From an uncultured Cytophagales bacterium (GTDB taxonomy: Bacteria; Bacteroidota; Bacteroidia; Cytophagales; Thermonemataceae), in assembly GCA_938002655.1 (NCBI GenBank), contig CALLAC010000012.1, positions 1 to 64,000 on the forward strand: a stretch of 64,000 nucleotides of DNA, read 5' to 3'. The translations under genes were made by a program, and so were the position numbers. The notes beneath the pieces are model-generated. The model made no database searches, had not been told where the DNA came from, and worked only from the letters and a program-made list of their open reading frames with translations. Shown here piece by piece: positions 1-64,000 of the stretch. The stretch's first letter is position 1; each line of letters starts with the position of its first letter.

Positions 1-1029
1 CCACCCCCAAGTAACTTAGTTGTTTCAGTAAATCCGGCGATTGCAACTACCACAGACCCTTACCACGATTATACATTCAGTGGCGAGGTTACGGGCATCC
101 ATGTAAATAGCGATGTAATTCAGACCTATTGGCGTGCTGAAGGAGGTAATCCTGCAAGCATTGCTTTGCCGCATACGATGGCTTCACCGAACGCTATTCC
201 TATCGGAACGACTAGCTTCAATGAGTCGATTACGATGAACCAACGGATTGTAGAAGGCACGTACGAGTTTTGGTTTGTAGCCAAAGATATTTTCTACAAC
301 ACGGGCGATTCGGCAAAAGTGCAAATTATCGTAAAACCGGGCGAGAGTAGCTTTGCTTTGAATATTGACCCCAGCCCCGAGAAACGCGTAGTGAAAACTC
401 CGGAAGGTTTTATATTTAACGAGGGTGAAAATCCGGAAAATGTGCCTTTTAGCGTAAAGGGGAGAGTAACAGGCATCAGCGATAAGACGGATTATGTGCG
501 TACTTATTGGCGTATGCAGTACGAGCCCGAACTTGCTGACCAAGACGAACAGCTACAACCCACTTTGCCCCATACGGCAAGTGCTATGAAAAGCATAGAT
601 TTGGGCGTAACAAGTCATGAAAGTGAAGTTGTGTTTAATTTGGGTAATTGCTCGGCGGGCACTTATACTTTGCATTTTGTGGCTCGTGATGTGTTCTACA
701 ATACAGCCGATTCGGTTTCTACAAAAATTATTGTAAGCAAGCCTGTAAGCATAGAGCCTGCGGCGATGTTCAGCCCGAATGGAGATGGACAAAATGACAT
801 TTGGTTTGTGAAAAATATTGAAAGTTTTCCATTCTTGGGGGTAAAAATTATCAATGAACGTGGAGAGATAGTCTTTGAGACAGAGTCGATATCACGCTTG
901 CCAGGCAAAGGTTGGGATGGTAGAAGAAAAGACGGCAAACTTGCCAGCGAAGGGGCTTACTACTATCAGTTTTACGACACAAGAGACCAGAAAATCTTTA
1001 ATGTCGGTTCGTTTGTCTTACTGAGATAA
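1..1029 (+). CDS. Surface/secreted protein with gliding-motility C-terminal domain (5' partial)
   Basis: The reading frame is open from base 1, so the gene begins upstream of the window and only its last 342 codons are seen. Two homologous blocks of about 110 residues are visible. Each has a GxVTGI segment followed by TYWR, then LPHT, then FVAxDxFYNTxDS, which indicates tandem Ig/PKD-like extracellular repeats. The last 85 or so residues start with FSPNGDGQNDIW and end FNVGSFVLLR. This is the gliding motility-associated C-terminal domain (CHU_C type, type B signal of the type IX secretion system), which directs export across the outer membrane. A strong hairpin terminator follows at once. The protein is probably a large cell-surface adhesin or structural protein; its ligand cannot be told from this fragment. 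Confidence 0.85.
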   Translation, partial: PPPSNLVVSVNPAIATTTDPYHDYTFSGEVTGIHVNSDVIQTYWRAEGGNPASIALPHTMASPNAIPIGTTSFNESITMNQRIVEGTYEFWFVAKDIFYNTGDSAKVQIIVKPGESSFALNIDPSPEKRVVKTPEGFIFNEGENPENVPFSVKGRVTGISDKTDYVRTYWRMQYEPELADQDEQLQPTLPHTASAMKSIDLGVTSHESEVVFNLGNCSAGTYTLHFVARDVFYNTADSVSTKIIVSKPVSIEPAAMFSPNGDGQNDIWFVKNIESFPFLGVKIINERGEIVFETESISRLPGKGWDGRRKDGKLASEGAYYYQFYDTRDQKIFNVGSFVLLR

Positions 1030-1031
1030 TT

Positions 1032-1065
1032 TTTGAGGACTTCACCCAAAAGTGAAGTCCTCAAA
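1032..1065 (+). terminator. Rho-independent terminator of the surface-protein gene
   Basis: A perfect 14-bp stem (1032-1045 with 1052-1065) with a 6-nt loop lies 3 nt after the stop codon and is followed by CTTTTTG. It is the strongest hairpin in this part of the window. Confidence 0.85.
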
Positions 1066-1125
1066 CTTTTTGTATTTACTTTTCAGCGATAAAAAATAAA
1101 TTTAAAGCCTTTTCGGTGTTTCTGG

Positions 1126-1501
1126 TCAGAAGTAGTCAGTATAATCAATTTCTGTTGCCAGAGCATTAGGACTTTTCAGCAGATTGATGCAATTGAGCAA
1201 AGTGTAAGGTATTTGCGAAAAATAATGAGGCAAGCGATATCCTAGATTCAAAATATTCCATTTTTCCCATTGGGCTACTGCTTTTCGGTTTTCCTCGTGA
1301 TAGCGTTCTACTTTTTTATTTCCCCATACTCCTTGTTTTTTTATTTTTTGAAAAAACTTGCAATAATTTCTCTAAACCCTTTGCCGTGTATTTGCGAATG
1401 TGCCAAAAAGTAATAATGTGCAGAACTATCCAATGTTGATTAGAGGTAATTTCTTTATTGGAAAAATCATTAAAAAATTTACTAATTTTCTTTAAAAATG
1501 C
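1126..1501 (-). pseudogene. Frameshifted remnant of an unidentified gene
   Basis: On the minus strand two open stretches in different frames read as one continuous protein-like sequence. The upstream part (about 1501 down to 1340) contains SNQHWIVLHIITFWHIRKY and runs into an A-rich tract. After a one-base frame change it continues as QGVWGNKKVERYHEENRK and PHYFSQIPYTLLNCINLL to a TGA at 1126-1128. No ATG, GTG or TTG start is present before the in-frame stop at 1502-1504. The amino-acid make-up (many W, Y, H in ordered context) is unlike random AT-rich translation, so this looks like a decayed gene, or a gene with a homopolymer error plus a lost start. The family is not recognised. Confidence 0.45.
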
Positions 1502-1522
1502 TTATTCTATTCATAAAATTTT

Positions 1523-1530
1523 TAATTTTG
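1523..1530 (+). promoter_or_regulatory. Candidate -7 box for the thiolase gene
   Basis: TAATTTTG matches the Bacteroidota -7 consensus TAnnTTTG, 23 nt before the ATG of the thiolase gene. No clear TTG -33 element is seen at the expected distance. Confidence 0.35.
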
Positions 1531-1553
1531 AAAACCATTAAACCCTTAATCCA

Positions 1554-2732
1554 ATGAAAGAAGTATATGTAATTTCAGCTGTTAGAACACCTATCGGAAG
1601 TTTTGGAGGCGTACTTTCTCCTTTTTCTGCAACGCAGTTAGGTGGTTTTGCTATCAAAGGTGCTATTGAAAAAGCGGGCATAGACCCCCAAGAAGTGCAA
1701 GAAGTGTATATGGGCAATGTAGTTTCGGCAAATTTAGGACAAGCTCCTGCTACACAAGCGGCAGTATTGGGCGGCTTGGGCTACGAAGTTCCCTCTACCA
1801 CAGTAAACAAAGTGTGTGCTTCAGGTACAAAAGCCATCATGCTTGCAGCTCAGAGTATTATGCTGGGTTTGGCTGATGTGATTGTAGCTGGGGGTATGGA
1901 AAGCATGACTAATATTCCTTTTTATGTGCCCAAAGCTCGCTTCGGCTATCGTTACGGAAATGGTGAATTTCTCGATGGCTTGGTACGCGATGGTCTGGAA
2001 GATGTGTACGATAAAAAGGCTATGGGAGTTTTTGCTGATGCAACTGCTAAAAAATACGATATCTCTCGCCAACAACAAGATGAATTCACTGTACGCTCCT
2101 ACGAACTTGCCACCGAACACACCAAAAACGGTGCTTTCAAGAATGAAATTATTTCCGTAAAAATTCCTCAAAAAAAAGGTGACCCTGTTTTACTTGATGA
2201 AGATGAGGAGTATAAAAATGTAATTTTTGATAAAATCCCTACTCTCAAACCTGCTTTCACACCCGATGGTACCGTAACTGCCGCCAACGCTTCCAAAATC
2301 AATGATGGTGCCGCCGCACTTGTACTCATGAGCAAAGAAAAAGCAGAAAAATTAGGTTTAAAGCCTATTGCTAAAATTGTAGCTTTTGCCGATGCTCAAC
2401 AAGAACCAGCTTGGTTCACTACCGCTCCTACCAAAGCCGCTCCTATTGCCGCCAAAAACGCAGGTATTTCTCTGAATGAAATTGATTTGTTTGAAGTAAA
2501 TGAGGCTTTTGCCGTAGTTGCACTGGCTTTTGATAAGGTGTTGGGCATTCCTTTGGAAAAAACCAACGTAATGGGTGGTGCTGTAGCTCTTGGGCACCCT
2601 CTCGGAGCCTCGGGAGCAAGAATTGTCACTACGCTTATCAATGCTCTACATCAAAAAGATAAGAAACGCGGCATGGTTGCTATTTGCAACGGTGGTGGCG
2701 GTGCTTCTGCTCTTATCGTAGAAAAAATGTAG
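1554..2732 (+). CDS. atoB: Acetyl-CoA C-acetyltransferase (thiolase)
   Basis: This is a 392-residue biosynthetic-type thiolase that condenses two acetyl-CoA to acetoacetyl-CoA, or runs the reverse cleavage. The complete catalytic set is visible: the acylated Cys88 in NKVCASGTKA, His348 in GHPLGASGAR and Cys378 in the C-terminal CNGGGGAS. Spacing is that of the well-studied Zoogloea enzyme. NEAFAV lies before the His motif. The ATG gives the standard N-terminus MKEVYVISAVRTPIG. The gene stands alone, with a decayed gene upstream and a bidirectional hairpin downstream shared with the convergent protease gene. It may serve fatty-acid or amino-acid breakdown or supply acetoacetyl-CoA; the sequence does not decide this. 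Confidence 0.95.
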   Translation: MKEVYVISAVRTPIGSFGGVLSPFSATQLGGFAIKGAIEKAGIDPQEVQEVYMGNVVSANLGQAPATQAAVLGGLGYEVPSTTVNKVCASGTKAIMLAAQSIMLGLADVIVAGGMESMTNIPFYVPKARFGYRYGNGEFLDGLVRDGLEDVYDKKAMGVFADATAKKYDISRQQQDEFTVRSYELATEHTKNGAFKNEIISVKIPQKKGDPVLLDEDEEYKNVIFDKIPTLKPAFTPDGTVTAANASKINDGAAALVLMSKEKAEKLGLKPIAKIVAFADAQQEPAWFTTAPTKAAPIAAKNAGISLNEIDLFEVNEAFAVVALAFDKVLGIPLEKTNVMGGAVALGHPLGASGARIVTTLINALHQKDKKRGMVAICNGGGGASALIVEKM

Positions 2733-2748
2733 ATTTATTATTGCATAA

Positions 2749-2777
2749 AAAAGCCCTCACACACAGCGAGGGCTTTT
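2749..2777. terminator. Bidirectional terminator between thiolase and subtilisin genes
   Basis: AAAAGCCCTC (2749-2758) pairs with GAGGGCTTTT (2768-2777), flanked by A-rich sequence on the left and T-rich on the right. It can therefore end transcription of both convergent genes. Confidence 0.85.
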
Positions 2778-2796
2778 CTCTTTTACATAAATTACT

Positions 2797-5298
2797 TTAC
2801 TGCACAACCAACTTCTTGGTAACTTTTCCTTGTTCTTTGGTTTCTATCTGTACCCAGTACATACCTTTGGGCAAATGAGCAACCCCAATAGGCTCTCCTG
2901 TATAATTTACTTGCAATACTTTTTGCCCTAACTGATTAAATAAGATTACGTTTTGCACTTTATCGCTACTATTTAGTTCTATCTGAATATTGGTACTTGC
3001 AGGGTTAGGATAAATCTTTGTATTTTTATCTAACTCTTGAGTAAGGCTTGTAATAAAACTTATCGTCAGGATACTGACCGTATTAGAAAGCACTGGCGGT
3101 AAAAATCCTTTCGTTGCTTTTACTCTGTACACGTAGTTTTTAGAATCTGCAACCGTATTATCCGAGTAGCTTGTAGTATTAGCAGGCAAAGTTGCTATGG
3201 TAGTAAAAAAATTATTCGGTTCATTTAGCCTTCGCTGCACTTCAAAGTTGGCTTCATCAGAATTATCTTGCCAAACCAAATCTACTTGATTGACTACATA
3301 GTTAGTTGAACCGTTGTTGAGCACATTAGTAATTTCTAAATTGGTAGGGTTGGCTAGGCTGATATCCACACTAGAATCGAAGGTATCGGTGCTTATGCCA
3401 TTAGAAACCGTAAGACGAACCTGATAAACTTCGGATTTTGCAAAAGTTACAGGAGGAGGAGTTTTGCCGATAAAGGTAGCTGGGCTTGCCCCACCGATAC
3501 CCGTCCTATCAAAATTCCATGTCCAAGTAGTAATAGCAGGCGAACTGCAAGAATAGACTAAAGAGGCATCTGTAAAGGTAACTACTTCATTATTTTTTCC
3601 TTCTGTTTTATCTTGATTGAATTTAGCAAATACCGCAGGTGGAGGTGTAGCGGTAGCCACTGCAAAACCTGTTCCGCCTGTTACAATCATTGAAAAGGCT
3701 TGGCTACCTCCTTGTAAGGTACCTTTGTGGCAAACTTGTATGTAGTAAGTAGCACCTGCCACAGGATTATCAATAATGATTTTTTCAACATTATCTCTAA
3801 AATTATCGCCGCGTGTAGCCGCCGCCGAAGGCTTAGCAGGGTCTAATACCCAAGGCAAATGATAATCGGTGTTATTTCTCCAAACTCTCAAATCTAAATC
3901 ATTTACAAGCATTAAGTTAGGTGGGTTTACTATATTAGGAGGAGCGGGTGTTCCTTTGGGGTCTGTCCAAGCAATTGTGATTTCCAAAGGAGTAGAGCCT
4001 CCCATAGCAACAATTTGAAAAGTTTGAGAAGTAGCATTGTTTAGTGTTCTTTCTTCAATGAAGGCAGTTGTTCCTTTATTGGTAATAACCTGTGCGGCTT
4101 TTTTGGCATTCACCAAGCCCCAACCGAAGCTATAATCGGGTCCTGGGGCAGCACCTGCTTCATCAGCTGTATGAATTGTAAGAGCTTTGAGTGTAGCAGA
4201 ACGCATAAATTGCCCTGAATTCATATTTTTATAATGTTGTTGCAACAAAATAAGCGTACCTGCTACATTGGGTGTAGCCATTGATGTTCCATTATAGGTT
4301 GAATAAGCATTATCTGCATCGGCTACCGAAGAATAAATTCCTACCCCTGCTCCTACTACATCAGGTTTGATGCGTCCATCATCGGTAGGTCCCCAGTTGC
4401 TAAAACTTGACATCACCACTGAGGAGGGTCCTGTGTAGTTAGTTTGAATATTCACTGCTCCTACGGTGAGCACATTTTTTGCTAGTCCTCTGCCTGTAAT
4501 TAAATCATAGCCGCCAGCACTCGGATTAGGGTTGCTGTTGCGATCGTTACCTGCCGCAATACAAGGTAAGTAGTAGGGAGCATTAAAGCAGAGCTCGTCC
4601 CAATTAGCGGCATTGGTATCGTAGTAGCCAAATTGCCATTGTTGTAAGGCACTTGTTAAATAGCCATACGAGTGATTAGAAATTAGCAACCCATTGGTAG
4701 CTTGCGAGTTTGCCTCGCTGAGGTCGCTATTCCAGTCGTTTGCCCAAAGTGTAGCTTGGTGAGCCATACCTTTAGCATTGCTTTGCACACCACTTGCTAT
4801 GAGCGTACCTGCTACGTGAGTAGCATGGTTAGTATTTCCGTTTATAGCGAAAACGGCTCCATCTTGCTGAATTACTCGTGTGCCAAACTCTTGGTGGGTA
4901 GTTCGCACGGCACCGCCGTCCCACTCACCAACTATCATTCCTTGCCCATTGAGGTTCAAGCCCAAAGAGCCGCCTGTCCATAAATCAGAGGCTCTGGTAG
5001 TAGCAGCAGCATTGAGATTGCTAGTAGTAACAAAGTAGATAGGAACATCTTTTTCAAAATATTGCAATTCTGCAATTCTGCCATCGGTAAGTTTTTGGAA
5101 GATAGGCAAACCTTTCTTTTTAGCCAAGGCGTAAGCCTCTTTTTTGGCTTGTATTTCTTGATTTCGGAAAGTATGTAAAAGTTCTTGCAGTTTGGTGGTA
5201 TTACTGCGTTCTTGTATCCACTTTACTTGCTTTTCGTTTTGGGCAAAGCCAATAAGCGAAAAGCTCAGCAAACAGAGGGTAAGAGTTTTTTTGAGCAT
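2797..5298 (-). CDS. Secreted subtilisin-like serine protease with type IX sorting domain
   Basis: The ATG at 5298 is preferred over an upstream codon at 5358 because it gives a clean signal peptide (MLKKTLTLCLLSFSLIGFAQ). The product is 833 residues. An S8 peptidase domain carries Asp in GEWDGG (about residue 127), His in NHATHVAGT (161) and Ser in NGTSMATPNVAG (339). An immunoglobulin-like P region follows, then a PKD-type domain (around TWTWNFDRTG), a fibronectin type III-like domain, and an 80-residue C-terminal sorting domain beginning near KIYPNPASTNIQIELN. That tail is the type A signal of the type IX secretion system. The enzyme should be released or surface-attached and digest extracellular protein. 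It shares a terminator with the convergent thiolase gene. Confidence 0.92.
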   Translation of the reverse strand: MLKKTLTLCLLSFSLIGFAQNEKQVKWIQERSNTTKLQELLHTFRNQEIQAKKEAYALAKKKGLPIFQKLTDGRIAELQYFEKDVPIYFVTTSNLNAAATTRASDLWTGGSLGLNLNGQGMIVGEWDGGAVRTTHQEFGTRVIQQDGAVFAINGNTNHATHVAGTLIASGVQSNAKGMAHQATLWANDWNSDLSEANSQATNGLLISNHSYGYLTSALQQWQFGYYDTNAANWDELCFNAPYYLPCIAAGNDRNSNPNPSAGGYDLITGRGLAKNVLTVGAVNIQTNYTGPSSVVMSSFSNWGPTDDGRIKPDVVGAGVGIYSSVADADNAYSTYNGTSMATPNVAGTLILLQQHYKNMNSGQFMRSATLKALTIHTADEAGAAPGPDYSFGWGLVNAKKAAQVITNKGTTAFIEERTLNNATSQTFQIVAMGGSTPLEITIAWTDPKGTPAPPNIVNPPNLMLVNDLDLRVWRNNTDYHLPWVLDPAKPSAAATRGDNFRDNVEKIIIDNPVAGATYYIQVCHKGTLQGGSQAFSMIVTGGTGFAVATATPPPAVFAKFNQDKTEGKNNEVVTFTDASLVYSCSSPAITTWTWNFDRTGIGGASPATFIGKTPPPVTFAKSEVYQVRLTVSNGISTDTFDSSVDISLANPTNLEITNVLNNGSTNYVVNQVDLVWQDNSDEANFEVQRRLNEPNNFFTTIATLPANTTSYSDNTVADSKNYVYRVKATKGFLPPVLSNTVSILTISFITSLTQELDKNTKIYPNPASTNIQIELNSSDKVQNVILFNQLGQKVLQVNYTGEPIGVAHLPKGMYWVQIETKEQGKVTKKLVVQ

Positions 5299-5427
5299 AA
5301 ACCTTTTGCGTTTTAGTAAATTTTTTGAAAAAAATTTTAGGATAGCAAACCTATACAAAATTTTCGATTTCTGAAAAAGAATTCCTTAAAACTACTACAA
5401 ACACGAAAGACAGTTTGCTATCGGTTT

Positions 5428-5901
5428 TTATGGAAAAACTTCAAGCATAGCTTGCCAAATGAGGTTTTTATATTTCTTATGTATTTCAATTTCCTGCAAA
5501 GAATGGGCAAAGAGCATCCATACTGCTTTTATTTTTTGCCAAGAATACATTTCTATTGTCAGACCTATGTTTTGAGCAGTATTTTCGCCAAAAATTAGTA
5601 CGTATTTTATTTTGGTTTTCTCAAAATCCCACCGAATATGTTTTTTTTCAGGGAAAATAAGAATTTCTTTTTCTATATTTTTTATTGAAGGCTCGCTTGT
5701 TTGCTTTGCGGCTAAGGCATTAAACATGCTATCCAAAACTTTCTGATTTTGAGTATTGAGCGTATTTGCATCAGTTTCCGATGTAAAGAGTAAAAGCATT
5801 TCGGTTGATTTGCTAGCAAGTAGCGTTGAAATTGAAGTGTTGTAATCGGGCACTATAAATATCGGGACATCCAGAAAAAGCGAAATTTCTTGCAAATTCA
5901 T
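5428..5901 (-). CDS. Small protein behind recQ, possibly HolD-like (DNA polymerase III psi)
   Basis: The ATG at 5901 (MNLQEISLFLDVP) is preferred over a TTG at 5919 that would overlap recQ. It starts 7 nt after the recQ stop, so the two genes are probably cotranscribed. The 157-residue product has no signal peptide or membrane segment. It alternates short beta strands (IFIVPDY, MLLLFTSE, KYVLIFGE) with helices and ends in a helix HSLQEIEIHKKYKNLIWQAM. That ending resembles the C-terminal pattern of bacterial HolD (psi), where a conserved Leu/Asn/Trp helix closes the fold, and the FxP strand order fits. The assignment is inferred from pattern and context only; it should be treated as a hypothetical protein until a profile search is done. 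Confidence 0.6.
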   Translation of the reverse strand: MNLQEISLFLDVPIFIVPDYNTSISTLLASKSTEMLLLFTSETDANTLNTQNQKVLDSMFNALAAKQTSEPSIKNIEKEILIFPEKKHIRWDFEKTKIKYVLIFGENTAQNIGLTIEMYSWQKIKAVWMLFAHSLQEIEIHKKYKNLIWQAMLEVFP

Positions 5902-5908
5902 TATCTTT

Positions 5909-8113
5909 TCAGTTTCCAACTTCCGAAATAAACTTGATTCTCATGAGGCGAATTTCTTCCTCTGTGAAATCGTCGGCGGCAAGGTCGCGAATAGCGGCTT
6001 GAATATCGTCTATTTCACTATTCATAAAATATTCGTAAAGCTCTTCTTGGCGTTCTTTTTCAATTACTTGATTGATATAGTAGTCTAAATTTAGCTTTGT
6101 ACCTGAGTCGCAAATGTGCTCAATCTCACTCAAAAGTTCTTCGAAGGTAAGGTCTTTGGCTTCTGCAATTTCTTCCAAATCTACTTTTCTATCAATTTGC
6201 TGAATAATAAAGATTTTGGTTTTAGATTTATTAACGGTAGATTTGACAACGACATCTGAGGCTGTTTCTATTTCATTTTCTTCAACATATTTTACAATCG
6301 CCTCTAAAAAGGGTTTGCCAAATTTTTGTACTTTTCCTATGCCTACTCCATTGACTTTGGCAAGTTCTTCTTCGGTAGTAGGATACGTAGTAGCCATTTC
6401 TTCGAGCGAAGGGTCTTGGAAGATGACGTAAGGCGGCAAATTTTTTTCTTTGGCAATGCGTTTACGAAGATTTTTGAGCAAATCAAAGAGAACTTCATCA
6501 TAGGCTTTTCCCGAATTTTGTGGAACAGTGTCTTGTTCGTTTTCTTCATTTTCTTCGGGATTGCTGAAATCGTAATCTTTGGTGAGTGTAATGGCATGAG
6601 AGTTTTTGAGAAACTTTTCACCTTTGGGAGTTAGTTTCAGCACGCCGTAGTTATCAATATCTTTCTTGATGTAATCAAAAATAAGAATATGGCGAAGCAA
6701 AGAAAGCCAATTTGTATCGGGGAAATCTTGCCCTTTGCCAAAAACTTCTAATTTATTGTGTCCGTAGCTTTTCACGTATTCATTGGCTATGCCCATCAAC
6801 ACATCGGCGATATGTTTGGCTCCGAAACGCTCCCCTGTGAGCTTGATAGCTTTCAAAGCTAGAAGCACTTGCTCTTCGGCTTCATATTTTTTATGAGGGT
6901 GAGAGCAGTTATCGCACTGGCCGCAATTATTAGATTTAAATTCTTCGCCAAAATAATGCAAAAGTTGTTTTACTCTACACACCGAGCACTCTGCGTATTC
7001 AGCAATTTCTTGCAAGAGGTGGCGAGCGTTATCTCTTTCTGTTACGCTTTTGTCTTTATTGAATTTTTCCAGCTTGTAGATATCTTCTTTATCAAACAAC
7101 ATCAGGCAATGCCCTTGCAAGCCATCTCTACCTGCTCTACCTGTTTCTTGATAATAGCCTTCCAACGATTTGGGAGCATCGTAGTGTACAACAAACCGCA
7201 CATCGGGCTTGTCGATACCCATTCCAAAAGCAATGGTGGCTACAATTACATCAATATCTTCATTAAGAAAAGCATCTTGGTTTTTCATTCTAACCTCTGC
7301 CTCTAAACCTGCATGATAGGGTAAAGCCTTCACATCATTGACTGTCAGCAGTTCGGCAATTTCTTCTACGGTTTTTCGGCTCAAACAATAAACAATTCCC
7401 GATTCGCCTTTATGTTGTTTTACAAAACGAATAAGTTGCTTTTTAGGGTCTCTTTTGGGTTTTACTTCATAGAAAAGATTAGGACGATGGAACGAGGAAA
7501 TAAAGACTTTGGCATCTTCCATTTGCAAGTTTTTCTGAATATCTTGCTGTACTTTGGGTGTTGCCGTAGCAGTAAGGGCTATAATAGGCAAGTTTTTATT
7601 CAAATTATCTATGATACCGCGAATTTTTCGATATTCGGGGCGGAAATCGTGCCCCCACTCAGAAATACAATGGGCTTCGTCAATAGCTACAAAAGAAAGT
7701 TTCGCTTTTTTGAGAAACTCTAAATTATCTTCTTTCGTAAGTGATTCGGGGGCAACATAGAGCATCTTTACTTTGCCACTCAATACATCTTTCTTTACTT
7801 TGGTAATTTCCGATTTACTCAATGTAGAGTTGAGAAATCGGGCATCTATTCCAAAAGCTGTGAGTTGGTCGGTTTGGTTTTTCATCAAAGCTATCAGTGG
7901 AGAGATAATAATTGCCGTTCCCTCCATAATTACGGCAGGCAATTGGTAGCAAAGCGATTTGCCTGCTCCTGTGGGCATAATAACGAAAGTATGGTTGCCA
8001 GCCATCAAATTCTTAATAATAGGCTCTTGCATGCCTCTGAATTGGCTGTAGCCGAAAACTTCTTTTAATTTCTCCTTCAAATTCATTTCTTGTGCATTTT
8101 GCATTGCTTTCAT
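5909..8113 (-). CDS. recQ: ATP-dependent DNA helicase RecQ
   Basis: This 734-residue 3'-5' helicase acts in recombination repair and restart of stalled forks. Walker A (PTGAGKS, Lys52) and the DEAH box (145-148, followed by CISEWGHDFRPEY) are intact. The helicase C domain has the QETGRAGRDG motif. The RecQ zinc site is formed by cysteines in ECSVCR and NNCGQCDNC (about 375-405). A winged-helix domain follows, then an HRDC domain (about 530-605). A further C-terminal stretch of about 120 residues has helix-turn-helix character (LEEIAEAKDLTFEELLSEIE), an extension common in Bacteroidota RecQ. The small HolD-like gene follows 7 nt downstream. Confidence 0.96.
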   Translation of the reverse strand: MKAMQNAQEMNLKEKLKEVFGYSQFRGMQEPIIKNLMAGNHTFVIMPTGAGKSLCYQLPAVIMEGTAIIISPLIALMKNQTDQLTAFGIDARFLNSTLSKSEITKVKKDVLSGKVKMLYVAPESLTKEDNLEFLKKAKLSFVAIDEAHCISEWGHDFRPEYRKIRGIIDNLNKNLPIIALTATATPKVQQDIQKNLQMEDAKVFISSFHRPNLFYEVKPKRDPKKQLIRFVKQHKGESGIVYCLSRKTVEEIAELLTVNDVKALPYHAGLEAEVRMKNQDAFLNEDIDVIVATIAFGMGIDKPDVRFVVHYDAPKSLEGYYQETGRAGRDGLQGHCLMLFDKEDIYKLEKFNKDKSVTERDNARHLLQEIAEYAECSVCRVKQLLHYFGEEFKSNNCGQCDNCSHPHKKYEAEEQVLLALKAIKLTGERFGAKHIADVLMGIANEYVKSYGHNKLEVFGKGQDFPDTNWLSLLRHILIFDYIKKDIDNYGVLKLTPKGEKFLKNSHAITLTKDYDFSNPEENEENEQDTVPQNSGKAYDEVLFDLLKNLRKRIAKEKNLPPYVIFQDPSLEEMATTYPTTEEELAKVNGVGIGKVQKFGKPFLEAIVKYVEENEIETASDVVVKSTVNKSKTKIFIIQQIDRKVDLEEIAEAKDLTFEELLSEIEHICDSGTKLNLDYYINQVIEKERQEELYEYFMNSEIDDIQAAIRDLAADDFTEEEIRLMRIKFISEVGN

Positions 8114-8422
8114 TTGTATTTCAAAAATTTTGGCAGGTTTGCATTTTGAAGTCTGTGAAAATCTTTATCACCAACTGCTCATTTATAGGCAAAACCTTAC
8201 CTCCTTTAGCAATCGAATTTAGCGAAAAATATTGTTTACACAAAATTTTCTAAAAAAACTATCAGGTTTTTTGAAAGTTTTCGAACAGTGACCAAATTTA
8301 CTCAAACTTCAAAGCTCTAATTTTCAACTTTTATTGCTTGAATTAAGGTTGCGAATGTATAAAATATTTAGCATATAGCAAGCTATGCGTAAGAAAAATA
8401 TTGATTTTGTAGAAAAAGTTTT
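8114..8422. other. 309-bp intergenic region between two minus-strand genes
   Basis: No gene is seen. The stretch must hold the recQ promoter, but no convincing -7 box was found on the minus strand. An imperfect hairpin at 8371-8388 (GCATATAGC / GCTATGC with one bulged base) lies about 35 nt beyond the amidohydrolase stop and may be its 3' end structure, though no T-run follows. Confidence 0.4.
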
Positions 8423-9883
8423 TTAGCTTCGGTATCTAATTGCTTTGCCATTTGTTTTAAGCAATTTTCCATTCTGATAAGCAATTTCTCCATTGACAAT
8501 CACGCAGTCTATTCCTTCTGAAAACTGATTAGGATTGGCTACAGTAGCTTTGCCTTTGATATTTTGGGCATCAAAGATAGTTATATCTGCCCAAAAGCCG
8601 TCTTGCAGTTTGGCTCTATCTTGCATAGCAGGCTGAATGAGCTTGGCTGGTCTATCAATGAGGCGTTCAAGGGCTTGTTCAAGGCTCATACCTATATTTA
8701 GGCAGTGCCGAATAGCTGTAGCGGCAAAGCCTGCTCCCCGTGGGTGAGAGTTGGCTCGCGGTTCTTTTTCGATGCCTCCATCAGAGCCAAACATACAGAA
8801 ATCTGTTTGTAGAGCCAAATTGATAGTTTTTTCAAAAGGCATAGTACCTTCGGGTACTGCTACCAAAAGCCCTGGACGCTTGCGGTAGATAGGAAAAGTT
8901 TGTGCTGTAATTTTTTCGCCGCTTCCTACAATCTGTAAATCTTCATAGGTAATTCCATAACGTTTTTGCCAGTCGCCGCTGAAACGTTCTGAAATCAGAT
9001 AAGTTGCCCAAAAACTATAAGGATACACACAACAAGTAATTTTAGCTCCTTTGGCGTTCGCATTATTGATAAGCTCGAGAGCCTTGGGCATATTGAATGT
9101 GCCACCCGTAGAATTGAGATGGTCTATATGAATTTGGCAACCTGTTTCTTGGGCTATGCGTATAGCTTCTTTTACTCCTTCTAGTTCTTTTTCTTTGGAA
9201 GAGTAGCGTAAGTGCAAAAAATAAGGTCTTTCGTATTTTTTAGCAATTTCAGCATATTTTTTCAATTCCTCATAGCTTGTATCGGGCTGATATTCAGGGC
9301 TATGAGCCATTGCTAAAGCTCCTTCCTTCAATCCTTGTTCAGCCATCTGATAGCGTTGAGCCAATGAAGCATATTTCAAACGCAAACGCATTACAAATAC
9401 ACTGACACCATAATTTACCCGATGAGGCAACTTATCAAAATAATCATGAAATTTTTTAGGAAATTCTGCTCCGCCGTGCATTTGCAAAACGGTAGTCAAA
9501 CCATCAGTAACCTTGTATTTTTCAAAGATGGTATAAGTTTGTTCAGGATTGGAAGCATTATCAGCAAGAATATCAATAAACCCAGGACTTACGATTTTTC
9601 CCGTAGCATCAATTTCTTGTTCAGCCTGTAAAGGCTCCTTAGAAATTTTAAGTTTTCCATCAAAATCAATTCCTATAAAATAGCCTTCTATCAGCTTTTG
9701 ATTGATGTAAGCTCTGCCATTCTTGATAAGAATTTTGTAGTCGGCTTTGTCTCTTTTTTTACTTACTTGTACTTGATTTTTGCTGTTTTTCTGATTTTCT
9801 GCTAAACAACTCGGTGCTAATAACAAGCCCGCAGAACCTACACACAAATCTTTGAGAGCCTTACGACGAGTAAGTTTTTTCAT
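8423..9883 (-). CDS. D-aminoacylase-like amidohydrolase, exported, with altered metal site
   Basis: The 486-residue protein has the domain order of N-acyl-D-amino-acid deacylases: a beta-sandwich start (IDATGKIVSPGFID), a TIM barrel with HLRY, HIDHLNSTGG and MFGSDGG motifs, and a C-terminal return to the sandwich (GFWADITIFD). The N-terminus has TRRKALKDL before a hydrophobic stretch and a Cys (APSC26), suggesting Tat export and perhaps lipid attachment. The first metal motif is unusual: the family's GFIDxHxH reads GFIDILADN at 101-109, so both histidines are missing, and the usual NCG cysteine after the GVTT-like stretch is replaced (TVLQMHGG). The enzyme may use one metal only, act on another bond, or be inactive. 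Substrate unknown. Confidence 0.75.
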   Translation of the reverse strand: MKKLTRRKALKDLCVGSAGLLLAPSCLAENQKNSKNQVQVSKKRDKADYKILIKNGRAYINQKLIEGYFIGIDFDGKLKISKEPLQAEQEIDATGKIVSPGFIDILADNASNPEQTYTIFEKYKVTDGLTTVLQMHGGAEFPKKFHDYFDKLPHRVNYGVSVFVMRLRLKYASLAQRYQMAEQGLKEGALAMAHSPEYQPDTSYEELKKYAEIAKKYERPYFLHLRYSSKEKELEGVKEAIRIAQETGCQIHIDHLNSTGGTFNMPKALELINNANAKGAKITCCVYPYSFWATYLISERFSGDWQKRYGITYEDLQIVGSGEKITAQTFPIYRKRPGLLVAVPEGTMPFEKTINLALQTDFCMFGSDGGIEKEPRANSHPRGAGFAATAIRHCLNIGMSLEQALERLIDRPAKLIQPAMQDRAKLQDGFWADITIFDAQNIKGKATVANPNQFSEGIDCVIVNGEIAYQNGKLLKTNGKAIRYRS

Positions 9884-9936
9884 TGATTTTCATTTTACAA
9901 AACTTTGCCAAGATAAGTTTTTTTTCAAAAAAAATG

Positions 9937-9944
9937 TATCTTTG
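9937..9944 (+). promoter_or_regulatory. Candidate -7 box of thyA
   Basis: TATCTTTG fits the Bacteroidota -7 consensus TAnnTTTG exactly and lies 71 nt before the thyA ATG. The nearest upstream TTTG is at 9904-9907, farther than usual. Confidence 0.4.
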
Positions 9945-10015
9945 AGACAAATTCCAAATAAACAGGAATGAAAAACAAATACAAGAACCCAAGTAAAAAA
10001 AGTATTCAGTAAATT

Positions 10016-10810
10016 ATGCAAGCCTATCACGATTTACTACGTTTTATTTTAGAGAAAGGTGTGCAAAAAACTGACCGCACAGGCACAGGCACTTTAAGTG
10101 TTTTTGGGTATCAGATGCGATTTAACCTGCAAGAAGGTTTCCCACTCGTTACAACCAAAAAAATGCACGTCAAATCTATTATTCACGAACTTTTGTGGTT
10201 TTTGAAAGGAGAAACTAATATCCGCTACTTGAAAGAAAATGGCGTAAGTATCTGGGACGAATGGGCCGATGAAAACGGAGAACTAGGACCCATCTATGGC
10301 AAACAATGGCGTAGTTGGCAAACCCGCACAGGCGAAAGCATTGACCAAATTTCAGAGGCTATTCATCTTATTAAAAATAGCCCCGATAGTCGTAGAATAG
10401 TAGTTTCAGCTTGGAACGTAGAAGATTTACCTAAAATGAAACTCATGCCCTGCCACGTACTTTTTCAGTTTTATGTAGCTGAGGGCAAACTCTCTTGCCA
10501 ACTTTATCAACGCTCGGCAGATGTCTTTTTAGGTGTTCCCTTTAATATTGCCTCTTATGCCCTGCTTACAATGATGATAGCCCAAGTTTGCAACTTAAAG
10601 CCATACGAGTTCATTTGGACAGGTGGCGATACGCATTTGTACCTCAATCATATTGAACAGGCAAAACTGCAACTCACACGTACACCCAAACCTCTGCCTA
10701 CTATGAAGCTCAATCCTGCTGTCAAGGATATTTTTGCTTTCAGATACGAAGATTTTATTTTGGAAAATTACGACCCTTACCCCGCTATCAAGGCGGAAGT
10801 AAGTGTTTGA
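10016..10810 (+). CDS. thyA: Thymidylate synthase
   Basis: The 264-residue enzyme methylates dUMP to dTMP with methylene-tetrahydrofolate; the length equals that of the E. coli enzyme. The nucleophile Cys146 is present in [11 protein letters not shown], Arg21 in DRTGTGT, and the phosphate/dUMP-binding segment reads [19 protein letters not shown]. The C-terminus ends in a short variant tail ([10 protein letters not shown]) as in other ThyA. A heptanucleotide repeat tract begins 38 nt after the stop and separates the gene from aroC. Confidence 0.97.
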
Positions 10811-10848
10811 AAATCCAAAAAGATTTGACAAGAGTTGACAATCCCAGT

Positions 10849-10939
10849 CTTGTATCTTGTATCCTGTATCTTGTATCTTTCTTCTTGTTTCTTGTATCTT
10901 GCTTCTTGTATCTTGTATCTTGCTTCTTGCTTCTTGTTT
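10849..10939. repeat. Heptanucleotide tandem repeat, 13 units
   Basis: Thirteen consecutive 7-mers in perfect register fill 91 bp. The units are CTTGTAT (six copies), CTTGCTT (three), CTTGTTT (two), CCTGTAT and CTTTCTT. The tract occupies more than half of the thyA-aroC gap and consists on one strand only of C, T, G and a few A. A 7-bp period disrupts any reading frame, so apparent open frames across it are not genes. Confidence 0.95.
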
Positions 10940-10979
10940 TTAATTCAAATTTTATACCTGAACCATTAAAATTTACGGA

Positions 10980-12068
10980 ATGTCTAGTAGTTATGGCAAA
11001 CTTTTTCGTATTACTACTTTCGGCGAATCTCACGGGCTTGCCGTAGGCGTAGTGATAGACGGATGCCCCGCAGGGCTTGAAATTGATACAGCATTTATTC
11101 AAAAAGAATTAGACAGACGAAAGCCCGGACAATCGGCTATTGTTACACAACGTAAAGAAAGCGATACCATACAAATTCTTTCAGGTGTTTTTGAAGGCAG
11201 AAGTACAGGCTCACCCATTGCAATGCTTGTATGGAACCAAGATGCCAAAAGTAAAGATTACTCGCATATTGCAGAGGCTTTTCGCCCCTCTCATGCCGAT
11301 TATACCTATCAGGCAAAATATGGTATCAGAGATTACCGCGGTGGAGGACGTAGCTCGGCAAGAGAAACGCTCGCCCGAGTAGCCGCAGGAGCTGTAGCCA
11401 AACTCTTTCTCAAAAAATTAGGTGTTGAAATTCAGGCGTATACTTCCCAAATCGGAGAGTTAATCTTACAAAAATCTTATCAGGAATTAGATTTGAGCAG
11501 TGCAGAAAGCAACGAAGTACGTTGCCCTGATGAGCTTCTTGCTCAAAAAATGATTGCCTACATCAAAGATATTCGCAAGCAAGGCGATACCATTGGGGGA
11601 GTAGTAACGTGTGTTTGCCGAAATGTGCCTGTAGGATTGGGAGAGCCCGTTTTTGATAAACTTCACGCCGAACTCGGTAAAGCAATGCTTTCTATCAATG
11701 CTGTGAAAGGTTTTGAATATGGCAGTGGCTTTGAAGGTGTAAAAATGAAAGGTTCGGAGCATAATGATATTTTTTTCAAAGAAAATAATAAAATTCGAAC
11801 CAAAACTAACTTTTCAGGAGGCATACAAGGAGGCATTTCTAACGGCGAAGATATCTACTTTCGGGTGGCTTTTAAGCCCGTAGCTACGCTAATGCAAAAC
11901 CAAAAAAGTATCAATTTGCAAGGCGAAAGCATTGAAATTGTAGGCAAAGGCAGACACGACCCCTGCGTAGTACCACGTGCCGTGCCTATCGTAGAAGCTA
12001 TGGCGGCTATCGTACTGATGGACTTTTTTTTAATTCATAAAGCACTCAACAACAAAAATTTACAATAA
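10980..12068 (+). CDS. aroC: Chorismate synthase
   Basis: The 362-residue enzyme converts 5-enolpyruvylshikimate-3-phosphate to chorismate with reduced FMN, the last common step of aromatic synthesis. Family signatures are [14 protein letters not shown] at the N-terminus, [14 protein letters not shown] and the RxSGRETxxRVAAGA-like segment ([15 protein letters not shown]), and [18 protein letters not shown] near the end. The start gives [19 protein letters not shown]. The shikimate kinase gene aroK lies separately at 32.7 kb, so the pathway is dispersed here. Confidence 0.97.
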
Positions 12069-12117
12069 GGTTTTCAAACTTTTTACAAAAAACAATTCGT
12101 TTTGTTGAACCAAAATG

Positions 12118-12125
12118 TAACTTTG
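12118..12125 (+). promoter_or_regulatory. Candidate -7 box of the STAS gene
   Basis: TAACTTTG fits TAnnTTTG and lies 31 nt before the ATG of the STAS protein. A TTTG at 12101-12104 is closer than the usual -33 spacing. Confidence 0.4.
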
Positions 12126-12156
12126 TGTAAGTTGTACACGTAATTTAATAAAAAAG

Positions 12157-12492
12157 ATGAACCTAAGCATCGAACGTCAAGCCAATGTTTATTTGTTGCA
12201 TGTAGAAGGCGATTTAGACGCTTCTTCATCTATTATTTTAGATAATGCTATGCAAGAAGCTATTCAACGCAATGAAAAGGCAATTATAGTGAATTGTGAA
12301 AAATTGAATTATATTTCCTCAGCAGGTCTGGGAGTATTTATGTCGTATCTTTCTGATATAGAAGAAAAAAACATATTTTTTGCTCTTTGCTCTATGAACG
12401 AAAAAGTGAAAAATGTTTTTGATATTTTAGGACTTGGCGACCTCATAAAATATTATCCTAATCAAGATTTAGCCTTGCAAGCAGCAAAGTAA
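12157..12492 (+). CDS. STAS-domain anti-sigma factor antagonist (SpoIIAA/RsbV-like)
   Basis: The 111-residue cytosolic protein is a single STAS domain (VYLLHVEGDLDASSS, then AIIVNCEKLNYISSAGLGVFM). Aligned with RsbV and SpoIIAA, the phosphorylatable serine is Ser55 in NYISSAGLG. In such systems the unphosphorylated antagonist binds an HATPase-type anti-sigma kinase and frees its partner, and a PP2C phosphatase reactivates it. The gene lies 148 nt before a matching HATPase gene (12641-13081), and a SpoIIE phosphatase is encoded at 60446-62632. The output partner is not evident. Confidence 0.9.
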   Translation: MNLSIERQANVYLLHVEGDLDASSSIILDNAMQEAIQRNEKAIIVNCEKLNYISSAGLGVFMSYLSDIEEKNIFFALCSMNEKVKNVFDILGLGDLIKYYPNQDLALQAAK

Positions 12493-12640
12493 TTCTTGTG
12501 AGCTTGATAAATTGCTTGTTGGTATGTATTGTAAACCTGCTCAATTGCAAAGTATAGCCTAGTAAATTGAAAGTAGAAAATGTAAAACCCAGACGCTTTA
12601 TTATCGCCCAAATACTACAAGCCCATAACCTCTCATTTGC

Positions 12641-13081
12641 ATGCAGTACAACATCAGCATAAAAGCAGAAAAGAAAAATCTCAAAAAAGTACGTACTTTT
12701 CTAGAAAATATCTTTACTCAAATGCAGATACCCGAGCTAGAAAGAAACCAACTGATTTTGGTTGTTGATGAAATACTGGCAAACCTTATCATTCATTCTG
12801 CTAAAAATGATATACACAAAAATATTGATGTTGCTTTCTACGAAAAAGAAGGTGAAATAACCTTTGAAATTTATGATTACAATTCACCTTATTTCGATAT
12901 TACTCAGCACAAAGAGGTCAATCTGCAAGACCTCAAAAAACAAAAACGCAAAGGGGGTATGGGGCTTACGCTTGTCAAAAATATTATGGACGAAGTAGAA
13001 GTCTATTACAAGGATAATACCAACATTTGGCGATTACAAAAAAGGTTACCATTTTTACTGCTAAAAAACAAAAGTAAGTAA
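12641..13081 (+). CDS. Anti-sigma factor-type serine kinase (HATPase_c, RsbW/SpoIIAB-like)
   Basis: The 146-residue protein is a lone GHKL ATPase domain. The N box is VVDEILANLIIHS and the G2-type box is KGGMGLTLVKNIMDEV; the C-terminus is a short strand/helix end. It should bind and phosphorylate the STAS antagonist encoded just upstream, in a partner switch that controls either a sigma factor or another target. It carries no sensor domain and no membrane segment. The downstream DUF423 gene starts 3 nt after its stop and is probably cotranscribed by chance of layout rather than function. Confidence 0.88.
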   Translation: MQYNISIKAEKKNLKKVRTFLENIFTQMQIPELERNQLILVVDEILANLIIHSAKNDIHKNIDVAFYEKEGEITFEIYDYNSPYFDITQHKEVNLQDLKKQKRKGGMGLTLVKNIMDEVEVYYKDNTNIWRLQKRLPFLLLKNKSK

Positions 13082-13084
13082 AAA

Positions 13085-13468
13085 ATGAGCAAACGAGTTA
13101 TGTTCCGAATTATTGCATTTTTGGGTGCTACGGCAGTAGCCTTAGGAGCCTTTGGTGCTCACGGCTTAAAAGAAATGCTTGCTCAAAATGGTTATACTGA
13201 AATATTCCATACTGCTAATCGCTATCATTTTTATCATACTTTTGCTCTTGCTTTGGTGGCTATTTTGCCGCAAAATAAAATAAGTCAAATTGCTTTTGGG
13301 TGCTTTATAGCAGGTATTCTGATTTTTTCAGGTTCTTTGTACTTGCTTGCCCTCACGCAAATCAAAATACTAGGAGCTATCACGCCCATAGGAGGAGTGG
13401 CTTTTATAGCAGGTTGGCTCTTTGTAGGCTTTTCAATAAAAAATGTCCCCCTCTTTCATACAAAATGA
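13085..13468 (+). CDS. DUF423 family small membrane protein
   Basis: The 127-residue protein has four hydrophobic segments. Its N-terminus reads LGATAVALGAFGAHGLKEML, the hallmark of the DUF423 (YgdD-like) family, and HTANRYHFYHTFAL follows. These are widespread inner-membrane proteins with no established role. The start ATG lies 3 nt after the stop of the HATPase gene. Confidence 0.92.
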   Translation: MSKRVMFRIIAFLGATAVALGAFGAHGLKEMLAQNGYTEIFHTANRYHFYHTFALALVAILPQNKISQIAFGCFIAGILIFSGSLYLLALTQIKILGAITPIGGVAFIAGWLFVGFSIKNVPLFHTK

Positions 13469-13651
13469 GTATTAAAATTTTCCTTAATTTGGATAAAAAA
13501 ATGCCTGTATTGAAAATTGAAAAAAGATTCTAGTCTCAGGTTTTTATCAAAAAATCATACAGATTGGCTTTTTCAAGAACAACTATTTGCCTTTTATTTG
13601 AATAATTATTGTTGGTTTCATCTTTTCTTTACAAAAGTTTTATTTGTAGAA

Positions 13652-14059
13652 ATGAAAAATTTTTTTTTATTTCGAAAAAAATTACGTATGGGAAAAATTC
13701 TTATTTTGTCTCTGTTAATGGGCTTTTTTTATTTTGTTTCCAGTGCCCAACAACAAGAAATAATGATGGTAACCACCGTAGAGTATATGGATTTTTTAGA
13801 CGGTGGAGCTTCTAGAATGTATGTCAATTACCCTGATGGCAGGACCGAAGAAATTGATTTGAAAGGTTTATGGGCTTTTGCACGCTATATTAGCGAAAAA
13901 AAAGTAAAAGCAAACGATAAAACCTTGATAAATAAAATCAATGAACTTATGAAGGCGGGTTGGAAAATCGTAGCGGTAACCTCTTCTACTCAACCTAAAA
14001 GTGGTGAAGGGAATTCCGCTCCAAGTTCTATACTAACCCGATACATACTAGTTCGCTAA
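13652..14059 (+). CDS. Secreted hypothetical protein
   Basis: The protein has a signal peptide (GKILILSLLMGFFYFVSSAQ) and a mature part of about 100 residues. The ATG at 13652 gives 135 residues; an internal ATG at 13688 gives a tighter signal peptide and is an equal choice, while a TTG farther upstream (13517) is unlikely. The mature part carries MYVNYPDGRTEEIDLKG and ends NELMKAGWKIVAVTSST and TRYILVR. The xxxGWxxVxVTSS and TRYxLxR ending is of a type seen in small Bacteroidota proteins of unknown function. No catalytic motif is visible. Confidence 0.6.
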   Translation: MKNFFLFRKKLRMGKILILSLLMGFFYFVSSAQQQEIMMVTTVEYMDFLDGGASRMYVNYPDGRTEEIDLKGLWAFARYISEKKVKANDKTLINKINELMKAGWKIVAVTSSTQPKSGEGNSAPSSILTRYILVR

Positions 14060-14168
14060 GGTTGAGATACAAACCTCCCAATCGCTAGGTTTGTCCTGAC
14101 AAATCGGGGCATTTTCAATAGCAAAAACTTGCTTTTTAGGATAAATCGCATATTTTCATAAAAAATTT

Positions 14169-16244
14169 GTGAGCCTATCCTCATTTGTTAAGTTGCTACT
14201 GCCTTTTGCAACAGGAATCATACTCGGCTATCACAGCCAGTGGTATGAAGAATGGTTTCTGTGGGTTTGGTTTCTTTGTGCCGCTTTGTATTTTATTTTA
14301 TGGAAATTTTTGCCTAAAAGCCTTCGTTTTAAGTTTATACTTTGGCAAAGCTTTATAGGGCATGTTATTTTAGTATTTTCAGGGATTATTTTAGTGCATT
14401 TTCGCAACCAAGCTAATTTACCTCATCACATTCTCAACCAACAAGAAAATTTTTCTTATTTCAAAGCACGCATCGTTTCTGAAATTCAGGAAAAGCCCCA
14501 AAGTTATCATTTTGTTGCAGAAATTACAGAAATCTATACAGATAGCCTTTGGCTGAAAGCAATTGATAAAATCAATGTTTTTTTAGAAAAAACAGCATCC
14601 AAACCGCAGTTTGGAGATGTTTTTATTGCCAAAAACAAACTTCAACTTATCAATGAACCATTGAATGAAGCTCAATTCAATTACAGAGTATTCCTTTCGC
14701 TGAAAAATATCTATCATCAGCAATATCTCAAAGCCAACGAGATAGTATGGATAGGCTCACAAATTGCATGGTACGAATATTTTGAAAAATGGGCTATTCA
14801 ACTGCGTAGCATTTGCGATAAGATTTTTGCCGAAAATATCAAAAATGAGCAAGAATACAGTATTGCGGCGGCTTTGGTCTTAGGTATTAAACATCATTTG
14901 GACGAAGATTTGAAGCAAGCTTACACCAATGCAGGCGTTACACATATTTTAGCTGTTTCGGGTATGCATGTAGGAATTATTTTTGGCTTGCTGAACGTAT
15001 TTTTAGCTTTTTTAAAGAAAAAACCAAAAGGGAAACTCCTGTACATAGCACTGATTTTGATAGCTTTATGGCTTTATGCTTTTGTTACTGGTCTTTCAGG
15101 TTCGGTACTGCGAGCCGTTACGATGTTTTCACTTATCACAATTGCTCAAAATATTGGTCGGAATACGAATATTTACAATACACTTGCGGCTTCAGCTTTT
15201 TTGCTATTACTCTACAATCCTTTTTTGCTGATGGACGTTGGCTTTCAGCTATCCTACTTGGCTGTGTTGAGCATTGTGTATTTTTACCCCAAACTTTATC
15301 CCTTGTATGAGCCTACGAATAGAATTATCCATTTTCTTTGGCAAATGACTTGCGTTTCGGTAGCGGCACAAATTTTTACACTGCCTATTACACTATACCA
15401 TTTTCATCAGTATCCTAATTATGGTATTTTAGCAAGTGTGCTTGTAGTGCCTATCGGACAAATTATTCTAATTTTAGGTATAGCTTTGCTTTTATGCTCT
15501 TTTTTGCCTTATTTGCCTACAATCATTGGTTTTGTTTTAGAAAAAACTATTTGGATTTGCAATAAAATTGTGTTTGGTGTTGAAAATCTGGACTATGCCA
15601 CTACGAGTTTGGTATTGGAGGCTCCGCAGGCAATCGCTTTGGCACTTTCTATCTTGCTAATGATAGCTTTTTTCGAAGGAAAAAAGTTTATATTTTTAGT
15701 AGGAAGCGTGTTCGCTTATGCTTTTGTAGCATTTTCTTTTTTCGCAGACAATATAGAACAGCACAAACAAAAAGTTTTTGTTGTGTATGCAATTCCTAAA
15801 AGTTGGGCTTTTAGCCTTACAGAGGGCTTTCGTTCTCAGATTTGGTCAGATACAACGCTTTCAATAGGCAGACTTAACTTCAATAGCAAAAATCTTTTAG
15901 ATAAACTGGGTACAAAAACTAAAATCTATTCTAAGCCACCTTATTGGCATAACTTCGGAAACTGGAAATTTTGGCATTACGCAGGAAAAAACTTTATTTT
16001 TTTACAAGACAAGATTAGCAAAAATGATTGGCTGAAAATCAATGCAATACCTGAAATAGATTTTTGCATCGTGCAAAGAAATGCGATTAAAAATTTAGAT
16101 AGATTTCAAAAAAAACCCAAAATGCTGATTATAGATGGCTCAAATAGCATTTATTTGGCAAAAAAACTTACATTAGAAGCCCAAGAAAAGCAAATACAAG
16201 TACACAATGCCTTTGAAAAGGGTAGTTTCAGGATAAATTTGTAA
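14169..16244 (+). CDS. comEC: ComEC/Rec2-family DNA uptake membrane protein
   Basis: The start is GTG at 14169. The 691-residue polytopic protein has two or three N-terminal membrane helices, a DUF4131-like soluble segment (about 90-200), then the Competence domain with AVSGMHVGIIFGLLN and LSGSVLRAVTMFSL and about eight helices to residue 525. The C-terminal 170 residues are soluble but lack the HxHxDH of the metallo-beta-lactamase part found in longer ComEC proteins, as is usual in Bacteroidota. ComEC forms the inner-membrane channel for single-stranded DNA in natural transformation. The 3' end overlaps by 17 bp the remnant of a convergent Rpn-family pseudogene. Confidence 0.9.
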   Translation: MSLSSFVKLLLPFATGIILGYHSQWYEEWFLWVWFLCAALYFILWKFLPKSLRFKFILWQSFIGHVILVFSGIILVHFRNQANLPHHILNQQENFSYFKARIVSEIQEKPQSYHFVAEITEIYTDSLWLKAIDKINVFLEKTASKPQFGDVFIAKNKLQLINEPLNEAQFNYRVFLSLKNIYHQQYLKANEIVWIGSQIAWYEYFEKWAIQLRSICDKIFAENIKNEQEYSIAAALVLGIKHHLDEDLKQAYTNAGVTHILAVSGMHVGIIFGLLNVFLAFLKKKPKGKLLYIALILIALWLYAFVTGLSGSVLRAVTMFSLITIAQNIGRNTNIYNTLAASAFLLLLYNPFLLMDVGFQLSYLAVLSIVYFYPKLYPLYEPTNRIIHFLWQMTCVSVAAQIFTLPITLYHFHQYPNYGILASVLVVPIGQIILILGIALLLCSFLPYLPTIIGFVLEKTIWICNKIVFGVENLDYATTSLVLEAPQAIALALSILLMIAFFEGKKFIFLVGSVFAYAFVAFSFFADNIEQHKQKVFVVYAIPKSWAFSLTEGFRSQIWSDTTLSIGRLNFNSKNLLDKLGTKTKIYSKPPYWHNFGNWKFWHYAGKNFIFLQDKISKNDWLKINAIPEIDFCIVQRNAIKNLDRFQKKPKMLIIDGSNSIYLAKKLTLEAQEKQIQVHNAFEKGSFRINL

Positions 16245-16636
16245 ATCTATCTTCTATTTCTTTTCGCAACGCTTCAACTTTACTCTTACTTAAACCCGTA
16301 GCTTGAATGATAGTTTTGTCATCAAAACTCAATTTTATTAGATTTTTAGCAGCAGTTTGCCCAATAAAAAAGTACTCTTTTTCCGTAAAATTTGCTTGAA
16401 GGAATTTGCATTTCAATATCAAAAAGTCTGCCATTTACGTTTTCAGCTTCAATATCTAAAACTGAGAGCTTGCCTTGAATGTAATCAGCAAAGTTGTAAG
16501 GTTTTTTTAGGGTAATATCGGCTACTTGTTAGTCAGGTGGTAAAATAGCGTTTATCAAAGACATCAAAACATCTTTGTTTTCTTTAAAGCCCAATCACTT
16601 TTTAAAGAGCAAATCAACTTTCGGATTGAGTATCAT
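16228..16636 (-). pseudogene. Rpn-family PD-(D/E)XK nuclease/transposase, degraded
   Basis: On the minus strand an ATG at 16636 begins MILNPKVDLLFKK, hits a TGA, continues LGFKENKDVLMSLINAILPPD, hits a TAA, then QVADITLKKPYNFADYIQGK and LFDIEMQIPSSKFYGKRVLFYWANCC, and stops. In another frame it resumes as AAKNLIKLSFDDKTIIQATGLSKSKVEALRKEI to the end. This is the classic start (NPKVDxxFK), catalytic region (D...DIEMQ) and extreme C-terminus of Rpn-type recombination-promoting nucleases. It carries two nonsense codons, a frame change and loss of about 150 central residues. The short open frame at 16228-16434 is only the tail of this relic. Confidence 0.85.
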
Positions 16637-16675
16637 AGTCAAGTTTTCTACAAATATACGTATTTTCAGCCAAAC

Positions 16676-16701
16676 AAAAAGGCAACCGAAGTCGCCTTTT
16701 T
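16676..16701 (-). terminator. Terminator of the E2 gene
   Basis: AAAAAGGC (16676-16683) pairs with GCCTTTTT (16694-16701), just after the stop of the minus-strand sucB gene. Confidence 0.75.
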
Positions 16702-16705
16702 GATT

Positions 16706-18223
16706 TTATACTTGTAACAACATTCTTTCAGGTTCTTCTAAGAGTTGTTTTACGCGTACAAGGAAACTTACCGAATCTCTGCCATCAATAATGCGGTGGT
16801 CGTATGAAAGAGCTAAGTACATCATTGGTAAGATTTTTATTTCGCCATTTACTGCCATAGGACGCTCCACGATGTTGTGCATACCCAAAATAGCCGATTG
16901 TGGCGCATTGATAATAGGAGTACTCATCATAGAACCAAAAACGCCCCCATTCGTAATGGTGAACGTACCGCCAGTCATTTCGGGAATTGTCAGTTTGCCT
17001 TCACGAGCCTTGGCGGCAAGGCGAGCTATTTCGCGTTCAATATCTGCAAGGCTCATCTGCTCTACATTTCGCACTACAGGTACCACTAAACCTTTATCTG
17101 TAGAAACTGCTACGGAAATATCTACAAAGTTGTGATAGACAATATAATCACCATTTACTTGGGCATTAATAATAGGAAACTCTAAAAGAGCTGTGGCACA
17201 AGCCTTCGCAAAAAACGACATAAAGCCCAAGCCAATACCATGCTTTTCTTTGAATTTATCTTTATACTTGGCTCGCAAATCCATAATAGGCTTCATATTT
17301 GCCTCATTGAAAGTTGTGAGCATTGCCGTTTCGTTTTTTACGGCTACGAGCCTTTTGGCAATGGTTTTACGCAAAGAGCTCATTTTTTCCTCTCTTTGCT
17401 CACGCTCACCTTTTACTTGTGTGGCTACTTTTTCAACCTTTTCAGATTTTGTTTCAGAAATAGGCTTTGCTTCTTTCTTTTCTGCTTTCAAGGCGTCTTC
17501 TTTGGTAATTCTGCCTCCTACACCCGTTCCTTGCACATCGGCGGGTTCAATACCTTTTTCTGCTAAAATTTTAGCGGCAGCAATAGAGGGGTGCCCTTTG
17601 GCATAGCTTTCTGTATTCGATTGAGCAGTATTACTACTACTTGATAATGTTTGGGCAGTTGAGACGGCTGAACTATTTTCAGTAATTTCAATTTTACAAA
17701 TTTCATCGCCAATTTTCAGGGTAGCCCCCGATGGAGCAGTAATGCGTAAAATACCTGTTGCTTCGGCAGTAAGTTCGAAAGTTGCTTTATCCGACTCAAT
17801 TTCTGCAAGTACTTCGTCCATTTTTACAAAATCTCCATCTTTTTTGAGCCAATTACCCAGGGTAACTTCGGTAATAGATTCGCCCAAAGGTTTTACTTTC
17901 ATCACAAGTGTTTCGGCTTTGCTTGCAGGCTTGGTAGCAGAAACAGGTTGGCTCTCAGACTTTTGAGGGCTTACAGCAGTGGTTTCTTCGGTTTGTATTT
18001 TGCAAAGTACTCCTCCAATAGGTAAGCTCGAGCCTTCGGGAGCAACAATTTCTAGGATACCTGCCTTTTCGGCAGTTATATCAAAACTGGCTTTATCCGA
18101 TTCCAAGACCCCAATCACTTCATCTAATTCTACGCGGTCGCCTGTTTTTTTAGACCAAGCACCCACCGTAACTTCGGTAATAGATTCTCCCAAAGCAGGG
18201 ACTTTTTGCTCAATGGTTGCCAT
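16706..18223 (-). CDS. sucB: 2-oxoglutarate dehydrogenase E2 (dihydrolipoyl succinyltransferase) with two lipoyl domains
   Basis: The 505-residue E2 passes succinyl groups from lipoate to CoA in the TCA cycle. Two lipoyl domains are present, with the lipoylated lysines Lys44 and Lys146, each in ESDKA; this ESDKA form is typical of 2-oxoglutarate rather than pyruvate E2. An E3-binding domain (about 209-250, [15 protein letters not shown]...[10 protein letters not shown]) and the catalytic domain follow, with [12 protein letters not shown] holding the active histidine. Linkers are rich in Ala, Ser, Lys and Glu. Most SucB proteins have one lipoyl domain and about 400 residues; here the second repeats the first closely. 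The E1 and E3 genes are not in the window. Confidence 0.93.
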
Positions 18224-18314
18224 AACAAGTTGAATTTTTATTTTTTGCTCTGCAATATAACAACATTTTGCGTGAAAAAAGATTTTTTCAGAGGGTTTTT
18301 CATAGAAAAAAACA

Positions 18315-18339
18315 AAAGCCTTCTGTTGAAGAAGGCTTT
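18315..18339 (-). terminator. Terminator of rpoD
   Basis: AAAGCCTTC (18315-18323) pairs with GAAGGCTTT (18331-18339). On the minus strand it is followed by TTGTTTTTTTC, 25 nt after the rpoD stop. Confidence 0.8.
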
Positions 18340-18363
18340 CAGTAATTTTATGACGAGGCTTTG

Positions 18364-19227
18364 CTATCCTAAATAAGGTTTTAAGGCTTTACTTCGTGAA
18401 GTATGACGCAAACGGCGAATGGCTTTTTCTTTAATCTGGCGTACTCGCTCGCGTGTAAGATTGAACTTTTCGCCGATTTCTTCTAAGGTAAGGGCATTTT
18501 CTCCATTCAAACCGAAATAAAGGGTAATCACATCTGCTTCGCGTGGGGTAAGTGTAGATAAAGCTCTTTGGATTTCTTTGCGTAGCGAATCGTTTATCAG
18601 ACCTGTGTCAGGACTTTCTTCGCTATCATTTTCTAAAACGTCTAAAAGGCTATTTTCTTCACCTTGCACAAAGGGAGCGTCCATAGAAACGTGCCTGCCC
18701 GAAATTTTCAGCGTATCTACCACCTCCGAAGTAGTTACTTCCAATACTTCTGCTAGCTCTTCGGGTGAAGGTTCTCTTTCAAATTTTTGCTCTAATTCGG
18801 AGAAAGTTTTAGAAATTTTATTCAGTGAGCCTACACGATTCAAAGGCAAACGAACAATACGCGATTGCTCGGCAAGAGCCTGCAAAATCGATTGCCTTAT
18901 CCACCAAACAGCATAGGAAATAAATTTGAAGCCACGTGTTTCATCGAAGCGTTGAGCCGCCTTGATAAGCCCTAAATTGCCTTCATTGATGAGGTCGCCT
19001 AAGGAAAGCCCCTGATTCTGATATTGCTTGGCTACCGAAACCACAAAACGCAAATTAGCTTTGGTAAGTTTTTCTAATGCTAAGCGATCGCCCTCGCGGA
19101 TACGTTTGGCAAGCTCTACTTCCTCGTCAGGTGTAAGCAAATCTACCTTTCCAATTTCTTGAAGGTACTTATCCAGAGATTGACTTTCACGATTAGTAAT
19201 TTGTTTGCTAATCTTGAGCTGTCTCAT
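18364..19227 (-). CDS. rpoD: Primary RNA polymerase sigma factor (RpoD/SigA)
   Basis: The ATG at 19227 ([20 protein letters not shown]) gives the 287-residue form typical of the Bacteroidota vegetative sigma factor. It lacks region 1.1 and the long non-conserved insert of proteobacterial RpoD. Region 1.2 ([20 protein letters not shown]), region 2 ([39 protein letters not shown]), region 3 and region 4 ([20 protein letters not shown]) are all clear. It directs transcription from promoters with the TAnnTTTG -7 box, several of which are visible in this window. A longer upstream open frame exists but has no typical start or conserved residues. Confidence 0.96.
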
Positions 19228-19483
19228 TTTTTTGATGGTTTGGTTAAAACATAAAAAAACAGATGCACAGAAACTGCTTTCACAATCTCTGTGGTTTCTG
19301 CTCACAAGCACATGCATAACAAAATGCAAGGCAAATTAGTTTCAAAAGTGCAGAAAACTAAGTAAAATAATCACACGCAACGATAATGTCGCTGTGAGCG
19401 GTCTTATCACTTTCGGTCAAAGAGCTAAATTTTCTAATTTCCGCCCTTCCCAATCTGCTCTCGTAGATTTTGATAGATTTGGT

Positions 19484-19975
19484 CTATTTTTCTTCTTTCA
19501 AACTTTCAATTTGCTTGTGAATTTTTTCTTTCAAACTTTCCTTGAAAGCTACGAGTTTTTGATAAATTTTTTCATCGGAAGTAGCCAAAATTTCTGCGGC
19601 TAAAATGCCTGCATTTTTTGCACCATTCAAAGCAACCGTTGCCACAGGCACACCCGCAGGCATTTGTAGAATAGAAAGCAATGAGTCCCAGCCATCAATA
19701 GAATTAGAAGATTTGATAGGCACGCCAATCACAGGCAAAGCCGTAAGCGAAGCTACCATACCCGGCAAATGAGCCGCCCCGCCTGCCCCTGCTACAATTA
19801 CCCGCAAACCTCGCTGATATGCAGTTTTTGCATATTCAAACATTCGTTCAGGTGTCCGATGTGCCGAAACAATCGTCAGTTCAAAAGGAATTTGCAACTC
19901 CGATAAAAAATCTGCCGTCTCTTGCATAATAGGCAAATCCGATTGGCTTCCCATGATAATTCCTACTTGTGCCAT
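19484..19975 (-). CDS. purE: N5-carboxyaminoimidazole ribonucleotide mutase
   Basis: The 163-residue class I PurE moves the carboxyl group of N5-CAIR to give CAIR in purine synthesis. Signatures are the N-terminal [13 protein letters not shown], the SAHRTPERM loop with its catalytic His, and [24 protein letters not shown]. No purK is in the window. The DUF4834 gene ends 6 nt before the purE ATG, so both are likely transcribed together from a promoter upstream of that gene. Confidence 0.96.
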
Positions 19976-19981
19976 AATTAT

Positions 19982-20188
19982 TTATTTGATTTCTTCAAAA
20001 TCAACATATTCGCCTTCATCTTGAATTTTTTGCTTATTTTTTTCCGAAGCAATAGGTTCGTGCGTAATATGCAGATGAATTTTTTGGGTTTCACTTCCCA
20101 AATTTCGGCGAAGCCAAGCAAAAATAACTCTCCAAAAACGCAAAAACAAATACACAAAGACTATTAGCAACAAAATTTTTTTCCACAT
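19982..20188 (-). CDS. DUF4834 family small membrane-anchored protein
   Basis: The ATG at 20188 gives 68 residues: one N-terminal membrane helix (KKILLLIVFVYLFLRFWRV), a basic stretch, and the C-terminal signature GEYVDFEEIK that marks DUF4834 proteins of Bacteroidota. A longer upstream open frame is not supported. The function is unknown. The gene is the first of a probable two-gene unit with purE. Confidence 0.8.
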   Translation of the reverse strand: MWKKILLLIVFVYLFLRFWRVIFAWLRRNLGSETQKIHLHITHEPIASEKNKQKIQDEGEYVDFEEIK

Positions 20189-20214
20189 GTTCGTATGATT
20201 TGAGCAAAATTTGC

Positions 20215-20222
20215 CAAAGATA
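20215..20222 (-). promoter_or_regulatory. Candidate -7 box for the DUF4834-purE unit
   Basis: The plus strand reads CAAAGATA, i.e. TATCTTTG on the minus strand, an exact TAnnTTTG match 27 nt before the DUF4834 ATG. Confidence 0.45.
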
Positions 20223-20257
20223 CAAAATTTTTCTAAAATTGCATTTTCAAAAGCATT

Positions 20258-21457
20258 ATGATTGCCACCACTGATAAGAAAATTCATTCCGCTCTCCAAA
20301 AAATTTTCCGAACAGAAACAAGCCAAAAACAACTTCTTTTTGCAGGTATCGGCTTTTTGTTAGGTTTTATCCTAATGATTGTCTCTCTTCACGTATACTT
20401 ACAAATAAGCAAAACTTTCAGCAGCCAAACCAACCTTCCCAACTACATTGTTTTAAGCAAAGAAGTAACCATTCTGAACCTATTGGGAGCTTCTCGTTTT
20501 TCGCAAACTGAACTCGAAGAGCTCCGCAAACAACCTTTTACAGAAAAATTAGGCGTTTTTCAATCAGGCAATTTCAAAGTATGGGCTTATGGAAACGATT
20601 TTATTCAGTTTCAGACAGAACTTTTTTTTGAAGCCGTTGCCGATGAATTTCTGATGAAACTTCCTCCTCAATGGCACTGGACGCCCGAAAGTCAATATGT
20701 TCCTGTTATTATTCCAAAAGATTTTGTGGACCAATACAACTTTGTGTATGCACCTTCGCAAGGATTGCCACTCATTAGCGAAAGTATTTTGCCTACCTTA
20801 CCTACCATTCGGGCACGTATATACACAAACAGAGGCGAAAAAATCATCAATTTGCGTATAGCAGGTTTTGAAGAACGTATTCCTTCTATTCTGGTACCTG
20901 AAAGTTTTTTGAAGTGGGCAAACGAAACCATCGGCAACCAAGACACTCCTCCCAACCCCGCTCGGATTATCCTGAAAGTAAAAAACCCTGCCAGCCCCGA
21001 ACTTGCTCAATATTTACAAGAAAAAAATTATCAAGTCAGCAAAGAAAAAACACTCATCAGCCAGATTGCAGGACAAGTAGTAGAAATAGTAGGAGCTATT
21101 GGTGTCTTGGGAATTGCCTTTATACTACTTTCGATAGTAATTCTTACATTGACTTTCAGACTTATTTTGAGCGAAACTCAAAACGAACTTGCTTTACTCT
21201 TGCAATTAGGTTATACGCACAAAGTTTTAGCAAACCATCTGATTGGCAATTTTTTATATTTTATACTGAAGTTCGGTATATTGGGAATAGTGATGGCAAA
21301 TGTTCTCATCGGGCTATTGTATAGCTTTATGCAACAAAGAGGCGTTAGCTATTTTTCTAATTTTGAGCTTTGGGTTCTGATTTTCCAACTCCTATTCCTT
21401 GCCTTTACTATCTTTTACAATATTTGGAACATCCGTAAAATGGTAGAAAAATATTGA
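20258..21457 (+). CDS. FtsX-like ABC transporter permease, no partner ATPase nearby
   Basis: The 399-residue protein has one membrane helix near the N-terminus (about 27-50), a periplasmic domain of about 200 residues, and three C-terminal helices (about 275-395) with ETQNELALLLQLGYTHKVLANHL between the first two. This is the layout of MacB/FtsX/LolC-type permeases, which act in lipoprotein release, efflux or cell-wall control. No ATP-binding gene is next to it; the LolD-like ATPase at 42.7 kb has its own permease. The gene diverges from the DUF4834-purE unit and is followed 37 nt later by the DHHW gene. Confidence 0.75.
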   Translation: MIATTDKKIHSALQKIFRTETSQKQLLFAGIGFLLGFILMIVSLHVYLQISKTFSSQTNLPNYIVLSKEVTILNLLGASRFSQTELEELRKQPFTEKLGVFQSGNFKVWAYGNDFIQFQTELFFEAVADEFLMKLPPQWHWTPESQYVPVIIPKDFVDQYNFVYAPSQGLPLISESILPTLPTIRARIYTNRGEKIINLRIAGFEERIPSILVPESFLKWANETIGNQDTPPNPARIILKVKNPASPELAQYLQEKNYQVSKEKTLISQIAGQVVEIVGAIGVLGIAFILLSIVILTLTFRLILSETQNELALLLQLGYTHKVLANHLIGNFLYFILKFGILGIVMANVLIGLLYSFMQQRGVSYFSNFELWVLIFQLLFLAFTIFYNIWNIRKMVEKY

Positions 21458-21494
21458 AGTTGCATCTACTTGGTAAAACCTGTAATTTTACATC

Positions 21495-22838
21495 ATGCAA
21501 GCTAAAATTTGGCTTTTACGCTTTAGTACATTTTTGTTTGTAGGGCTTCTGATGGCCTTCGGAGTACTTTTTGCTCTACTTCCTAAACAAGAAGTTTCAG
21601 AATATGAAAAACGCCAACTAACCCCTATTCCCCAATTTTCGTGGAAATCTTTTTGGAAAGGAACTTTTATGGATAGCTTAGATTTGTATGTAGCTGATAA
21701 TTTCCCTTTTCGCGATGGTTTTGTACAAACCAATTTCACTTTGGCGAATTTAAGAGGTTGGAAAAATAAAGAAATTAGTTTCTACAAACAAGAACTGATT
21801 ACCAATGCCGAAATAAATCCACTTGATAGCTCTATAACTGATAAGCAAGTAGCCATAAACTCTGAAAATGAAATTATAGAGGGAGAAGCTGAAAAATCAC
21901 CTGTAAAAGGCATAATGATTTACAATGCAATGGCTATACAACTTTTTGGAGGTACAGATGCTTCTGCGAAATATTGTGCTGAAATAGCAAATTTTTATCA
22001 AAAAACACTACAAGGAAAAGCACAAGTTTATTTGGTAGTTGTTCCTACACATCAAGAATTTTACTTACCTCATAAGTACCGACATAGCTCTGAAAAAAAG
22101 AATATAGAATATTGTTACAGCCAACTTGATAAAACTATCAAAAGCGTTGACGTAGTAAGTACGCTCTACAAGCATAAAAACGAATACATCTATTTCAATA
22201 CCGACCACCACTGGACAGGACTGGGAGCCTATTACGCCTACGTAGAGTTTTGTAAAAAAGCAGATTTCGAGCCCGTACCCTTAGAAAAAATGGAACGAAA
22301 AGTTATCAATGGCTTTTTAGGTTCGTTGTATTGGCTTACTCGCGACAAACGCCTGAAAGAAAACGTTGATTCGGTAGTATATTACAAACCTACCGTAGAA
22401 TACGTTGCTTTTTGCAATAGTAAGAAAAACCCCGAAAAGCGTATGGGAGCATCGCTCTTTGCAGAATTTGCCAAAGGACCTGCCGCTTACAGTGTTTATT
22501 TGGGAGACGATTTTTCTTTGGTAGAAATCACTAACAAACATCTCAGAAATGGCAGAAAAGCAATGATTATCAAAAACTCTTTTGGCAATGCTTTTGCTCC
22601 TTATTTGGTTTTGCACTACGAGCAAGTTTGGGTGGTAGATTATCGGTATTGGAACAAGAACTTACTCAAAATCATTGATGAGCATAAAATTACCGATGTC
22701 ATCTTATTTCACTATTCATTTTCGGCAAATACCATTCCCGATTTACAGCGTATCAAACAACTACTCACCGAATGCAAGGGTAGTAGCTCTACCAAAGCTA
22801 TTCATAAAAAACAAAGCCCAAAAGATAGCCTTCCGTAA
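21495..22838 (+). CDS. DHHW family (AlgX/SGNH-like) envelope protein
   Basis: The 447-residue protein has one N-terminal membrane helix (FLFVGLLMAFGVLFALL), then NFPFRDGFVQTNF (the usual DxFPxRD-like entry of these proteins) and the family motif YFNTDHHWTGLGAYYAY near 233. DHHW proteins resemble AlgJ/AlgX acyltransferase folds, and relatives act in O-acetylation of polysaccharide. No MBOAT partner lies nearby, so the substrate is open. MIIKNSFGNAFAPYL late in the chain matches the second SGNH-like block. Confidence 0.8.
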   Translation: MQAKIWLLRFSTFLFVGLLMAFGVLFALLPKQEVSEYEKRQLTPIPQFSWKSFWKGTFMDSLDLYVADNFPFRDGFVQTNFTLANLRGWKNKEISFYKQELITNAEINPLDSSITDKQVAINSENEIIEGEAEKSPVKGIMIYNAMAIQLFGGTDASAKYCAEIANFYQKTLQGKAQVYLVVVPTHQEFYLPHKYRHSSEKKNIEYCYSQLDKTIKSVDVVSTLYKHKNEYIYFNTDHHWTGLGAYYAYVEFCKKADFEPVPLEKMERKVINGFLGSLYWLTRDKRLKENVDSVVYYKPTVEYVAFCNSKKNPEKRMGASLFAEFAKGPAAYSVYLGDDFSLVEITNKHLRNGRKAMIIKNSFGNAFAPYLVLHYEQVWVVDYRYWNKNLLKIIDEHKITDVILFHYSFSANTIPDLQRIKQLLTECKGSSSTKAIHKKQSPKDSLP

Positions 22839-22874
22839 CTTAAAGGAGTTCTTTTTGAAAAGTACTTACCCCAT

Positions 22875-23216
22875 TTATTGCATTTGTTTTACCTCAGCTT
22901 CAAGGCGGTCTTGCATACGTTTGCAGATATTTTCCATTTCCATAGCCATTACCTCATCACCCGTAGCGATACGAATGGTATCAGCAAGTCCTGAGATTGT
23001 TTCTATGCAAAAACGTTTCATTTCCATTACTTCCATTTCTTTTGTCCAAAGGTCTATTTTAAGCGTACCTTTGCCCCATCCGTCCCAAATGGCAAGCGAA
23101 ATGGCTTTAGCTTGCTCCAAACCAGGTTCAGGTTTCTGCGTAGCGTTCCAGTGAATTTTTTCACAAACGTTGTTCTCATCAAGGGTAATATTGAGTGTAA
23201 TGGTTTCTTTTCGCAT
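22875..23216 (-). CDS. gldC: Gliding motility protein GldC
   Basis: The ATG at 23216 gives a 113-residue cytosolic protein with the GldC pattern: ITLNITLDENNVCEKIHW near the start, AISLAIWDGWGKGTLKIDLWT in the middle and MADT-like LADTIRIATGDEVMAMEMENIC later. GldC is one of the gliding-motility/type IX secretion associated proteins of Bacteroidota; in Flavobacterium its loss reduces gliding. The gene is not beside gldB here. With two type IX secretion substrates in the window it supports a gliding or T9SS-bearing organism. Confidence 0.85.
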   Translation of the reverse strand: MRKETITLNITLDENNVCEKIHWNATQKPEPGLEQAKAISLAIWDGWGKGTLKIDLWTKEMEVMEMKRFCIETISGLADTIRIATGDEVMAMEMENICKRMQDRLEAEVKQMQ

Positions 23217-23288
23217 AGAATAAAAATTTCTTATAAAAACTTTTTTTAGTGGCAAAAAGTTCAACAAAGGCTTGAAAAGCAACACAAA

Positions 23289-24155
23289 TTAAAGCTTTTC
23301 TACCCTTTCCAAAGCCAAGCGGATAAGTTCGTCTATGGTTTTTTCAGTATTTTTAGAAAATTCTTGAGTAATACGATTGGCAACAATAGCATTAAGCGAA
23401 AGCATTTCATGCCCCAAGAGACGAGCCATTGCGTAATAGCCTGCTGTCTCCATTTCAAAATTAGTTATCCAAGTATCTTGGTAATGAAAATAACTCAGTG
23501 TATCAACCATATTTGGATAGCGAATAGGTAACCTCAACTTTCTGCCTTGTGGGGCATAGAAGCCCGGTGCTGTTATCGTAACGCCTTTCATCATATCAGA
23601 AGCAAAGGTTTGTAAGAGTTTTTCCGAAGCACTCACACAATAAGGCGTAAAAGGCAGTTGTAAGTTTTTTTGAAGGTTCAGACTGAAATTTTTTTCAAAA
23701 TCGGTTTGCTCCAAGTTGTAGAAAGTCATCAAAGTATCTATGCCCAAGCCATAAGCAGAAGCTACGAAAGTATCTAGACCAATTGCCGCCTGCAGTGCTC
23801 CTGATGTGCCAATTCTAATAATTTTTAACGTAGTATGCTCGGGTTTGGGTTGCCTTTTTTTCAAATCAATATTCACAAGGGCATCAAGTTCGGTGAGCAA
23901 AATTTCAACATTATCTGTTCCCATTCCCGAAGAAATCGCCGTAATTCTTCTGCCTTTGTATACTCCTGTATGTGTGATAAACTCACGCTTATTCATTTCA
24001 AATTGCACTTTATTAAAATACTTACTGATTTTATGCACACGATTAGGGTCGCCTACTACAAGAATAATTTCAGCAATATTTTCGGGCTTTAGATTTAGGT
24101 GGTAAATACTGCCATCTTTATTGATAATCAGTTCGGAGGTAGGAATTGTAATCAT
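23289..24155 (-). CDS. Nucleoside phosphorylase (uridine phosphorylase type)
   Basis: The 288-residue protein belongs to the NP-I family. Visible are the phosphate-binding GDPNRVHKIS, ISSGMGTDNVEILLTEL, the IRIGTSGALQAAIGL segment and FEMETAGYYAMARLLGHE, which binds ribose. The enzyme cleaves nucleosides with phosphate to base and ribose-1-phosphate for salvage. The sequence is closer to uridine phosphorylases than to PNP DeoD, but base specificity is not certain. It lies between gldC and a prenyl synthase gene on the same strand. Confidence 0.85.
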   Translation of the reverse strand: MITIPTSELIINKDGSIYHLNLKPENIAEIILVVGDPNRVHKISKYFNKVQFEMNKREFITHTGVYKGRRITAISSGMGTDNVEILLTELDALVNIDLKKRQPKPEHTTLKIIRIGTSGALQAAIGLDTFVASAYGLGIDTLMTFYNLEQTDFEKNFSLNLQKNLQLPFTPYCVSASEKLLQTFASDMMKGVTITAPGFYAPQGRKLRLPIRYPNMVDTLSYFHYQDTWITNFEMETAGYYAMARLLGHEMLSLNAIVANRITQEFSKNTEKTIDELIRLALERVEKL

Positions 24156-24194
24156 AGATGGAAGGCATAAATTGTGCTATGCAATATTTGGGTA

Positions 24195-25169
24195 TTAGTT
24201 TTCGCGTTCCATGAGCCAAGTCATAAAGCTAGCTAATTTTTCTTTTGCACTTTCATCGGCTTGCATTTCGGCAAGGCTATCAAAAGCCTTTCTGAAAAAA
24301 CTATCTATCAGGTTTTCTGTTTTTTCTTTTATGCCGAGCAAATTGTATACTTTCGTAACTGCTTTTACTTTTTCTTGTGGGCTAAACGTTTTAACAGAAA
24401 GCCACTTCAATAATTCAGTTTTAGTATCATCTTGAGCCGTTTGCAATGCCTCAATAAGCAAATAAGTTTTTTTGTTGGCAATAATATCTCCTCCTACCTG
24501 CTTACCAAACTTTTCAGGATTTCCATACACATCAAGCAGATCGTCTTTGAGTTGGAAACCTACACCCATATTTTCACCAATCAGGCGAAGTTTTTCTTGT
24601 TCGGTTTCGTTAGCTCCTGCGAGCATAGCCCCTAGTTCTAAGGCAAAGCCTAAAAGTACAGCTGTTTTGAGGCGTATCATTTCCAAATATTCAGGAATGC
24701 TAACTTCATTTTGGGTTTCAAAATTCATATCCCATTGTTGCCCCTCGCACACCCACGTAGCACAACGGCTGAATTTTTGCATGGCAGCACGCAAAAACCT
24801 ATCCTCAACTCCTTGAAGTAATATTTCGTAAGCCTTCACGAGCATCACATCTCCCGAAAGAATGGCAATGTTTTCATTCCATTTAGTATGAACCGTAGCA
24901 TGATTGCGGCGAAGTGGGGCTTTATCCATTATATCATCGTGCATGAGGGTAAAATTATGAAACACTTCTACTGCCACCGAAGCAGGAATGGCTTTCTGCC
25001 AATTTTCGCTGAATACTTCATAGCCCAAAAGCACTAATATAGGACGCAATCGCTTGCCTCCCAAACTCATCATATAGCCAATAGGCTCGTAAAGTTCGTT
25101 AGGATTGGTGCCATACGTATATTTTTCTAAATAAGCCTCAACAGCTTGCAAATAGGGTTTTAAGTTCAT
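24195..25169 (-). CDS. Trans-isoprenyl diphosphate synthase
   Basis: The 324-residue enzyme has GGKRLRP, the first Asp-rich motif MHDDIMDKAPLRR and the second LKDDLLDVYG, the full set for chain elongation with isopentenyl diphosphate. The residues just before the first motif (FHNFTLMHDD) set product length. Bacteroidota enzymes of this type make geranylgeranyl or longer chains for menaquinone or carotenoids, or farnesyl diphosphate; the product cannot be fixed here. Confidence 0.9.
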   Translation of the reverse strand: MNLKPYLQAVEAYLEKYTYGTNPNELYEPIGYMMSLGGKRLRPILVLLGYEVFSENWQKAIPASVAVEVFHNFTLMHDDIMDKAPLRRNHATVHTKWNENIAILSGDVMLVKAYEILLQGVEDRFLRAAMQKFSRCATWVCEGQQWDMNFETQNEVSIPEYLEMIRLKTAVLLGFALELGAMLAGANETEQEKLRLIGENMGVGFQLKDDLLDVYGNPEKFGKQVGGDIIANKKTYLLIEALQTAQDDTKTELLKWLSVKTFSPQEKVKAVTKVYNLLGIKEKTENLIDSFFRKAFDSLAEMQADESAKEKLASFMTWLMEREN

Positions 25170-25214
25170 AAATTAGATTGCATAATTCTATCAAAGCTGA
25201 TTTTACAAAAATAT

Positions 25215-25235
25215 CCCCTTGCTCAGGGCAAGGGG
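25215..25235 (-). terminator. Terminator of ald
   Basis: CCCCTTGC (25215-25222) pairs with GCAAGGGG (25228-25235) around a 5-nt loop. The minus strand continues ATATTTTTG, 13 nt after the ald stop. That T-rich end is also a TATTTTTG match (25206-25213) and could double as a -7 box for the prenyl synthase gene. Confidence 0.75.
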
Positions 25236-25247
25236 CAAATTTGATAC

Positions 25248-26363
25248 TTATTCCAAATGCTCATTTACATCAACCAAAGGCAAGTTGAAGGCATCGGCAA
25301 CGCCTTTGTACACTACATCGCCTTTAATAACGTTCAAGCCGAGCTTGAGTTCGTTGTTTTCGCGGCAAGCCTGTTTCCAACCTTTATCGGCAAGCTGAAT
25401 AGCATAAGGCAGCGTAGCGTTTGTCAGAGCTACCGTAGAAGTATAAGGCACAGCTCCAGGCATATTGGCTACACAATAATGTATTACATCATCAACAATG
25501 TAGGTTGGATTATCGTGCGTAGTAGGTTTACAAGTTTCAATACAGCCGCCTTGGTCTACGGCTACATCTACCAGCACTGTTCCTGGACGCATCAGCTTGA
25601 GCATGTCACGAGTTATGAGATGAGGAGCTTTGGCACCAGGTATCAGCACCGCTCCTACAATCAGATCCGAAACCTTGATTGCCTGACGAATATTGTATTC
25701 ATTCGACATTACGGTTTGTACATTGCGAGGCATAATTTCGGCAAGATAACGCAAACGAGGCAAGCTAATATCCATAATAGTTACATGAGCCCCCAAACCT
25801 GCCGCCATCAGTGCCGCATGAGTGCCCACAATACCACCCCCCAAAATAAGTACATTCGCAGGTTTTACGCCAGGTACCCCCCCAAGCAATACGCCACGCC
25901 CTTTGAATTGCTTTTCCAAGTATTTTGCTCCTTGCTGAATAGCCATTCTGCCTGCTACCTCCGACATAGGTATCAGCAATGGCAAACTTCTATCAGCTTT
26001 TTCTACGGTTTCGTAAGCCAAACAAACCGATTTGCTCTCAATCATTGCACGCGTGAGCGTTTCTGATGAAGCAAAATGAAAATACGTAAACACCAAATGA
26101 TGTGGTTTGATGAAGCCGTATTCTTGTTCAATGGGTTCTTTTACTTTGATAATCATTTCGGCTTTGGCATACACTTCTTCTATGGTAGGCAAAATGGTAG
26201 CACCTGCACTGCGATACTCTTCATCAGAAAAGCCACTACCCTCACCCGCAGAAGCTTGTACATATACCTCGTGATTGCGTTTGCGAAATTCAGCTACCCC
26301 CGCAGGCGTAACCGCTACACGATTTTCGTTAGCCTTGATTTCTTTTGGCACTCCTATTAGCAT
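25248..26363 (-). CDS. ald: Alanine dehydrogenase
   Basis: The 371-residue enzyme interconverts L-alanine and pyruvate with NAD. The N-terminus MLIGVPKEIKANENRVAVTP, the catalytic Lys75 in IIKVKEP, His96 in YFHFAS and the nucleotide-binding GGGIVGTHAA are as in known Ald. CVANMPGAVPYTSTVALTNATLPY completes the signature. The gene is monocistronic: it has its own terminator, a TATATTTG -7 box upstream and an inverted repeat further upstream that could bind a regulator such as an Lrp-type protein. Confidence 0.96.
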   Translation of the reverse strand: MLIGVPKEIKANENRVAVTPAGVAEFRKRNHEVYVQASAGEGSGFSDEEYRSAGATILPTIEEVYAKAEMIIKVKEPIEQEYGFIKPHHLVFTYFHFASSETLTRAMIESKSVCLAYETVEKADRSLPLLIPMSEVAGRMAIQQGAKYLEKQFKGRGVLLGGVPGVKPANVLILGGGIVGTHAALMAAGLGAHVTIMDISLPRLRYLAEIMPRNVQTVMSNEYNIRQAIKVSDLIVGAVLIPGAKAPHLITRDMLKLMRPGTVLVDVAVDQGGCIETCKPTTHDNPTYIVDDVIHYCVANMPGAVPYTSTVALTNATLPYAIQLADKGWKQACRENNELKLGLNVIKGDVVYKGVADAFNLPLVDVNEHLE

Positions 26364-26389
26364 AGAAATTAGAATTTTAGTTCAAGGCT

Positions 26390-26397
26390 CAAATATA
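26390..26397 (-). promoter_or_regulatory. -7 box of ald
   Basis: The plus strand reads CAAATATA (TATATTTG on the minus strand), matching TAnnTTTG, 27 nt before the ald ATG. No TTG is found at the usual -33 distance, which is compatible with activation from a nearby operator. Confidence 0.5.
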
Positions 26398-26430
26398 AGT
26401 TTTTTTAGTCTGAATTGCATTTTTCTTGAA

Positions 26431-26461
26431 AAATTTTACCAAAACCAAATTGGTGAAATTT
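26431..26461. promoter_or_regulatory. Inverted repeat in the ald divergent promoter region
   Basis: AAATTTTACCAA (26431-26442) and TTGGTGAAATTT (26450-26461) form 12-bp arms with a single mismatch. Within them ACCAAATTGGT (26444-26454) is a perfect 5-1-5 palindrome. A further half site ATTTCACC lies at 26491-26498. The element sits about 35-65 bp upstream of the ald -7 box and 70-100 bp upstream of the divergent promoter. Confidence 0.45.
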
Positions 26462-26507
26462 CCGTATGTATTTAGCAGAGAAAAAAGTCCATTTCACCGA
26501 AAAAAGA

Positions 26508-26538
26508 TTGTATACAATCAAATTTGTCTTTATCTTTG
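26508..26538 (+). promoter_or_regulatory. Promoter (TTG-N20-TATCTTTG) for the STAS-like small protein
   Basis: TTG at 26508-26510 and TATCTTTG at 26531-26538 are separated by 20 nt, matching the two-part Bacteroidota promoter (TTG, 17-23 nt, TAnnTTTG). It lies 48 nt before the ATG at 26587. Confidence 0.7.
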
Positions 26539-26586
26539 TTTGTTTCAATTTTTAAGCTACACATAAAATCAAATACAAGTAAAACT

Positions 26587-27006
26587 ATGTTTTCAGGTCT
26601 ATTTTCTAAAAGCAAAGAACAGAACAACAATTCTGCAAATTTTGCACAGGTTCTTCGTAAAACCTTTGAAGGTAAAGATTGCCTTTATTTTGAGTTCAAA
26701 GGAGTTTTTGATGATAAGCTCGCTGAAAAAGTTTTACCCCAAGCCGAAAAAATTTTACAAAGCGAACTAACCAATAATGCAAACGATAAAACCCTCTGTA
26801 TAGTTTGCTCTTGCAGAGAAATGCAAGATTACGACCCAATAGCAAGAATAAAATTTCAGAAATTTCTGAAAAACTATGAAAAAAATATCAAAACAATGTG
26901 GATAATCACAAACTCCAAAATTATCAAATATGGCGGTTTACTAATGAATATGGTACTTCCTTTCCCTGTAAAAGTCGTTGAAAGCGAAGAAGAAATCAAA
27001 TTCTAA
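26587..27006 (+). CDS. Small cytosolic protein, possibly STAS/SpoIIAA-like
   Basis: The ATG at 26587 follows a good promoter; a codon farther upstream (26524) lies within it. The 139-residue product has no signal peptide or membrane segment. A strand CLYFEFKGVFDDKLAEKVLP is followed by KTLCIVCSCREMQDYDPIARIKFQKFL and TMWIITNSKIIKYGGLLMN. The beta-alpha order (strand, helix, strand with a C/S-rich turn, helix, strand) recalls STAS and SpoIIAA-like proteins but no phosphosite motif is clear. Function unknown; a GAF-histidine kinase gene follows 106 nt downstream. Confidence 0.65.
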   Translation: MFSGLFSKSKEQNNNSANFAQVLRKTFEGKDCLYFEFKGVFDDKLAEKVLPQAEKILQSELTNNANDKTLCIVCSCREMQDYDPIARIKFQKFLKNYEKNIKTMWIITNSKIIKYGGLLMNMVLPFPVKVVESEEEIKF

Positions 27007-27112
27007 AAATCTCTAAACTTTTTACATAACTTACACAAATTGCGTTTGGATAAGTTTCTAATCTTTAAGGCAACAAAATACAATAGAAAATGCTTTCTAA
27101 ATAATTTCATTT

Positions 27113-28339
27113 ATGACAACTCCCCCCTTACCCACTAACGAAAAAGAGCGTTTGGAAGCTCTATACGCTTACGATATTTTAGATACCCCCGCTGAAAAAG
27201 AATTTGATGAAATTACGCAACTGGCAGCAATGATTTGCCAAGTGCCCGTTGCTCTTATTTCGCTCATAGATAAAGACCGACAATGGTTCAAATCTCGGGT
27301 GGGAGTAGATATACAAGAAACCCCTCGTGAAGTAGCTTTTTGTAGCCACGCCATTCTACAAAACAAACTGATGATAGTGCCAAATGCCTTGCAAGACGAA
27401 CGTTTTGCAGATAATCCTTTTGTTATCAAAGAGCCTAAAATTCGGTTTTATGCAGGCTGTCCACTCTCTACCAGTCAAGGATTGAATTTAGGAACCCTTT
27501 GCGTACTTGATACCCAACCACGTTCGCTTTCCGAAGAGCAAAAATTTGCTCTCCAAGTGCTTGCCAAACAAGTAGCAGAAAAAATAGAAATGCGTCTTAA
27601 AAACAAACAACTGGATTTTCAGAAAGAACTCTTACAGAAACAACTGGATTTTCAGAAAAGGATTTTTTTACTAGTTGCTCACGATGTTCGCTCTCCGCTG
27701 ATTTCTATGTATGGTATTGCCAAGCTACTCACAGAAAAAGCCATAAACCCTGATGAAGCTAAAAATTCTGCCCAAAAAATTCAAAAAGATATACAGAATG
27801 TTTTAAGTAACTTGGACCATATCCTTACTTGGAGCAAGTTACATCAAGATAGCAGTGCTATCAATCCTCGTATAGAAACTTTTGCAGTTTCAGAATATCT
27901 GACACCTATCTTGGAGTTTAAGAGTAGTAAAGCTCAAAAAAAAGGTATCCATTTCAGCTACTGCCTCAAAAATTGCCCAGCAACTATCCAAACTGATCCT
28001 TTTCTTTTAGGAAGCATTCTTCGTAATCTGCTCAATAATGCCATCAAATTTACCCCGAAAGGCGGTAGCGTGTTTTGTGAGATTAGTCAGGAGTATCAAA
28101 ATTTGAAAATTGTTGTCAAAGACACAGGAATAGGTATGAGCGAAGAAATACAACAAAGTTTCTGGACAGGCGTAGGTATTACTCCTCGTAAAGGCACCAA
28201 CGACGAACAAGGTTCAGGTTCAGCCTTACAACTTTTAAAAACATTTATTTATTTGCTCGGCGGCAAAATTCATTTGGAAAGCCAAGAAAACCAAGGAACT
28301 ACCTTCACTGTGCTTCTCCCCCTCAACGAAAAATACTGA
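27113..28339 (+). CDS. GAF-domain sensor histidine kinase
   Basis: The 408-residue soluble kinase has a GAF domain (about 25-160; REVAFCSHAILQN is the usual signature of this subgroup), a short coiled linker with an 11-residue duplication (165-175 and 176-186, KQLDFQK in both), a HisKA domain with His190 in LLVAHDVRSPL, and an HATPase domain with RNLLNNAIKFTPKGG, VVKDTGIGM and GSGSALQLLK. No membrane segment is present, so the signal is internal or brought by another protein. No response regulator is encoded next to it. Confidence 0.92.
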   Translation: MTTPPLPTNEKERLEALYAYDILDTPAEKEFDEITQLAAMICQVPVALISLIDKDRQWFKSRVGVDIQETPREVAFCSHAILQNKLMIVPNALQDERFADNPFVIKEPKIRFYAGCPLSTSQGLNLGTLCVLDTQPRSLSEEQKFALQVLAKQVAEKIEMRLKNKQLDFQKELLQKQLDFQKRIFLLVAHDVRSPLISMYGIAKLLTEKAINPDEAKNSAQKIQKDIQNVLSNLDHILTWSKLHQDSSAINPRIETFAVSEYLTPILEFKSSKAQKKGIHFSYCLKNCPATIQTDPFLLGSILRNLLNNAIKFTPKGGSVFCEISQEYQNLKIVVKDTGIGMSEEIQQSFWTGVGITPRKGTNDEQGSGSALQLLKTFIYLLGGKIHLESQENQGTTFTVLLPLNEKY

Positions 28340-28368
28340 AATCTTTATCTGATTAAGGTATTTTTTTG

Positions 28369-28376
28369 TAAATTTG
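28369..28376 (+). promoter_or_regulatory. Candidate -7 box for the small secreted protein at 28394
   Basis: TAAATTTG matches TAnnTTTG, 17 nt before the ATG. No -33 TTG is seen, so support is weak. Confidence 0.3.
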
Positions 28377-28393
28377 CTTTCAAACATACAAAT

Positions 28394-28828
28394 ATGAGAT
28401 ATTTTTGGGCATTGATTTTTCTTGGATTTTCAACTTCTGTTTTTGCTCAAAAGAAAAAAAACGATTTGGGTACTAAAATTATCAAAGAGAAATCGCAAAT
28501 CACAGGGCAAGAAAATGAGTGGAAAATTACGGGTAGAGATGCCGTTGTAATGCGAGATTCGGGCAGTCGTTACATTCAAATTCATATCACAGAAAGCAAA
28601 GAAGCCTTGTATGGCAATCGTTGTGCCGAAATGCAAGCCCAAAAAATGGGAATTGAGTTTATTATCATTCCCAAAGATATTGGCTATGGAATGAGCAAGA
28701 AAAATATTTTTTTCACCAACCTCAATGCTCATTTGAGGGCTTTTTGGAAAAATGGTTTTTTTTGGAAAAAACGTCTCAAAAAACGCATACGCCATTGCCG
28801 AGATGCAACCGCAGATTACATAAGATAA
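28394..28828 (+). CDS. Secreted hypothetical protein
   Basis: The 144-residue protein has a signal peptide (MRYFWALIFLGFSTSVFAQ) and a lysine-rich mature part containing WKITGRDAVVMRDSGSRYI and NRCAEMQAQKMGIEFIIIP. The C-terminus is strongly basic (WKKRLKKRIRHCRD). Two cysteines may pair in the periplasm. No family is recognised. It converges on the TolC gene with a 10-nt gap. Confidence 0.6.
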   Translation: MRYFWALIFLGFSTSVFAQKKKNDLGTKIIKEKSQITGQENEWKITGRDAVVMRDSGSRYIQIHITESKEALYGNRCAEMQAQKMGIEFIIIPKDIGYGMSKKNIFFTNLNAHLRAFWKNGFFWKKRLKKRIRHCRDATADYIR

Positions 28829-28838
28829 AGTTTCTTTT

Positions 28839-30275
28839 CTATGGCAGTTCGATAGGTTTATTCATATAAAAATCTAACACTTTTATTCGAAACACATACT
28901 CATATTTTGCTCGAATAAGCTGGGCTTTGGCTTGGTCTACATTGAGTTTAGCCAAATTGTAATCTATGGCATTACTGGCACCTGCATTAAAACGGCTTTC
29001 CACTGCCTTGAAATTCAGCTCAAGGGCTTCTACTTGTTTTTGGCGTGCTTCAAAGTTGCTTTGAGCCAGTTTCAAATCATTGTAAGCCTGCTCTACGGCT
29101 TGGCGAAACTGTTGGCGAAGTAAATCTGCCTGATACTTTTGATTTTTTTGCTGAATACGAGCCTGTGTAATAGCATTACGCGTACGCCCTTGCGAATAAA
29201 ATGGAATATTCAAGTTTAACACTACAAAGGAACTGCGATTGAAATCCATTTGATTAAAAAAGCGATTAGGCTCAATTCTACCATTGGGCACAGCCCGAAT
29301 GGTATAAACCGTATCAAAAGAGCTACCAACATAACCAATGGGCACTTGCACAAGCGTACTTGTGCCATCGGGGCGAAAAAGCTCGCTCGGGGCGGCACTC
29401 GAATATGCCGAATTGATACCCACCCCAAGCGTAAGCGTAGGATACAAAGCCGAACGTGCCACCATCTCGTTGTATTTCAAACTTTCTATCCGCAAATCGG
29501 CACTCTGAATGTTGTACTGATTTTTTTCGGCTGTATCATAAATTTCTTGTGGACTTTTGTCGGCATACTCATTGATAATTTGCTCAATATCGACTTTCTG
29601 AATTTCAATATTTTGTGTAGCAGGCATATTCATTTGTTGTAAAAGATTGAGCCGAGCAAGGCTTACTTGGTTTCGTGCTGTAATCACATTTACCTCATCA
29701 TTTGCTAGTTGCGATTTCAAATTCAAAACTTGTACTTCTGCAATAGAACCTGCTTTGAATAGCTTTTCTGTACGTTCCAACTGATTTTTAGTAATTTCTA
29801 CTTGCACCAAACTGGCCTGTTCGAGTTCTTGTGCTAAAAGCAGTTGTAAATAAGCATTGGCTATGTTCAGCGAAATATCGCGTTTGGCCTGCTCTACATC
29901 AAGTTGATTGGCTTTCAGAAGCGTTTCATTTTGCCTGATAGCATTGATAGTGCCAAAACCATTAAAAAGCACAATGTTGCCATTAAGAGAAACATTTGTT
30001 GAAAAAACATTTTGCGTAACAAATTGGTTGGTGAAAGGGTCAATAGAACGACCAGTACGCACTGCCTGCGAAAGCGAAGCCGATACCTGCGGAATAAAAC
30101 GACTTTCACGGCTTTGCAGAAGATTCTGACTTGCACTCTCTACTTGAAGTTGCCTTTGCCTGATGCTAATATTATTTTCAATGGCATAGTCTACACATTT
30201 TTGTAAAGACCAACGCTCTTGGGCAAAAACAGAAAAACTTGCAAAAATTAAAAGAAAACGTAAAGTCTTTTTCAT
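28839..30275 (-). CDS. TolC family outer-membrane efflux protein
   Basis: The ATG at 30275 gives a signal peptide (MKKTLRFLLIFASFSVFAQ) and a 478-residue product. Two OEP repeats are seen, each with long amphipathic helices (for example LNIANAYLQLLLAQELEQ and RQAVEQAYNDLKLAQSNFEA) and a LNLNIPFYSQGRTRNAI strand region, as in TolC. The SLQKCVDYAIENNISIRQ start is typical of Bacteroidota members. It would form the outer-membrane tunnel of an RND or ABC exporter, but no pump or adaptor gene is adjacent. A second TolC homologue lies at 52477-53883. Confidence 0.9.
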   Translation of the reverse strand: MKKTLRFLLIFASFSVFAQERWSLQKCVDYAIENNISIRQRQLQVESASQNLLQSRESRFIPQVSASLSQAVRTGRSIDPFTNQFVTQNVFSTNVSLNGNIVLFNGFGTINAIRQNETLLKANQLDVEQAKRDISLNIANAYLQLLLAQELEQASLVQVEITKNQLERTEKLFKAGSIAEVQVLNLKSQLANDEVNVITARNQVSLARLNLLQQMNMPATQNIEIQKVDIEQIINEYADKSPQEIYDTAEKNQYNIQSADLRIESLKYNEMVARSALYPTLTLGVGINSAYSSAAPSELFRPDGTSTLVQVPIGYVGSSFDTVYTIRAVPNGRIEPNRFFNQMDFNRSSFVVLNLNIPFYSQGRTRNAITQARIQQKNQKYQADLLRQQFRQAVEQAYNDLKLAQSNFEARQKQVEALELNFKAVESRFNAGASNAIDYNLAKLNVDQAKAQLIRAKYEYVFRIKVLDFYMNKPIELP

Positions 30276-30384
30276 AGATACACGATTATCATTCGGCATC
30301 AAAGAAACTCAAAAAAAGTTTTCGTATTGCAAATTTGTGAAAAAAAATCTTTATTTTTACGCCTGCAACCTCAAAAATACCGCT

Positions 30385-30840
30385 ATGGCTCTCAAAATAG
30401 GCACTTTTGCCCCCGATTTTACTCTACCTGCAACCAATGGTAAAAACATCACTTTAAGCAAAGATTTAGCAGGCAAACCTTGTGTTTTGTATTTTTACCC
30501 CAAAGATTTTACCCCTGGTTGTACCAAAGAGGCTTGCGAGTTCAGAGACCAATTCGCTACCTTTCGCAATCTGAATGTTGATGTTTTGGGCATCAGCAGA
30601 GATAACATAAATACCCACCAAAAATTCAAAGAAACTTACAAACTCCCCTTTGAACTGCTGGCTGATGTAAGTGGATCGGTTTGTAAGGTTTATCAAGCAC
30701 TCATTCCTATTATCGGTATTCCCAAACGCATTTCATATCTTTTGGATAAAGACCACAAAATAGTGGCAGTTTATCAAGATTTTTTTGGAGCCGAAGAGCA
30801 TATCAGAGCCATGCTAAAAAAATTGCAAGTAGAAGGGTGA
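30385..30840 (+). CDS. bcp: Thioredoxin-dependent peroxiredoxin (Bcp type)
   Basis: The ATG at 30385 (MALKIGTFAPDFTLPATNGK) gives 151 residues; an upstream TTG is less likely. The peroxidatic Cys46 and the resolving Cys51 lie in DFTPGCTKEACEFRD, the atypical 2-Cys arrangement of Bcp/PrxQ. LGISRDNINTHQKFKETYKLPFELLAD follows as in the family. The enzyme reduces hydrogen peroxide and organic peroxides in the cytosol with thioredoxin. Confidence 0.93.
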   Translation: MALKIGTFAPDFTLPATNGKNITLSKDLAGKPCVLYFYPKDFTPGCTKEACEFRDQFATFRNLNVDVLGISRDNINTHQKFKETYKLPFELLADVSGSVCKVYQALIPIIGIPKRISYLLDKDHKIVAVYQDFFGAEEHIRAMLKKLQVEG

Positions 30841-30904
30841 ATTTCATCTTTATTATCAGACTCCACAAATTTTTTGAACAAAATAATTCTTTAATCTTTC
30901 GGCT

Positions 30905-31834
30905 ATGAGTAAAACGTTAATTCAAAGATTTGTAAAAAGCAAATCTTTTATTCGTACCACTAGCGTAATGATTATTGCTTGCTCTATTTTGCTCGGCATT
31001 GAAGCCTCTTTTACACAAGAAATCTTACTTTTTAGCATTTTAGACATTGCTTTCACTTCTTATTTTATCTTCGAAATCGTTTTACGTATTTTTGCAGAAG
31101 ATAAGCCTTGGAAATTTTTCAAATTATTTTCGTTCAAAAAGCAGATTAGCTCCAAAACTGGCAATAAACACACCCAAATTGTATTCCACGAACACGGCTT
31201 TTGGAACTGCTTTGATTTTTTGATTACAGCATTCAGTGTTTTTAGCCTTGTTGTACATATTTTCGAGCATCCCGAATTTTTAGTAGTAGGGCGTTTGTTC
31301 CGAGTTTTACGTATTTTACGACTTTTAGAAATCAGTAATGAACTCAAAGATGTAGAGCGAAAAATTATCAGTATTATTCCCACGGTATTTTCGTTTGCTT
31401 TGCTTTTAGGCATTCTTTTGTACATTTATGCAATTATAGGCATATACTTGTTTAGCCACCACAAATACGAAAATGCCGATTTCAGCAGTTTGGGGGCTTC
31501 CTTTCTTTCTCTCTTCCAAGTAATGACCCTCGAAGGATGGGTAGATATGATGTACCAAGCCAGTGAACACTACGAACATTCTTGGTGGATAAAAGGGTAT
31601 TTCATCAGTTTTGTTATTCTCACCGTTATTGTAAGTTTCAATGTATTTGTAGCAGTACTTACTTCGCAGGTGCAAGAGAAAATCAATGCCAAGCAAGTAC
31701 TAGAAGAAAAACAGCTTTTTAAGGAAATGAATGGTATCTTGAAAGAAATGCGTAGTAAAATGCTTAAAGAAATTGAAGAATTGCGTGCAGAAATTCAAAA
31801 AATGCGTGAAGAATTAAACAAAAGCCAATCTTGA
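30905..31834 (+). CDS. Voltage-gated cation channel (BacNav/Cav-like) with TLEGWVD filter
   Basis: The 309-residue protein is a single-domain six-helix channel that would work as a tetramer. S1 and S2 lie at about 18-65; a long basic loop of about 30 residues separates S2 from S3 (98-120). S4 has four arginines at three-residue spacing (R130, R133, R136, R139 in RLFRVLRILRLLE), the voltage sensor. S5 is about 160-183, the pore helix FLSLFQVM leads to TLEGWVD (208-214), and S6 is about 229-252. The C-terminal 55 residues are a coiled coil (KEIEELRAEIQKMREEL), as in bacterial sodium channels. NaChBac has TLESWAS; the Gly and final Asp here resemble calcium channels. pyrF starts 11 nt downstream. 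Confidence 0.9.
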   Translation: MSKTLIQRFVKSKSFIRTTSVMIIACSILLGIEASFTQEILLFSILDIAFTSYFIFEIVLRIFAEDKPWKFFKLFSFKKQISSKTGNKHTQIVFHEHGFWNCFDFLITAFSVFSLVVHIFEHPEFLVVGRLFRVLRILRLLEISNELKDVERKIISIIPTVFSFALLLGILLYIYAIIGIYLFSHHKYENADFSSLGASFLSLFQVMTLEGWVDMMYQASEHYEHSWWIKGYFISFVILTVIVSFNVFVAVLTSQVQEKINAKQVLEEKQLFKEMNGILKEMRSKMLKEIEELRAEIQKMREELNKSQS

Positions 31835-31845
31835 CTTCTGCAAGT

Positions 31846-32673
31846 ATGACTTACCAGCAAATCCGAGAAAGCATCGTTGCTAAAAAATCTTTTCTTTGCG
31901 TAGGTTTGGATAGCGATTTGAACAAATTGCCTACATTGCTACCCCAAAATGCCCAAGGAATACTTGCTTTCAATAAAGCTATTATTGAAGCGACTTTACC
32001 TTTTGCCATAGCCTACAAAATCAATACAGCTTTTTACGAAGCTCTTGGAGCAGAAGGCTGGAAAACAATGGAAAAAACTTTGGAACTTTTGCCAAAAAAT
32101 GTTTTCAAAATTGCCGACGCCAAACGTGGCGATATCGGAAATACCTCAAAACTTTATGCCAAAGCCTTTTTTGAAATACTGAATTTTGATGCCCTCACCA
32201 TTACTCCTTATATGGGTGAAGATTCTGTTAGCCCTTTCTTGGAATATGAAAATAAATGGGTGATTCTGCTCGCTCTTACTTCCAACGTGGGTAGCAAAGA
32301 TTTTGAAATGCTCAAACTTTCCAACCATCGCTATTTGTACGAGGAAGTAATACTCAAATCGCAAGAATGGGCTGATTGCCATAAAATGATGTACGTAGTA
32401 GGTGCTACACAAACCGAAAAAATACAAGAAATTCGCCAACTTGCACCAAAGCATTTTTTGCTTGTACCCGGCATTGGCACACAAGGCGGTGATTTGGAAA
32501 AAGTGATAGAATACGGCTCTAACGAAGCGGGAGGTTTGCTTATCAATGTTTCCCGAGATATTTTATTTGCTTCGCAAGCCAAAGATTTTGCTGAAAAAGC
32601 CCATCAGAAAGCCGAATTTTGGCAAAAACAAATGAAAGAAAAATTCGCATCTCTTCTTAAAAAAAATGAATAA
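31846..32673 (+). CDS. pyrF: Orotidine-5'-phosphate decarboxylase
   Basis: The ATG at 31846 (MTYQQIRESIVAKKSFLCVG) gives a 275-residue enzyme of the longer type 2 family that makes UMP from OMP. The active site reads FKIADAKRGDIGNTS with its catalytic Lys; LCVGLDSDL lies at the N-terminus and LLVPGIGTQGGDLEK near the end. The channel gene stops 11 nt upstream, so they may share a transcript. It converges on aroK with a 6-nt gap. Confidence 0.95.
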   Translation: MTYQQIRESIVAKKSFLCVGLDSDLNKLPTLLPQNAQGILAFNKAIIEATLPFAIAYKINTAFYEALGAEGWKTMEKTLELLPKNVFKIADAKRGDIGNTSKLYAKAFFEILNFDALTITPYMGEDSVSPFLEYENKWVILLALTSNVGSKDFEMLKLSNHRYLYEEVILKSQEWADCHKMMYVVGATQTEKIQEIRQLAPKHFLLVPGIGTQGGDLEKVIEYGSNEAGGLLINVSRDILFASQAKDFAEKAHQKAEFWQKQMKEKFASLLKKNE

Positions 32674-32679
32674 CTCTTT

Positions 32680-33174
32680 TCAAAAACTTACATCTTCTAT
32701 GATTTTTTCTATTTCGTTGCATTCTGTAATCCGAAAATGAGCTTTCTTGTAAAAAGGCAACCGCTCTTGATAAAGTTTTTCAAGGAAATCTTGAATTTGG
32801 CTAGCAGTTTTTTGAGCAAACATAGGTCTTTGTTGTTTTTGGCTCAAAATTCTTTCTAATAAAACCGAAAGCGGAACATCAAGAAAAACTACTTTACCTA
32901 CCCCAAGCATATAATCTAAATTCTGATGAAAACAAGGCGTGCCTCCTCCCGTAGCAATTATTTTTTGAGACCTGATAGGGATTTTTCTCAATGTTTCTGC
33001 TTCAATTTTTCGGAAAAATGGCTCACCTTCTTTTGCAAAAATTTGTAATATAGGTTTTTGCAATATTTTCTCAATTTCTTCGTCTAAATCAATGGCTTGC
33101 CATTTGTATTGACTTTTAACTTTACGAGCCAAAGTACTTTTACCTGAAGCAGGCATTCCTATCAAAAAAAACAT
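32680..33174 (-). CDS. aroK: Shikimate kinase
   Basis: The 164-residue kinase phosphorylates shikimate at the 3-hydroxyl. It has Walker A GMPASGKST, the shikimate-binding DLDEEIE and FFRKIEAE, the GGGTPC loop and the lid RPMF. The ATG is 5 nt after the stop of der, so the two genes form an operon. aroC of the same pathway lies at 11 kb. Confidence 0.94.
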   Translation of the reverse strand: MFFLIGMPASGKSTLARKVKSQYKWQAIDLDEEIEKILQKPILQIFAKEGEPFFRKIEAETLRKIPIRSQKIIATGGGTPCFHQNLDYMLGVGKVVFLDVPLSVLLERILSQKQQRPMFAQKTASQIQDFLEKLYQERLPFYKKAHFRITECNEIEKIIEDVSF

Positions 33175-33179
33175 ACGCT

Positions 33180-34487
33180 TTATTTTTTTCTAAACACCAG
33201 TTGCAAAGGCACACCTTCAAAATCAAAATTTTTACGCAGTTGGTTTTCCAGGTACCGCTGATAGCTTTCCTGAATATATTGAGGCAGATTGCAGAAAAAA
33301 GCAAAAGTAGGCGTATGCGTAGGAAGTTGGGTTATATATTTGATTTTCACATATTTTCCTTTAATCATAGGAGGCGGATAGCTTTCAATAGCGGCAAGCA
33401 TTATATCATTGAGTTGTGAAGTAGGAATACGCTTTTTACGATTTTCATAAACCTCGCAAGCCTTTTCTACCACTTTGAAAATACGCTTTTTCTCTTTTAC
33501 AGACGCAAAAACAATGGGCAGGTAGTCCATCGGAGCAAGTTTTTTACGAATAGCTTCTTCGTAGTGTTTAGCGGTTTTGGAGTCTTTTTCAATCAAATCC
33601 CATTTATTGACCACCAGCACCATTCCTTTTTTAGATTTTTCGGCAAGGCGTAAAATATTTACATCTTGCGACTCGAGCCCTTGGGTAGCGTCGATAAGCA
33701 TAATACAGACATCACTCTCCTCGAGGGCACGCAAAGAACGCATCACCGAATAAAACTCAATGCTATCGCGTACTTTAGTTTTTTTTCGCAAGCCAGCCGT
33801 ATCGGTAAGGATAAATTCTTTGCCATACAAATTGTAGTGTGTATCAATGGCATCACGAGTAGTGCCTGCTATATCGGTTACGATACTACGCTCTTTACCC
33901 ACAAGGGCATTGAGCAGTGAAGATTTTCCTACGTTAGGCCTGCCTAAGATTGCAAAACGCGGCAAACCTTCATAAGGGTTAGGTTCTTCTTCTTCTTTGA
34001 AGTGCTTGATTACTTCATCAAGCAAATCACCTGTACCACTTCCTGTTTCGGCAGAAATAGCAAACACTTCTCCCAATCCTAAAGCCGTAAACTCATAAGC
34101 CTGTTGGTTGCGTTCAAAGGTTTCGGTTTTATTGGCAACAACAATCACGGGCTTTTTAGAACGGCGAAGGATATTGGCAAATTCTCTATCCAGCGGGTGC
34201 AATCCTTCCATTGCATCAACCATAAAAAGCACCACCGAAGCTTCTTCTATGGCAATACTTACTTGCCTACGGATAGCGGCTTCAAAGATATCTTCCGAGC
34301 CTACTACATAGCCACCTGTATCAATAAGGGTAAAAGTTTTGTTGAGCCACTCGGCAAGCCCATAGTGACGGTCGCGGGTTACGCCTGCTTGGTCGTCGGT
34401 AATAGCATTTTTAGTTTGCGTAAGCCTATTGAAAAGCGTTGATTTCCCTACATTGGGTCTGCCTACAATTGCTACAATATTCGCCAT
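33180..34487 (-). CDS. der: Ribosome biogenesis GTPase Der (EngA)
   Basis: The 435-residue protein has two tandem GTPase domains, GRPNVGKSTLFNRL at the start and GRPNVGKSSLLNAL near 185, each followed by DTGG/DTAG and an NKxD motif (ANKTE and VNKWD). A C-terminal KH-like domain binds RNA. Der helps 50S assembly. The first NKxD motif reads ANKTE, a mild deviation. The gene is followed by aroK. Confidence 0.96.
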   Translation of the reverse strand: MANIVAIVGRPNVGKSTLFNRLTQTKNAITDDQAGVTRDRHYGLAEWLNKTFTLIDTGGYVVGSEDIFEAAIRRQVSIAIEEASVVLFMVDAMEGLHPLDREFANILRRSKKPVIVVANKTETFERNQQAYEFTALGLGEVFAISAETGSGTGDLLDEVIKHFKEEEEPNPYEGLPRFAILGRPNVGKSSLLNALVGKERSIVTDIAGTTRDAIDTHYNLYGKEFILTDTAGLRKKTKVRDSIEFYSVMRSLRALEESDVCIMLIDATQGLESQDVNILRLAEKSKKGMVLVVNKWDLIEKDSKTAKHYEEAIRKKLAPMDYLPIVFASVKEKKRIFKVVEKACEVYENRKKRIPTSQLNDIMLAAIESYPPPMIKGKYVKIKYITQLPTHTPTFAFFCNLPQYIQESYQRYLENQLRKNFDFEGVPLQLVFRKK

Positions 34488-34570
34488 AGTTTGGGGTTGA
34501 AAGTTTGAAGGTTGTTGTGATTTGAGAGCCCAAGGTTAGGGCTTGGAAACAAATTGCAAATTTACAAAAA

Positions 34571-34600
34571 ACCACACAAACGAGTTTGTTGTGTAGTGGT
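34571..34600 (-). terminator. Possible imperfect terminator downstream of the TerC operon
   Basis: ACCACACAAAC (34571-34581) pairs partly with GTTGTGTAGTGGT on the right, with internal bulges. On the minus strand a run TTTTTT follows. Confidence 0.35.
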
Positions 34601-34624
34601 ATTTCGTGCTATTGTTAGAAGAGC

Positions 34625-34990
34625 TTATTTTACCAAATCTACTTTATACACAAAGTATTCGCTATCACCCTGCCAAGGAAAAACCCAGTATTTCTGTTTG
34701 TAATAAAGTTTTATTTGCCTACCGTTGTAATCTTGCAATTTTTGGATAAGTTCTTTTTCATTATCATTTACCGAAAACACAAACCTTTGCGGATTTATTC
34801 TGTCTTCTGTACCAATTCGCAACTCTCCTTCCCAAGTCTTGAAAACAACTCCTTTTTTGCTAAACTTATCCAGTATTCCTACTCGTATCCCTTCGCTATA
34901 CACTCCGAAGGTCATTATTAGAATCCAAACAAGAAAAGCAATCAGCAAGAAAGCAAGAGCGATGAAAGTATACTTTTTACCTTTACTCAT
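34625..34990 (-). CDS. Conserved membrane-anchored hypothetical protein
   Basis: The 121-residue protein has one N-terminal membrane helix (FIALAFLLIAFLVWILIMTF) and a soluble domain with YSEGIRVGILDKFSKKGVVFKTWEGELRIG. It ends PWQGDSEYFVYKVDLVK. This pattern is conserved in many Bacteroidota, sometimes mislabelled 6-phosphogluconate dehydrogenase, with no known role. Its ATG overlaps the TerC stop by 4 bp (ATGA), so the genes are translationally coupled. Confidence 0.75.
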   Translation of the reverse strand: MSKGKKYTFIALAFLLIAFLVWILIMTFGVYSEGIRVGILDKFSKKGVVFKTWEGELRIGTEDRINPQRFVFSVNDNEKELIQKLQDYNGRQIKLYYKQKYWVFPWQGDSEYFVYKVDLVK

Positions 34991-36087
34991 ACATCAGCAG
35001 ACTTTTTTTCTTCCATCATCGTATTTTCAATAACTTCTTTTTTAGGAAAAATCAGCGAAAGAACAATGCTAGTAGTAAGGATACTCAGAATAATATAGAT
35101 GGAGTAAGTAGGCTTGAAACCAATTTCTTGTAGAGGATATTCTAAGACCATTTTCAAACCAATAAAAGTAAGCAGAACTCCCAAGCCGTATTTAAGATAG
35201 TGAAAAAGATGCATAATATTGGAAAGCAAAAAAAACATTGAACGCAAGCCCATAATAGCAAAAATATTAGAAAAATACGCTATGGGTTGGTCTTGGGTGA
35301 TACCAAGCACCGCAGGCACAGAATCTACTGCGAAAATAAGGTCGGTAAATTCTACAATCAGCAAAACAATGAAAAGAGTAGTTATCATCCTTTTGCCGTT
35401 TTTTATTACAAAAAACTTATCACCTTCATAATGCGGATACACCGCAAAGTATTTTGAAGCAAAACGTACAATAGGGTGCTTCTGCGGGTCTATGACTTCT
35501 TCGTCGTCTTCTTCTTTTTCGAAGAAAATCTTCACCCCCTGAAAAATAAGAAATGCTCCGAAGATGTAAAGAACCCAATGAAATTGTTTGACAATTTCAA
35601 TTCCTAAGAAAATAAAAATAAAACGCATAACGATTGCTCCAATCACTCCCCAAAAAAGTACTTTTTTGTAATACTCTTCACGCAAGCCAAAAGAAGAGAA
35701 AATCAGGATAATGACGAAAATGTTATCGGCAGAGAGGGCATATTCAATAATGTAAGCTGTAATGAACTCAATAGAAATGTAGTTTCGATAGATTTGTAAA
35801 TTTTCTTCTAAACTTAAATCAGGGCTCACCTTGACATCTGCTCTATCTCCTATATCAATACGTTCGACTATCTCTTCATAGCTTTGTGGGTTATGAATCC
35901 AATGACCTTCGTACCGCAAGAATATAAAAAAAATCATGGCAAGGCTGACCCAAACAAGTGTCCATAATACCGCTTCTTTGAAACTTATTATATGGCTTGA
36001 TTTGGAGAATACTCCTAAATCTAAGGCTAAAACAAAAGCAATAAATACTAAGAAAGCGGAAAAAAAGAGGATTTCGCTGCTGAACAT
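34987..36087 (-). CDS. TerC/Alx family integral membrane protein
   Basis: The 366-residue protein has about nine hydrophobic segments and the two conserved acidic motifs of the family, EYALSADNIFVI and EFTDLIFAVDSVPA. Related proteins (Alx, TerC, MeeY/MeeF) export manganese or help load metal to exoenzymes. An acidic cytoplasmic loop (FEKEEDDEEVIDPQK) separates the two halves. No Mn riboswitch of the yybP-ykoY type was recognised in the 274 bp upstream. Confidence 0.88.
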   Translation of the reverse strand: MFSSEILFFSAFLVFIAFVLALDLGVFSKSSHIISFKEAVLWTLVWVSLAMIFFIFLRYEGHWIHNPQSYEEIVERIDIGDRADVKVSPDLSLEENLQIYRNYISIEFITAYIIEYALSADNIFVIILIFSSFGLREEYYKKVLFWGVIGAIVMRFIFIFLGIEIVKQFHWVLYIFGAFLIFQGVKIFFEKEEDDEEVIDPQKHPIVRFASKYFAVYPHYEGDKFFVIKNGKRMITTLFIVLLIVEFTDLIFAVDSVPAVLGITQDQPIAYFSNIFAIMGLRSMFFLLSNIMHLFHYLKYGLGVLLTFIGLKMVLEYPLQEIGFKPTYSIYIILSILTTSIVLSLIFPKKEVIENTMMEEKKSADV

Positions 36088-36361
36088 AGTTTTTTGTGCA
36101 AAACGCTTTGTAAGTTACTACTTTTCGCTAAAGTCAGAAAACATATTGATAAAAATTTTTTGATTTTTCTACACGGTACTTGAATACTTTGCAGAAAATC
36201 GTGTAAGTTTCAATTACAAAAATATGAAATATTTTCGCCTAACAAAAATTTTGTACAAATATTTCTTGATTTGAGGCAAAAACAAAAAATACATTTTCCA
36301 CAAATTATTGAAAGTCAAGATTTTGATTTTATAAAGGAAATAAGTAATAATTTGGCTATTT

Positions 36362-37153
36362 TTAACTAAAATTTTTCGCTTCGTTCCAGAAAATATCCAT
36401 TTCTGCCAAACTCATTTCCGATAGTTTGCGGTTATTTTCTTTGGCTTTCTTTTCAAGATACTGAAAACGTTTCAGAAACTTTTGGTTAGTTCTTTCAAGG
36501 GCTGTTTCAGGATTGATACCTAAAAAACGAGCATAATTGACAAGCGAAAAAAGCAGATCGCCAAACTCTTTTTCTGCTTCTTCTAAATCAAATATTTGTT
36601 TGTGGTTGTAGGTCTGCTGAAATTCTTGCATTTCTTCTTCTACTTTTTGCCAAACTTGCTCCTTCTGCTCCCAATCAAAGCCTACGGCACGGGCTTTTTC
36701 TTGCATACGCATAGCTTTCAGCAGGGCAGGCAAACTGGCGGGCACCCCTGCCAATACCGATTTTTCGCCTCTGCCTTCCGATTTTTTTATTTCTTCCCAA
36801 TTCTGACTGACTTCTTCTGCACTTGAAACCGAAACATTTCCGTAAATATGAGGGTGGCGGCGAATGAGCTTTTCGCAAAGTTCATTGATAACATCAACGA
36901 TATCAAAACTCTGCGTTTCTGAAGCTATCTTCGCATAAAAAATAATATGCAAGAGCACATCTCCAAGTTCTCTCTTGATTTCCTGCATATTTTCAGAAAG
37001 AATAGCTTCGGAAAGTTCAAAGACTTCTTCAATAGTAAGATGACGCAGCGATTGGAAAGTTTGCTTTTTATCCCAAGGACATTGACTACGCAAATCTTCC
37101 ATGATATTCAAAAGCCTAAGAAAGGCTTCTTGTTTTTCTTCCTTGCTGTGCAT
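36362..37153 (-). CDS. mazG: Nucleoside triphosphate pyrophosphohydrolase MazG
   Basis: The ATG at 37153 (MHSKEEKQEAFLRLLNIM) gives 263 residues; a TTG at 37201 would overlap the upstream gene. The N-terminal MazG domain has CPWDKKQTFQSLRHLTIEEVFEL with the EExxE...ExxD metal site (IEEVFEL and KRELGDVLLH). A second, similar domain has EEAEKEFGDLLFSLVNYAR. The enzyme clears non-canonical NTPs. The gene follows degP with a 4-nt gap, suggesting one transcript. Confidence 0.92.
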   Translation of the reverse strand: MHSKEEKQEAFLRLLNIMEDLRSQCPWDKKQTFQSLRHLTIEEVFELSEAILSENMQEIKRELGDVLLHIIFYAKIASETQSFDIVDVINELCEKLIRRHPHIYGNVSVSSAEEVSQNWEEIKKSEGRGEKSVLAGVPASLPALLKAMRMQEKARAVGFDWEQKEQVWQKVEEEMQEFQQTYNHKQIFDLEEAEKEFGDLLFSLVNYARFLGINPETALERTNQKFLKRFQYLEKKAKENNRKLSEMSLAEMDIFWNEAKNFS

Positions 37154-37157
37154 ATTT

Positions 37158-38618
37158 TTATCTGGTAAAAGAATAATAAGCAGAACTTCCGAATCGGTCA
37201 ATTCCTTCTATGGTAATTCGGCGATGTGCTTTGTTCAAGATTTCAACTACTTCTTTGGGTTCTTTAATTTCAATGCCATTGATACGCAAAATAATAAAAC
37301 CATCTTCAAAGCCATTATTTTTGAAAAAACCTCTACGTAAATTATTGATTCTCACACCGTTTTTGATACCAATTTTTTCAAGTTCAATTTTAGGAACTTT
37401 TTCCAAATCAGCCCCTAAGTCATCATCCGAAAGCACTTCTTTTTTGCTTGTGTCGGTAGTACCTTGTTGATTAGTGAGCTTAATTTTCTTTTGTTCCAGT
37501 TTCCCTTTCCTTTTGAAAGTAATGGTAATTTCGTCGCCAGGTCTGAAATAACTCAAATTTTCATCAAAATCTGCTCGGGAATTGATAGGCTCTTGATTGA
37601 TTTTCAGGATAACATCACCCTTCTGCAAACCTGCCTGAAAGCCTGCCCCTTCTTTCATTACTCTATCTACCAGAACCCCCTCTAAATCTTTCAGGTTATA
37701 CTCTTGTGCCACTTCCGAATTGATATCCAAGACTTCTACACCTAAAAAGGCTTTTTGTACCTCACCAAATTGTATCAAATCGCTTACTACTTTGGCAACA
37801 ATATCGGAAGGGACAGCAAAACCATAGCCCGTATAACTGCCTGTCTGCGAAAGTATCGCCGTATTGATACCCACGAGCTCTCCTTTCAAATTCACCAAAG
37901 CTCCACCACTATTGCCAGGGTTGATGGCGGCATCTGTCTGAATAAACGATTCAATCGGAAAGCGAGTGTTTCGAATAAGCCGTAAAGCTCTGCCTTTGGC
38001 ACTCACAATGCCTGCCGTAACAGTAGAAGTAAGATTAAAAGGATTTCCTACGGCAAGTACCCATTCGCCTACTTGTACATCACGCGAGCGAGCTATGCGT
38101 ATGTTGGGCAAATTGCGGGCATCAATTTTAAGCAAAGCCAAATCGGTGGAGGGGTCTCTGCCTATTACTTTGGCTTTGTAAGTTTTTTTATTATGAATTA
38201 CTTCAATGCTTTCCGCTCCTTCAATAACGTGATGATTGGTGATAATATAGCCATCTGCCGAGTAAATCACTCCCGAACCCGAAGAAACTACTCTTGAGCT
38301 ATATCCGCCTCCACCAAAGTACCAATCAAACCAATCCATAGATTGTCGTGAAGAAATATTTTTGATATACACCACACTGGGAGTTGCAATTTGTGAGGCT
38401 TGTACAAAATCAGGTGGCAAAAGTAAAGACATAGCACTTACTGTATCATTCCCATTGCCCTTAGTAAGCATTACAGGTATTTCGGCAGAAGAATTTTGGC
38501 TTAAAACTGCCTCTTGCCAAGCAATTTGTTTGGGCTCTATGATAAATTTATAGTATAATGCCGCCCCCAATACTCCCGAAAGTAGACTGATAAGCACTTG
38601 AAACACTAATTTTTTCAT
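37158..38618 (-). CDS. degP: Periplasmic serine protease DegP/HtrA
   Basis: The 486-residue protease has an N-terminal membrane anchor or signal (VFQVLISLLSGVLGAALYY), a trypsin-like domain with His130 in TNHHVIEG, Asp159 in STDLALLKI and Ser237 in PGNSGGAL, then two PDZ domains (about 290-385 and 410-486). It degrades or refolds damaged envelope proteins. mazG follows in the same direction. Confidence 0.94.
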   Translation of the reverse strand: MKKLVFQVLISLLSGVLGAALYYKFIIEPKQIAWQEAVLSQNSSAEIPVMLTKGNGNDTVSAMSLLLPPDFVQASQIATPSVVYIKNISSRQSMDWFDWYFGGGGYSSRVVSSGSGVIYSADGYIITNHHVIEGAESIEVIHNKKTYKAKVIGRDPSTDLALLKIDARNLPNIRIARSRDVQVGEWVLAVGNPFNLTSTVTAGIVSAKGRALRLIRNTRFPIESFIQTDAAINPGNSGGALVNLKGELVGINTAILSQTGSYTGYGFAVPSDIVAKVVSDLIQFGEVQKAFLGVEVLDINSEVAQEYNLKDLEGVLVDRVMKEGAGFQAGLQKGDVILKINQEPINSRADFDENLSYFRPGDEITITFKRKGKLEQKKIKLTNQQGTTDTSKKEVLSDDDLGADLEKVPKIELEKIGIKNGVRINNLRRGFFKNNGFEDGFIILRINGIEIKEPKEVVEILNKAHRRITIEGIDRFGSSAYYSFTR

Positions 38619-38661
38619 AGGTGTAAGTTTTTTACGAAGCCTTTCGCTATAAACGTTTTTG

Positions 38662-38669
38662 CAAAAATA
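38662..38669 (-). promoter_or_regulatory. Candidate -7 box of degP
   Basis: The plus strand reads CAAAAATA (TATTTTTG on the minus strand), 44 nt before the degP ATG. Confidence 0.35.
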
Positions 38670-38717
38670 AAAGTTTTAGGTTTGAAAGCCTAAATACAAA
38701 AGAAAGTTTTAGCAAAA

Positions 38718-40160
38718 CTAATATATTGGAATACAGATGTTTTTTTCTTCGGTAAAAAAGTTGAGAGCCTGAAAACCTCCTTCACGCCCCAAGCCCGAAC
38801 TTTTTACTCCTCCGAAGGGCGTTCGTAAATCTCGTACAAGCCAACAATTTATCCAAACAATTCCGCTTTCAATTTTATGAGCGACACGGTGAGCTTGAGC
38901 AAGATTTTGCGTCCAGATGCTACAAGCTAATCCATATGGTACACTATTAGCATATACGATAACTTCCTCTTCGGTTTCAAAGGGAGTAAGCGTTACGACT
39001 GGTCCGAAAATTTCTTCTTGATTGGTACGACAATCGTAAGCAAGCCCTTCTATTACGGTAGGCTCTACAAAGAAACCGCCTGCGTTTTCACCTTGCAAAA
39101 AAACTCTTTTTCCGCCTGTCAGAATTTTACCGCCTTCTTGCTCGGCAAGTTTGATGTAGCTCAGAACTTTCTGTAAATGAGCTTCTGAAATCAAAGCTCC
39201 TATGAAAGTAGTTTCTTCTTTGGGGTTTCCTACTTTAAGTTTTTGTGTTTCACGAACAAAATCCTGCTTAAACTGCTCATAAATAGGCTTCTCTACAAAA
39301 ATTCTTGAACCACACAAGCAAATTTCGCCCTGATTAAGAAAAGCGGCACGTACAGCCGTTTGCAAAGCCTTTTCATATTCGGCAGAAGCAAAAATAATGG
39401 TTGGATTTTTGCCGCCAAGCTCTAAGGAAAGTTTTTTGAATTGCGGAGCGGCAAGCGAGGCAATTCTTGCTCCTGTACGTGTGCCACCCGTGAAAGAAAT
39501 TGCTTTTACTTTGGGATGCGTAACAATGGCTTCTCCGACCTCTCCTCCGTAGCCGTGCAAAATATTTAGCACGCCTGCGGGCAAACCTGCTTCTATACAA
39601 ATCTGAGCCAAGAGAAAAGCTGTATAAGGGGTTTGTTCGGAAGGTTTGGCAATCACACAATTTCCCGAAGCCAAAGCAGGAGCAATTTTCCAAGTAAAAA
39701 GATACAAAGGCAAGTTCCAAGGTGAAATACAACCCACTATTCCCAGAGGTTCTCGCAGGGTATAATTCAAACTGCCTATTTGTTGGTAGCTCTCATTTGC
39801 CCAATGCAAAGACGCAGTAGCATAGAAACGCATATTTTGTGAAGCCCTCAGAATATCCATTTGCCTAGCAAGCCAAAATGGCTTACCTGTATCCCGACTT
39901 TCAGCTTGGGCAAGCACTTGAGCATTTTTATCAATCAAATCTGCAATTTTCAAAAGAATTTTTGCTCTGCCCTCTGCTCCTAAATTTTTCCATTGCTCCG
40001 TAGCTTTTTGAGCCAATTCAATGGCGAGAGCTACATCTCTTTCATTGCTTCGGGGTAACTGGGCAAATATTTTGCCCGTAGCAGGCTCAATATTAGGTAA
40101 AAAATCTCCTGAAAGCGATTTTTGCAGAGCTCCACCAAGGTAATTAAAAATTTCTATCAT
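38718..40160 (-). CDS. Aldehyde dehydrogenase (muconate-semialdehyde type)
   Basis: The 480-residue NAD-dependent enzyme has SPWNLPLYLFTWK, SFTGGTRTG, the general base Glu247 in LELGGKNP and the nucleophile Cys281 in NQGEICLCGSR. It ends LRTPFGGVKSSGLGREGG. The CLCGSR form and overall sequence match 2-hydroxymuconate or 2-aminomuconate semialdehyde dehydrogenases used in aromatic or kynurenine breakdown. No other genes of such a path are in the window, so the substrate is an inference. Confidence 0.87.
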   Translation of the reverse strand: MIEIFNYLGGALQKSLSGDFLPNIEPATGKIFAQLPRSNERDVALAIELAQKATEQWKNLGAEGRAKILLKIADLIDKNAQVLAQAESRDTGKPFWLARQMDILRASQNMRFYATASLHWANESYQQIGSLNYTLREPLGIVGCISPWNLPLYLFTWKIAPALASGNCVIAKPSEQTPYTAFLLAQICIEAGLPAGVLNILHGYGGEVGEAIVTHPKVKAISFTGGTRTGARIASLAAPQFKKLSLELGGKNPTIIFASAEYEKALQTAVRAAFLNQGEICLCGSRIFVEKPIYEQFKQDFVRETQKLKVGNPKEETTFIGALISEAHLQKVLSYIKLAEQEGGKILTGGKRVFLQGENAGGFFVEPTVIEGLAYDCRTNQEEIFGPVVTLTPFETEEEVIVYANSVPYGLACSIWTQNLAQAHRVAHKIESGIVWINCWLVRDLRTPFGGVKSSGLGREGGFQALNFFTEEKNICIPIY

Positions 40161-40205
40161 CTAAAAAAATTTGTAATGCGTTGATATTTTTATCTGTCTG
40201 CTTAA

Positions 40206-40727
40206 CTATTCTCTCATTTTTCGCAACTCTTTTGCGTCAATGTGCCGTATAGCTTCTTGTTTAGTAAATTCTAAAAGCCAAACTTTTTGAGGAGCATTTG
40301 CAACTTTATTTACGAAAATAAAATCTTCGTTTTCAAGTTTTTGTAAAGTAGGTTCAATAGTTTTCCCCTGTTCCAATTCATAAAAAAAGGCTTCCAAAAA
40401 GGCTTTACGTTTGCCCTCCGAACTTTGCAAAAGGTTTTTATCGTCAGCAGAAATTTGCCAAATTTTGATAGCATAAGCCTTCTGCAAAGAATCTTGCCAT
40501 TTTTTTTGTATTTGAGCATCCCCAGCCTGATTGAGCATTTCTGTAATCAGCATGCTTTTTTGCAAAATCCAAGTTTGTAGTTGGCTAGAAGTGACTTTCT
40601 TAATTTTCCTATCTTTGATTTCTTCGGCAAGTTTTTTAGTATCATAACCTCTTTCTTTCAAATCAGGTACGCAAGAAAAAAGCAATAGTCCGATGATTAT
40701 ACTTGCAACATGAACAAAACTTTGCAT
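40206..40727 (-). CDS. Lipoprotein of unknown function
   Basis: The 173-residue protein has a lipoprotein signal (IIIGLLLFSC, Cys19) and then a helical, Lys/Glu-rich mature part (KKLAEEIKDRKIKKVTSSQL). EGKRKAFLEAFFYELEQGK and NEDFIFVNKVANAPQKVWLL follow. The end repeats short charged helices. Not recognised. Some such proteins carry a DUF3365-like heme fold, but the CxxCH motif is absent, so that is not supported. Confidence 0.65.
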   Translation of the reverse strand: MQSFVHVASIIIGLLLFSCVPDLKERGYDTKKLAEEIKDRKIKKVTSSQLQTWILQKSMLITEMLNQAGDAQIQKKWQDSLQKAYAIKIWQISADDKNLLQSSEGKRKAFLEAFFYELEQGKTIEPTLQKLENEDFIFVNKVANAPQKVWLLEFTKQEAIRHIDAKELRKMRE

Positions 40728-41749
40728 ACAAATTGATTTATCGACAAAATTACAATATGACTGTCTGTTGAGGGATTTGATAAATTATCAAACGGCATTT
40801 ATTCAGGAAGTTTTCTCACGATGAACCTAAAAAAATGCCAAATTTATTGGAAATCCTGCTGGTTTTACAAACAGAAGTTTTTGTTGCAAATATAGCAAAA
40901 TTATCCAAGATAACTACAAGCATATTTCGTTTATGTGTTTCTGTAACCACAAGAGCCATAGGTCGTATTGGGAAGCTATCTACCCGTACCGTAGAGTAAT
41001 TTTATGCCCAAGAGCCATTGTCTTGGCATTGATACGGGTCTTGCTGTTTTGAAGTTTTCTGTTTGATTTCAGTGCGACGTATCTATATCAGATGAAACTA
41101 CCGAGAGCAAAGCAGGCCAATCTTCTTACAGTTCAAGTTCTTTCTATTCTTCGCTGTCAGGAAAAGTATTTAGACAATATTTCACAAGTTACAAAAATTA
41201 AATATCAACAACTTGCATTTGGGCACAACAAACTTTATAGCCAAAAGAAAGCTACATCAAAAATATAACTGAACTTAAAAGCAATTAAGTGCCTGTTTAC
41301 CGTATACTTGTATTCACGAAACATTTATCTATTATACTTTGCAAAAAACACTAATGATTGATGAAATCTTTCTTAATTTTGTTGAACTGCACGCCGTCAA
41401 TATACACTAATTTTCATAAGTTGACGGACACATTAAAAATGTGTAAATTCAAAACAAAGCATTTTACTCAAACACACAGCCAGTTTAATGATTATAATCA
41501 AGGATTTTAACAAATAGTCTCCATTTCAGAGTAGAAATATCTTCTGTTGCCAAACTTACAAAAAAGTTTAAAGAACTGGCGAATGATCTCTTTGTCATGC
41601 AAACCCAAACGCTTATTGAAGGCAAATTCGGAAAAACGAAATTCCCCAACCCATGAATGACTATGTATTTGCATTTATCAAAACTATTCAAAACCTTTCA
41701 GAATAACAAAAAAACTACAGAAGAATGTATATCAATTTAGCTCGGTATT
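40728..41749. other. 1-kb region without an intact gene
   Basis: No complete gene with a start, coding-like composition and stop was found on either strand. Short open stretches in changing frames occur, for example a plus-strand frame ending at 41656 that reads VEISSVAKLTKKFKELAND and then QTQTLIEGKFGKTKFPNP, and one near 41070-41270. A 7-bp inverted repeat (CCGTCAA 41394-41400, TTGACGG 41421-41427) is present. The stretch looks like decayed mobile or accessory DNA; its origin is not recognised. Confidence 0.5.
40745..40752 (-). promoter_or_regulatory. Candidate -7 box of the lipoprotein gene
   Basis: CAAAATTA on the plus strand (TAATTTTG on the minus strand) lies 17 nt before the ATG. Confidence 0.3.
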
Positions 41750-42202
41750 TTAATCTTTTATTTCCACAGCATCATAAAGCACAAAATTTAGTTTCTCCAA
41801 ATCACTAATGTTGATTTTGAGCCTGCCTTTTACTTTTACGAGTTTGTCGGTAGGGTAGATAGGAACATTCTTTCCTTTGGGGAAATACACCTCTACCACA
41901 CTTTGCGGACCTGCCCCGCCACAAAAAAAGCACATTCGGTACGGAAATTTGGAAATAATCATTACGTTGTGTTCTGCCCCCAACGGAATGTAATAGCCCC
42001 GAATAGTAATTTCTTTGCCATCAATAGATTTGGCGTAGCTATCCATAATGGGCGTAAGCAAATCGGTTTTAATTTGCTCAAAATATTTAGGCGAAAACTT
42101 CACTTTTTCCAAAATATCCCAACCACTTACTTTTTGGCTAAAATCTTGCCCAACAATTTGGTTGGAAAGAAAAAAAACAAGTAAAAATAAAAATGCTTTC
42201 AT
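41750..42202 (-). CDS. Secreted DUF3299-like protein of the putative zinc cluster
   Basis: The 150-residue protein has a signal peptide (MKAFLFLLVFFLSNQIVGQ). The mature part contains ITIRGYYIPLGAEHNVMI, KFPYRMCFFCGGAGPQSVVE with two cysteines, and a C-terminal OB-like strand set (KLVKVKGRLKINISDLEKLN). The MCFFCGGAGP signature and the strand order match DUF3299-type periplasmic proteins, which often accompany LolD/FtsX-like ABC genes under zinc control. Its ATG overlaps the upstream MerC-like gene by 4 bp, so they are coupled. Confidence 0.78.
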   Translation of the reverse strand: MKAFLFLLVFFLSNQIVGQDFSQKVSGWDILEKVKFSPKYFEQIKTDLLTPIMDSYAKSIDGKEITIRGYYIPLGAEHNVMIISKFPYRMCFFCGGAGPQSVVEVYFPKGKNVPIYPTDKLVKVKGRLKINISDLEKLNFVLYDAVEIKD

Positions 42203-42597
42203 ATTTTACAATTTTTATGCGTTCGATAATTTTTGAAATGTAAAATTGCCAGCCCGATAGACCCCAAATAGCTCAAAATTATCCAATTTCCACCCAATAA
42301 AATGCCACAAGCAAACACCAAATAAGCTACGTAAAACAATATTTTTCTGCTTTTACTTACTTTTTTAGTAGCTAAAACCACAGCAAGCAATCCTACTGCC
42401 AAAAATACAAAATCGAGCCATTCCCACCATGCGTTTTCTTCTAAATCTTTCACAAAACTAAATATTATCGGTTGTAGCATCAAGAGCAAAGGCAATAACA
42501 AACAATGCACAAGGCAAATAACAGAGCTTATCATTCCGAGCATATCGGCATTGAAGGAAGAAAAATACCTACTACGATTTGATGAATATAATTTCAT
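42199..42597 (-). CDS. MerC-like membrane protein
   Basis: The 132-residue protein has four membrane segments. The first holds the metal-type motif SSVICLVHCLLLPLLLM (Cys, His, Cys), as in MerC-domain proteins of Bacteroidota that are linked to transport of metal ions. A basic, His-containing tail (HFKNYRTHKNC) ends the chain. The gene leads a two-gene unit, diverges from the ABC transporter operon, and its -7 box overlaps a 25-bp palindrome, so its expression is probably under a metal-sensing repressor. Confidence 0.8.
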   Translation of the reverse strand: MKLYSSNRSRYFSSFNADMLGMISSVICLVHCLLLPLLLMLQPIIFSFVKDLEENAWWEWLDFVFLAVGLLAVVLATKKVSKSRKILFYVAYLVFACGILLGGNWIILSYLGSIGLAILHFKNYRTHKNCKI

Positions 42598-42616
42598 AAA
42601 TAGAATTTTATGATTA

Positions 42617-42641
42617 AATTTTGCAACAATGTTGCAAAATT
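42617..42641. promoter_or_regulatory. 25-bp perfect palindrome, candidate Zur/Fur-family operator
   Basis: AATTTTGCAACA (42617-42628) and TGTTGCAAAATT (42630-42641) are exact inverted copies around a single central A at 42629. The inner TGCAACA-A-TGTTGCA is a 7-1-7 repeat, the architecture bound by Fur-family dimers. It lies in the 115-bp divergent gap between the MerC-like and ABC ATPase genes and overlaps the candidate -7 box of the former, so binding would block at least that promoter. Given the neighbours, zinc (Zur) is the best guess. Confidence 0.72.
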
Positions 42642-42642
42642 A
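42635..42642 (-). promoter_or_regulatory. Candidate -7 box of the MerC-like gene
   Basis: CAAAATTA on the plus strand (TAATTTTG on the minus strand) matches TAnnTTTG and lies 37 nt before the ATG at 42597, inside the right arm of the palindrome. Confidence 0.45.
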
Positions 42643-42712
42643 GTTTATTTGCGAGAATAATTTTACTTTTAGTACAAATTTATTTTGATACAAACTTATC
42701 TTAAACGAAAAA

Positions 42713-43339
42713 ATGTTGAAAATCAGGAATTTGAGCCATTTTTACCAAGAAAAGCAAGTTTTTTCAATCAGTAATTGGGAAATACACAAAGGCGAAAATT
42801 GGCTTATTCTGGGAAAATCGGGTAGCGGAAAAAGTACTTTGTTGCATATTTTGGCAGGTTTGCTCTCACCTACACAAGGGCAAATCTTTTTTCAAGACAC
42901 TGAATTTACCCAACTCAAAGGTGAAAAATTAGACCTTTTCAGAGCTCAAAATATAGGTTTTGTATTTCAGAAATCGCATTTAGTTCAGACACTTTCAGTT
43001 TTAGATAATCTTTTGCTTGTGCCTTTTTTGGCAAAAGAAAAAAGTAATAAAGAAAAAGCAGAAAATTTACTTAGCAAACTCAATGTTTTGCACAAAAAAA
43101 AGGATTTACCCAAAAATTTGAGCCAAGGTGAACAGCAACGCATCAGCATTGCCCGTGCCTTGATGCTATCGCCCAAACTCATTTTGGCAGACGAACCCAC
43201 TGCCAGCCTCGACGACGAAAACGCCCAAGAGGTGATTGCTCTCTTTAAGCAAGTTAGCCAAGAACTGAACGCTACTTTGCTTATCGCTACCCACGACCAA
43301 CGCATCAAAAATCAGTTCTCAAATATTTTTCAAATGTAA
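42713..43339 (+). CDS. ABC transporter ATP-binding protein (LolD/MacB type)
   Basis: The 208-residue ATPase has Walker [19 protein letters not shown], the Q-loop [14 protein letters not shown], signature [16 protein letters not shown], Walker [16 protein letters not shown] and the switch His in IATHD. It belongs to the group that works with FtsX-like permeases. The permease gene follows 29 nt later. The pair is transcribed away from the MerC/DUF3299 unit across the palindrome. Confidence 0.92.
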
Positions 43340-43368
43340 AAAATTTAATTTAATACGCTGTACTAAAA

Positions 43369-44601
43369 ATGAACTTACTGAAAATCAGCATTAAATACAT
43401 TCAGCAAAAATGGCTTGGCACAAGCCTTAATGTATTGCTTTTGGGCTTGGGTTTGGGGCTAATTGTAATTACCTTGCTTGTATTTAAGCAAATAGAGCAA
43501 AATTTTTACCGAAATACCCAAAACATTGATATGGTAATAGGAGCAGAGGGAAGTCCTCTGCAATTGGTTTTATCGAGTATTTATCACATTGATGTCCCGA
43601 CAGGCAATATTTCCCTTTCGGAGGCAGAAAAGATTACGCAAAACAAACTCTTCGTCAAAAAAGCTATTCCTATAAGTCTGGGCGATAATTTCAGAGGTTT
43701 CAGAATTGTGGGCACTACGCTTGCTTATCCCGAAAATTACCAAGCCAAACTGCAAGCAGGCGTTTGGTGGCAAAAAGAAATGGAAGCAGTACTTGGAGCA
43801 GAAGTTGCCAAAGCCGAAAACTTGAAAATCGGAGATACATTCTTCGGCGGACACGGTACGCAAAACGACAACAACGAAGACCTGCTCCACAAAGACAAAC
43901 CCTACAAGGTTGTAGGCATTATGCAAAAAACCAATACCGTATTAGATAGGCTTGTATTGACAAGTTTGGAAAGTGTGTGGCACATTCACGAGCACCAAGA
44001 CCACGAACACCATCACGAGGAAGGCGAAAATCACGACCATAACCACGACCACGAAGAAGATGACAAAGAAATTACGGCTTTGCTCATTACGTTTGGCTCA
44101 CCGATGGCGGCTATCAATCTGCCTCGCCAAGTTGATGCTCTGGACAATATGCAATCGGCTGTACCGATGGCAGAAGTGGCTCGTATGCTCACGATTTTAG
44201 GCATCGGAGCCGATGCCCTCAAAGCCTTAGGCTATGTGCTTTTGGCAGTGGCAATGCTGGGAGTTTTCATTGGTATTTACAATGCTTTGCAAGAACGCCG
44301 CTACGATTTAGCTCTAATGCGTTTCTTGGGTGCATCTAAAGCTCAACTTTTCGGACTTATCATTTTAGAAGGTTTTTTAATTACTTTTTTAGGGACAGCT
44401 TTCGGATTATCTGTGGGGCATTTCGGATTAGAATTGCTTGCTCAAAGTTTTACTCAAAACCTTTATTTTGAGCTCAAAGGCTTACTTTGGGTACAAGAAG
44501 AACTTTGGCTTATTGCCTTTGTGTTCTTGCTTAGCGTAATCATCTCTACAATTTTAGCTTTGCAAGTCTACAAGATTGATGTAATCAAAACCTTGCAATA
44601 A
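43369..44601 (+). CDS. FtsX-like ABC permease with extracytoplasmic histidine-rich segment
   Basis: The 410-residue permease has an N-terminal helix (about 14-37), a periplasmic domain with QNIDMVIGAEGSPLQLVLSS, and three C-terminal helices (about 285-405) with LQERRYDLALMRFLGASKAQ between the first two, as in MacB-like proteins. Inside the periplasmic domain residues 205-234 hold 11 histidines mixed with Glu and Asp (around HEHHHEE and HDHNHDHEEDD). Such tracts bind zinc or similar ions. With the upstream ATPase it likely moves a metal, a metallophore or a lipid-linked cargo in response to zinc. A terminator follows. Confidence 0.88.
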   Translation: MNLLKISIKYIQQKWLGTSLNVLLLGLGLGLIVITLLVFKQIEQNFYRNTQNIDMVIGAEGSPLQLVLSSIYHIDVPTGNISLSEAEKITQNKLFVKKAIPISLGDNFRGFRIVGTTLAYPENYQAKLQAGVWWQKEMEAVLGAEVAKAENLKIGDTFFGGHGTQNDNNEDLLHKDKPYKVVGIMQKTNTVLDRLVLTSLESVWHIHEHQDHEHHHEEGENHDHNHDHEEDDKEITALLITFGSPMAAINLPRQVDALDNMQSAVPMAEVARMLTILGIGADALKALGYVLLAVAMLGVFIGIYNALQERRYDLALMRFLGASKAQLFGLIILEGFLITFLGTAFGLSVGHFGLELLAQSFTQNLYFELKGLLWVQEELWLIAFVFLLSVIISTILALQVYKIDVIKTLQ

Positions 44602-44606
44602 AGCAA

Positions 44607-44640
44607 AAAAGGTGATTGAGCGGAGCCGAAATCACCTTTT
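44607..44640. terminator. Terminator between permease and CobW-like genes
   Basis: AAAAGGTGATT (44607-44617) pairs with AATCACCTTTT (44630-44640), 11-bp perfect stem, usable for both convergent genes. Confidence 0.85.
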
Positions 44641-44659
44641 CTTGCAAAAAGATTTATTT

Positions 44660-45382
44660 TTACGAAAACTGCGGGAAAGGGTCTTTGAGTTTTTTTCCTT
44701 TCTTCACTTCTTCCCACTCTTGCGGCGTACAAAGGCAGGCTTCCAATTCTTTTATAATCAAATCTTTATTCATATCTTGCCCGATAATGACGATTTCGTT
44801 CATTCGGTCGCCAAATTCTTTATCCCAGCGAGCTTCAATGAGGTCTTTATTTTCTACGAAGGAAGGGTACATCATTCGTTGCGAGAAAGGCATACTACAC
44901 CACCACACGCCTGCGGGGTCGGCACGGAGCGAGCCACCTGCCTGCCCCCAACTCAAAGCCATATCGGGGCGAGAAGCCAACCAAAATAGCCCTTTGCTAC
45001 GGATAATTGTTGAGTGCCAATCGTTTGCTAAATAATTCCAAAACCTTTCGGGGTGAAAAGGACGCTTATTTCGGAATACAAACGAACTGATGCCGTATTC
45101 TTCGGTTTCGGGGGTGTGGGTATCTTTGTTGAGTTCTTGTATCCACCCTGCCGACTGCGAGGCTTCGTCGTAGTTAAAAAGTCCGGTGCCTATTACTTCG
45201 TTAAGTGGCACACGTCCAAACTCAGCAGGAATGATTTTTGCCGAAGGATTGAGTTTCTGCAAAACTGCTTTCAACTCGCCCAAATGATGTGGGGCAATCA
45301 AATCGGCTTTATTAAGAACTATTACATTAGCGAACTCAATTTGGTCGGTAATACGAATGAGGGGGAATTTTACTATCATCAT
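44660..45382 (-). pseudogene. CobW/COG0523 GTPase, N-terminally truncated
   Basis: The 240-residue open frame begins MMIVKFPLIRITDQIEFANV and continues IVLNKADLI, the G4 motif of CobW GTPases, then a complete CobW C-terminal domain (GISSFVFRNKRPFHPERFWNYL, then SWGQAGGSLRADPAGVWW). The family's first 150 or so residues are missing, including Walker A (GxxGxGKT), the CxCC metal motif and the Walker B region. A search of the 180 bp upstream on this strand finds no remnant of them. As it stands it cannot bind GTP normally. COG0523 proteins move zinc to client enzymes under zinc shortage, which fits the adjacent cluster. Confidence 0.75.
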
Positions 45383-45560
45383 GCAAAAAATGAGATAGAG
45401 TTTGCAAACAGCACGGGCGATTTACTTTGATAAAGCGTTATCCGATGAGCTTATCTCACACAAAAATACAAAATTTTTCCGTCAAAAACTAAAATTCTAT
45501 TAAAAATTCTCTATCACAAATAGTCAAGAATGAATAAGAGAGAGCCAATGATAATGATAG

Positions 45561-45845
45561 TTTGAAGTCAATCAAGGAGGCAAAAAATATTTGTTACACA
45601 TTGAAATTCAGAGCAAAGAAGACGAACAAATGCTCAAACGAATGTATATGTACAGTGCCTTGCTTCACGATAAATTTTCCTTACCTGTCAAGCAAGTGGT
45701 ATTTTCTTTGCTTGAAAAAACCTAAATGCGGCATGCTTTGGATATGGGCTATTTTACGTATTCATACAAGTTAGTTAGTTTGTACGAAATTTTTCACAAA
45801 GAGTTTCTAAAAGAATTGGAAAATCTTTTTCTTGAAATGCTATAA
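45561..45845 (+). pseudogene. Second Rpn-family nuclease/transposase relic
   Basis: A plus-strand frame reads GGKKYLLHIEIQSKEDEQML then KRMYMYSALLHDKFSLPVKQ and stops (TAA); in the same frame it resumes MRHALDMGYFTYSYKLVSLY then EIFHKEFLKEL to the end. HIEIQ is the E-x-Q catalytic strand of PD-(D/E)XK Rpn-family proteins, and the LPVKQ and YxLVxLxEI segments match the middle of that family. N-terminal and C-terminal parts are missing and there is an internal stop. It belongs to a different branch from the relic at 16.2-16.6 kb, since the two core sequences differ strongly. Confidence 0.8.
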
Positions 45846-45986
45846 GATAATGTTCTGTAAGTTATCAAATTAAATATCAATTTCTCATAAAAATTTTCGT
45901 AGTGGTGTAAAAAGTATGATGATAAAATTTGATTGATTTTACAAGTTTTAAAGACCTTACAGGTTTCTAAATTTTCTAAAAATTGC

Positions 45987-45994
45987 TACTTTTG
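45987..45994 (+). promoter_or_regulatory. Candidate -7 box of parE
   Basis: TACTTTTG matches TAnnTTTG and lies 28 nt before the parE ATG. No -33 TTG at the usual distance. Confidence 0.45.
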
Positions 45995-46022
45995 CTAAAA
46001 AATATAAACCTTAAAACCAATT

Positions 46023-47912
46023 ATGACGACTAATAGCGTTCAATACAACGAAGAAAGCATCAAATCATTAGAACCTCGTGAGCATATCCGTTTACGTCCA
46101 GGAATGTATATTGGTAAATTAGGTGACGGTTCTTCGCAAGACGATGGTATTTATGTACTTGTCAAAGAAATTATTGATAATTCCATTGATGAATATACGA
46201 TGGGTTTTGGGAATAAAATTGAGATAGAAGTCAGTGAAAATAGAGTACAAGTACGCGATTATGGGCGGGGCATTCCTTTGGGAAAAGTGATAGATTGTGT
46301 TTCCAAAATCAATACAGGTGGAAAATACGACTCATCAGTTTTTCAGAAATCTGTAGGTTTGAATGGCGTAGGTACAAAAGCTGTAAACGCTCTTTCTAAA
46401 TATTTTATGGTACAATCTTTTCGTGATGGACAAAGCAAAAGAGCTGATTTTCAGCAAGGTATACTTGTAAAAGACTATCCAATACAACCCACTACCCAAC
46501 CCAATGGTACACTTGTTATTTTTGAACCTGATGATACTATTTTCAAAAATTATAGTTTTATTCCTCAATATCTTGAAGAACAAATTTGGAACTATGCTTT
46601 TTTGAATGCAGGGCTGAAAATTATCTTCAATGGGCAAACATATGTTTCTAAAAATGGTCTTTTAGACCTTCTGAAGCGTAAAACTAATGAAGATGAAATT
46701 CGCTACCCAATTATTCATTGCAAAGGAAACGATATTGAGTTTGCTCTTACGCATGGCAACCAATATGGAGAAGAATATTACTCTTTTGTCAATGGACAGC
46801 ACACTACTCAAGGCGGTACGCATTTAGCGGCTTTTCGCGAGGCACTTGTAAAAACTATTCGAGAGTTTTTCAAGAAAGAATTTGATGCTTCGGATATTCG
46901 TGCTTCTGTAGTAGCCGCAATCAGTATTCGTGTGCAAGAACCCGTGTTTGAATCGCAAACGAAAACTAAATTAGGCTCTACCAACCTTTCCCCTGACGAA
47001 AACTCCCCAAGCATTCGGGCATTTATCAACGATTTTGTCAAAAAAGAATTGGATAATTACTTGCATAAAAATCCGCAAACTGCCGAAGCTATGCTCAAAC
47101 GCATTTTGCAATCGGAGCGTGAGCGTAAAGAAATTGCAGGCATTAAGAAACTTGCTAACGAAAGAGCCAAAAAAGCCAATTTGCACAACAAAAAACTTCG
47201 CGATTGCCGTATCCATTACGACGACTACAAGCACGAACTTCGCCAAGATACTACGCTATTCATCACAGAAGGTGATTCGGCAAGTGGCTCTATTACCAAA
47301 GCTCGTAATCCACTTACCCAAGCTGTTTTTTCTTTGCGAGGCAAACCACTCAATTGCTACAATATGAGCAAAAAAGTAGTATATGAAAACGAGGAGTTCA
47401 ATCTTCTCCAACATGCCCTCAATATTGAAGACGGCTTGGAAGGCTTGCGTTACAACCGAGTTGTCATTGCTACCGATGCCGATGTAGATGGTATGCATAT
47501 TCGCCTGCTTTTGCTTACTTTCTTTTTGCAATTTTTCCCTGATTTGGTACGAAATGGGCACTTGTACATTTTAGAAACTCCACTTTTCAGAGTACGTAAC
47601 AAGCAAAAAACCATTTATTGCTACTCGGAACAAGAAAAACAAAAAGCTATCCGACAGCTCGGCAGAAATTCCGAAATTACACGCTTCAAAGGTTTGGGAG
47701 AAATTTCTCCCGATGAATTTGCTGAATTTATTGGCGAAAATATTCGTTTAGAGCCTATAATACTTAAAGAACATACCCATATTCCAAAAATTTTGGAATA
47801 TTATATGGGTAAAAACACACCTGCTCGCCAAGAGTTTATCATCAACAACTTACGAGTAGATTTAGAAGCCCTCTCCGAAGAAGAAATTATCGCAGAAATG
47901 GAAATGGTGTAG
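46023..47912 (+). CDS. parE: DNA topoisomerase IV subunit B (ParE)
   Basis: The 629-residue protein has the GHKL ATPase ([34 protein letters not shown]), a transducer domain and a TOPRIM domain ([20 protein letters not shown]), ending with the [13 protein letters not shown] segment. The length and lack of a large insert favour ParE over GyrB. It decatenates daughter chromosomes with ParA-type partner ParC, whose gene is not in the window. Its last codons GAA ATG GTG TAG are mirrored by those of the convergent recX gene. Confidence 0.92.
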
Positions 47913-47927
47913 CCTCTACACCATTTC
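47901..47927. repeat. Perfect palindrome formed by the stop regions of parE and recX
   Basis: GAAATGGTGTAG (47901-47912, end of parE) and CTACACCATTTC (47916-47927, end of recX read on the other strand) are exact inverted copies with a 3-nt loop CCT. Both proteins end Glu-Met-Val. No long T-run follows on either side, so it may act as an RNA 3' end barrier rather than a classical terminator. Confidence 0.9.
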
Positions 47928-48386
47928 ATTTACAATATCCCAGACAATATCGCTCTCAAATCCTTTACCAATGGCATAATAAGCAAGTTTTTGTTTGCGT
48001 TTCAGTGGATTTTTTTCACTGATCTTCTCATTTTTCTTCATCAGCAATTCTCGCACAGTGGCTTCATAATCTTCATCAGCAATTTCGTTGAGGGCTTCTT
48101 TGATGCAGTATTCTGTAATATGATGCATTTGCAAAGCTTGGCGAATTTTGCGTTTGCCCCATTTTTTTATGCGAAACTTACCTCCTGCAAAAGTCTTGGC
48201 AAAACGCTCTTCATTGATAAAACCCTGCGTAACAAGTTCGGCAATAACCCACTCTATCTCTTCGTTATCAAGCCAATACGTTTCTTTTAGTTTTTTTCGG
48301 GCTTCATACTGAGAACGTTCCTGATACGCACACCACGATACCATTTTTTGCAAAGCCTCTTTTGCCGAAACTGCTTTTCTGTTCAT
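47916..48386 (-). CDS. recX: Regulatory protein RecX
   Basis: The 156-residue helical protein has three tandem RecX three-helix repeats: YQERSQYEARKKLKETYW, IAELVTQGFINEERFAKTFA with GGKFRIKKWGKRKIRQALQM, and KRKQKLAYYAIGKGFESDIV. RecX binds and limits RecA filaments. It is convergent with parE with only 3 nt between the stop codons. Confidence 0.93.
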   Translation of the reverse strand: MNRKAVSAKEALQKMVSWCAYQERSQYEARKKLKETYWLDNEEIEWVIAELVTQGFINEERFAKTFAGGKFRIKKWGKRKIRQALQMHHITEYCIKEALNEIADEDYEATVRELLMKKNEKISEKNPLKRKQKLAYYAIGKGFESDIVWDIVNEMV

Positions 48387-48538
48387 AGTTTTGCTAGTTT
48401 CATTTGTTTGTATTGTTTTGGTACATTTTCAAGTTTTTTGCATAAAAATTTTGATAATTCGAGGCAAATCTATATCTTGCTAACATTCAAATTTTGCCGT
48501 AGCAATCTGCAATTATATCATCTAAAAAAGAAATCTAT

Positions 48539-49531
48539 ATGCGTTCCGTTTGTATATTAGCCACTAAAAGTGAATTGGGTGCTGGCACCCGAGGAGCTAG
48601 CTTGGGTATCGATGCGATACGCTTTGCTAGCCTGAACAAAAATAAAAAATTTTTTCAGCAATATCCTTATTTAGAAATTTCAACCAACAACGAGGCATTA
48701 TTCTACGATACTCCTCACATATTCGCAAAAAATATTGATGCTATTCTCAAAAATCAGACTGAAATTTGCCAAAAAGTTTATGAATGCTTAAAAAAAGAAT
48801 ATTTTCCTTTGGTTATTGCAGGCGACCACTCTTGCTCCAACGCTACCATAGCAGGTATCAAACAAGCCTTTCCTGAAAAAACCTTGGGAGTAGTATGGAT
48901 AGATGCCCACGCTGATTTACACTCGCCTTTCACTACCCCTTCGGGAAATATGCACGGTATGCCTCTTGCAATGGCTCTTGCCGAAGATAATTCGAGCCAA
49001 CAAGTAAACAATGTAAAGCCTGAAACCCTTTTCTATTGGGAGCAAATCAAAAATTTAGGTATACCAGGGGCAAAAATCTCTCCATCATATTTAGTTTACA
49101 TAGGTGTACGCGATACCGAGCCACAAGAAGAAGCCTTCATCGCTCGACATAAAATTCGTAATTACACAGTCGAAGAGCTCCGACGCCGAAGCATAGAAGT
49201 AGTGGTTAGAGAAATTTTGGAAGAAAAACTTGCAAAATGCGATTTAATTTATATCTCGTTTGATGTAGACAGTTTAGATAGCAGTATTTCGGTAGGCACA
49301 GGCACACCTGTTTCGGGTGGTTTGAGCGTAGCCGAAGCCAAAGAAATTAATGCTTATTTACTACAAGATATGCGTGTATGTGCTTGGGAAATGGTAGAAA
49401 TTAACCCCTTGCTGGATACCAAAGGCAATAAAATGGGCGAAGTAGCTTTTGAAATTTTAGAAAGTAGTGCAAATGCATCGCAAATGGTTTATCCTCCTAA
49501 AAAATTTCAGATAAGCCCCTCATTTGCATAA
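48539..49531 (+). CDS. Arginase/agmatinase family ureohydrolase
   Basis: The 330-residue enzyme binds two manganese ions through GDHSC, WIDAHADLH and FDVDSLD; VSGGLSVAEAKEI and VEINPLLDTKGNKMGEVAFE are also as in arginases. GNMHGMPLA, with its substrate-side His, supports a true arginase that makes ornithine and urea, as in Bacteroidota RocF. Agmatinase or formiminoglutamase cannot be excluded by eye. Confidence 0.88.
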   Translation: MRSVCILATKSELGAGTRGASLGIDAIRFASLNKNKKFFQQYPYLEISTNNEALFYDTPHIFAKNIDAILKNQTEICQKVYECLKKEYFPLVIAGDHSCSNATIAGIKQAFPEKTLGVVWIDAHADLHSPFTTPSGNMHGMPLAMALAEDNSSQQVNNVKPETLFYWEQIKNLGIPGAKISPSYLVYIGVRDTEPQEEAFIARHKIRNYTVEELRRRSIEVVVREILEEKLAKCDLIYISFDVDSLDSSISVGTGTPVSGGLSVAEAKEINAYLLQDMRVCAWEMVEINPLLDTKGNKMGEVAFEILESSANASQMVYPPKKFQISPSFA

Positions 49532-49654
49532 ATTTTTGTATACAAGTAAATCAGCATATTATTCCATAGTAGAAAGTTCTTGCAAAAAACCGAAGAAAAT
49601 TACTCTGAATAGCAAAAATTCTGTAATTTTTCGTGCAAAATTATATGAAAACGC

Positions 49655-50653
49655 ATGAAGAAAAATTACCGAAAAATTCTTGTTATTCAAACTGCTTTTA
49701 TTGGTGATGTAATTCTTGCTACGGCTGTAATAGAAAAATTGCACTCTTTTTATCCTGATGCAGAAATTTTCATTTTAGTGAAAAAAGGCTATGAATCGCT
49801 TTTTGCAGGGCATCCGTTTCTGGCTGATACTTGGGTGTGGGAAAAAGGCAAATATAAGTACAGAAATCTTTGGCAAACTTTACAAAAAATTCGAATTGAA
49901 CGCTTCGACTTGCTTATCAACTTACATCGTTTTGCATCATCAGGCTTTTTGATGGCCTTTTCGGGAGCAAGAGAAAAATATTGTTTTCGTAAAAATCCTT
50001 TTTGGTGGCTAGCGAGCCGAAGTTTTCCCCACAAATTTCAAAAAAATTTACACGAAGTTGAACGCAACCATCAACTTATTGCCAAGCTCACCGATGAAAA
50101 ACCTGCTTTCCCTCGCCTCTACCCCACAGCTACCGACTATGAAAGTATCAAGCCTTATCTTACGGATAATTATATTTGTATTGCTCCTGCTTCGGTATGG
50201 GCTACCAAGCAGTTTCCTGCTCATAAGTGGGTAGAATTTATCAGAATGCTTTTCCCTTCGGAAATAAATATCTATTTGCTTGGAGCCAAGCAAGATAGCA
50301 AGTTATGTGAGCGAATTATTGCCGAAAGTCGCTATCCTTTCATACAAAATTTAGCAGGTAAATTGAGCCTTTTGCAGTCGGCGGCACTGATGAAAACAGC
50401 AAAGATGAACTATGTGAACGATTCTGCTCCTTTGCATTTAGCCTCTGCGGTAAATGCCCCTGTATGTGCTATTTTTTGCTCTACCATTCCTGATTTTGGT
50501 TTTTTCCCTCTTGCAGAAAAATCATATATTGTAGAAACCTCGCAAAAACTGCGTTGTCGTCCCTGTGGTTTACACGGCTACAAGGCTTGTCCGCAAGAAC
50601 ATTTTGCCTGTGGTGAAACTATTGCAGTAGAAAATTTGGTAGAAATATTGTAA
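49655..50653 (+). CDS. Glycosyltransferase family 9 (ADP-heptose:LPS heptosyltransferase type)
   Basis: The 332-residue enzyme has the N-terminal ILVIQTAFIGDVILATAVIE, the nucleotide-sugar domain IAPASVWATKQFPAHKWVEF and MNYVNDSAPLHLASAVNAPV with the conserved ND. A cysteine cluster at the end (LRCRPCGLHGYKACPQEHFAC) is typical of GT9. It adds a sugar, usually heptose, to the lipopolysaccharide core from the cytosolic side. A TonB-like gene follows 6 nt downstream. Confidence 0.9.
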   Translation: MKKNYRKILVIQTAFIGDVILATAVIEKLHSFYPDAEIFILVKKGYESLFAGHPFLADTWVWEKGKYKYRNLWQTLQKIRIERFDLLINLHRFASSGFLMAFSGAREKYCFRKNPFWWLASRSFPHKFQKNLHEVERNHQLIAKLTDEKPAFPRLYPTATDYESIKPYLTDNYICIAPASVWATKQFPAHKWVEFIRMLFPSEINIYLLGAKQDSKLCERIIAESRYPFIQNLAGKLSLLQSAALMKTAKMNYVNDSAPLHLASAVNAPVCAIFCSTIPDFGFFPLAEKSYIVETSQKLRCRPCGLHGYKACPQEHFACGETIAVENLVEIL

Positions 50654-50659
50654 AAATTT

Positions 50660-51064
50660 ATGTTTCAATGGCTTGCAATAACATTTTTTTTGTTTAGTTG
50701 CTGTGTTTTGCAAGCTCAAACACAAGAAAATACTATTTTACAAGATAGCATCTATACATTTGCAGAAATAATGCCTCAGCCTGAAAGCGGTTATGCCAAA
50801 TTTTACAAATATTTGCAAGAAAACTTGTACTATACCCAAGAGGCTCTGGATAAAAAAATTGAAGGATATGTGTTTGTGAGTTTTATTGTAGACAAAAGAG
50901 GACAAATTCACAACATTAAGATAATCAAAGGGTTAGGTTATGGATTAGACGAGGAAGTTATCAGGGTATTTTCGGAAAGCCCCCCGTGGAGAGCCGGTTA
51001 TCACAACAAAGAGCCTGTAAATGTAAAAATGACATTCCAGGTAGTTTTCAGACTGCCGCGATAA
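50660..51064 (+). CDS. TonB C-terminal domain protein
   Basis: The 134-residue protein has a signal peptide (FFLFSCCVLQAQ) and a TonB_C domain: LYYTQEALDKKIEGYVFVSF, then VDKRGQIHNIKIIKGLGYGL and SESPPWRAGYHNKEPVNVKM. It lacks the N-terminal membrane anchor and proline-rich spacer of energy-transducing TonB, so it is a short secreted form, common in Bacteroidota, that may bind receptors or act in envelope assembly. It converges on ansA with a 6-nt gap. Confidence 0.85.
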   Translation: MFQWLAITFFLFSCCVLQAQTQENTILQDSIYTFAEIMPQPESGYAKFYKYLQENLYYTQEALDKKIEGYVFVSFIVDKRGQIHNIKIIKGLGYGLDEEVIRVFSESPPWRAGYHNKEPVNVKMTFQVVFRLPR

Positions 51065-51070
51065 GTCTTT

Positions 51071-52129
51071 TTAACTCATCTCGCCGCGTAAAGAAGTAGC
51101 GAGTAACGTTTCTATTTCTTTTTTCTGCAAATTTTGCCCCAAAAGAAACATCGTTTTCGTTACAGCCGCCTCGGTGGTTATATCTTTTCCGCTTACTACG
51201 CCCATATCTGCCAAAGATTTGCTGGTTTCGTATTTACCTTGCATTACCATTCCTCCGTAGCACTGCGAAATATTGAGCAATATTTTTCCTTGTAAAATAG
51301 CCTTTTCAAGCGTTTTAAGGAAGTGTTCGTGGGTGGGTGCATTGCCCGAACCGTAGGTTTCTAAAATAATTGTCTGCAAATCGTTTTCTAGAAGAGCCTT
51401 TTCTAAAAAAATATCAGGCATACCCGGAAAAATTTTTACTAAACCTACCGAATTTTGCATTTGCGTATGCACACGCAGAGGTTTAGTAGGCAATGGCATG
51501 ATGGCTGAAAAATTGTACTGAATATCAATACCTACCTCTGCCAAATGAGGATAATTCTGCGAACTGAATGCATCAAAATGGCGACTTTCTACCTTTCGTG
51601 ATCGGTTGCCTCTCCAAAGAAAATAATCAAAATAAATACACACTTCAGGCACAAGAGCCTTGCCTTCAGCATTTTTAGAACCTGCTATTTCTAAAGCCGT
51701 AACCAAATTGGTACGAGCATCGTTGCGAGCTTGCCCGATAGGTAATTGGGCACCTGTGAGAATGACAGGTTTGGCAAGATTTTCCAATAAAAAACTCAAA
51801 GCCGAAGCTGTATAAGCCATCGTATCGGTACCGTGTAGAATAACAAAGCCGTCGTAGTTTTCATAATTTCTTTCAATGATTTCTGCTAAAATAAGCCAAT
51901 GGTTTGGCAAAATATTGGAAGAGTCCAGAGGTTTATCAAAAGCAATTACTGTAATTTCATAATCGAAGCGATTAAGCTCGGGAATACGTTCCTGAATTCG
52001 CTCAAAATCCAGCGGGCTCAATACTCCTTGTGCGTTATAGCCCATTCCCAGCGTACCACCTGTGTATATTACTAAAATTGCCGCTTGCGGAGGCAATGGA
52101 GTAGCCGTGTTGATAGTGATAGTTCGCAT
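51071..52129 (-). CDS. ansA: L-asparaginase, type I (cytoplasmic)
   Basis: The 352-residue enzyme splits asparagine to aspartate and ammonia. The first catalytic Thr is in VIYTGGTLGM and the second triad in ILHGTDTMAYTASALSF; LTGAQLPIGQARNDARTNL and ETYGSGNAP follow. No signal peptide is present, which with the sequence fits type I cytosolic AnsA. Confidence 0.94.
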   Translation of the reverse strand: MRTITINTATPLPPQAAILVIYTGGTLGMGYNAQGVLSPLDFERIQERIPELNRFDYEITVIAFDKPLDSSNILPNHWLILAEIIERNYENYDGFVILHGTDTMAYTASALSFLLENLAKPVILTGAQLPIGQARNDARTNLVTALEIAGSKNAEGKALVPEVCIYFDYFLWRGNRSRKVESRHFDAFSSQNYPHLAEVGIDIQYNFSAIMPLPTKPLRVHTQMQNSVGLVKIFPGMPDIFLEKALLENDLQTIILETYGSGNAPTHEHFLKTLEKAILQGKILLNISQCYGGMVMQGKYETSKSLADMGVVSGKDITTEAAVTKTMFLLGQNLQKKEIETLLATSLRGEMS

Positions 52130-52173
52130 AACAATAAAAATGCTTGATTAGCAATTTTGTGGGCCTAGAATAT

Positions 52174-52455
52174 TTATTTTTTAGTTTTTCGCGGTCTTTT
52201 GCTTTTTCTGTATTTTTCTGAACCAATAAAGCCTCCTGCACCGTGATAAGCCTCACAAACAAGCATCAACTTTCTTTTACATTTTTTGCAAAACATTTCA
52301 ATATGAGCATAATCAGTGTTATCGCCCATATCACAAGTAATTTCTAGGATACCTTCTTTGGCTAATGTATAGACCAAATCTAGGTAATAATCAAGCGAGC
52401 TACGGCTACCAATACTCTCGTAACGTGGAATATCCCTACAAATGCATTGAGCCAT
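52174..52455 (-). CDS. Small cysteine-containing protein of unknown function
   Basis: The ATG at 52455 (MAQCICRDIPRYESIGSRSS) gives 93 residues. Two Cys pairs (CIC near the start and FCKKCKRK) may form a zinc knuckle. LDYYLDLVYTLAKEGILEIT is a helix-strand unit; the C-terminus is very basic (YRKSKRPRKTKK), suggesting nucleic-acid contact. It lies between TolC and ansA genes on the same strand. No family recognised. Confidence 0.6.
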   Translation of the reverse strand: MAQCICRDIPRYESIGSRSSLDYYLDLVYTLAKEGILEITCDMGDNTDYAHIEMFCKKCKRKLMLVCEAYHGAGGFIGSEKYRKSKRPRKTKK

Positions 52456-52476
52456 AAAAATTACATTCAGCATCTG

Positions 52477-53883
52477 CTACTCTTGCTCCCAAAATCGCTC
52501 GCCTGCCGCCCAACGAAGCATTGCTTTGGCTTTCTCGTATTTTGCTTGCAGAGCAACAAGTTTCACTTGCAAATCGATCAGTTTACTTTCACGTGCATTG
52601 ACAAGGAACACCGAACTTTCACCATTTACAAAACGTTGTTGTTCGGCATCACGCAATTTTTGCTGGTTGTTCACGATATCTTCTTGCAAACGCAAATTTT
52701 GCTCCATCAGTTTAAGTTCATTGTATGAAGCTCGTACTTGAACAAGAATTTGTCTTGTAAGCTGGCTTTGCTCAAATTCTGTTTGATTGATTTTGAAGCG
52801 AGTTTGAAAAATTTTACCTCTTTCTTTACGCAAAAAAAGTGGAAAGCTGGCATCTAAACCTATCTTATAGTTGTTGGCAAAATAATCGGCATTTACTGCA
52901 AACTTCATCGAATTGTAAGCCGTAAGTACGTTGTAATGTAAATTGATACGTGGCTTTATTCTATCTAGCTGAAAGCGTCTTTCGATATCCAAATGTGTAA
53001 GTTTGAAACGAATTTTTTGGATTTCGGGGTGATTTTGCTCGGCAAATTGTAAGAGTTCGTTGAGGCGGGCTTCACTGAAAGGTTCAATTTGGCTGATAGT
53101 TTCAGGAATAGCATTTTCGGGCAATTCTACGGGTGTACTTTCGTTCCACAAATGTACCGAAAGCAGCAGTCCTGCGTTGCGAAAGTCTATTTCAGCTTGG
53201 CGAAGCTGAATGGTACGCTCTTGCAGTGCTATCTTTGCCTCTACCGAATCAATTGTAGCGGCTTCTCCAAATTGTACAAGCTCTTTGATGAAATTGAATC
53301 GCTCTTCGGCAAGTTCATAGCCCTTGCGAATAAAAATTAGTTCGTTGTAACGAGCATACCATTCCCAATAGTCTTTGGTAGCCGAAAAAAAAAGTTTATT
53401 CAACTCCTTAATTCTTTCAGCCTCTGCCATTTGTTGCATCACCTGAGCTTGCCGAAAAACAGCACGACGAGCATCGATAAGCAAATCTTGCCCCAAAGGA
53501 ATGCTTATCCCTGCATACAGCAAACCTCTGTCTGGCGATTTGTTTTCGGTATCGATGAGTTCTCCTTCATTTAGCTCGTAGCCTGCTTTCAGTTCTCCTA
53601 TCCAAATAGGAGTTTTCAGACGGCTATCCCAATAGCTATAATAAAATTTATTTTTAAGCGTTTTTTGCAGGTAGTCTACTTCGAGCTTTGGGTCAAAATT
53701 TCCACGAGCTATGCGAATTTCTTCTTGGGCAATACGCGGATACAAGTCAATTTGTTTCACTATCGGATGATGCCGAAGCATTTGAGCATACAAATCTTTT
53801 AAGGTAAAAATTTGTAAAGTATCTTGGGCACCAAGCATACCTTGCCACAAAAAAATACAAATCAAAAAAACTATCTTCTTCAT
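52477..53883 (-). CDS. TolC family outer-membrane protein
   Basis: The 468-residue protein has a signal peptide (MKKIVFLICIFLWQGMLGAQ) and two OEP-type halves with long amphipathic helices (EWYARYNELIFIRKGYELAE, QILVQVRASYNELKLMEQNL). KAGYELNEGELIDTENKS and AGISIPLGQDLLIDARRA are barrel strands. It probably forms the outer-membrane duct of an exporter; none is adjacent. It differs strongly from the TolC homologue at 28839-30275, so it is not a recent duplicate. Confidence 0.85.
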   Translation of the reverse strand: MKKIVFLICIFLWQGMLGAQDTLQIFTLKDLYAQMLRHHPIVKQIDLYPRIAQEEIRIARGNFDPKLEVDYLQKTLKNKFYYSYWDSRLKTPIWIGELKAGYELNEGELIDTENKSPDRGLLYAGISIPLGQDLLIDARRAVFRQAQVMQQMAEAERIKELNKLFFSATKDYWEWYARYNELIFIRKGYELAEERFNFIKELVQFGEAATIDSVEAKIALQERTIQLRQAEIDFRNAGLLLSVHLWNESTPVELPENAIPETISQIEPFSEARLNELLQFAEQNHPEIQKIRFKLTHLDIERRFQLDRIKPRINLHYNVLTAYNSMKFAVNADYFANNYKIGLDASFPLFLRKERGKIFQTRFKINQTEFEQSQLTRQILVQVRASYNELKLMEQNLRLQEDIVNNQQKLRDAEQQRFVNGESSVFLVNARESKLIDLQVKLVALQAKYEKAKAMLRWAAGERFWEQE

Positions 53884-53955
53884 AGCTATTCTTTTTTTGC
53901 ACTCGCAATTTAAGAAAATCGACTTAAAGAAAAAGAAAGTTTTAGAAAAAACGCA

Positions 53956-53963
53956 TATTTTTG
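53956..53963 (+). promoter_or_regulatory. Candidate -7 box of the epimerase gene
   Basis: TATTTTTG matches TAnnTTTG, 12 nt before the ATG at 53976; it implies a very short leader. Confidence 0.35.
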
Positions 53964-53975
53964 CTCAAAAACAAT

Positions 53976-54959
53976 ATGCCACAAGTTTTTATTACAGGAG
54001 CTACCGGACTTTTGGGAAGCTATCTTGCCAAAGGATTTTTAGATGAGGGCTATGCCGTAAAAGCTCTCAAAAGAACCCATTCTAAAATGGATTTTTTAGG
54101 CGAATATGCCTCCAAAATCCATTGGATAGAAGGCGATATTTTTGACCTTTTGATTTTAGAAAAAGCGATTGAAGAAAATGATTTAGTCATTCATTCAGCG
54201 GCAGTAGTTTCTTTTGATAGTGCCGATAAAAATTTGATGATGAAAACCAATGTAGAAGGCACTGCCAATGTGGTAAATGTTTGTTTGAGCAAGAAAATAA
54301 AAAAATTCGTACACATCAGTTCGGTGGCGGCTTTGGGCAAAAAAAAAGGGCAAATATACGTAAATGAAGAGAGCCGTTGGGAAGATTCGGATTGGTATAC
54401 CAACTATGCCCAAAGTAAATATCTTTCGGAAATAGAAGTATGGCGAGGAATTAGCGAAGGTTTGCCCGCTGTGATAGTTAATCCGTCGTTAATTTTGGGT
54501 GCAGGTAATTGGCAACAAACCAGCCTGAAAATATTTCATTATATTGCCAAAGGTGGTAAAATGTACCCCACAGGCCTTGCAAACGTAGTAGATGTACGCG
54601 ATATAGTGCGAGCAGTGCTGCTGCTTTCAGAAAGTCCTATTTTGGGGCAGAGATTTATACTAAACGGACATACTTTGAGCTACAAAGAGCTTTTCGAAAA
54701 AATTGCTCTATTGATGAATAAAAAACCTCCTTTTCTGAAAATAACTCCCCTGCTAGCAGAAATTGCTTGGCTAGTGAGCAGTTTACTTGCTTTGCTGACA
54801 TTCCGTCGCCCTTTTATTAGCAAAGAAACAGCTCGCAATTCGCAAAGAAAAGTGATTTATGAAAATGAAAAACTCCAAAAAGCTATACCTACTTTTTCTT
54901 TCACACCTCTACACGAAACTTTAGAGTGGGTCGTCAGTCAATCTGTTCAACCTCTCTGA
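53976..54959 (+). CDS. NAD-dependent epimerase/dehydratase family (extended SDR)
   Basis: The ATG at 53976 (MPQVFITGATGLLGSYLAKG) gives 327 residues; a TTG at 53961 overlaps the promoter. The Rossmann motif GATGLLG and the active-site YAQSKYLSE with a preceding HISSVAALG Ser are complete. The C-terminal half (LLAEIAWLVSSLLALLTFRR) has a hydrophobic helix, as in dihydroflavonol-4-reductase-like SDRs. The substrate is unknown. Its end overlaps the convergent PAS gene by 13 bp. Confidence 0.85.
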   Translation: MPQVFITGATGLLGSYLAKGFLDEGYAVKALKRTHSKMDFLGEYASKIHWIEGDIFDLLILEKAIEENDLVIHSAAVVSFDSADKNLMMKTNVEGTANVVNVCLSKKIKKFVHISSVAALGKKKGQIYVNEESRWEDSDWYTNYAQSKYLSEIEVWRGISEGLPAVIVNPSLILGAGNWQQTSLKIFHYIAKGGKMYPTGLANVVDVRDIVRAVLLLSESPILGQRFILNGHTLSYKELFEKIALLMNKKPPFLKITPLLAEIAWLVSSLLALLTFRRPFISKETARNSQRKVIYENEKLQKAIPTFSFTPLHETLEWVVSQSVQPL

Positions 54960-56317
54960 ACTTCATGCACCTTATCTATAACTTCGTGAACTATTGTATC
55001 TAGTTCTTGTGTAGCTTGAATCAAAAAGTTGAAATACTTCCGATTTTCTTCACTCATTTCTTCGGGATTTATCAGTTGTATCAAGCCCAGAATGTTGGCT
55101 ACAGGCTTACGAACTTTATGCGATTGCACATAAGCAATTTCGCGGAGTTGCATATTTTGTTTTTCCAAGAGTAATTCATATTTTTTGCGTTTGTCGATAT
55201 CGCAAGCATTATATGAAACGCCTATTAAATTACCCTCGGTATCGTAGGCAGGAAAAAAAGAAACCAGAAACCACAATTTTTCTTTTTCATTTATTTCTAT
55301 GCAAACTTCCTCTACAATCGTTTCTCCTTGTAAGGCTCTTTCTGTGTAATTTTGAAAGTCTTTTTCCCTACTTGGTACTACATATTTTCTAAAATCTTCG
55401 CCTTCTTTCATTTCAGCACCAAATACTTTTTTGATATTCTCAAAAGCTCTCCTGTTGAAAGAGAGAATTTTGTAATCAGTGCCTATCAAAATGTTATTAT
55501 CGTTAGTACTATCTATGATAGCTCGCAGTTTGGTTTCTGAACTTTTGAGTTTATCTCGCATACGCTTTTTTTCATCGATATCGAAGGTACTCAATGAAAC
55601 TCCAAGTACATTCCCATTTTCATCATACACAGGGGCGTATTTCATTTTTAGCCAAAGTTTTTTTCCTTGAAACTCTCTTTCTTGCTCCAATTCAATCGTT
55701 TCGCCCTGCATCGCTTTTTTGAAAGCCTCTATAAAATCTAAATAGGCTTCTGGTAAAATATATTCTAAAAAATTATCATTTTCGCTTACATTTTTATTGA
55801 AAATCATCTGCGAAAGTTCTTGTGCTTTTTTATTGTACAGAAGCACTTTGAAATCGGGGCTAATAAGCACCTGACTATGCTCCGAACTTTCTAGTAAAGC
55901 TCTTAGCTTGTTTTCACTTTTTTTAATTTTTTCTTGGCTTTCAATAAAAAAAGAAACATCATATCCAATTCCTAAAATTCCACAAACCTCTCCTTCTTTA
56001 TTTTTAAAAGCCGAAAATTCCCAATGAGTAAGCGAGAAATTTTTTTGTTCAGATTTTTGCTTATGTAAGTATAAAGAAAATGTTTTTTCAGGATATTGCA
56101 TACATTTTTTTACTGTTTCAATAGCTATGTTACAATCTTCGGGAGCAATTGTAAGCAAAGCACTTTTCCCAAGAATTTCTGTTTCGTAAAAAAAATTTTT
56201 CCTAAAAGTTTCATTGAAATAGAGATAATTACTTTCTAAATCTGTAATTATTACAGCAAGAGTGGTACTGTTAGCCAAATAAGATGGAATCATCAAAACT
56301 ATTTCTGAAATATTCAT
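54947..56317 (-). CDS. Triple-PAS protein with HisKA-like dimerisation end but no ATPase domain
   Basis: The ATG at 56317 (MNISEIVLMIPSYLANSTTL) is preferred over a TTG at 56329 and follows a good promoter. The 456-residue cytosolic protein has three PAS domains (about 15-135, 140-255, 265-385), each ending in a PAC segment (GILGIGYDVS, NVLGVSLSTFDI, NLIGVSYNACDI). A final helix pair resembles a HisKA domain, with IAYVQSHKVRKPVANILGLI and its His, but the chain stops 65 residues later, so no ATP-binding half exists. It may dimerise with or be phosphorylated by a full kinase. Confidence 0.85.
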   Translation of the reverse strand: MNISEIVLMIPSYLANSTTLAVIITDLESNYLYFNETFRKNFFYETEILGKSALLTIAPEDCNIAIETVKKCMQYPEKTFSLYLHKQKSEQKNFSLTHWEFSAFKNKEGEVCGILGIGYDVSFFIESQEKIKKSENKLRALLESSEHSQVLISPDFKVLLYNKKAQELSQMIFNKNVSENDNFLEYILPEAYLDFIEAFKKAMQGETIELEQEREFQGKKLWLKMKYAPVYDENGNVLGVSLSTFDIDEKKRMRDKLKSSETKLRAIIDSTNDNNILIGTDYKILSFNRRAFENIKKVFGAEMKEGEDFRKYVVPSREKDFQNYTERALQGETIVEEVCIEINEKEKLWFLVSFFPAYDTEGNLIGVSYNACDIDKRKKYELLLEKQNMQLREIAYVQSHKVRKPVANILGLIQLINPEEMSEENRKYFNFLIQATQELDTIVHEVIDKVHEVQRG

Positions 56318-56345
56318 AAGCAAATTCAAAAAATATTATCAAATG

Positions 56346-56376
56346 CAAATATAATTATTTGTGTAAGTAATTTCAA
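56346..56376 (-). promoter_or_regulatory. Promoter of the triple-PAS gene (TTG-N20-TATATTTG)
   Basis: On the minus strand TTG (56374-56376) and TATATTTG (56346-56353) are 20 nt apart and end 28 nt before the ATG at 56317. Both spacing and sequence fit the Bacteroidota vegetative promoter. Confidence 0.7.
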
Positions 56377-56391
56377 AATTTTATAAAAAAA

Positions 56392-56412
56392 ACTGCCGTT
56401 AGAAACAGCAGT
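56392..56412 (-). terminator. Terminator of the phasin-like gene
   Basis: ACTGCCG (56392-56398) pairs with CAGCAGT (56406-56412) with one G-U pair. The minus strand continues with eight T. It lies 37 nt after the stop. Confidence 0.75.
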
Positions 56413-56449
56413 CTTTTTACGTATGCTTATTAAAATCAACTTATTTGGT

Positions 56450-56941
56450 TTATTTTTGCTTTTTACCTGAAAACGCTTTGAGATAATCTTTGACAGCATT
56501 CATCATTACATTGTAGCCGCCCACACCTGATGCTGAAAACTCTTTGAAAGGACGCATAAAAGGCTCGAACCATGCTTCATATATTTTATTCCATACTTCG
56601 TTGATTTGCTCTATGCTTCCCGTTTTGAAGATATCGGCATATTCACCTGCATTTTCTCTGATATAATCAAACCAATTTTTGCCGAAATTTTCTTGCATTT
56701 TTTGTAAATCCAAAAGATGGCTGGGCATTGAAATACCTGCGTGTTTTTGTAAAAGCTCATTCATTTCTCGCATCAATTTGGTTTGTTCATCAAACCAATT
56801 TTTATAGGCTTGTGTGAATTTTTCTACAAAATTTTCTTTTCCCCAAGCCTCTACTATCTGACGAACCGCTTCCAAGAACAGTTCCATCTGTTTGGATTGT
56901 ACTTTCGTCAGAATCTCTAGCACTTCTTTACTTTGATTCAT
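56450..56941 (-). CDS. Phasin/PhaE-like helical protein
   Basis: The ATG at 56941 (MNQSKEVLEILTKVQSKQME) gives a 163-residue protein that is almost all helix, with aromatic-rich repeats (WFDYIRENAGEYADIF, VWNKIYEAWFEPFMRPFKEF). The WF and Trp-rich pattern resembles PhaE/phasin-type proteins of polyhydroxyalkanoate granules and PhaE-like domains, but no PHA synthase gene is nearby. The assignment is tentative. Its own promoter and terminator show that it is a single gene. Confidence 0.55.
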   Translation of the reverse strand: MNQSKEVLEILTKVQSKQMELFLEAVRQIVEAWGKENFVEKFTQAYKNWFDEQTKLMREMNELLQKHAGISMPSHLLDLQKMQENFGKNWFDYIRENAGEYADIFKTGSIEQINEVWNKIYEAWFEPFMRPFKEFSASGVGGYNVMMNAVKDYLKAFSGKKQK

Positions 56942-56961
56942 ACATGCCCGATTTCTCAACA

Positions 56962-56991
56962 CAAAAATAGTAAGAATGTTTTTGCTTTCAA
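56962..56991 (-). promoter_or_regulatory. Promoter of the phasin-like gene (TTG-N19-TATTTTTG)
   Basis: On the minus strand TTG (56989-56991) is 19 nt before TATTTTTG (56962-56969), 20 nt before the ATG. Confidence 0.65.
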
Positions 56992-57077
56992 AAAAAAATT
57001 TACTTTTTTTTGATGTAAAATTTTTATTATTTCCATATTTCAATATTTTTTTTGTACTTTTCAAATATTTTACAAAA

Positions 57078-58181
57078 ATGTTAAACAAAATTTTATTGGG
57101 CTATTGTATCATTTTTTTTGAAAATATTTTTTTTTACCAAAAAATTCGGATTTTTCTTTCAGAAATTCAGCAAATATGCTTTTTTTGTTTGATTTTGGCT
57201 TTTTCTGCTTGTAAAAAACAAGAAAAAATAAGCCAAAATTGGTATCATTGGAAAGGAACGCTTCGTCTGGATAGTTTAGAGCGTATGTATGCCGAACAAT
57301 TGCAGAGCCAAACGCTTTATCTACGCTTTTTTGACGTAGATTTTCACCCTGAGCAAAAAGCTATTCCCATAGGCGATTTGCAAATACTAAATGCAAACAT
57401 AAGCCCTTTTCAGCAGGTGGTAGCTGTTGTTTTTATTACCAACCGCACTATGCTGCAAACTACCTCGTCTGAAATAAAAGATTTAGCCGAAAAAATCATG
57501 AACAAAATCTTTGCCAAATCTCGAACTCATCAGTTACTTTTGCAAGGCATACAATTAGATTGCGATTGGAGCGAAAAGTCTCGTAATAACTTTTTCTTGC
57601 TCTGCAAAGCTGTAAAACAAATTTGTCAGACGAAAAAACTCAGATTCTCTGTAACTATTCGTTTGCATCAGTACAAGTATTTTTCCCATACAGGCGTTCC
57701 CGATGCCGACGAAGGTATTTTGATGCTCTACAACATAGGGAATGTAGAAGGGGAAAATACCCAAAATTCTATTTTAGACCTCAAACTTGTAGAAAAATAC
57801 TTGCAGAATGCTGAAAAATACCCTTTGCCACTCAAAATAGCTTTGCCTTTGTTTCAGTGGGCAGTTGTAAAACGAATGGGCAAAGTGGTGCATTTACTTT
57901 CTGAAATCACCGAAAAAGATTTACAACAAAATCCTCATCTAAAAAAAATTCAAGAAAAGCATTACAAAGTGAAAAAAAATCATTACTTTGGAGGTGTTTT
58001 TTTGTATGAGCAAGACGAATTGCGTTGGGAAAGTGTGAGCCTTGAAAGTTTAGAACAACTTAACAAAAAAATTGCCTCTAAAATACTCACTACCGAAATA
58101 ATTTTCTTCCATTTAGATAGCCAACTTATTCAACAATATCCTTATGAAAAACTTGCAAATTTGGTTTGTTATTGGCTTTAA
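57078..58181 (+). CDS. Lipoprotein with DUF3142-like TIM-barrel features
   Basis: The ATG at 57078 gives 367 residues with an unusually long leader before the lipobox (FFCLILAFSAC then KKQEK); the true start may be later, in a very AT-rich stretch. The mature part has LYLRFFDVDF, IQLDCDWSEKSRNNFFLLCK and LRFSVTIRLHQYK, then LPLPLKIALPLFQWAVVKRM. The QxDxDW strand and the following SxTIRLxQ resemble DUF3142/glycoside hydrolase-like proteins. It overlaps the next gene by 38 bp, and the two seem always to be translated together. Confidence 0.7.
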   Translation: MLNKILLGYCIIFFENIFFYQKIRIFLSEIQQICFFCLILAFSACKKQEKISQNWYHWKGTLRLDSLERMYAEQLQSQTLYLRFFDVDFHPEQKAIPIGDLQILNANISPFQQVVAVVFITNRTMLQTTSSEIKDLAEKIMNKIFAKSRTHQLLLQGIQLDCDWSEKSRNNFFLLCKAVKQICQTKKLRFSVTIRLHQYKYFSHTGVPDADEGILMLYNIGNVEGENTQNSILDLKLVEKYLQNAEKYPLPLKIALPLFQWAVVKRMGKVVHLLSEITEKDLQQNPHLKKIQEKHYKVKKNHYFGGVFLYEQDELRWESVSLESLEQLNKKIASKILTTEIIFFHLDSQLIQQYPYEKLANLVCYWL

Positions 58182-60345
58182 TGTGTTTGCTCTCTGCAAC
58201 ACTTGGCACGTGGAAAGTTGTGGCTACTTTGAGCCCGACTGGGAAATTTATCGTTTTTTTAATCCTGAACTATCTCAAAATAGCCGCTTTCGTCCCTTGT
58301 ATTTTTCTTTTAGCCGTTTTTATGAAAACGAAGATATAATACAGAAAAATGAAAAAGACGAAAATCTTGTAGAATGGCAAACTTTTATGGAAAATAAAGT
58401 TTCTACCAAGGATTTAGAAGCTATTATCTACAAATCTACCCAAACCGATTGGGATAAAATTCGCAGTTTTATCCTTTTACAAAAACCGCTCAACGACAAA
58501 AAACTTGCCGAAAATAGTGTTGTACAATATTGGGCAACCCAAAAAAAAGATGCCGAAGCCATTGAATACCTTTCTTTTGCTAAAAAATGTGAACGTTATG
58601 TCTTTATCGAAGACCCTTGGGCAGAAACACCTCCCAACGCCCAAGAAAATCTTTTGGCTTATTCCAAAGAAGCAGAAAAACGTTTTTCCTCTGCCAAAGA
58701 TGTGTTCATCAAACTTCGCTATGGCTACCAAGCCGTGCGTTTGGCTCATTATGCCAAAGATTACAAAAGAGCCATTTTACTCTACGATAATCTGTTGGAA
58801 CCACTCAAAACTGAAAATATCGTGAAATATTGGGCTTTGGCTCATAAAGCAGGAGCTTTACAAAAAATGGGACAAAATGCTCTTTCTGCTTATCTTTTTG
58901 CCCTTGTATTTGAAAAATCTACCGCTAAGCGAATTAGCTCATTTCTAAGTTGTAAAATCTTTACCGATGAAGACTGGAAAAAAGCAGTAAGCTATTGCAA
59001 AAACAATCATGAAAAAGCAACTTTATTTTTGATTCGTGCTATACACCCCCAAAATCTCATACTTCCTGAAATGATGGCTATTTATAGCCTTGTTCCTGAC
59101 TCCGACTATCTGGATATGCTTCTTTTGCGAGAAATAAATAAAATTGAAATGACCCTAATGCCCCTACGTAGTACAGAAAGTGGTTTTGCCAATACCGACC
59201 AAATTGCCCTATACCGAGCTTATCTGCCTAAACTTCAATCTTTTGTAATGCAGTACCTCAAAACTGCCAAAAATCCTCAAAAACAAGCTCTGTGGATAAT
59301 GGCTTTGGGATATTGCCACTATTTAATGGAAAAGCCTCAGGAAGCTCGCAAAAGCTTCGCTTCACTCAAAAAAGAAAACCTTTCTCCCGATGCCCAAAAG
59401 CAAATACAAGTATTTGAAATAATGCTTGAACTGGCTGAACTCAATATTTTGGAAAAAGATACCGAAGAGAAAATTTATCAGAAAGTAGTAGCTACGCAAA
59501 ATAAAGCCTTGAAGGAACTTATGCGAGCCACTTTTGCACGTCTTTACGAAAGACAAGGCGAAAAAGCCAAAGCCTATCTTTCACAAGCAGACCTTTATCG
59601 AATTAAAACTGAACAAAAACTACTTGATGAACTCATTGCTTTTGCTTCGCAAGATAGCTACACAAGCTACGAAAAGGAACTATTATCCAAAATACATGCC
59701 CAAAAACCGAAAAATGTTTTACAAGAAATTAAAGCTACTTTGCTTTTGCGTGCAGGTAAATTAGAAGAGGCTGAAAATTTATTCAAACAATCAGGTATTG
59801 TAATAACCCTTGAAGGCGACCCCACCAGCGATGAACTGATTGATTGTATCAACTGCCCTCGTAAAAAAAACTATACCAAACTGAACTTGATTAACCAAAT
59901 CAGAAATTTAGAAGCACAAGCTCGTAAAGGCTCGGCAGACGCCTATCATAAACTCGGTAATATCTATTACAATACTACCTATTTCGGACATGCTTGGCAA
60001 GCAATGGATTATTTCCGCAGTGGAGCAACATTAGGTAATCATACCGATTGTTCCAAAGCTCAAGAATATTACGAAAAAGCCGCACAACTCTATGAAAAAG
60101 CAGGTAACCGAGAAATGGTGGCTCGTCTCACTTTCCTTGCCGCCAAAGCTGAGCAAAATCAAATGTTCTTGACAGATAAATTCAAAAAAGAGCAAAGCGA
60201 AAAAATGTTCAGCAACGATATTGGTTATATGTTTATACCTGAATATCGCACCAACTTTCAAAATTTAAAAAACAAATACCGAAATACGCAGTTTTACCGA
60301 AACATCTTGAAAGAATGCTATTATTTTAGCTATTTTGTAAGATAG
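58144..60345 (+). CDS. Secreted helical-repeat (TPR/Sel1-like) protein
   Basis: The ATG at 58144 gives a signal peptide (MKNLQIWFVIGFNVFALCNT) and a 733-residue product. After CGYFEPDWEIYRFFNPELSQ, a start typical of large periplasmic or surface proteins of this phylum, come helical hairpins such as RYGYQAVRLAHYAKDYKRAI, LIRAIHPQNLILPEMMAIY and, late, LEAQARKGSADAYHKLGNIY, which resemble TPR and Sel1 repeats. It forms a translationally coupled pair with the lipoprotein. Functions of such pairs are unknown; a role in polysaccharide or protein handling at the surface is a guess. Confidence 0.75.
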   Translation: MKNLQIWFVIGFNVFALCNTWHVESCGYFEPDWEIYRFFNPELSQNSRFRPLYFSFSRFYENEDIIQKNEKDENLVEWQTFMENKVSTKDLEAIIYKSTQTDWDKIRSFILLQKPLNDKKLAENSVVQYWATQKKDAEAIEYLSFAKKCERYVFIEDPWAETPPNAQENLLAYSKEAEKRFSSAKDVFIKLRYGYQAVRLAHYAKDYKRAILLYDNLLEPLKTENIVKYWALAHKAGALQKMGQNALSAYLFALVFEKSTAKRISSFLSCKIFTDEDWKKAVSYCKNNHEKATLFLIRAIHPQNLILPEMMAIYSLVPDSDYLDMLLLREINKIEMTLMPLRSTESGFANTDQIALYRAYLPKLQSFVMQYLKTAKNPQKQALWIMALGYCHYLMEKPQEARKSFASLKKENLSPDAQKQIQVFEIMLELAELNILEKDTEEKIYQKVVATQNKALKELMRATFARLYERQGEKAKAYLSQADLYRIKTEQKLLDELIAFASQDSYTSYEKELLSKIHAQKPKNVLQEIKATLLLRAGKLEEAENLFKQSGIVITLEGDPTSDELIDCINCPRKKNYTKLNLINQIRNLEAQARKGSADAYHKLGNIYYNTTYFGHAWQAMDYFRSGATLGNHTDCSKAQEYYEKAAQLYEKAGNREMVARLTFLAAKAEQNQMFLTDKFKKEQSEKMFSNDIGYMFIPEYRTNFQNLKNKYRNTQFYRNILKECYYFSYFVR

Positions 60346-60445
60346 CCTTCTCTTACCAATGTTATACAGATGTAAATTTTTGAACATATATGTCTTTCGC
60401 TTTTACTTACTAAAACAATAACAACCCTGAAACTAACACACTGAT

Positions 60446-62632
60446 ATGAGGTTTTTGTATTTCTTGAAGATTTTCGGACTTTTTTGGCTTTTTTCACTTC
60501 AATTTGTTTCTGCTCAACTAAAACCTTATGAAATTCCTGAAAATATTGAAGTAGAAAACATTAGTAAGTATTTTGTGTATTACGAAGATGCTTCCAAACT
60601 GATGTCGCTGAAAGAAATAGACAAAATGGAAGCAGAAAAATGGAAACCCATTACCAGAGATGACCCCAATTTAGGCTTTAAGAAAATCAATCTATGGCTT
60701 AAATTTCAGTTATACAACAATTCTAACAAAGCAGAAACTTTCTATTTAGAGTTTGACTATCCTCTTTTGGATAAAGTAGATATTTTTAGTAAAAATGGGG
60801 AAAGTTCTTGGGAAAAAGTAATCAACACAGTTGGAGATGCCGTTCCATTTAATACAAGACCTTTTTTTTACAGAAATTTCATTTTTCCACTCAAATTAGA
60901 ACCTTTTGAAACTCGCTCTTTTCTTATCAAAATTAATAGTGATAGCTCTTTGCAATTTCCTGCTTATCTTTACTCACTACCAAGGCTTATCAAACACATA
61001 GCCATTACAGATATACTCTTTGGCTTTTTTTATGGCATTTTACTCATAATGGGCATTTACAATTTGGTGCTATTCTTTGCAATTCGTAACAATAGCTATT
61101 TGTATTATGTAGTTTATATTGCTTTTTATGGTACGGTGCAAGCGGCACTCAACGGACACGCCTTTCAATACTTATGGCCCAATGCCACTTGGTGGGGAAA
61201 TACCGTAGTACCTGTGGGTTTGTGTGCAGGCGGAGCAGGGGCTATTCTGTTTATGATTTCTTTTTTAAGCACAGAAAAATATTTGCCTCGTTTTAATAAA
61301 GTTTTATGGGGCATTATAGCACTATTGGGAGTATTTTCTCTACTCGGCTTGGTACTTCCTTATTCTATTTCAGTAAGAATAGGTACCATAGCTATGCTGG
61401 TGGTAGGGATTGTGGAGTTATCAACGGGTTTGGTAGTTTGGCGTATCGGAAATAAATCGGCAATTTACTTTATTTTATCTTGGGCATTTTTTCTTGTAGG
61501 TATCATGACGGTAGCTCTTATTGCCGCAGGAGCTATCCCTAATCATCCTTTTTTACGTATTTCGCACCTTATAGGGGCAATGTTTCAGGTGGTAGGGTTG
61601 TCTTTTGCTTTGGCAGACAGAGTAAATACCATTCGCCGTGAACGTGCTTTGGCACAAGCAGAAGCCCTACGTGCTTTGGAAGAAAATGCTCGCATCATCA
61701 AGGAACAAAATGAAATGCTCGAACAAAAAGTTGCCGAAAGAACACGCCAGTTGCAACAAAAACAAGAAGAAATTCTTGCTCAAAACGAAGAATTACAACA
61801 ACAAAGAGAAGAAATTATGGCTCAAAGAGATTTTATTGCAAAGAAAAACAAAGAACTCACCGAGTTGAATACACATATGAGCCAAAGTATTCAATATGCC
61901 AGTCAGATACAAAAAGCTATTCTGCCTACCGAAGAAACCATTAGAAAATATGTAAGCGATTTTTTCCTTATTTATTTGCCCAAAGATATCGTTTCAGGAG
62001 ATTTTTACTGGTTTTCTCCAATAGAAAAACATCTGTTTTTTGCTGTCGTAGATTGTACAGGACACGGCGTACCAGGAGCTTTCATGAGTATGATAGGCAA
62101 TACCTTGCTCAATAAAATTATTAACGAGAATAAAATTTTTGACCCTGCTCAAATTCTTTCTGCTCTCAACGAAGGAGTAATCACCTCGCTCAGACAAAGA
62201 GAAACAGGCAATAACGATGGCATGGACGTATGTTTGTGCCGTATAGATGCAAAAAACGAAGAAGAATTTGAATTATATTTTGCAGGAGCCAGACGCCCCT
62301 TATACATCTTTAAAGACGATAACATTATTGAACTGAAAGGCTCGCGTAGTCATATCGGAGGCAGTGGTTTAGGAATGATGCAAAACCCTTACCAAACTTA
62401 TCATTGCTCACTTCAAAAAGGTGATGTTATTTACCTTTCTACTGATGGCTATACCGATAGTCCGAACCCCGATAGACAAAAATTTGGTACCGATAAACTC
62501 AGAACTTTACTTTTACTTTATGGCAAAGAACCCTTAGATAGACAATGCTATTTTTTGAAAGAAGAGCTTTTGATGTTTCAGAAAAATGCCACCCAAAGAG
62601 ATGATATTTTGGTAATGGGCATAAAACTATGA
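60446..62632 (+). CDS. 7TM-DISM receptor with SpoIIE/PP2C phosphatase output
   Basis: The 728-residue protein has a signal peptide (FGLFWLFSLQFVSAQ), a periplasmic 7TMR-DISMED2 sensor (about 30-180), seven membrane helices (about 185-395), a coiled coil (RALAQAEALRALEENARIIK onward to about 480) and a SpoIIE-type PP2C domain (GDFYWFSP, DCTGHGVPGAFMSMIG, GDVIYLSTDGYTDSPN, RDDILVMGIKL). It would dephosphorylate a STAS antagonist after an outside signal. A STAS/HATPase pair sits at 12.1-13.1 kb. Confidence 0.93.
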   Translation: MRFLYFLKIFGLFWLFSLQFVSAQLKPYEIPENIEVENISKYFVYYEDASKLMSLKEIDKMEAEKWKPITRDDPNLGFKKINLWLKFQLYNNSNKAETFYLEFDYPLLDKVDIFSKNGESSWEKVINTVGDAVPFNTRPFFYRNFIFPLKLEPFETRSFLIKINSDSSLQFPAYLYSLPRLIKHIAITDILFGFFYGILLIMGIYNLVLFFAIRNNSYLYYVVYIAFYGTVQAALNGHAFQYLWPNATWWGNTVVPVGLCAGGAGAILFMISFLSTEKYLPRFNKVLWGIIALLGVFSLLGLVLPYSISVRIGTIAMLVVGIVELSTGLVVWRIGNKSAIYFILSWAFFLVGIMTVALIAAGAIPNHPFLRISHLIGAMFQVVGLSFALADRVNTIRRERALAQAEALRALEENARIIKEQNEMLEQKVAERTRQLQQKQEEILAQNEELQQQREEIMAQRDFIAKKNKELTELNTHMSQSIQYASQIQKAILPTEETIRKYVSDFFLIYLPKDIVSGDFYWFSPIEKHLFFAVVDCTGHGVPGAFMSMIGNTLLNKIINENKIFDPAQILSALNEGVITSLRQRETGNNDGMDVCLCRIDAKNEEEFELYFAGARRPLYIFKDDNIIELKGSRSHIGGSGLGMMQNPYQTYHCSLQKGDVIYLSTDGYTDSPNPDRQKFGTDKLRTLLLLYGKEPLDRQCYFLKEELLMFQKNATQRDDILVMGIKL

Positions 62633-62751
62633 AATTTTATCTTGCAAGTACACACAAAACAAAAAAATATTTTATTTTTTTCTTGCTTTTCTTAAACTTT
62701 TGTTACACTTTTGCATAGTCTTCTTACGTATGCTTATTAACATCTCTCACG

Positions 62752-62771
62752 ACCCTCTTTTGACAGAGGGT
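62752..62771 (+). terminator. Hairpin with T-run upstream of murG
   Basis: ACCCTC (62752-62757) pairs with GAGGGT (62766-62771) and is followed by ATTTTTTTG. It lies 120 nt after the SpoIIE gene and 57 nt before the proposed murG start, so it is either the terminator of the former or an attenuator of the latter. Confidence 0.6.
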
Positions 62772-62828
62772 ATTTTTTTGCTTTTTCCAAGTTCATGTTT
62801 AACTTTGCTCATTGAAAGCACAAGCACA

Positions 62829-63920
62829 TTGAAAAAAGTAATTATTAGTGGTGGGGGTACAGGCGGACACATCTACCCTGCCATAGCTATAGCCAATGAA
62901 ATCAAACTACAAGCTCCTGCTACCGAAATTTTATTCGTAGGTGCGAATAATCGTATGGAAATGCAAAAAGTACCGCTAGCAGGCTATAAAATTATTGGTT
63001 TAGATATCGCTGGAATTGAGCGAAAGCTAAGTACTGAAAATTTACGCTTCCCTCTCAAACTCCTGAAAAGTCTTGTACAAGCTCGCAAAATTTTACAAAA
63101 ATTCAAGCCTGATATATGCATAGGTGTAGGAGGATACGCCAGTGCCCCTACATTGCTAATGGCCTCCCTGATGAATATTCCCACACTTATTCAAGAACAA
63201 AACAGCTATGCAGGTATTACCAACAAACTTTTATCAAGAAAAGCTAAAAAAATATGCGTAGCTTATCCCCAAATGGATAGATATTTTCCCAAAGAAAAAA
63301 TTGTTCTTACAGGCAACCCCGTACGGAAAGATATTTTAGAGCTTGAAAATAAACGGCTTAATGCTTTGCAATATTTTGGTTTGCAAGAAAACAAAAAAAC
63401 TATTCTGGCGATAGGCGGTAGCCTCGGAGCAAGAACTATCAATTTAAGTATACAAAAAAATATAAACAGACTTATAGAAAATGATATTCAGATGATTTGG
63501 CAAACGGGTAAAAACTTCTATGAAACTGCTCAAAAAAGTGTATCTGAAGCCCAAACAACCCTTATCAAGGTTTTTGATTTTATCAATGTAATGGATTTAG
63601 CCTATTCGGTGGCAGATGTAGTTGTTTCCAGAGCAGGGGCTTTATCAATTTCAGAATTATGTTTGGCAGGAAAGCCTTGTATTTTAGTTCCCTCGCCCAA
63701 TGTAGCCGAAGACCACCAAAGTAAAAATGCCAAAGTGCTTGTAAGTAATAGAGCCGCCTTAATGGTTGCCGATAAACACGCCGAAGCCTTTTTAGTAGGT
63801 GATGCGATTGATTTGCTCTTTGATGAAACCTTACAAAAAGAATTACAAAGAAATATTCGACGCTTTGCCAAACCCAATGCCGCCCAAGAAATCGTCAGAG
63901 AGATAATGCAGATTTGGTAA
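62829..63920 (+). CDS. murG: UDP-N-acetylglucosamine--lipid I N-acetylglucosaminyltransferase
   Basis: The 364-residue enzyme makes lipid II for peptidoglycan. KKVIISGGGTGGHIYPAIAI is the N-terminal Gly-rich loop; PTLIQEQNSYAGITNKLLSR, IGGSLGARTINL and VSRAGALSISELCLAGKPCI are family signatures. The start is taken as TTG at 62829 (about 5 residues before the Gly loop) because no ATG lies close; an in-frame ATG at 62730 would add 33 residues that run through the hairpin. A terminator follows at the window's end. Confidence 0.9.
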   Translation: MKKVIISGGGTGGHIYPAIAIANEIKLQAPATEILFVGANNRMEMQKVPLAGYKIIGLDIAGIERKLSTENLRFPLKLLKSLVQARKILQKFKPDICIGVGGYASAPTLLMASLMNIPTLIQEQNSYAGITNKLLSRKAKKICVAYPQMDRYFPKEKIVLTGNPVRKDILELENKRLNALQYFGLQENKKTILAIGGSLGARTINLSIQKNINRLIENDIQMIWQTGKNFYETAQKSVSEAQTTLIKVFDFINVMDLAYSVADVVVSRAGALSISELCLAGKPCILVPSPNVAEDHQSKNAKVLVSNRAALMVADKHAEAFLVGDAIDLLFDETLQKELQRNIRRFAKPNAAQEIVREIMQIW

Positions 63921-63924
63921 AAAA

Positions 63925-63956
63925 GAAAACGACAGGCTCGCGAACCTGTCGTTTTC
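63925..63956 (+). terminator. Terminator of murG
   Basis: GAAAACGACAGG (63925-63936) pairs perfectly with CCTGTCGTTTTC (63945-63956) around an 8-nt loop; a short T-rich run follows. Confidence 0.8.
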
Positions 63957-64000
63957 AGTTTAGTTTTTGATAATTTATGCAGTTAGCTCCTTCTTTTTAG

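Follow-up and report, generated by a model that had tools for sequence, protein, structure and literature searches.

The window, the whole stretch of 64,000 nucleotides analysed here, holds a gene for a one-domain voltage-gated channel whose selectivity filter, TLEGWVD, is identical letter for letter to residues 183-TLEGWVD-189 of CavMr, the proven native calcium channel of Meiothermus ruber (PMC7041947). The scaffold that carries this filter differs from that of CavMr, with no long two-cysteine P2-S6 loop and with a long S2-S3 linker. We propose, at a probability of about 0.63 and by analogy, that the gene product is a homotetrameric, depolarisation-opened cation channel that would prefer Ca2+. 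Its nature as a voltage-gated channel is near certain from gene, fold, S4 and filter; its tetrameric state, voltage gating and Ca2+ preference we infer from characterised relatives. Judged by its sequence, it is a good candidate for a bacterial calcium channel distinct in kind from CavMr, the one bacterial Cav known to us with measured Ca2+ selectivity.

The channel gene, its product and its host

The gene, its predicted parts and its two neighbours are arranged as follows.

30337..30840 (+): neighbouring gene upstream, for a peroxiredoxin (AhpC/TSA)
30905..31834 (+): six-helix voltage-gated cation channel gene; ATG frame of 309 aa, PF00520
30941..31096 (+): S1 (residues 13-35) and S2 (41-64), with E33 and E57; AlphaFold model
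31127..31186 (+): insert in the S2-S3 linker, a beta hairpin of strands 75-81 and 88-94; model
31190..31255 (+): S3 (residues 96-117) with D104; model and alignment
31271..31333 (+): S4 voltage sensor (residues 123-143) with R130, R133, R136 and R139; model and sequence
31337..31453 (+): S4-S5 linker and S5 (residues 145-183); model
31490..31525 (+): P1 pore helix (residues 196-207); model
31526..31546 (+): selectivity filter TLEGWVD (residues 208-214); sequence
31538..31570 (+): P2 pore helix (residues 212-222), then a short Cys-free stretch before S6; model
31583..31828 (+): S6 and C-terminal heptad helix (residues 227-308), with the S6 Asn, N246; model
31846..32673 (+): PyrF (orotidine 5'-phosphate decarboxylase); ATG start chosen by us, 11 bases past the channel stop

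The channel gene is complete, maintained and under purifying selection, and is not a chance frame, given its match to the Pfam Ion_trans family PF00520 (135.5 bits, cut-off 25, covering residues 19-259), its divergence from the Raineya orbicola orthologue (dN 0.089, dS 0.92, NG86), and the presence of orthologues in 14 other genomes. Between the window and R. orbicola, the filter codons show three synonymous changes and a single Asp-to-Glu replacement. In NCBIfam, no family matched with an E value of 0.01 or lower.

AlphaFold2, run on a 30-row alignment, gave a model (mean pLDDT 88.6, pTM 0.67) with six membrane helices, two pore helices and an S6 that runs on as an unbroken helix to residue 308. 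The top Foldseek fold was NavAb (E 4.7e-10), and the nearest folds from Foldseek and a second structural look include NavAb, CavAb, NaChBac, NavMs and CatSper. A preliminary description of this DNA had claimed a TLEGWVD channel, a complete S4 with four arginines in steps of three, and a coiled-coil tail, and all of these are borne out: TLEGWVD is read at 31526-31546 within the 309-residue PF00520 frame, the arginines are R130, R133, R136 and R139, and the tail is a single C-terminal helix in the model, with 9 of 13 a/d positions hydrophobic in the best heptad register versus 1-8 in the six other registers.

Conservation was read from two alignments, A1 of six sequences, also used as a profile, and A2 of 30 rows, which takes in 30 of our 61 sequences and 7 of the 15 members of the clade described below. 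E57, D104, R130, R133 and R136 are each invariant in all 30 rows of A2, as are E33 and R139 in all six of A1; the S4 pattern R..R..R..R recurs in 15/15 clade members. The S4 arginines and their acidic partners E57 (S2) and D104 (S3) are all present, and the invariant columns include, besides these sensor residues, pore residues, the Thr and Trp of the filter, and the Asn of S6.

The window lies on contig C12 of a 2.64 Mb genome (44 contigs, 97.5% complete); among named records it is closest to Raineya orbicola SPSPC-11 (84% identity) and the Raineya MAG SKYG86 (83%). The genome encodes GldL, which is no proof of gliding because it belongs to the type IX secretion machinery as well as to the gliding machinery. 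R. orbicola, a hot-spring isolate with a growth optimum near 50 C and no growth at 1% NaCl, was described as non-motile (PMC5982127), and the earlier attribution of the channel to a gliding bacterium is weak and not established. The growth optimum of this named species of the genus suggests a stable channel protein. PF01699 (Ca2+/cation antiporter) had no match in the genome, and two pump genes carry Cation_ATPase_C (PF00689); these pumps could export Ca2+.

Peroxiredoxin, channel and PyrF stand head to tail both in the window (30337-32673) and in locus L015 (2225-4447), and the two neighbours adjoin the channel in R. orbicola and in the SKYG86 MAG. Because the gaps between the three genes in R. 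orbicola are only 3 and 12 bases, they are probably co-transcribed. Neither neighbour stands beside the channel in the stretches from five other genomes (G002, G004, G053, G069 and G273, with short flanks in G053, a 5.4 kb contig, and in G004, where the gene lies at two contig ends), and we set aside an operon logic linking the three functions, tight as the arrangement is in R. orbicola. A ferredoxin-reductase-like gene, read from its first residues, lies near the channel in L076 (3536-4585; G002) and in L081 (3374-4420; G004), two loci whose surroundings are otherwise unlike.

Filter, scaffold and relatives

CavMr was presented as the first native bacterial Cav, and human Cav3.1 and Cav3.2 share TLEGWVD in domain I (PMC7041947); the identity with Cav3.1 domain I was seen also in our PDB alignment, and PMC8002053 likewise gives TLEGWVD as the CavMr filter. 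Since CavMr has this very filter, TLEGWVD as such is not novel. The preliminary description had called it calcium-type, and this part stands, with a stronger case than was made there; the identity with CavMr had been missed, and the filter is not new.

Published changes to CavMr separate the filter positions (PMC7041947): PCa/PNa is 218 in the G240A form, falls to 11.9 (G4S) or 7.7 (G4D) when position 4 is changed, is 40 for V6T, and is still 144 for D7M, while single changes at position 4 or 6 admit K+ and Cs+. For CavMr, Gly4 is the determinant of Ca2+ selectivity and Asp7 is dispensable, so the weight first put on Asp7 is not warranted. Gly4 and Val6 are both present in the window filter, and a review proposes, resting partly on CavMr, that glycine at position 4 makes one-domain channels Ca2+-selective (PMC10120453). 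NavPp given the CavMr filter became Ca2+-selective, no currents could be detected after the whole filter was exchanged between CavMr and NavAb, and two of four cloned AnclNavs were without detectable currents (PMC7041947). The silent swaps indicate that a filter needs a scaffold that suits it; together with a scaffold unlike that of CavMr, they mean that selectivity is not readable from the filter alone.

CavMr has a long P2-S6 loop with a disulfide, which may affect selectivity, as PMC10120453 suggests. Published numbering (D189, and G240 as the equivalent of NaChBac G229; PMC7041947) places its S6 Asn 46 residues beyond filter position 7, assuming that the Asn precedes the Gly by 4 as in NaChBac. 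The same segment has 31 residues and no cysteine in the window channel, and 31-33 residues with at most one cysteine in 14/14 measurable clade members (L088 stops at a contig end); it has 28-29 residues in NavAb-like rows of A2 (n=10) and 46-55 in NavPp-like rows (n=11), two cysteines being present in 10/11 of the latter and the length being 46-48 in the seven two-Cys NavPp-like rows of A2. Four rows (L053, L056, L063, L065) have long segments (41-47 residues) with no cysteine, and a short segment alone is no group marker, since L048, L050, L057 and L060 outside the clade are also short (30-33). The long S2-S3 linker does mark the clade: the span from the S2 Glu to the S3 Asp is 41-48 in 7/7 clade rows of A2 versus 20-31 in the 23/23 others, and 37-46 in the other 8 clade members, by a pattern reading whose scale is one higher, whose candidate we chose ourselves for some rows, and which failed on three non-clade rows. 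The new part of this channel is its scaffold.

The short loop lends some weight to a voltage-gated Na+ or poorly selective monovalent channel, in which the scaffold would prevent the filter from taking its Ca2+-selecting shape. The P2-S6 length is near that of NavAb-like rows and away from that of NavPp-like ones, the CavMr-NavAb swaps carried no current, and CavMr itself passes K+ and Cs+ once position 4 or 6 is changed. However, Gly4 and Val6 are in place within a filter identical throughout to that of CavMr, Gly4 has been held through the deep divergence of the group, and R. orbicola is a low-salt organism, whose failure to grow with 1% NaCl makes a Na+ role less likely. We judge a monovalent channel unlikely, and favour a Ca2+-preferring one; the main doubt about the latter is that the filter may behave differently in a short-loop scaffold.

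In a 61-row tree with the filter masked, the window gene falls within a clade of 15 sequences (support 100/100) found only in Cytophagales here, with members 42-87% identical to the window protein. The A1 profile matched 8 of 390 genomes of the order at E below 1e-100, the next genome lying at 4.2e-24; among 395 genomes of the phylum the best match besides the window's own genome was 3.7e-30. In the family of G273, 8 of 295 genomes matched at E below 1e-40, and seven of these were new; at that threshold the families of G069 (1/10) and G053 (1/19) yielded nothing beyond the matches already known.

Clade filters with Glu3 are confined to the window's own family, which supplies five of the sequences (TLEGWVD in two genomes of its genus, TLEGWVE in 2, and TLEGWPD in 1, on a contig end), and those with Asp3 make up 10/15 (TLDGWSD 4, TLDGWSE 3, TLDGWTE 2, TLDNWSD 1). 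Conservation of the filter in Cytophagales, a check proposed at the outset, is clear within this group at two positions, with Gly4 in 14/15 and an acid at position 7 in 15/15; the full variation is E/D at position 3, G/N at 4, V/S/T/P at 6 and D/E at 7. With Asp3 in ten members and Asn4 in one, the group may not be uniform, and selectivity may vary between its members. The Asn4 member, L087 (G952) with TLDNWSD, offers a natural test of position 4.

We built trees of 56, 54 and 61 rows, all with the seven filter columns masked. Rows are matches fetched as loci, after we dropped by hand 15 loci that duplicated others from the same genomes and excluded L012, L046, L047, L061 and L068 (no frame); further, weaker matches from the order and phylum searches lie outside them. 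Five rows came from a plasmid search with L009 (38 records, six fetched). A plasmid tblastn search with the window protein gave no matches, one scan of viral contigs found no relative, and a scan of genome contigs found two Raineya records and one Cytophagales MAG. L054 (G657) and G576:C38:57463-57948 are matches within frames of 816 and 770 aa, against the usual 260-330 or so, and are possible fusions to a further domain.

The group lies outside a 17-row clade of NaChBac and NavAb-like channels (support 100/92 in the 61-row tree, 87/78 in the 56-row tree), on a long stem of 2.87 and 4.34 changes per column respectively. Gly4 occurs in 28/61 rows, a count of matches fetched as loci and hence not a population frequency, and is spread over the NavAb-like clade (L055, L064), NavPp-like rows (L036) and further groups; parsimony requires at least 7 changes on the best 61-row tree, several forks of which are weak, and 6 on the 54-row tree. 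Position 7 is acidic in 28/28 Gly4 rows versus 15/33 other rows. Because Gly4 changes at least 7 times on a filter-masked tree, the filter shared with CavMr is not evidence of kinship, and the glycine filter seems to be either a solution reached repeatedly or an old state retained in scattered places.

Three sets of rows outside the clade also carry Gly4. L010, L011, L041 and L044 (G052, G037, G116, G067), from the same order, form a deep-branching group with TMEGWYD, TLEGWYE and TVEGWYE; L055 and L064 are short-loop and NavAb-like, with TLEGWAE and TLEGWAD inside a clade of TLESW channels; and the NavPp-like L036 (G152) has a two-Cys loop and TLEGWSE among relatives with TLEDWAD, making it the most CavMr-like row here in loop and Gly4 together.

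These placements bear on whether the gene is simply an ordinary member of the AnclNav family of CavMr and NavPp, which we think improbable. The window filter is not the canonical TLESW of BacNavs and is of the AnclNav type, with more acids than TLESW, as in CavMr and NavPp; its identity with CavMr and the topology tests, in which joining the group with NavPp-like rows is not rejected (p-AU 0.373), would fit such membership, and the four Cys-free long loops noted above suggest that loop length may shift within the family. Yet joining the group with NavAb/NaChBac is equally good (p-AU 0.362, also not rejected), and CavMr enters our comparisons through its published numbering and filter, the trees holding NavPp-like rows in place of CavMr and NavPp. 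The long, usually two-Cys P2-S6 loop is missing from all 14 measurable clade members, a disulfide loop being here a mark of AnclNavs that we take from the account of CavMr in PMC10120453 and not from a published group definition.

Proposed function and its significance

In the calcium channel that we propose, four copies would form one pore, and the S4 arginines would sense voltage by sliding past the acidic residues of S2 and S3, the S4-S5 linker then operating the S6 gate. Within TLEGWVD, the four Glu3 residues would make a binding ring, and Gly4 just above it would widen the mouth and admit hydrated Ca2+, as proposed for CavMr and for domains I and III of animal Cavs. The C-terminal helix would keep the tetramer together, and the S2-S3 beta hairpin would be a group-specific cytosolic element. 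We guess that a voltage change raises cytosolic Ca2+, which P-type pumps might then clear. A250 occupies the place of NaChBac G229, where NavAb also carries Ala; G240A at this site in CavMr gives larger, more stable currents and G229A in NaChBac slows inactivation (PMC7041947), and slow inactivation is on this analogy a fair guess for the window channel.

A channel-like voltage or temperature sensor, coupled to the S2-S3 hairpin and the tail and passing little or no current, would suit the long stem branch, the clade-only long linker, the lack of a shared neighbour gene found beyond close Raineya, and a genome in which this gene is the sole PF00520 match and PF07885 has none, but it is very improbable, as pore residues, including the Thr and Trp of the filter, and the Asn of S6 are invariant along with the sensor residues and PF00520 spans residues 19-259.

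We also hold, tentatively and at slightly less than an even chance, a broader proposal: Cytophagales would have native voltage-gated calcium channels of a class apart from that of CavMr. On a scaffold with a short loop and a novel S2-S3 hairpin, these would carry a Cav-type glycine filter, either arisen there or retained, which matches CavMr and Cav3 domain I exactly in two genomes of the window's genus and is a CatSper-like TLDGW in others. Glycine filters would then be a repeated bacterial solution to Ca2+ selectivity, with at least 7 changes at position 4. The silent CavMr/NavAb swaps did not settle whether the CavMr filter would confer Ca2+ selectivity on a short-loop pore like that of NavAb, and the window gene is a natural version of this missing chimera. 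With it, the part played by the glycine can be tested directly in a second scaffold, and the clade supplies natural variation at positions 3, 4, 6 and 7. Our literature search, which covered mainly open-access papers, found none on voltage-gated channels of Raineya or Cytophagales.

Comparison with known channels

All seven filter residues are shared with domain I of Cav3.1 and Cav3.2, which is one of four unlike domains in a single chain, whereas the window channel has one domain. We considered kinship with eukaryotic Cavs and set it aside: in the 56-row tree, the only one to include them, two human Cav3 domains paired on long branches with no link to the group. Cav3 also came first in the PDB ranking, where its score sums four domains; per domain the best of Cav3.1 is 46.7 bits, versus 92.7 for NaChBac (6vwx), and the best one-domain sequence matches are 4bgn (93.0 bits) and this NaChBac entry.

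CatSper kinship was considered because of the Asp3-Gly4 filters of the relatives and the top structural row. CatSper3 and CatSper4, with filters TVDGWTD and TQDGWVD, belong to a heteromeric complex (PMC7041947); they share Gly4 and an acid at position 7, and the TLDGWSD and TLDGWSE of the clade resemble them. The top row of the second structural look was 7eeb_C of the CatSpermasome (Z 17.8, 268 aligned, rmsd 3.6, 18% identity), leading by little over a Nav1.7-NavAb chimera (Z 16.7), with NavAb rows about 1.5 below, so on the predicted model the ranking of CatSper and NavAb is near a tie. No chain named CatSper stood among the 60 of 140 profile-search matches listed.

With NaChBac and NavAb the window channel shares its fold, a short P2-S6 segment and a C-terminal helix, and differs from them in its filter (TLEGWVD versus TLESWAS and TLESWSM) and its long S2-S3 linker. 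With CavMr it shares the filter and the one-domain voltage-gated type, and Meiothermus, like Raineya, is of hot-spring-type habitat. The two differ in the P2-S6 loop, long in CavMr (46 residues by numbering) and 31 residues and Cys-free here; in the S6 glycine G240, for which the window channel, like NavAb, has a natural Ala; and in the extra S2-S3 linker. Ca2+ selectivity has been measured for CavMr, and for the window channel we infer it.
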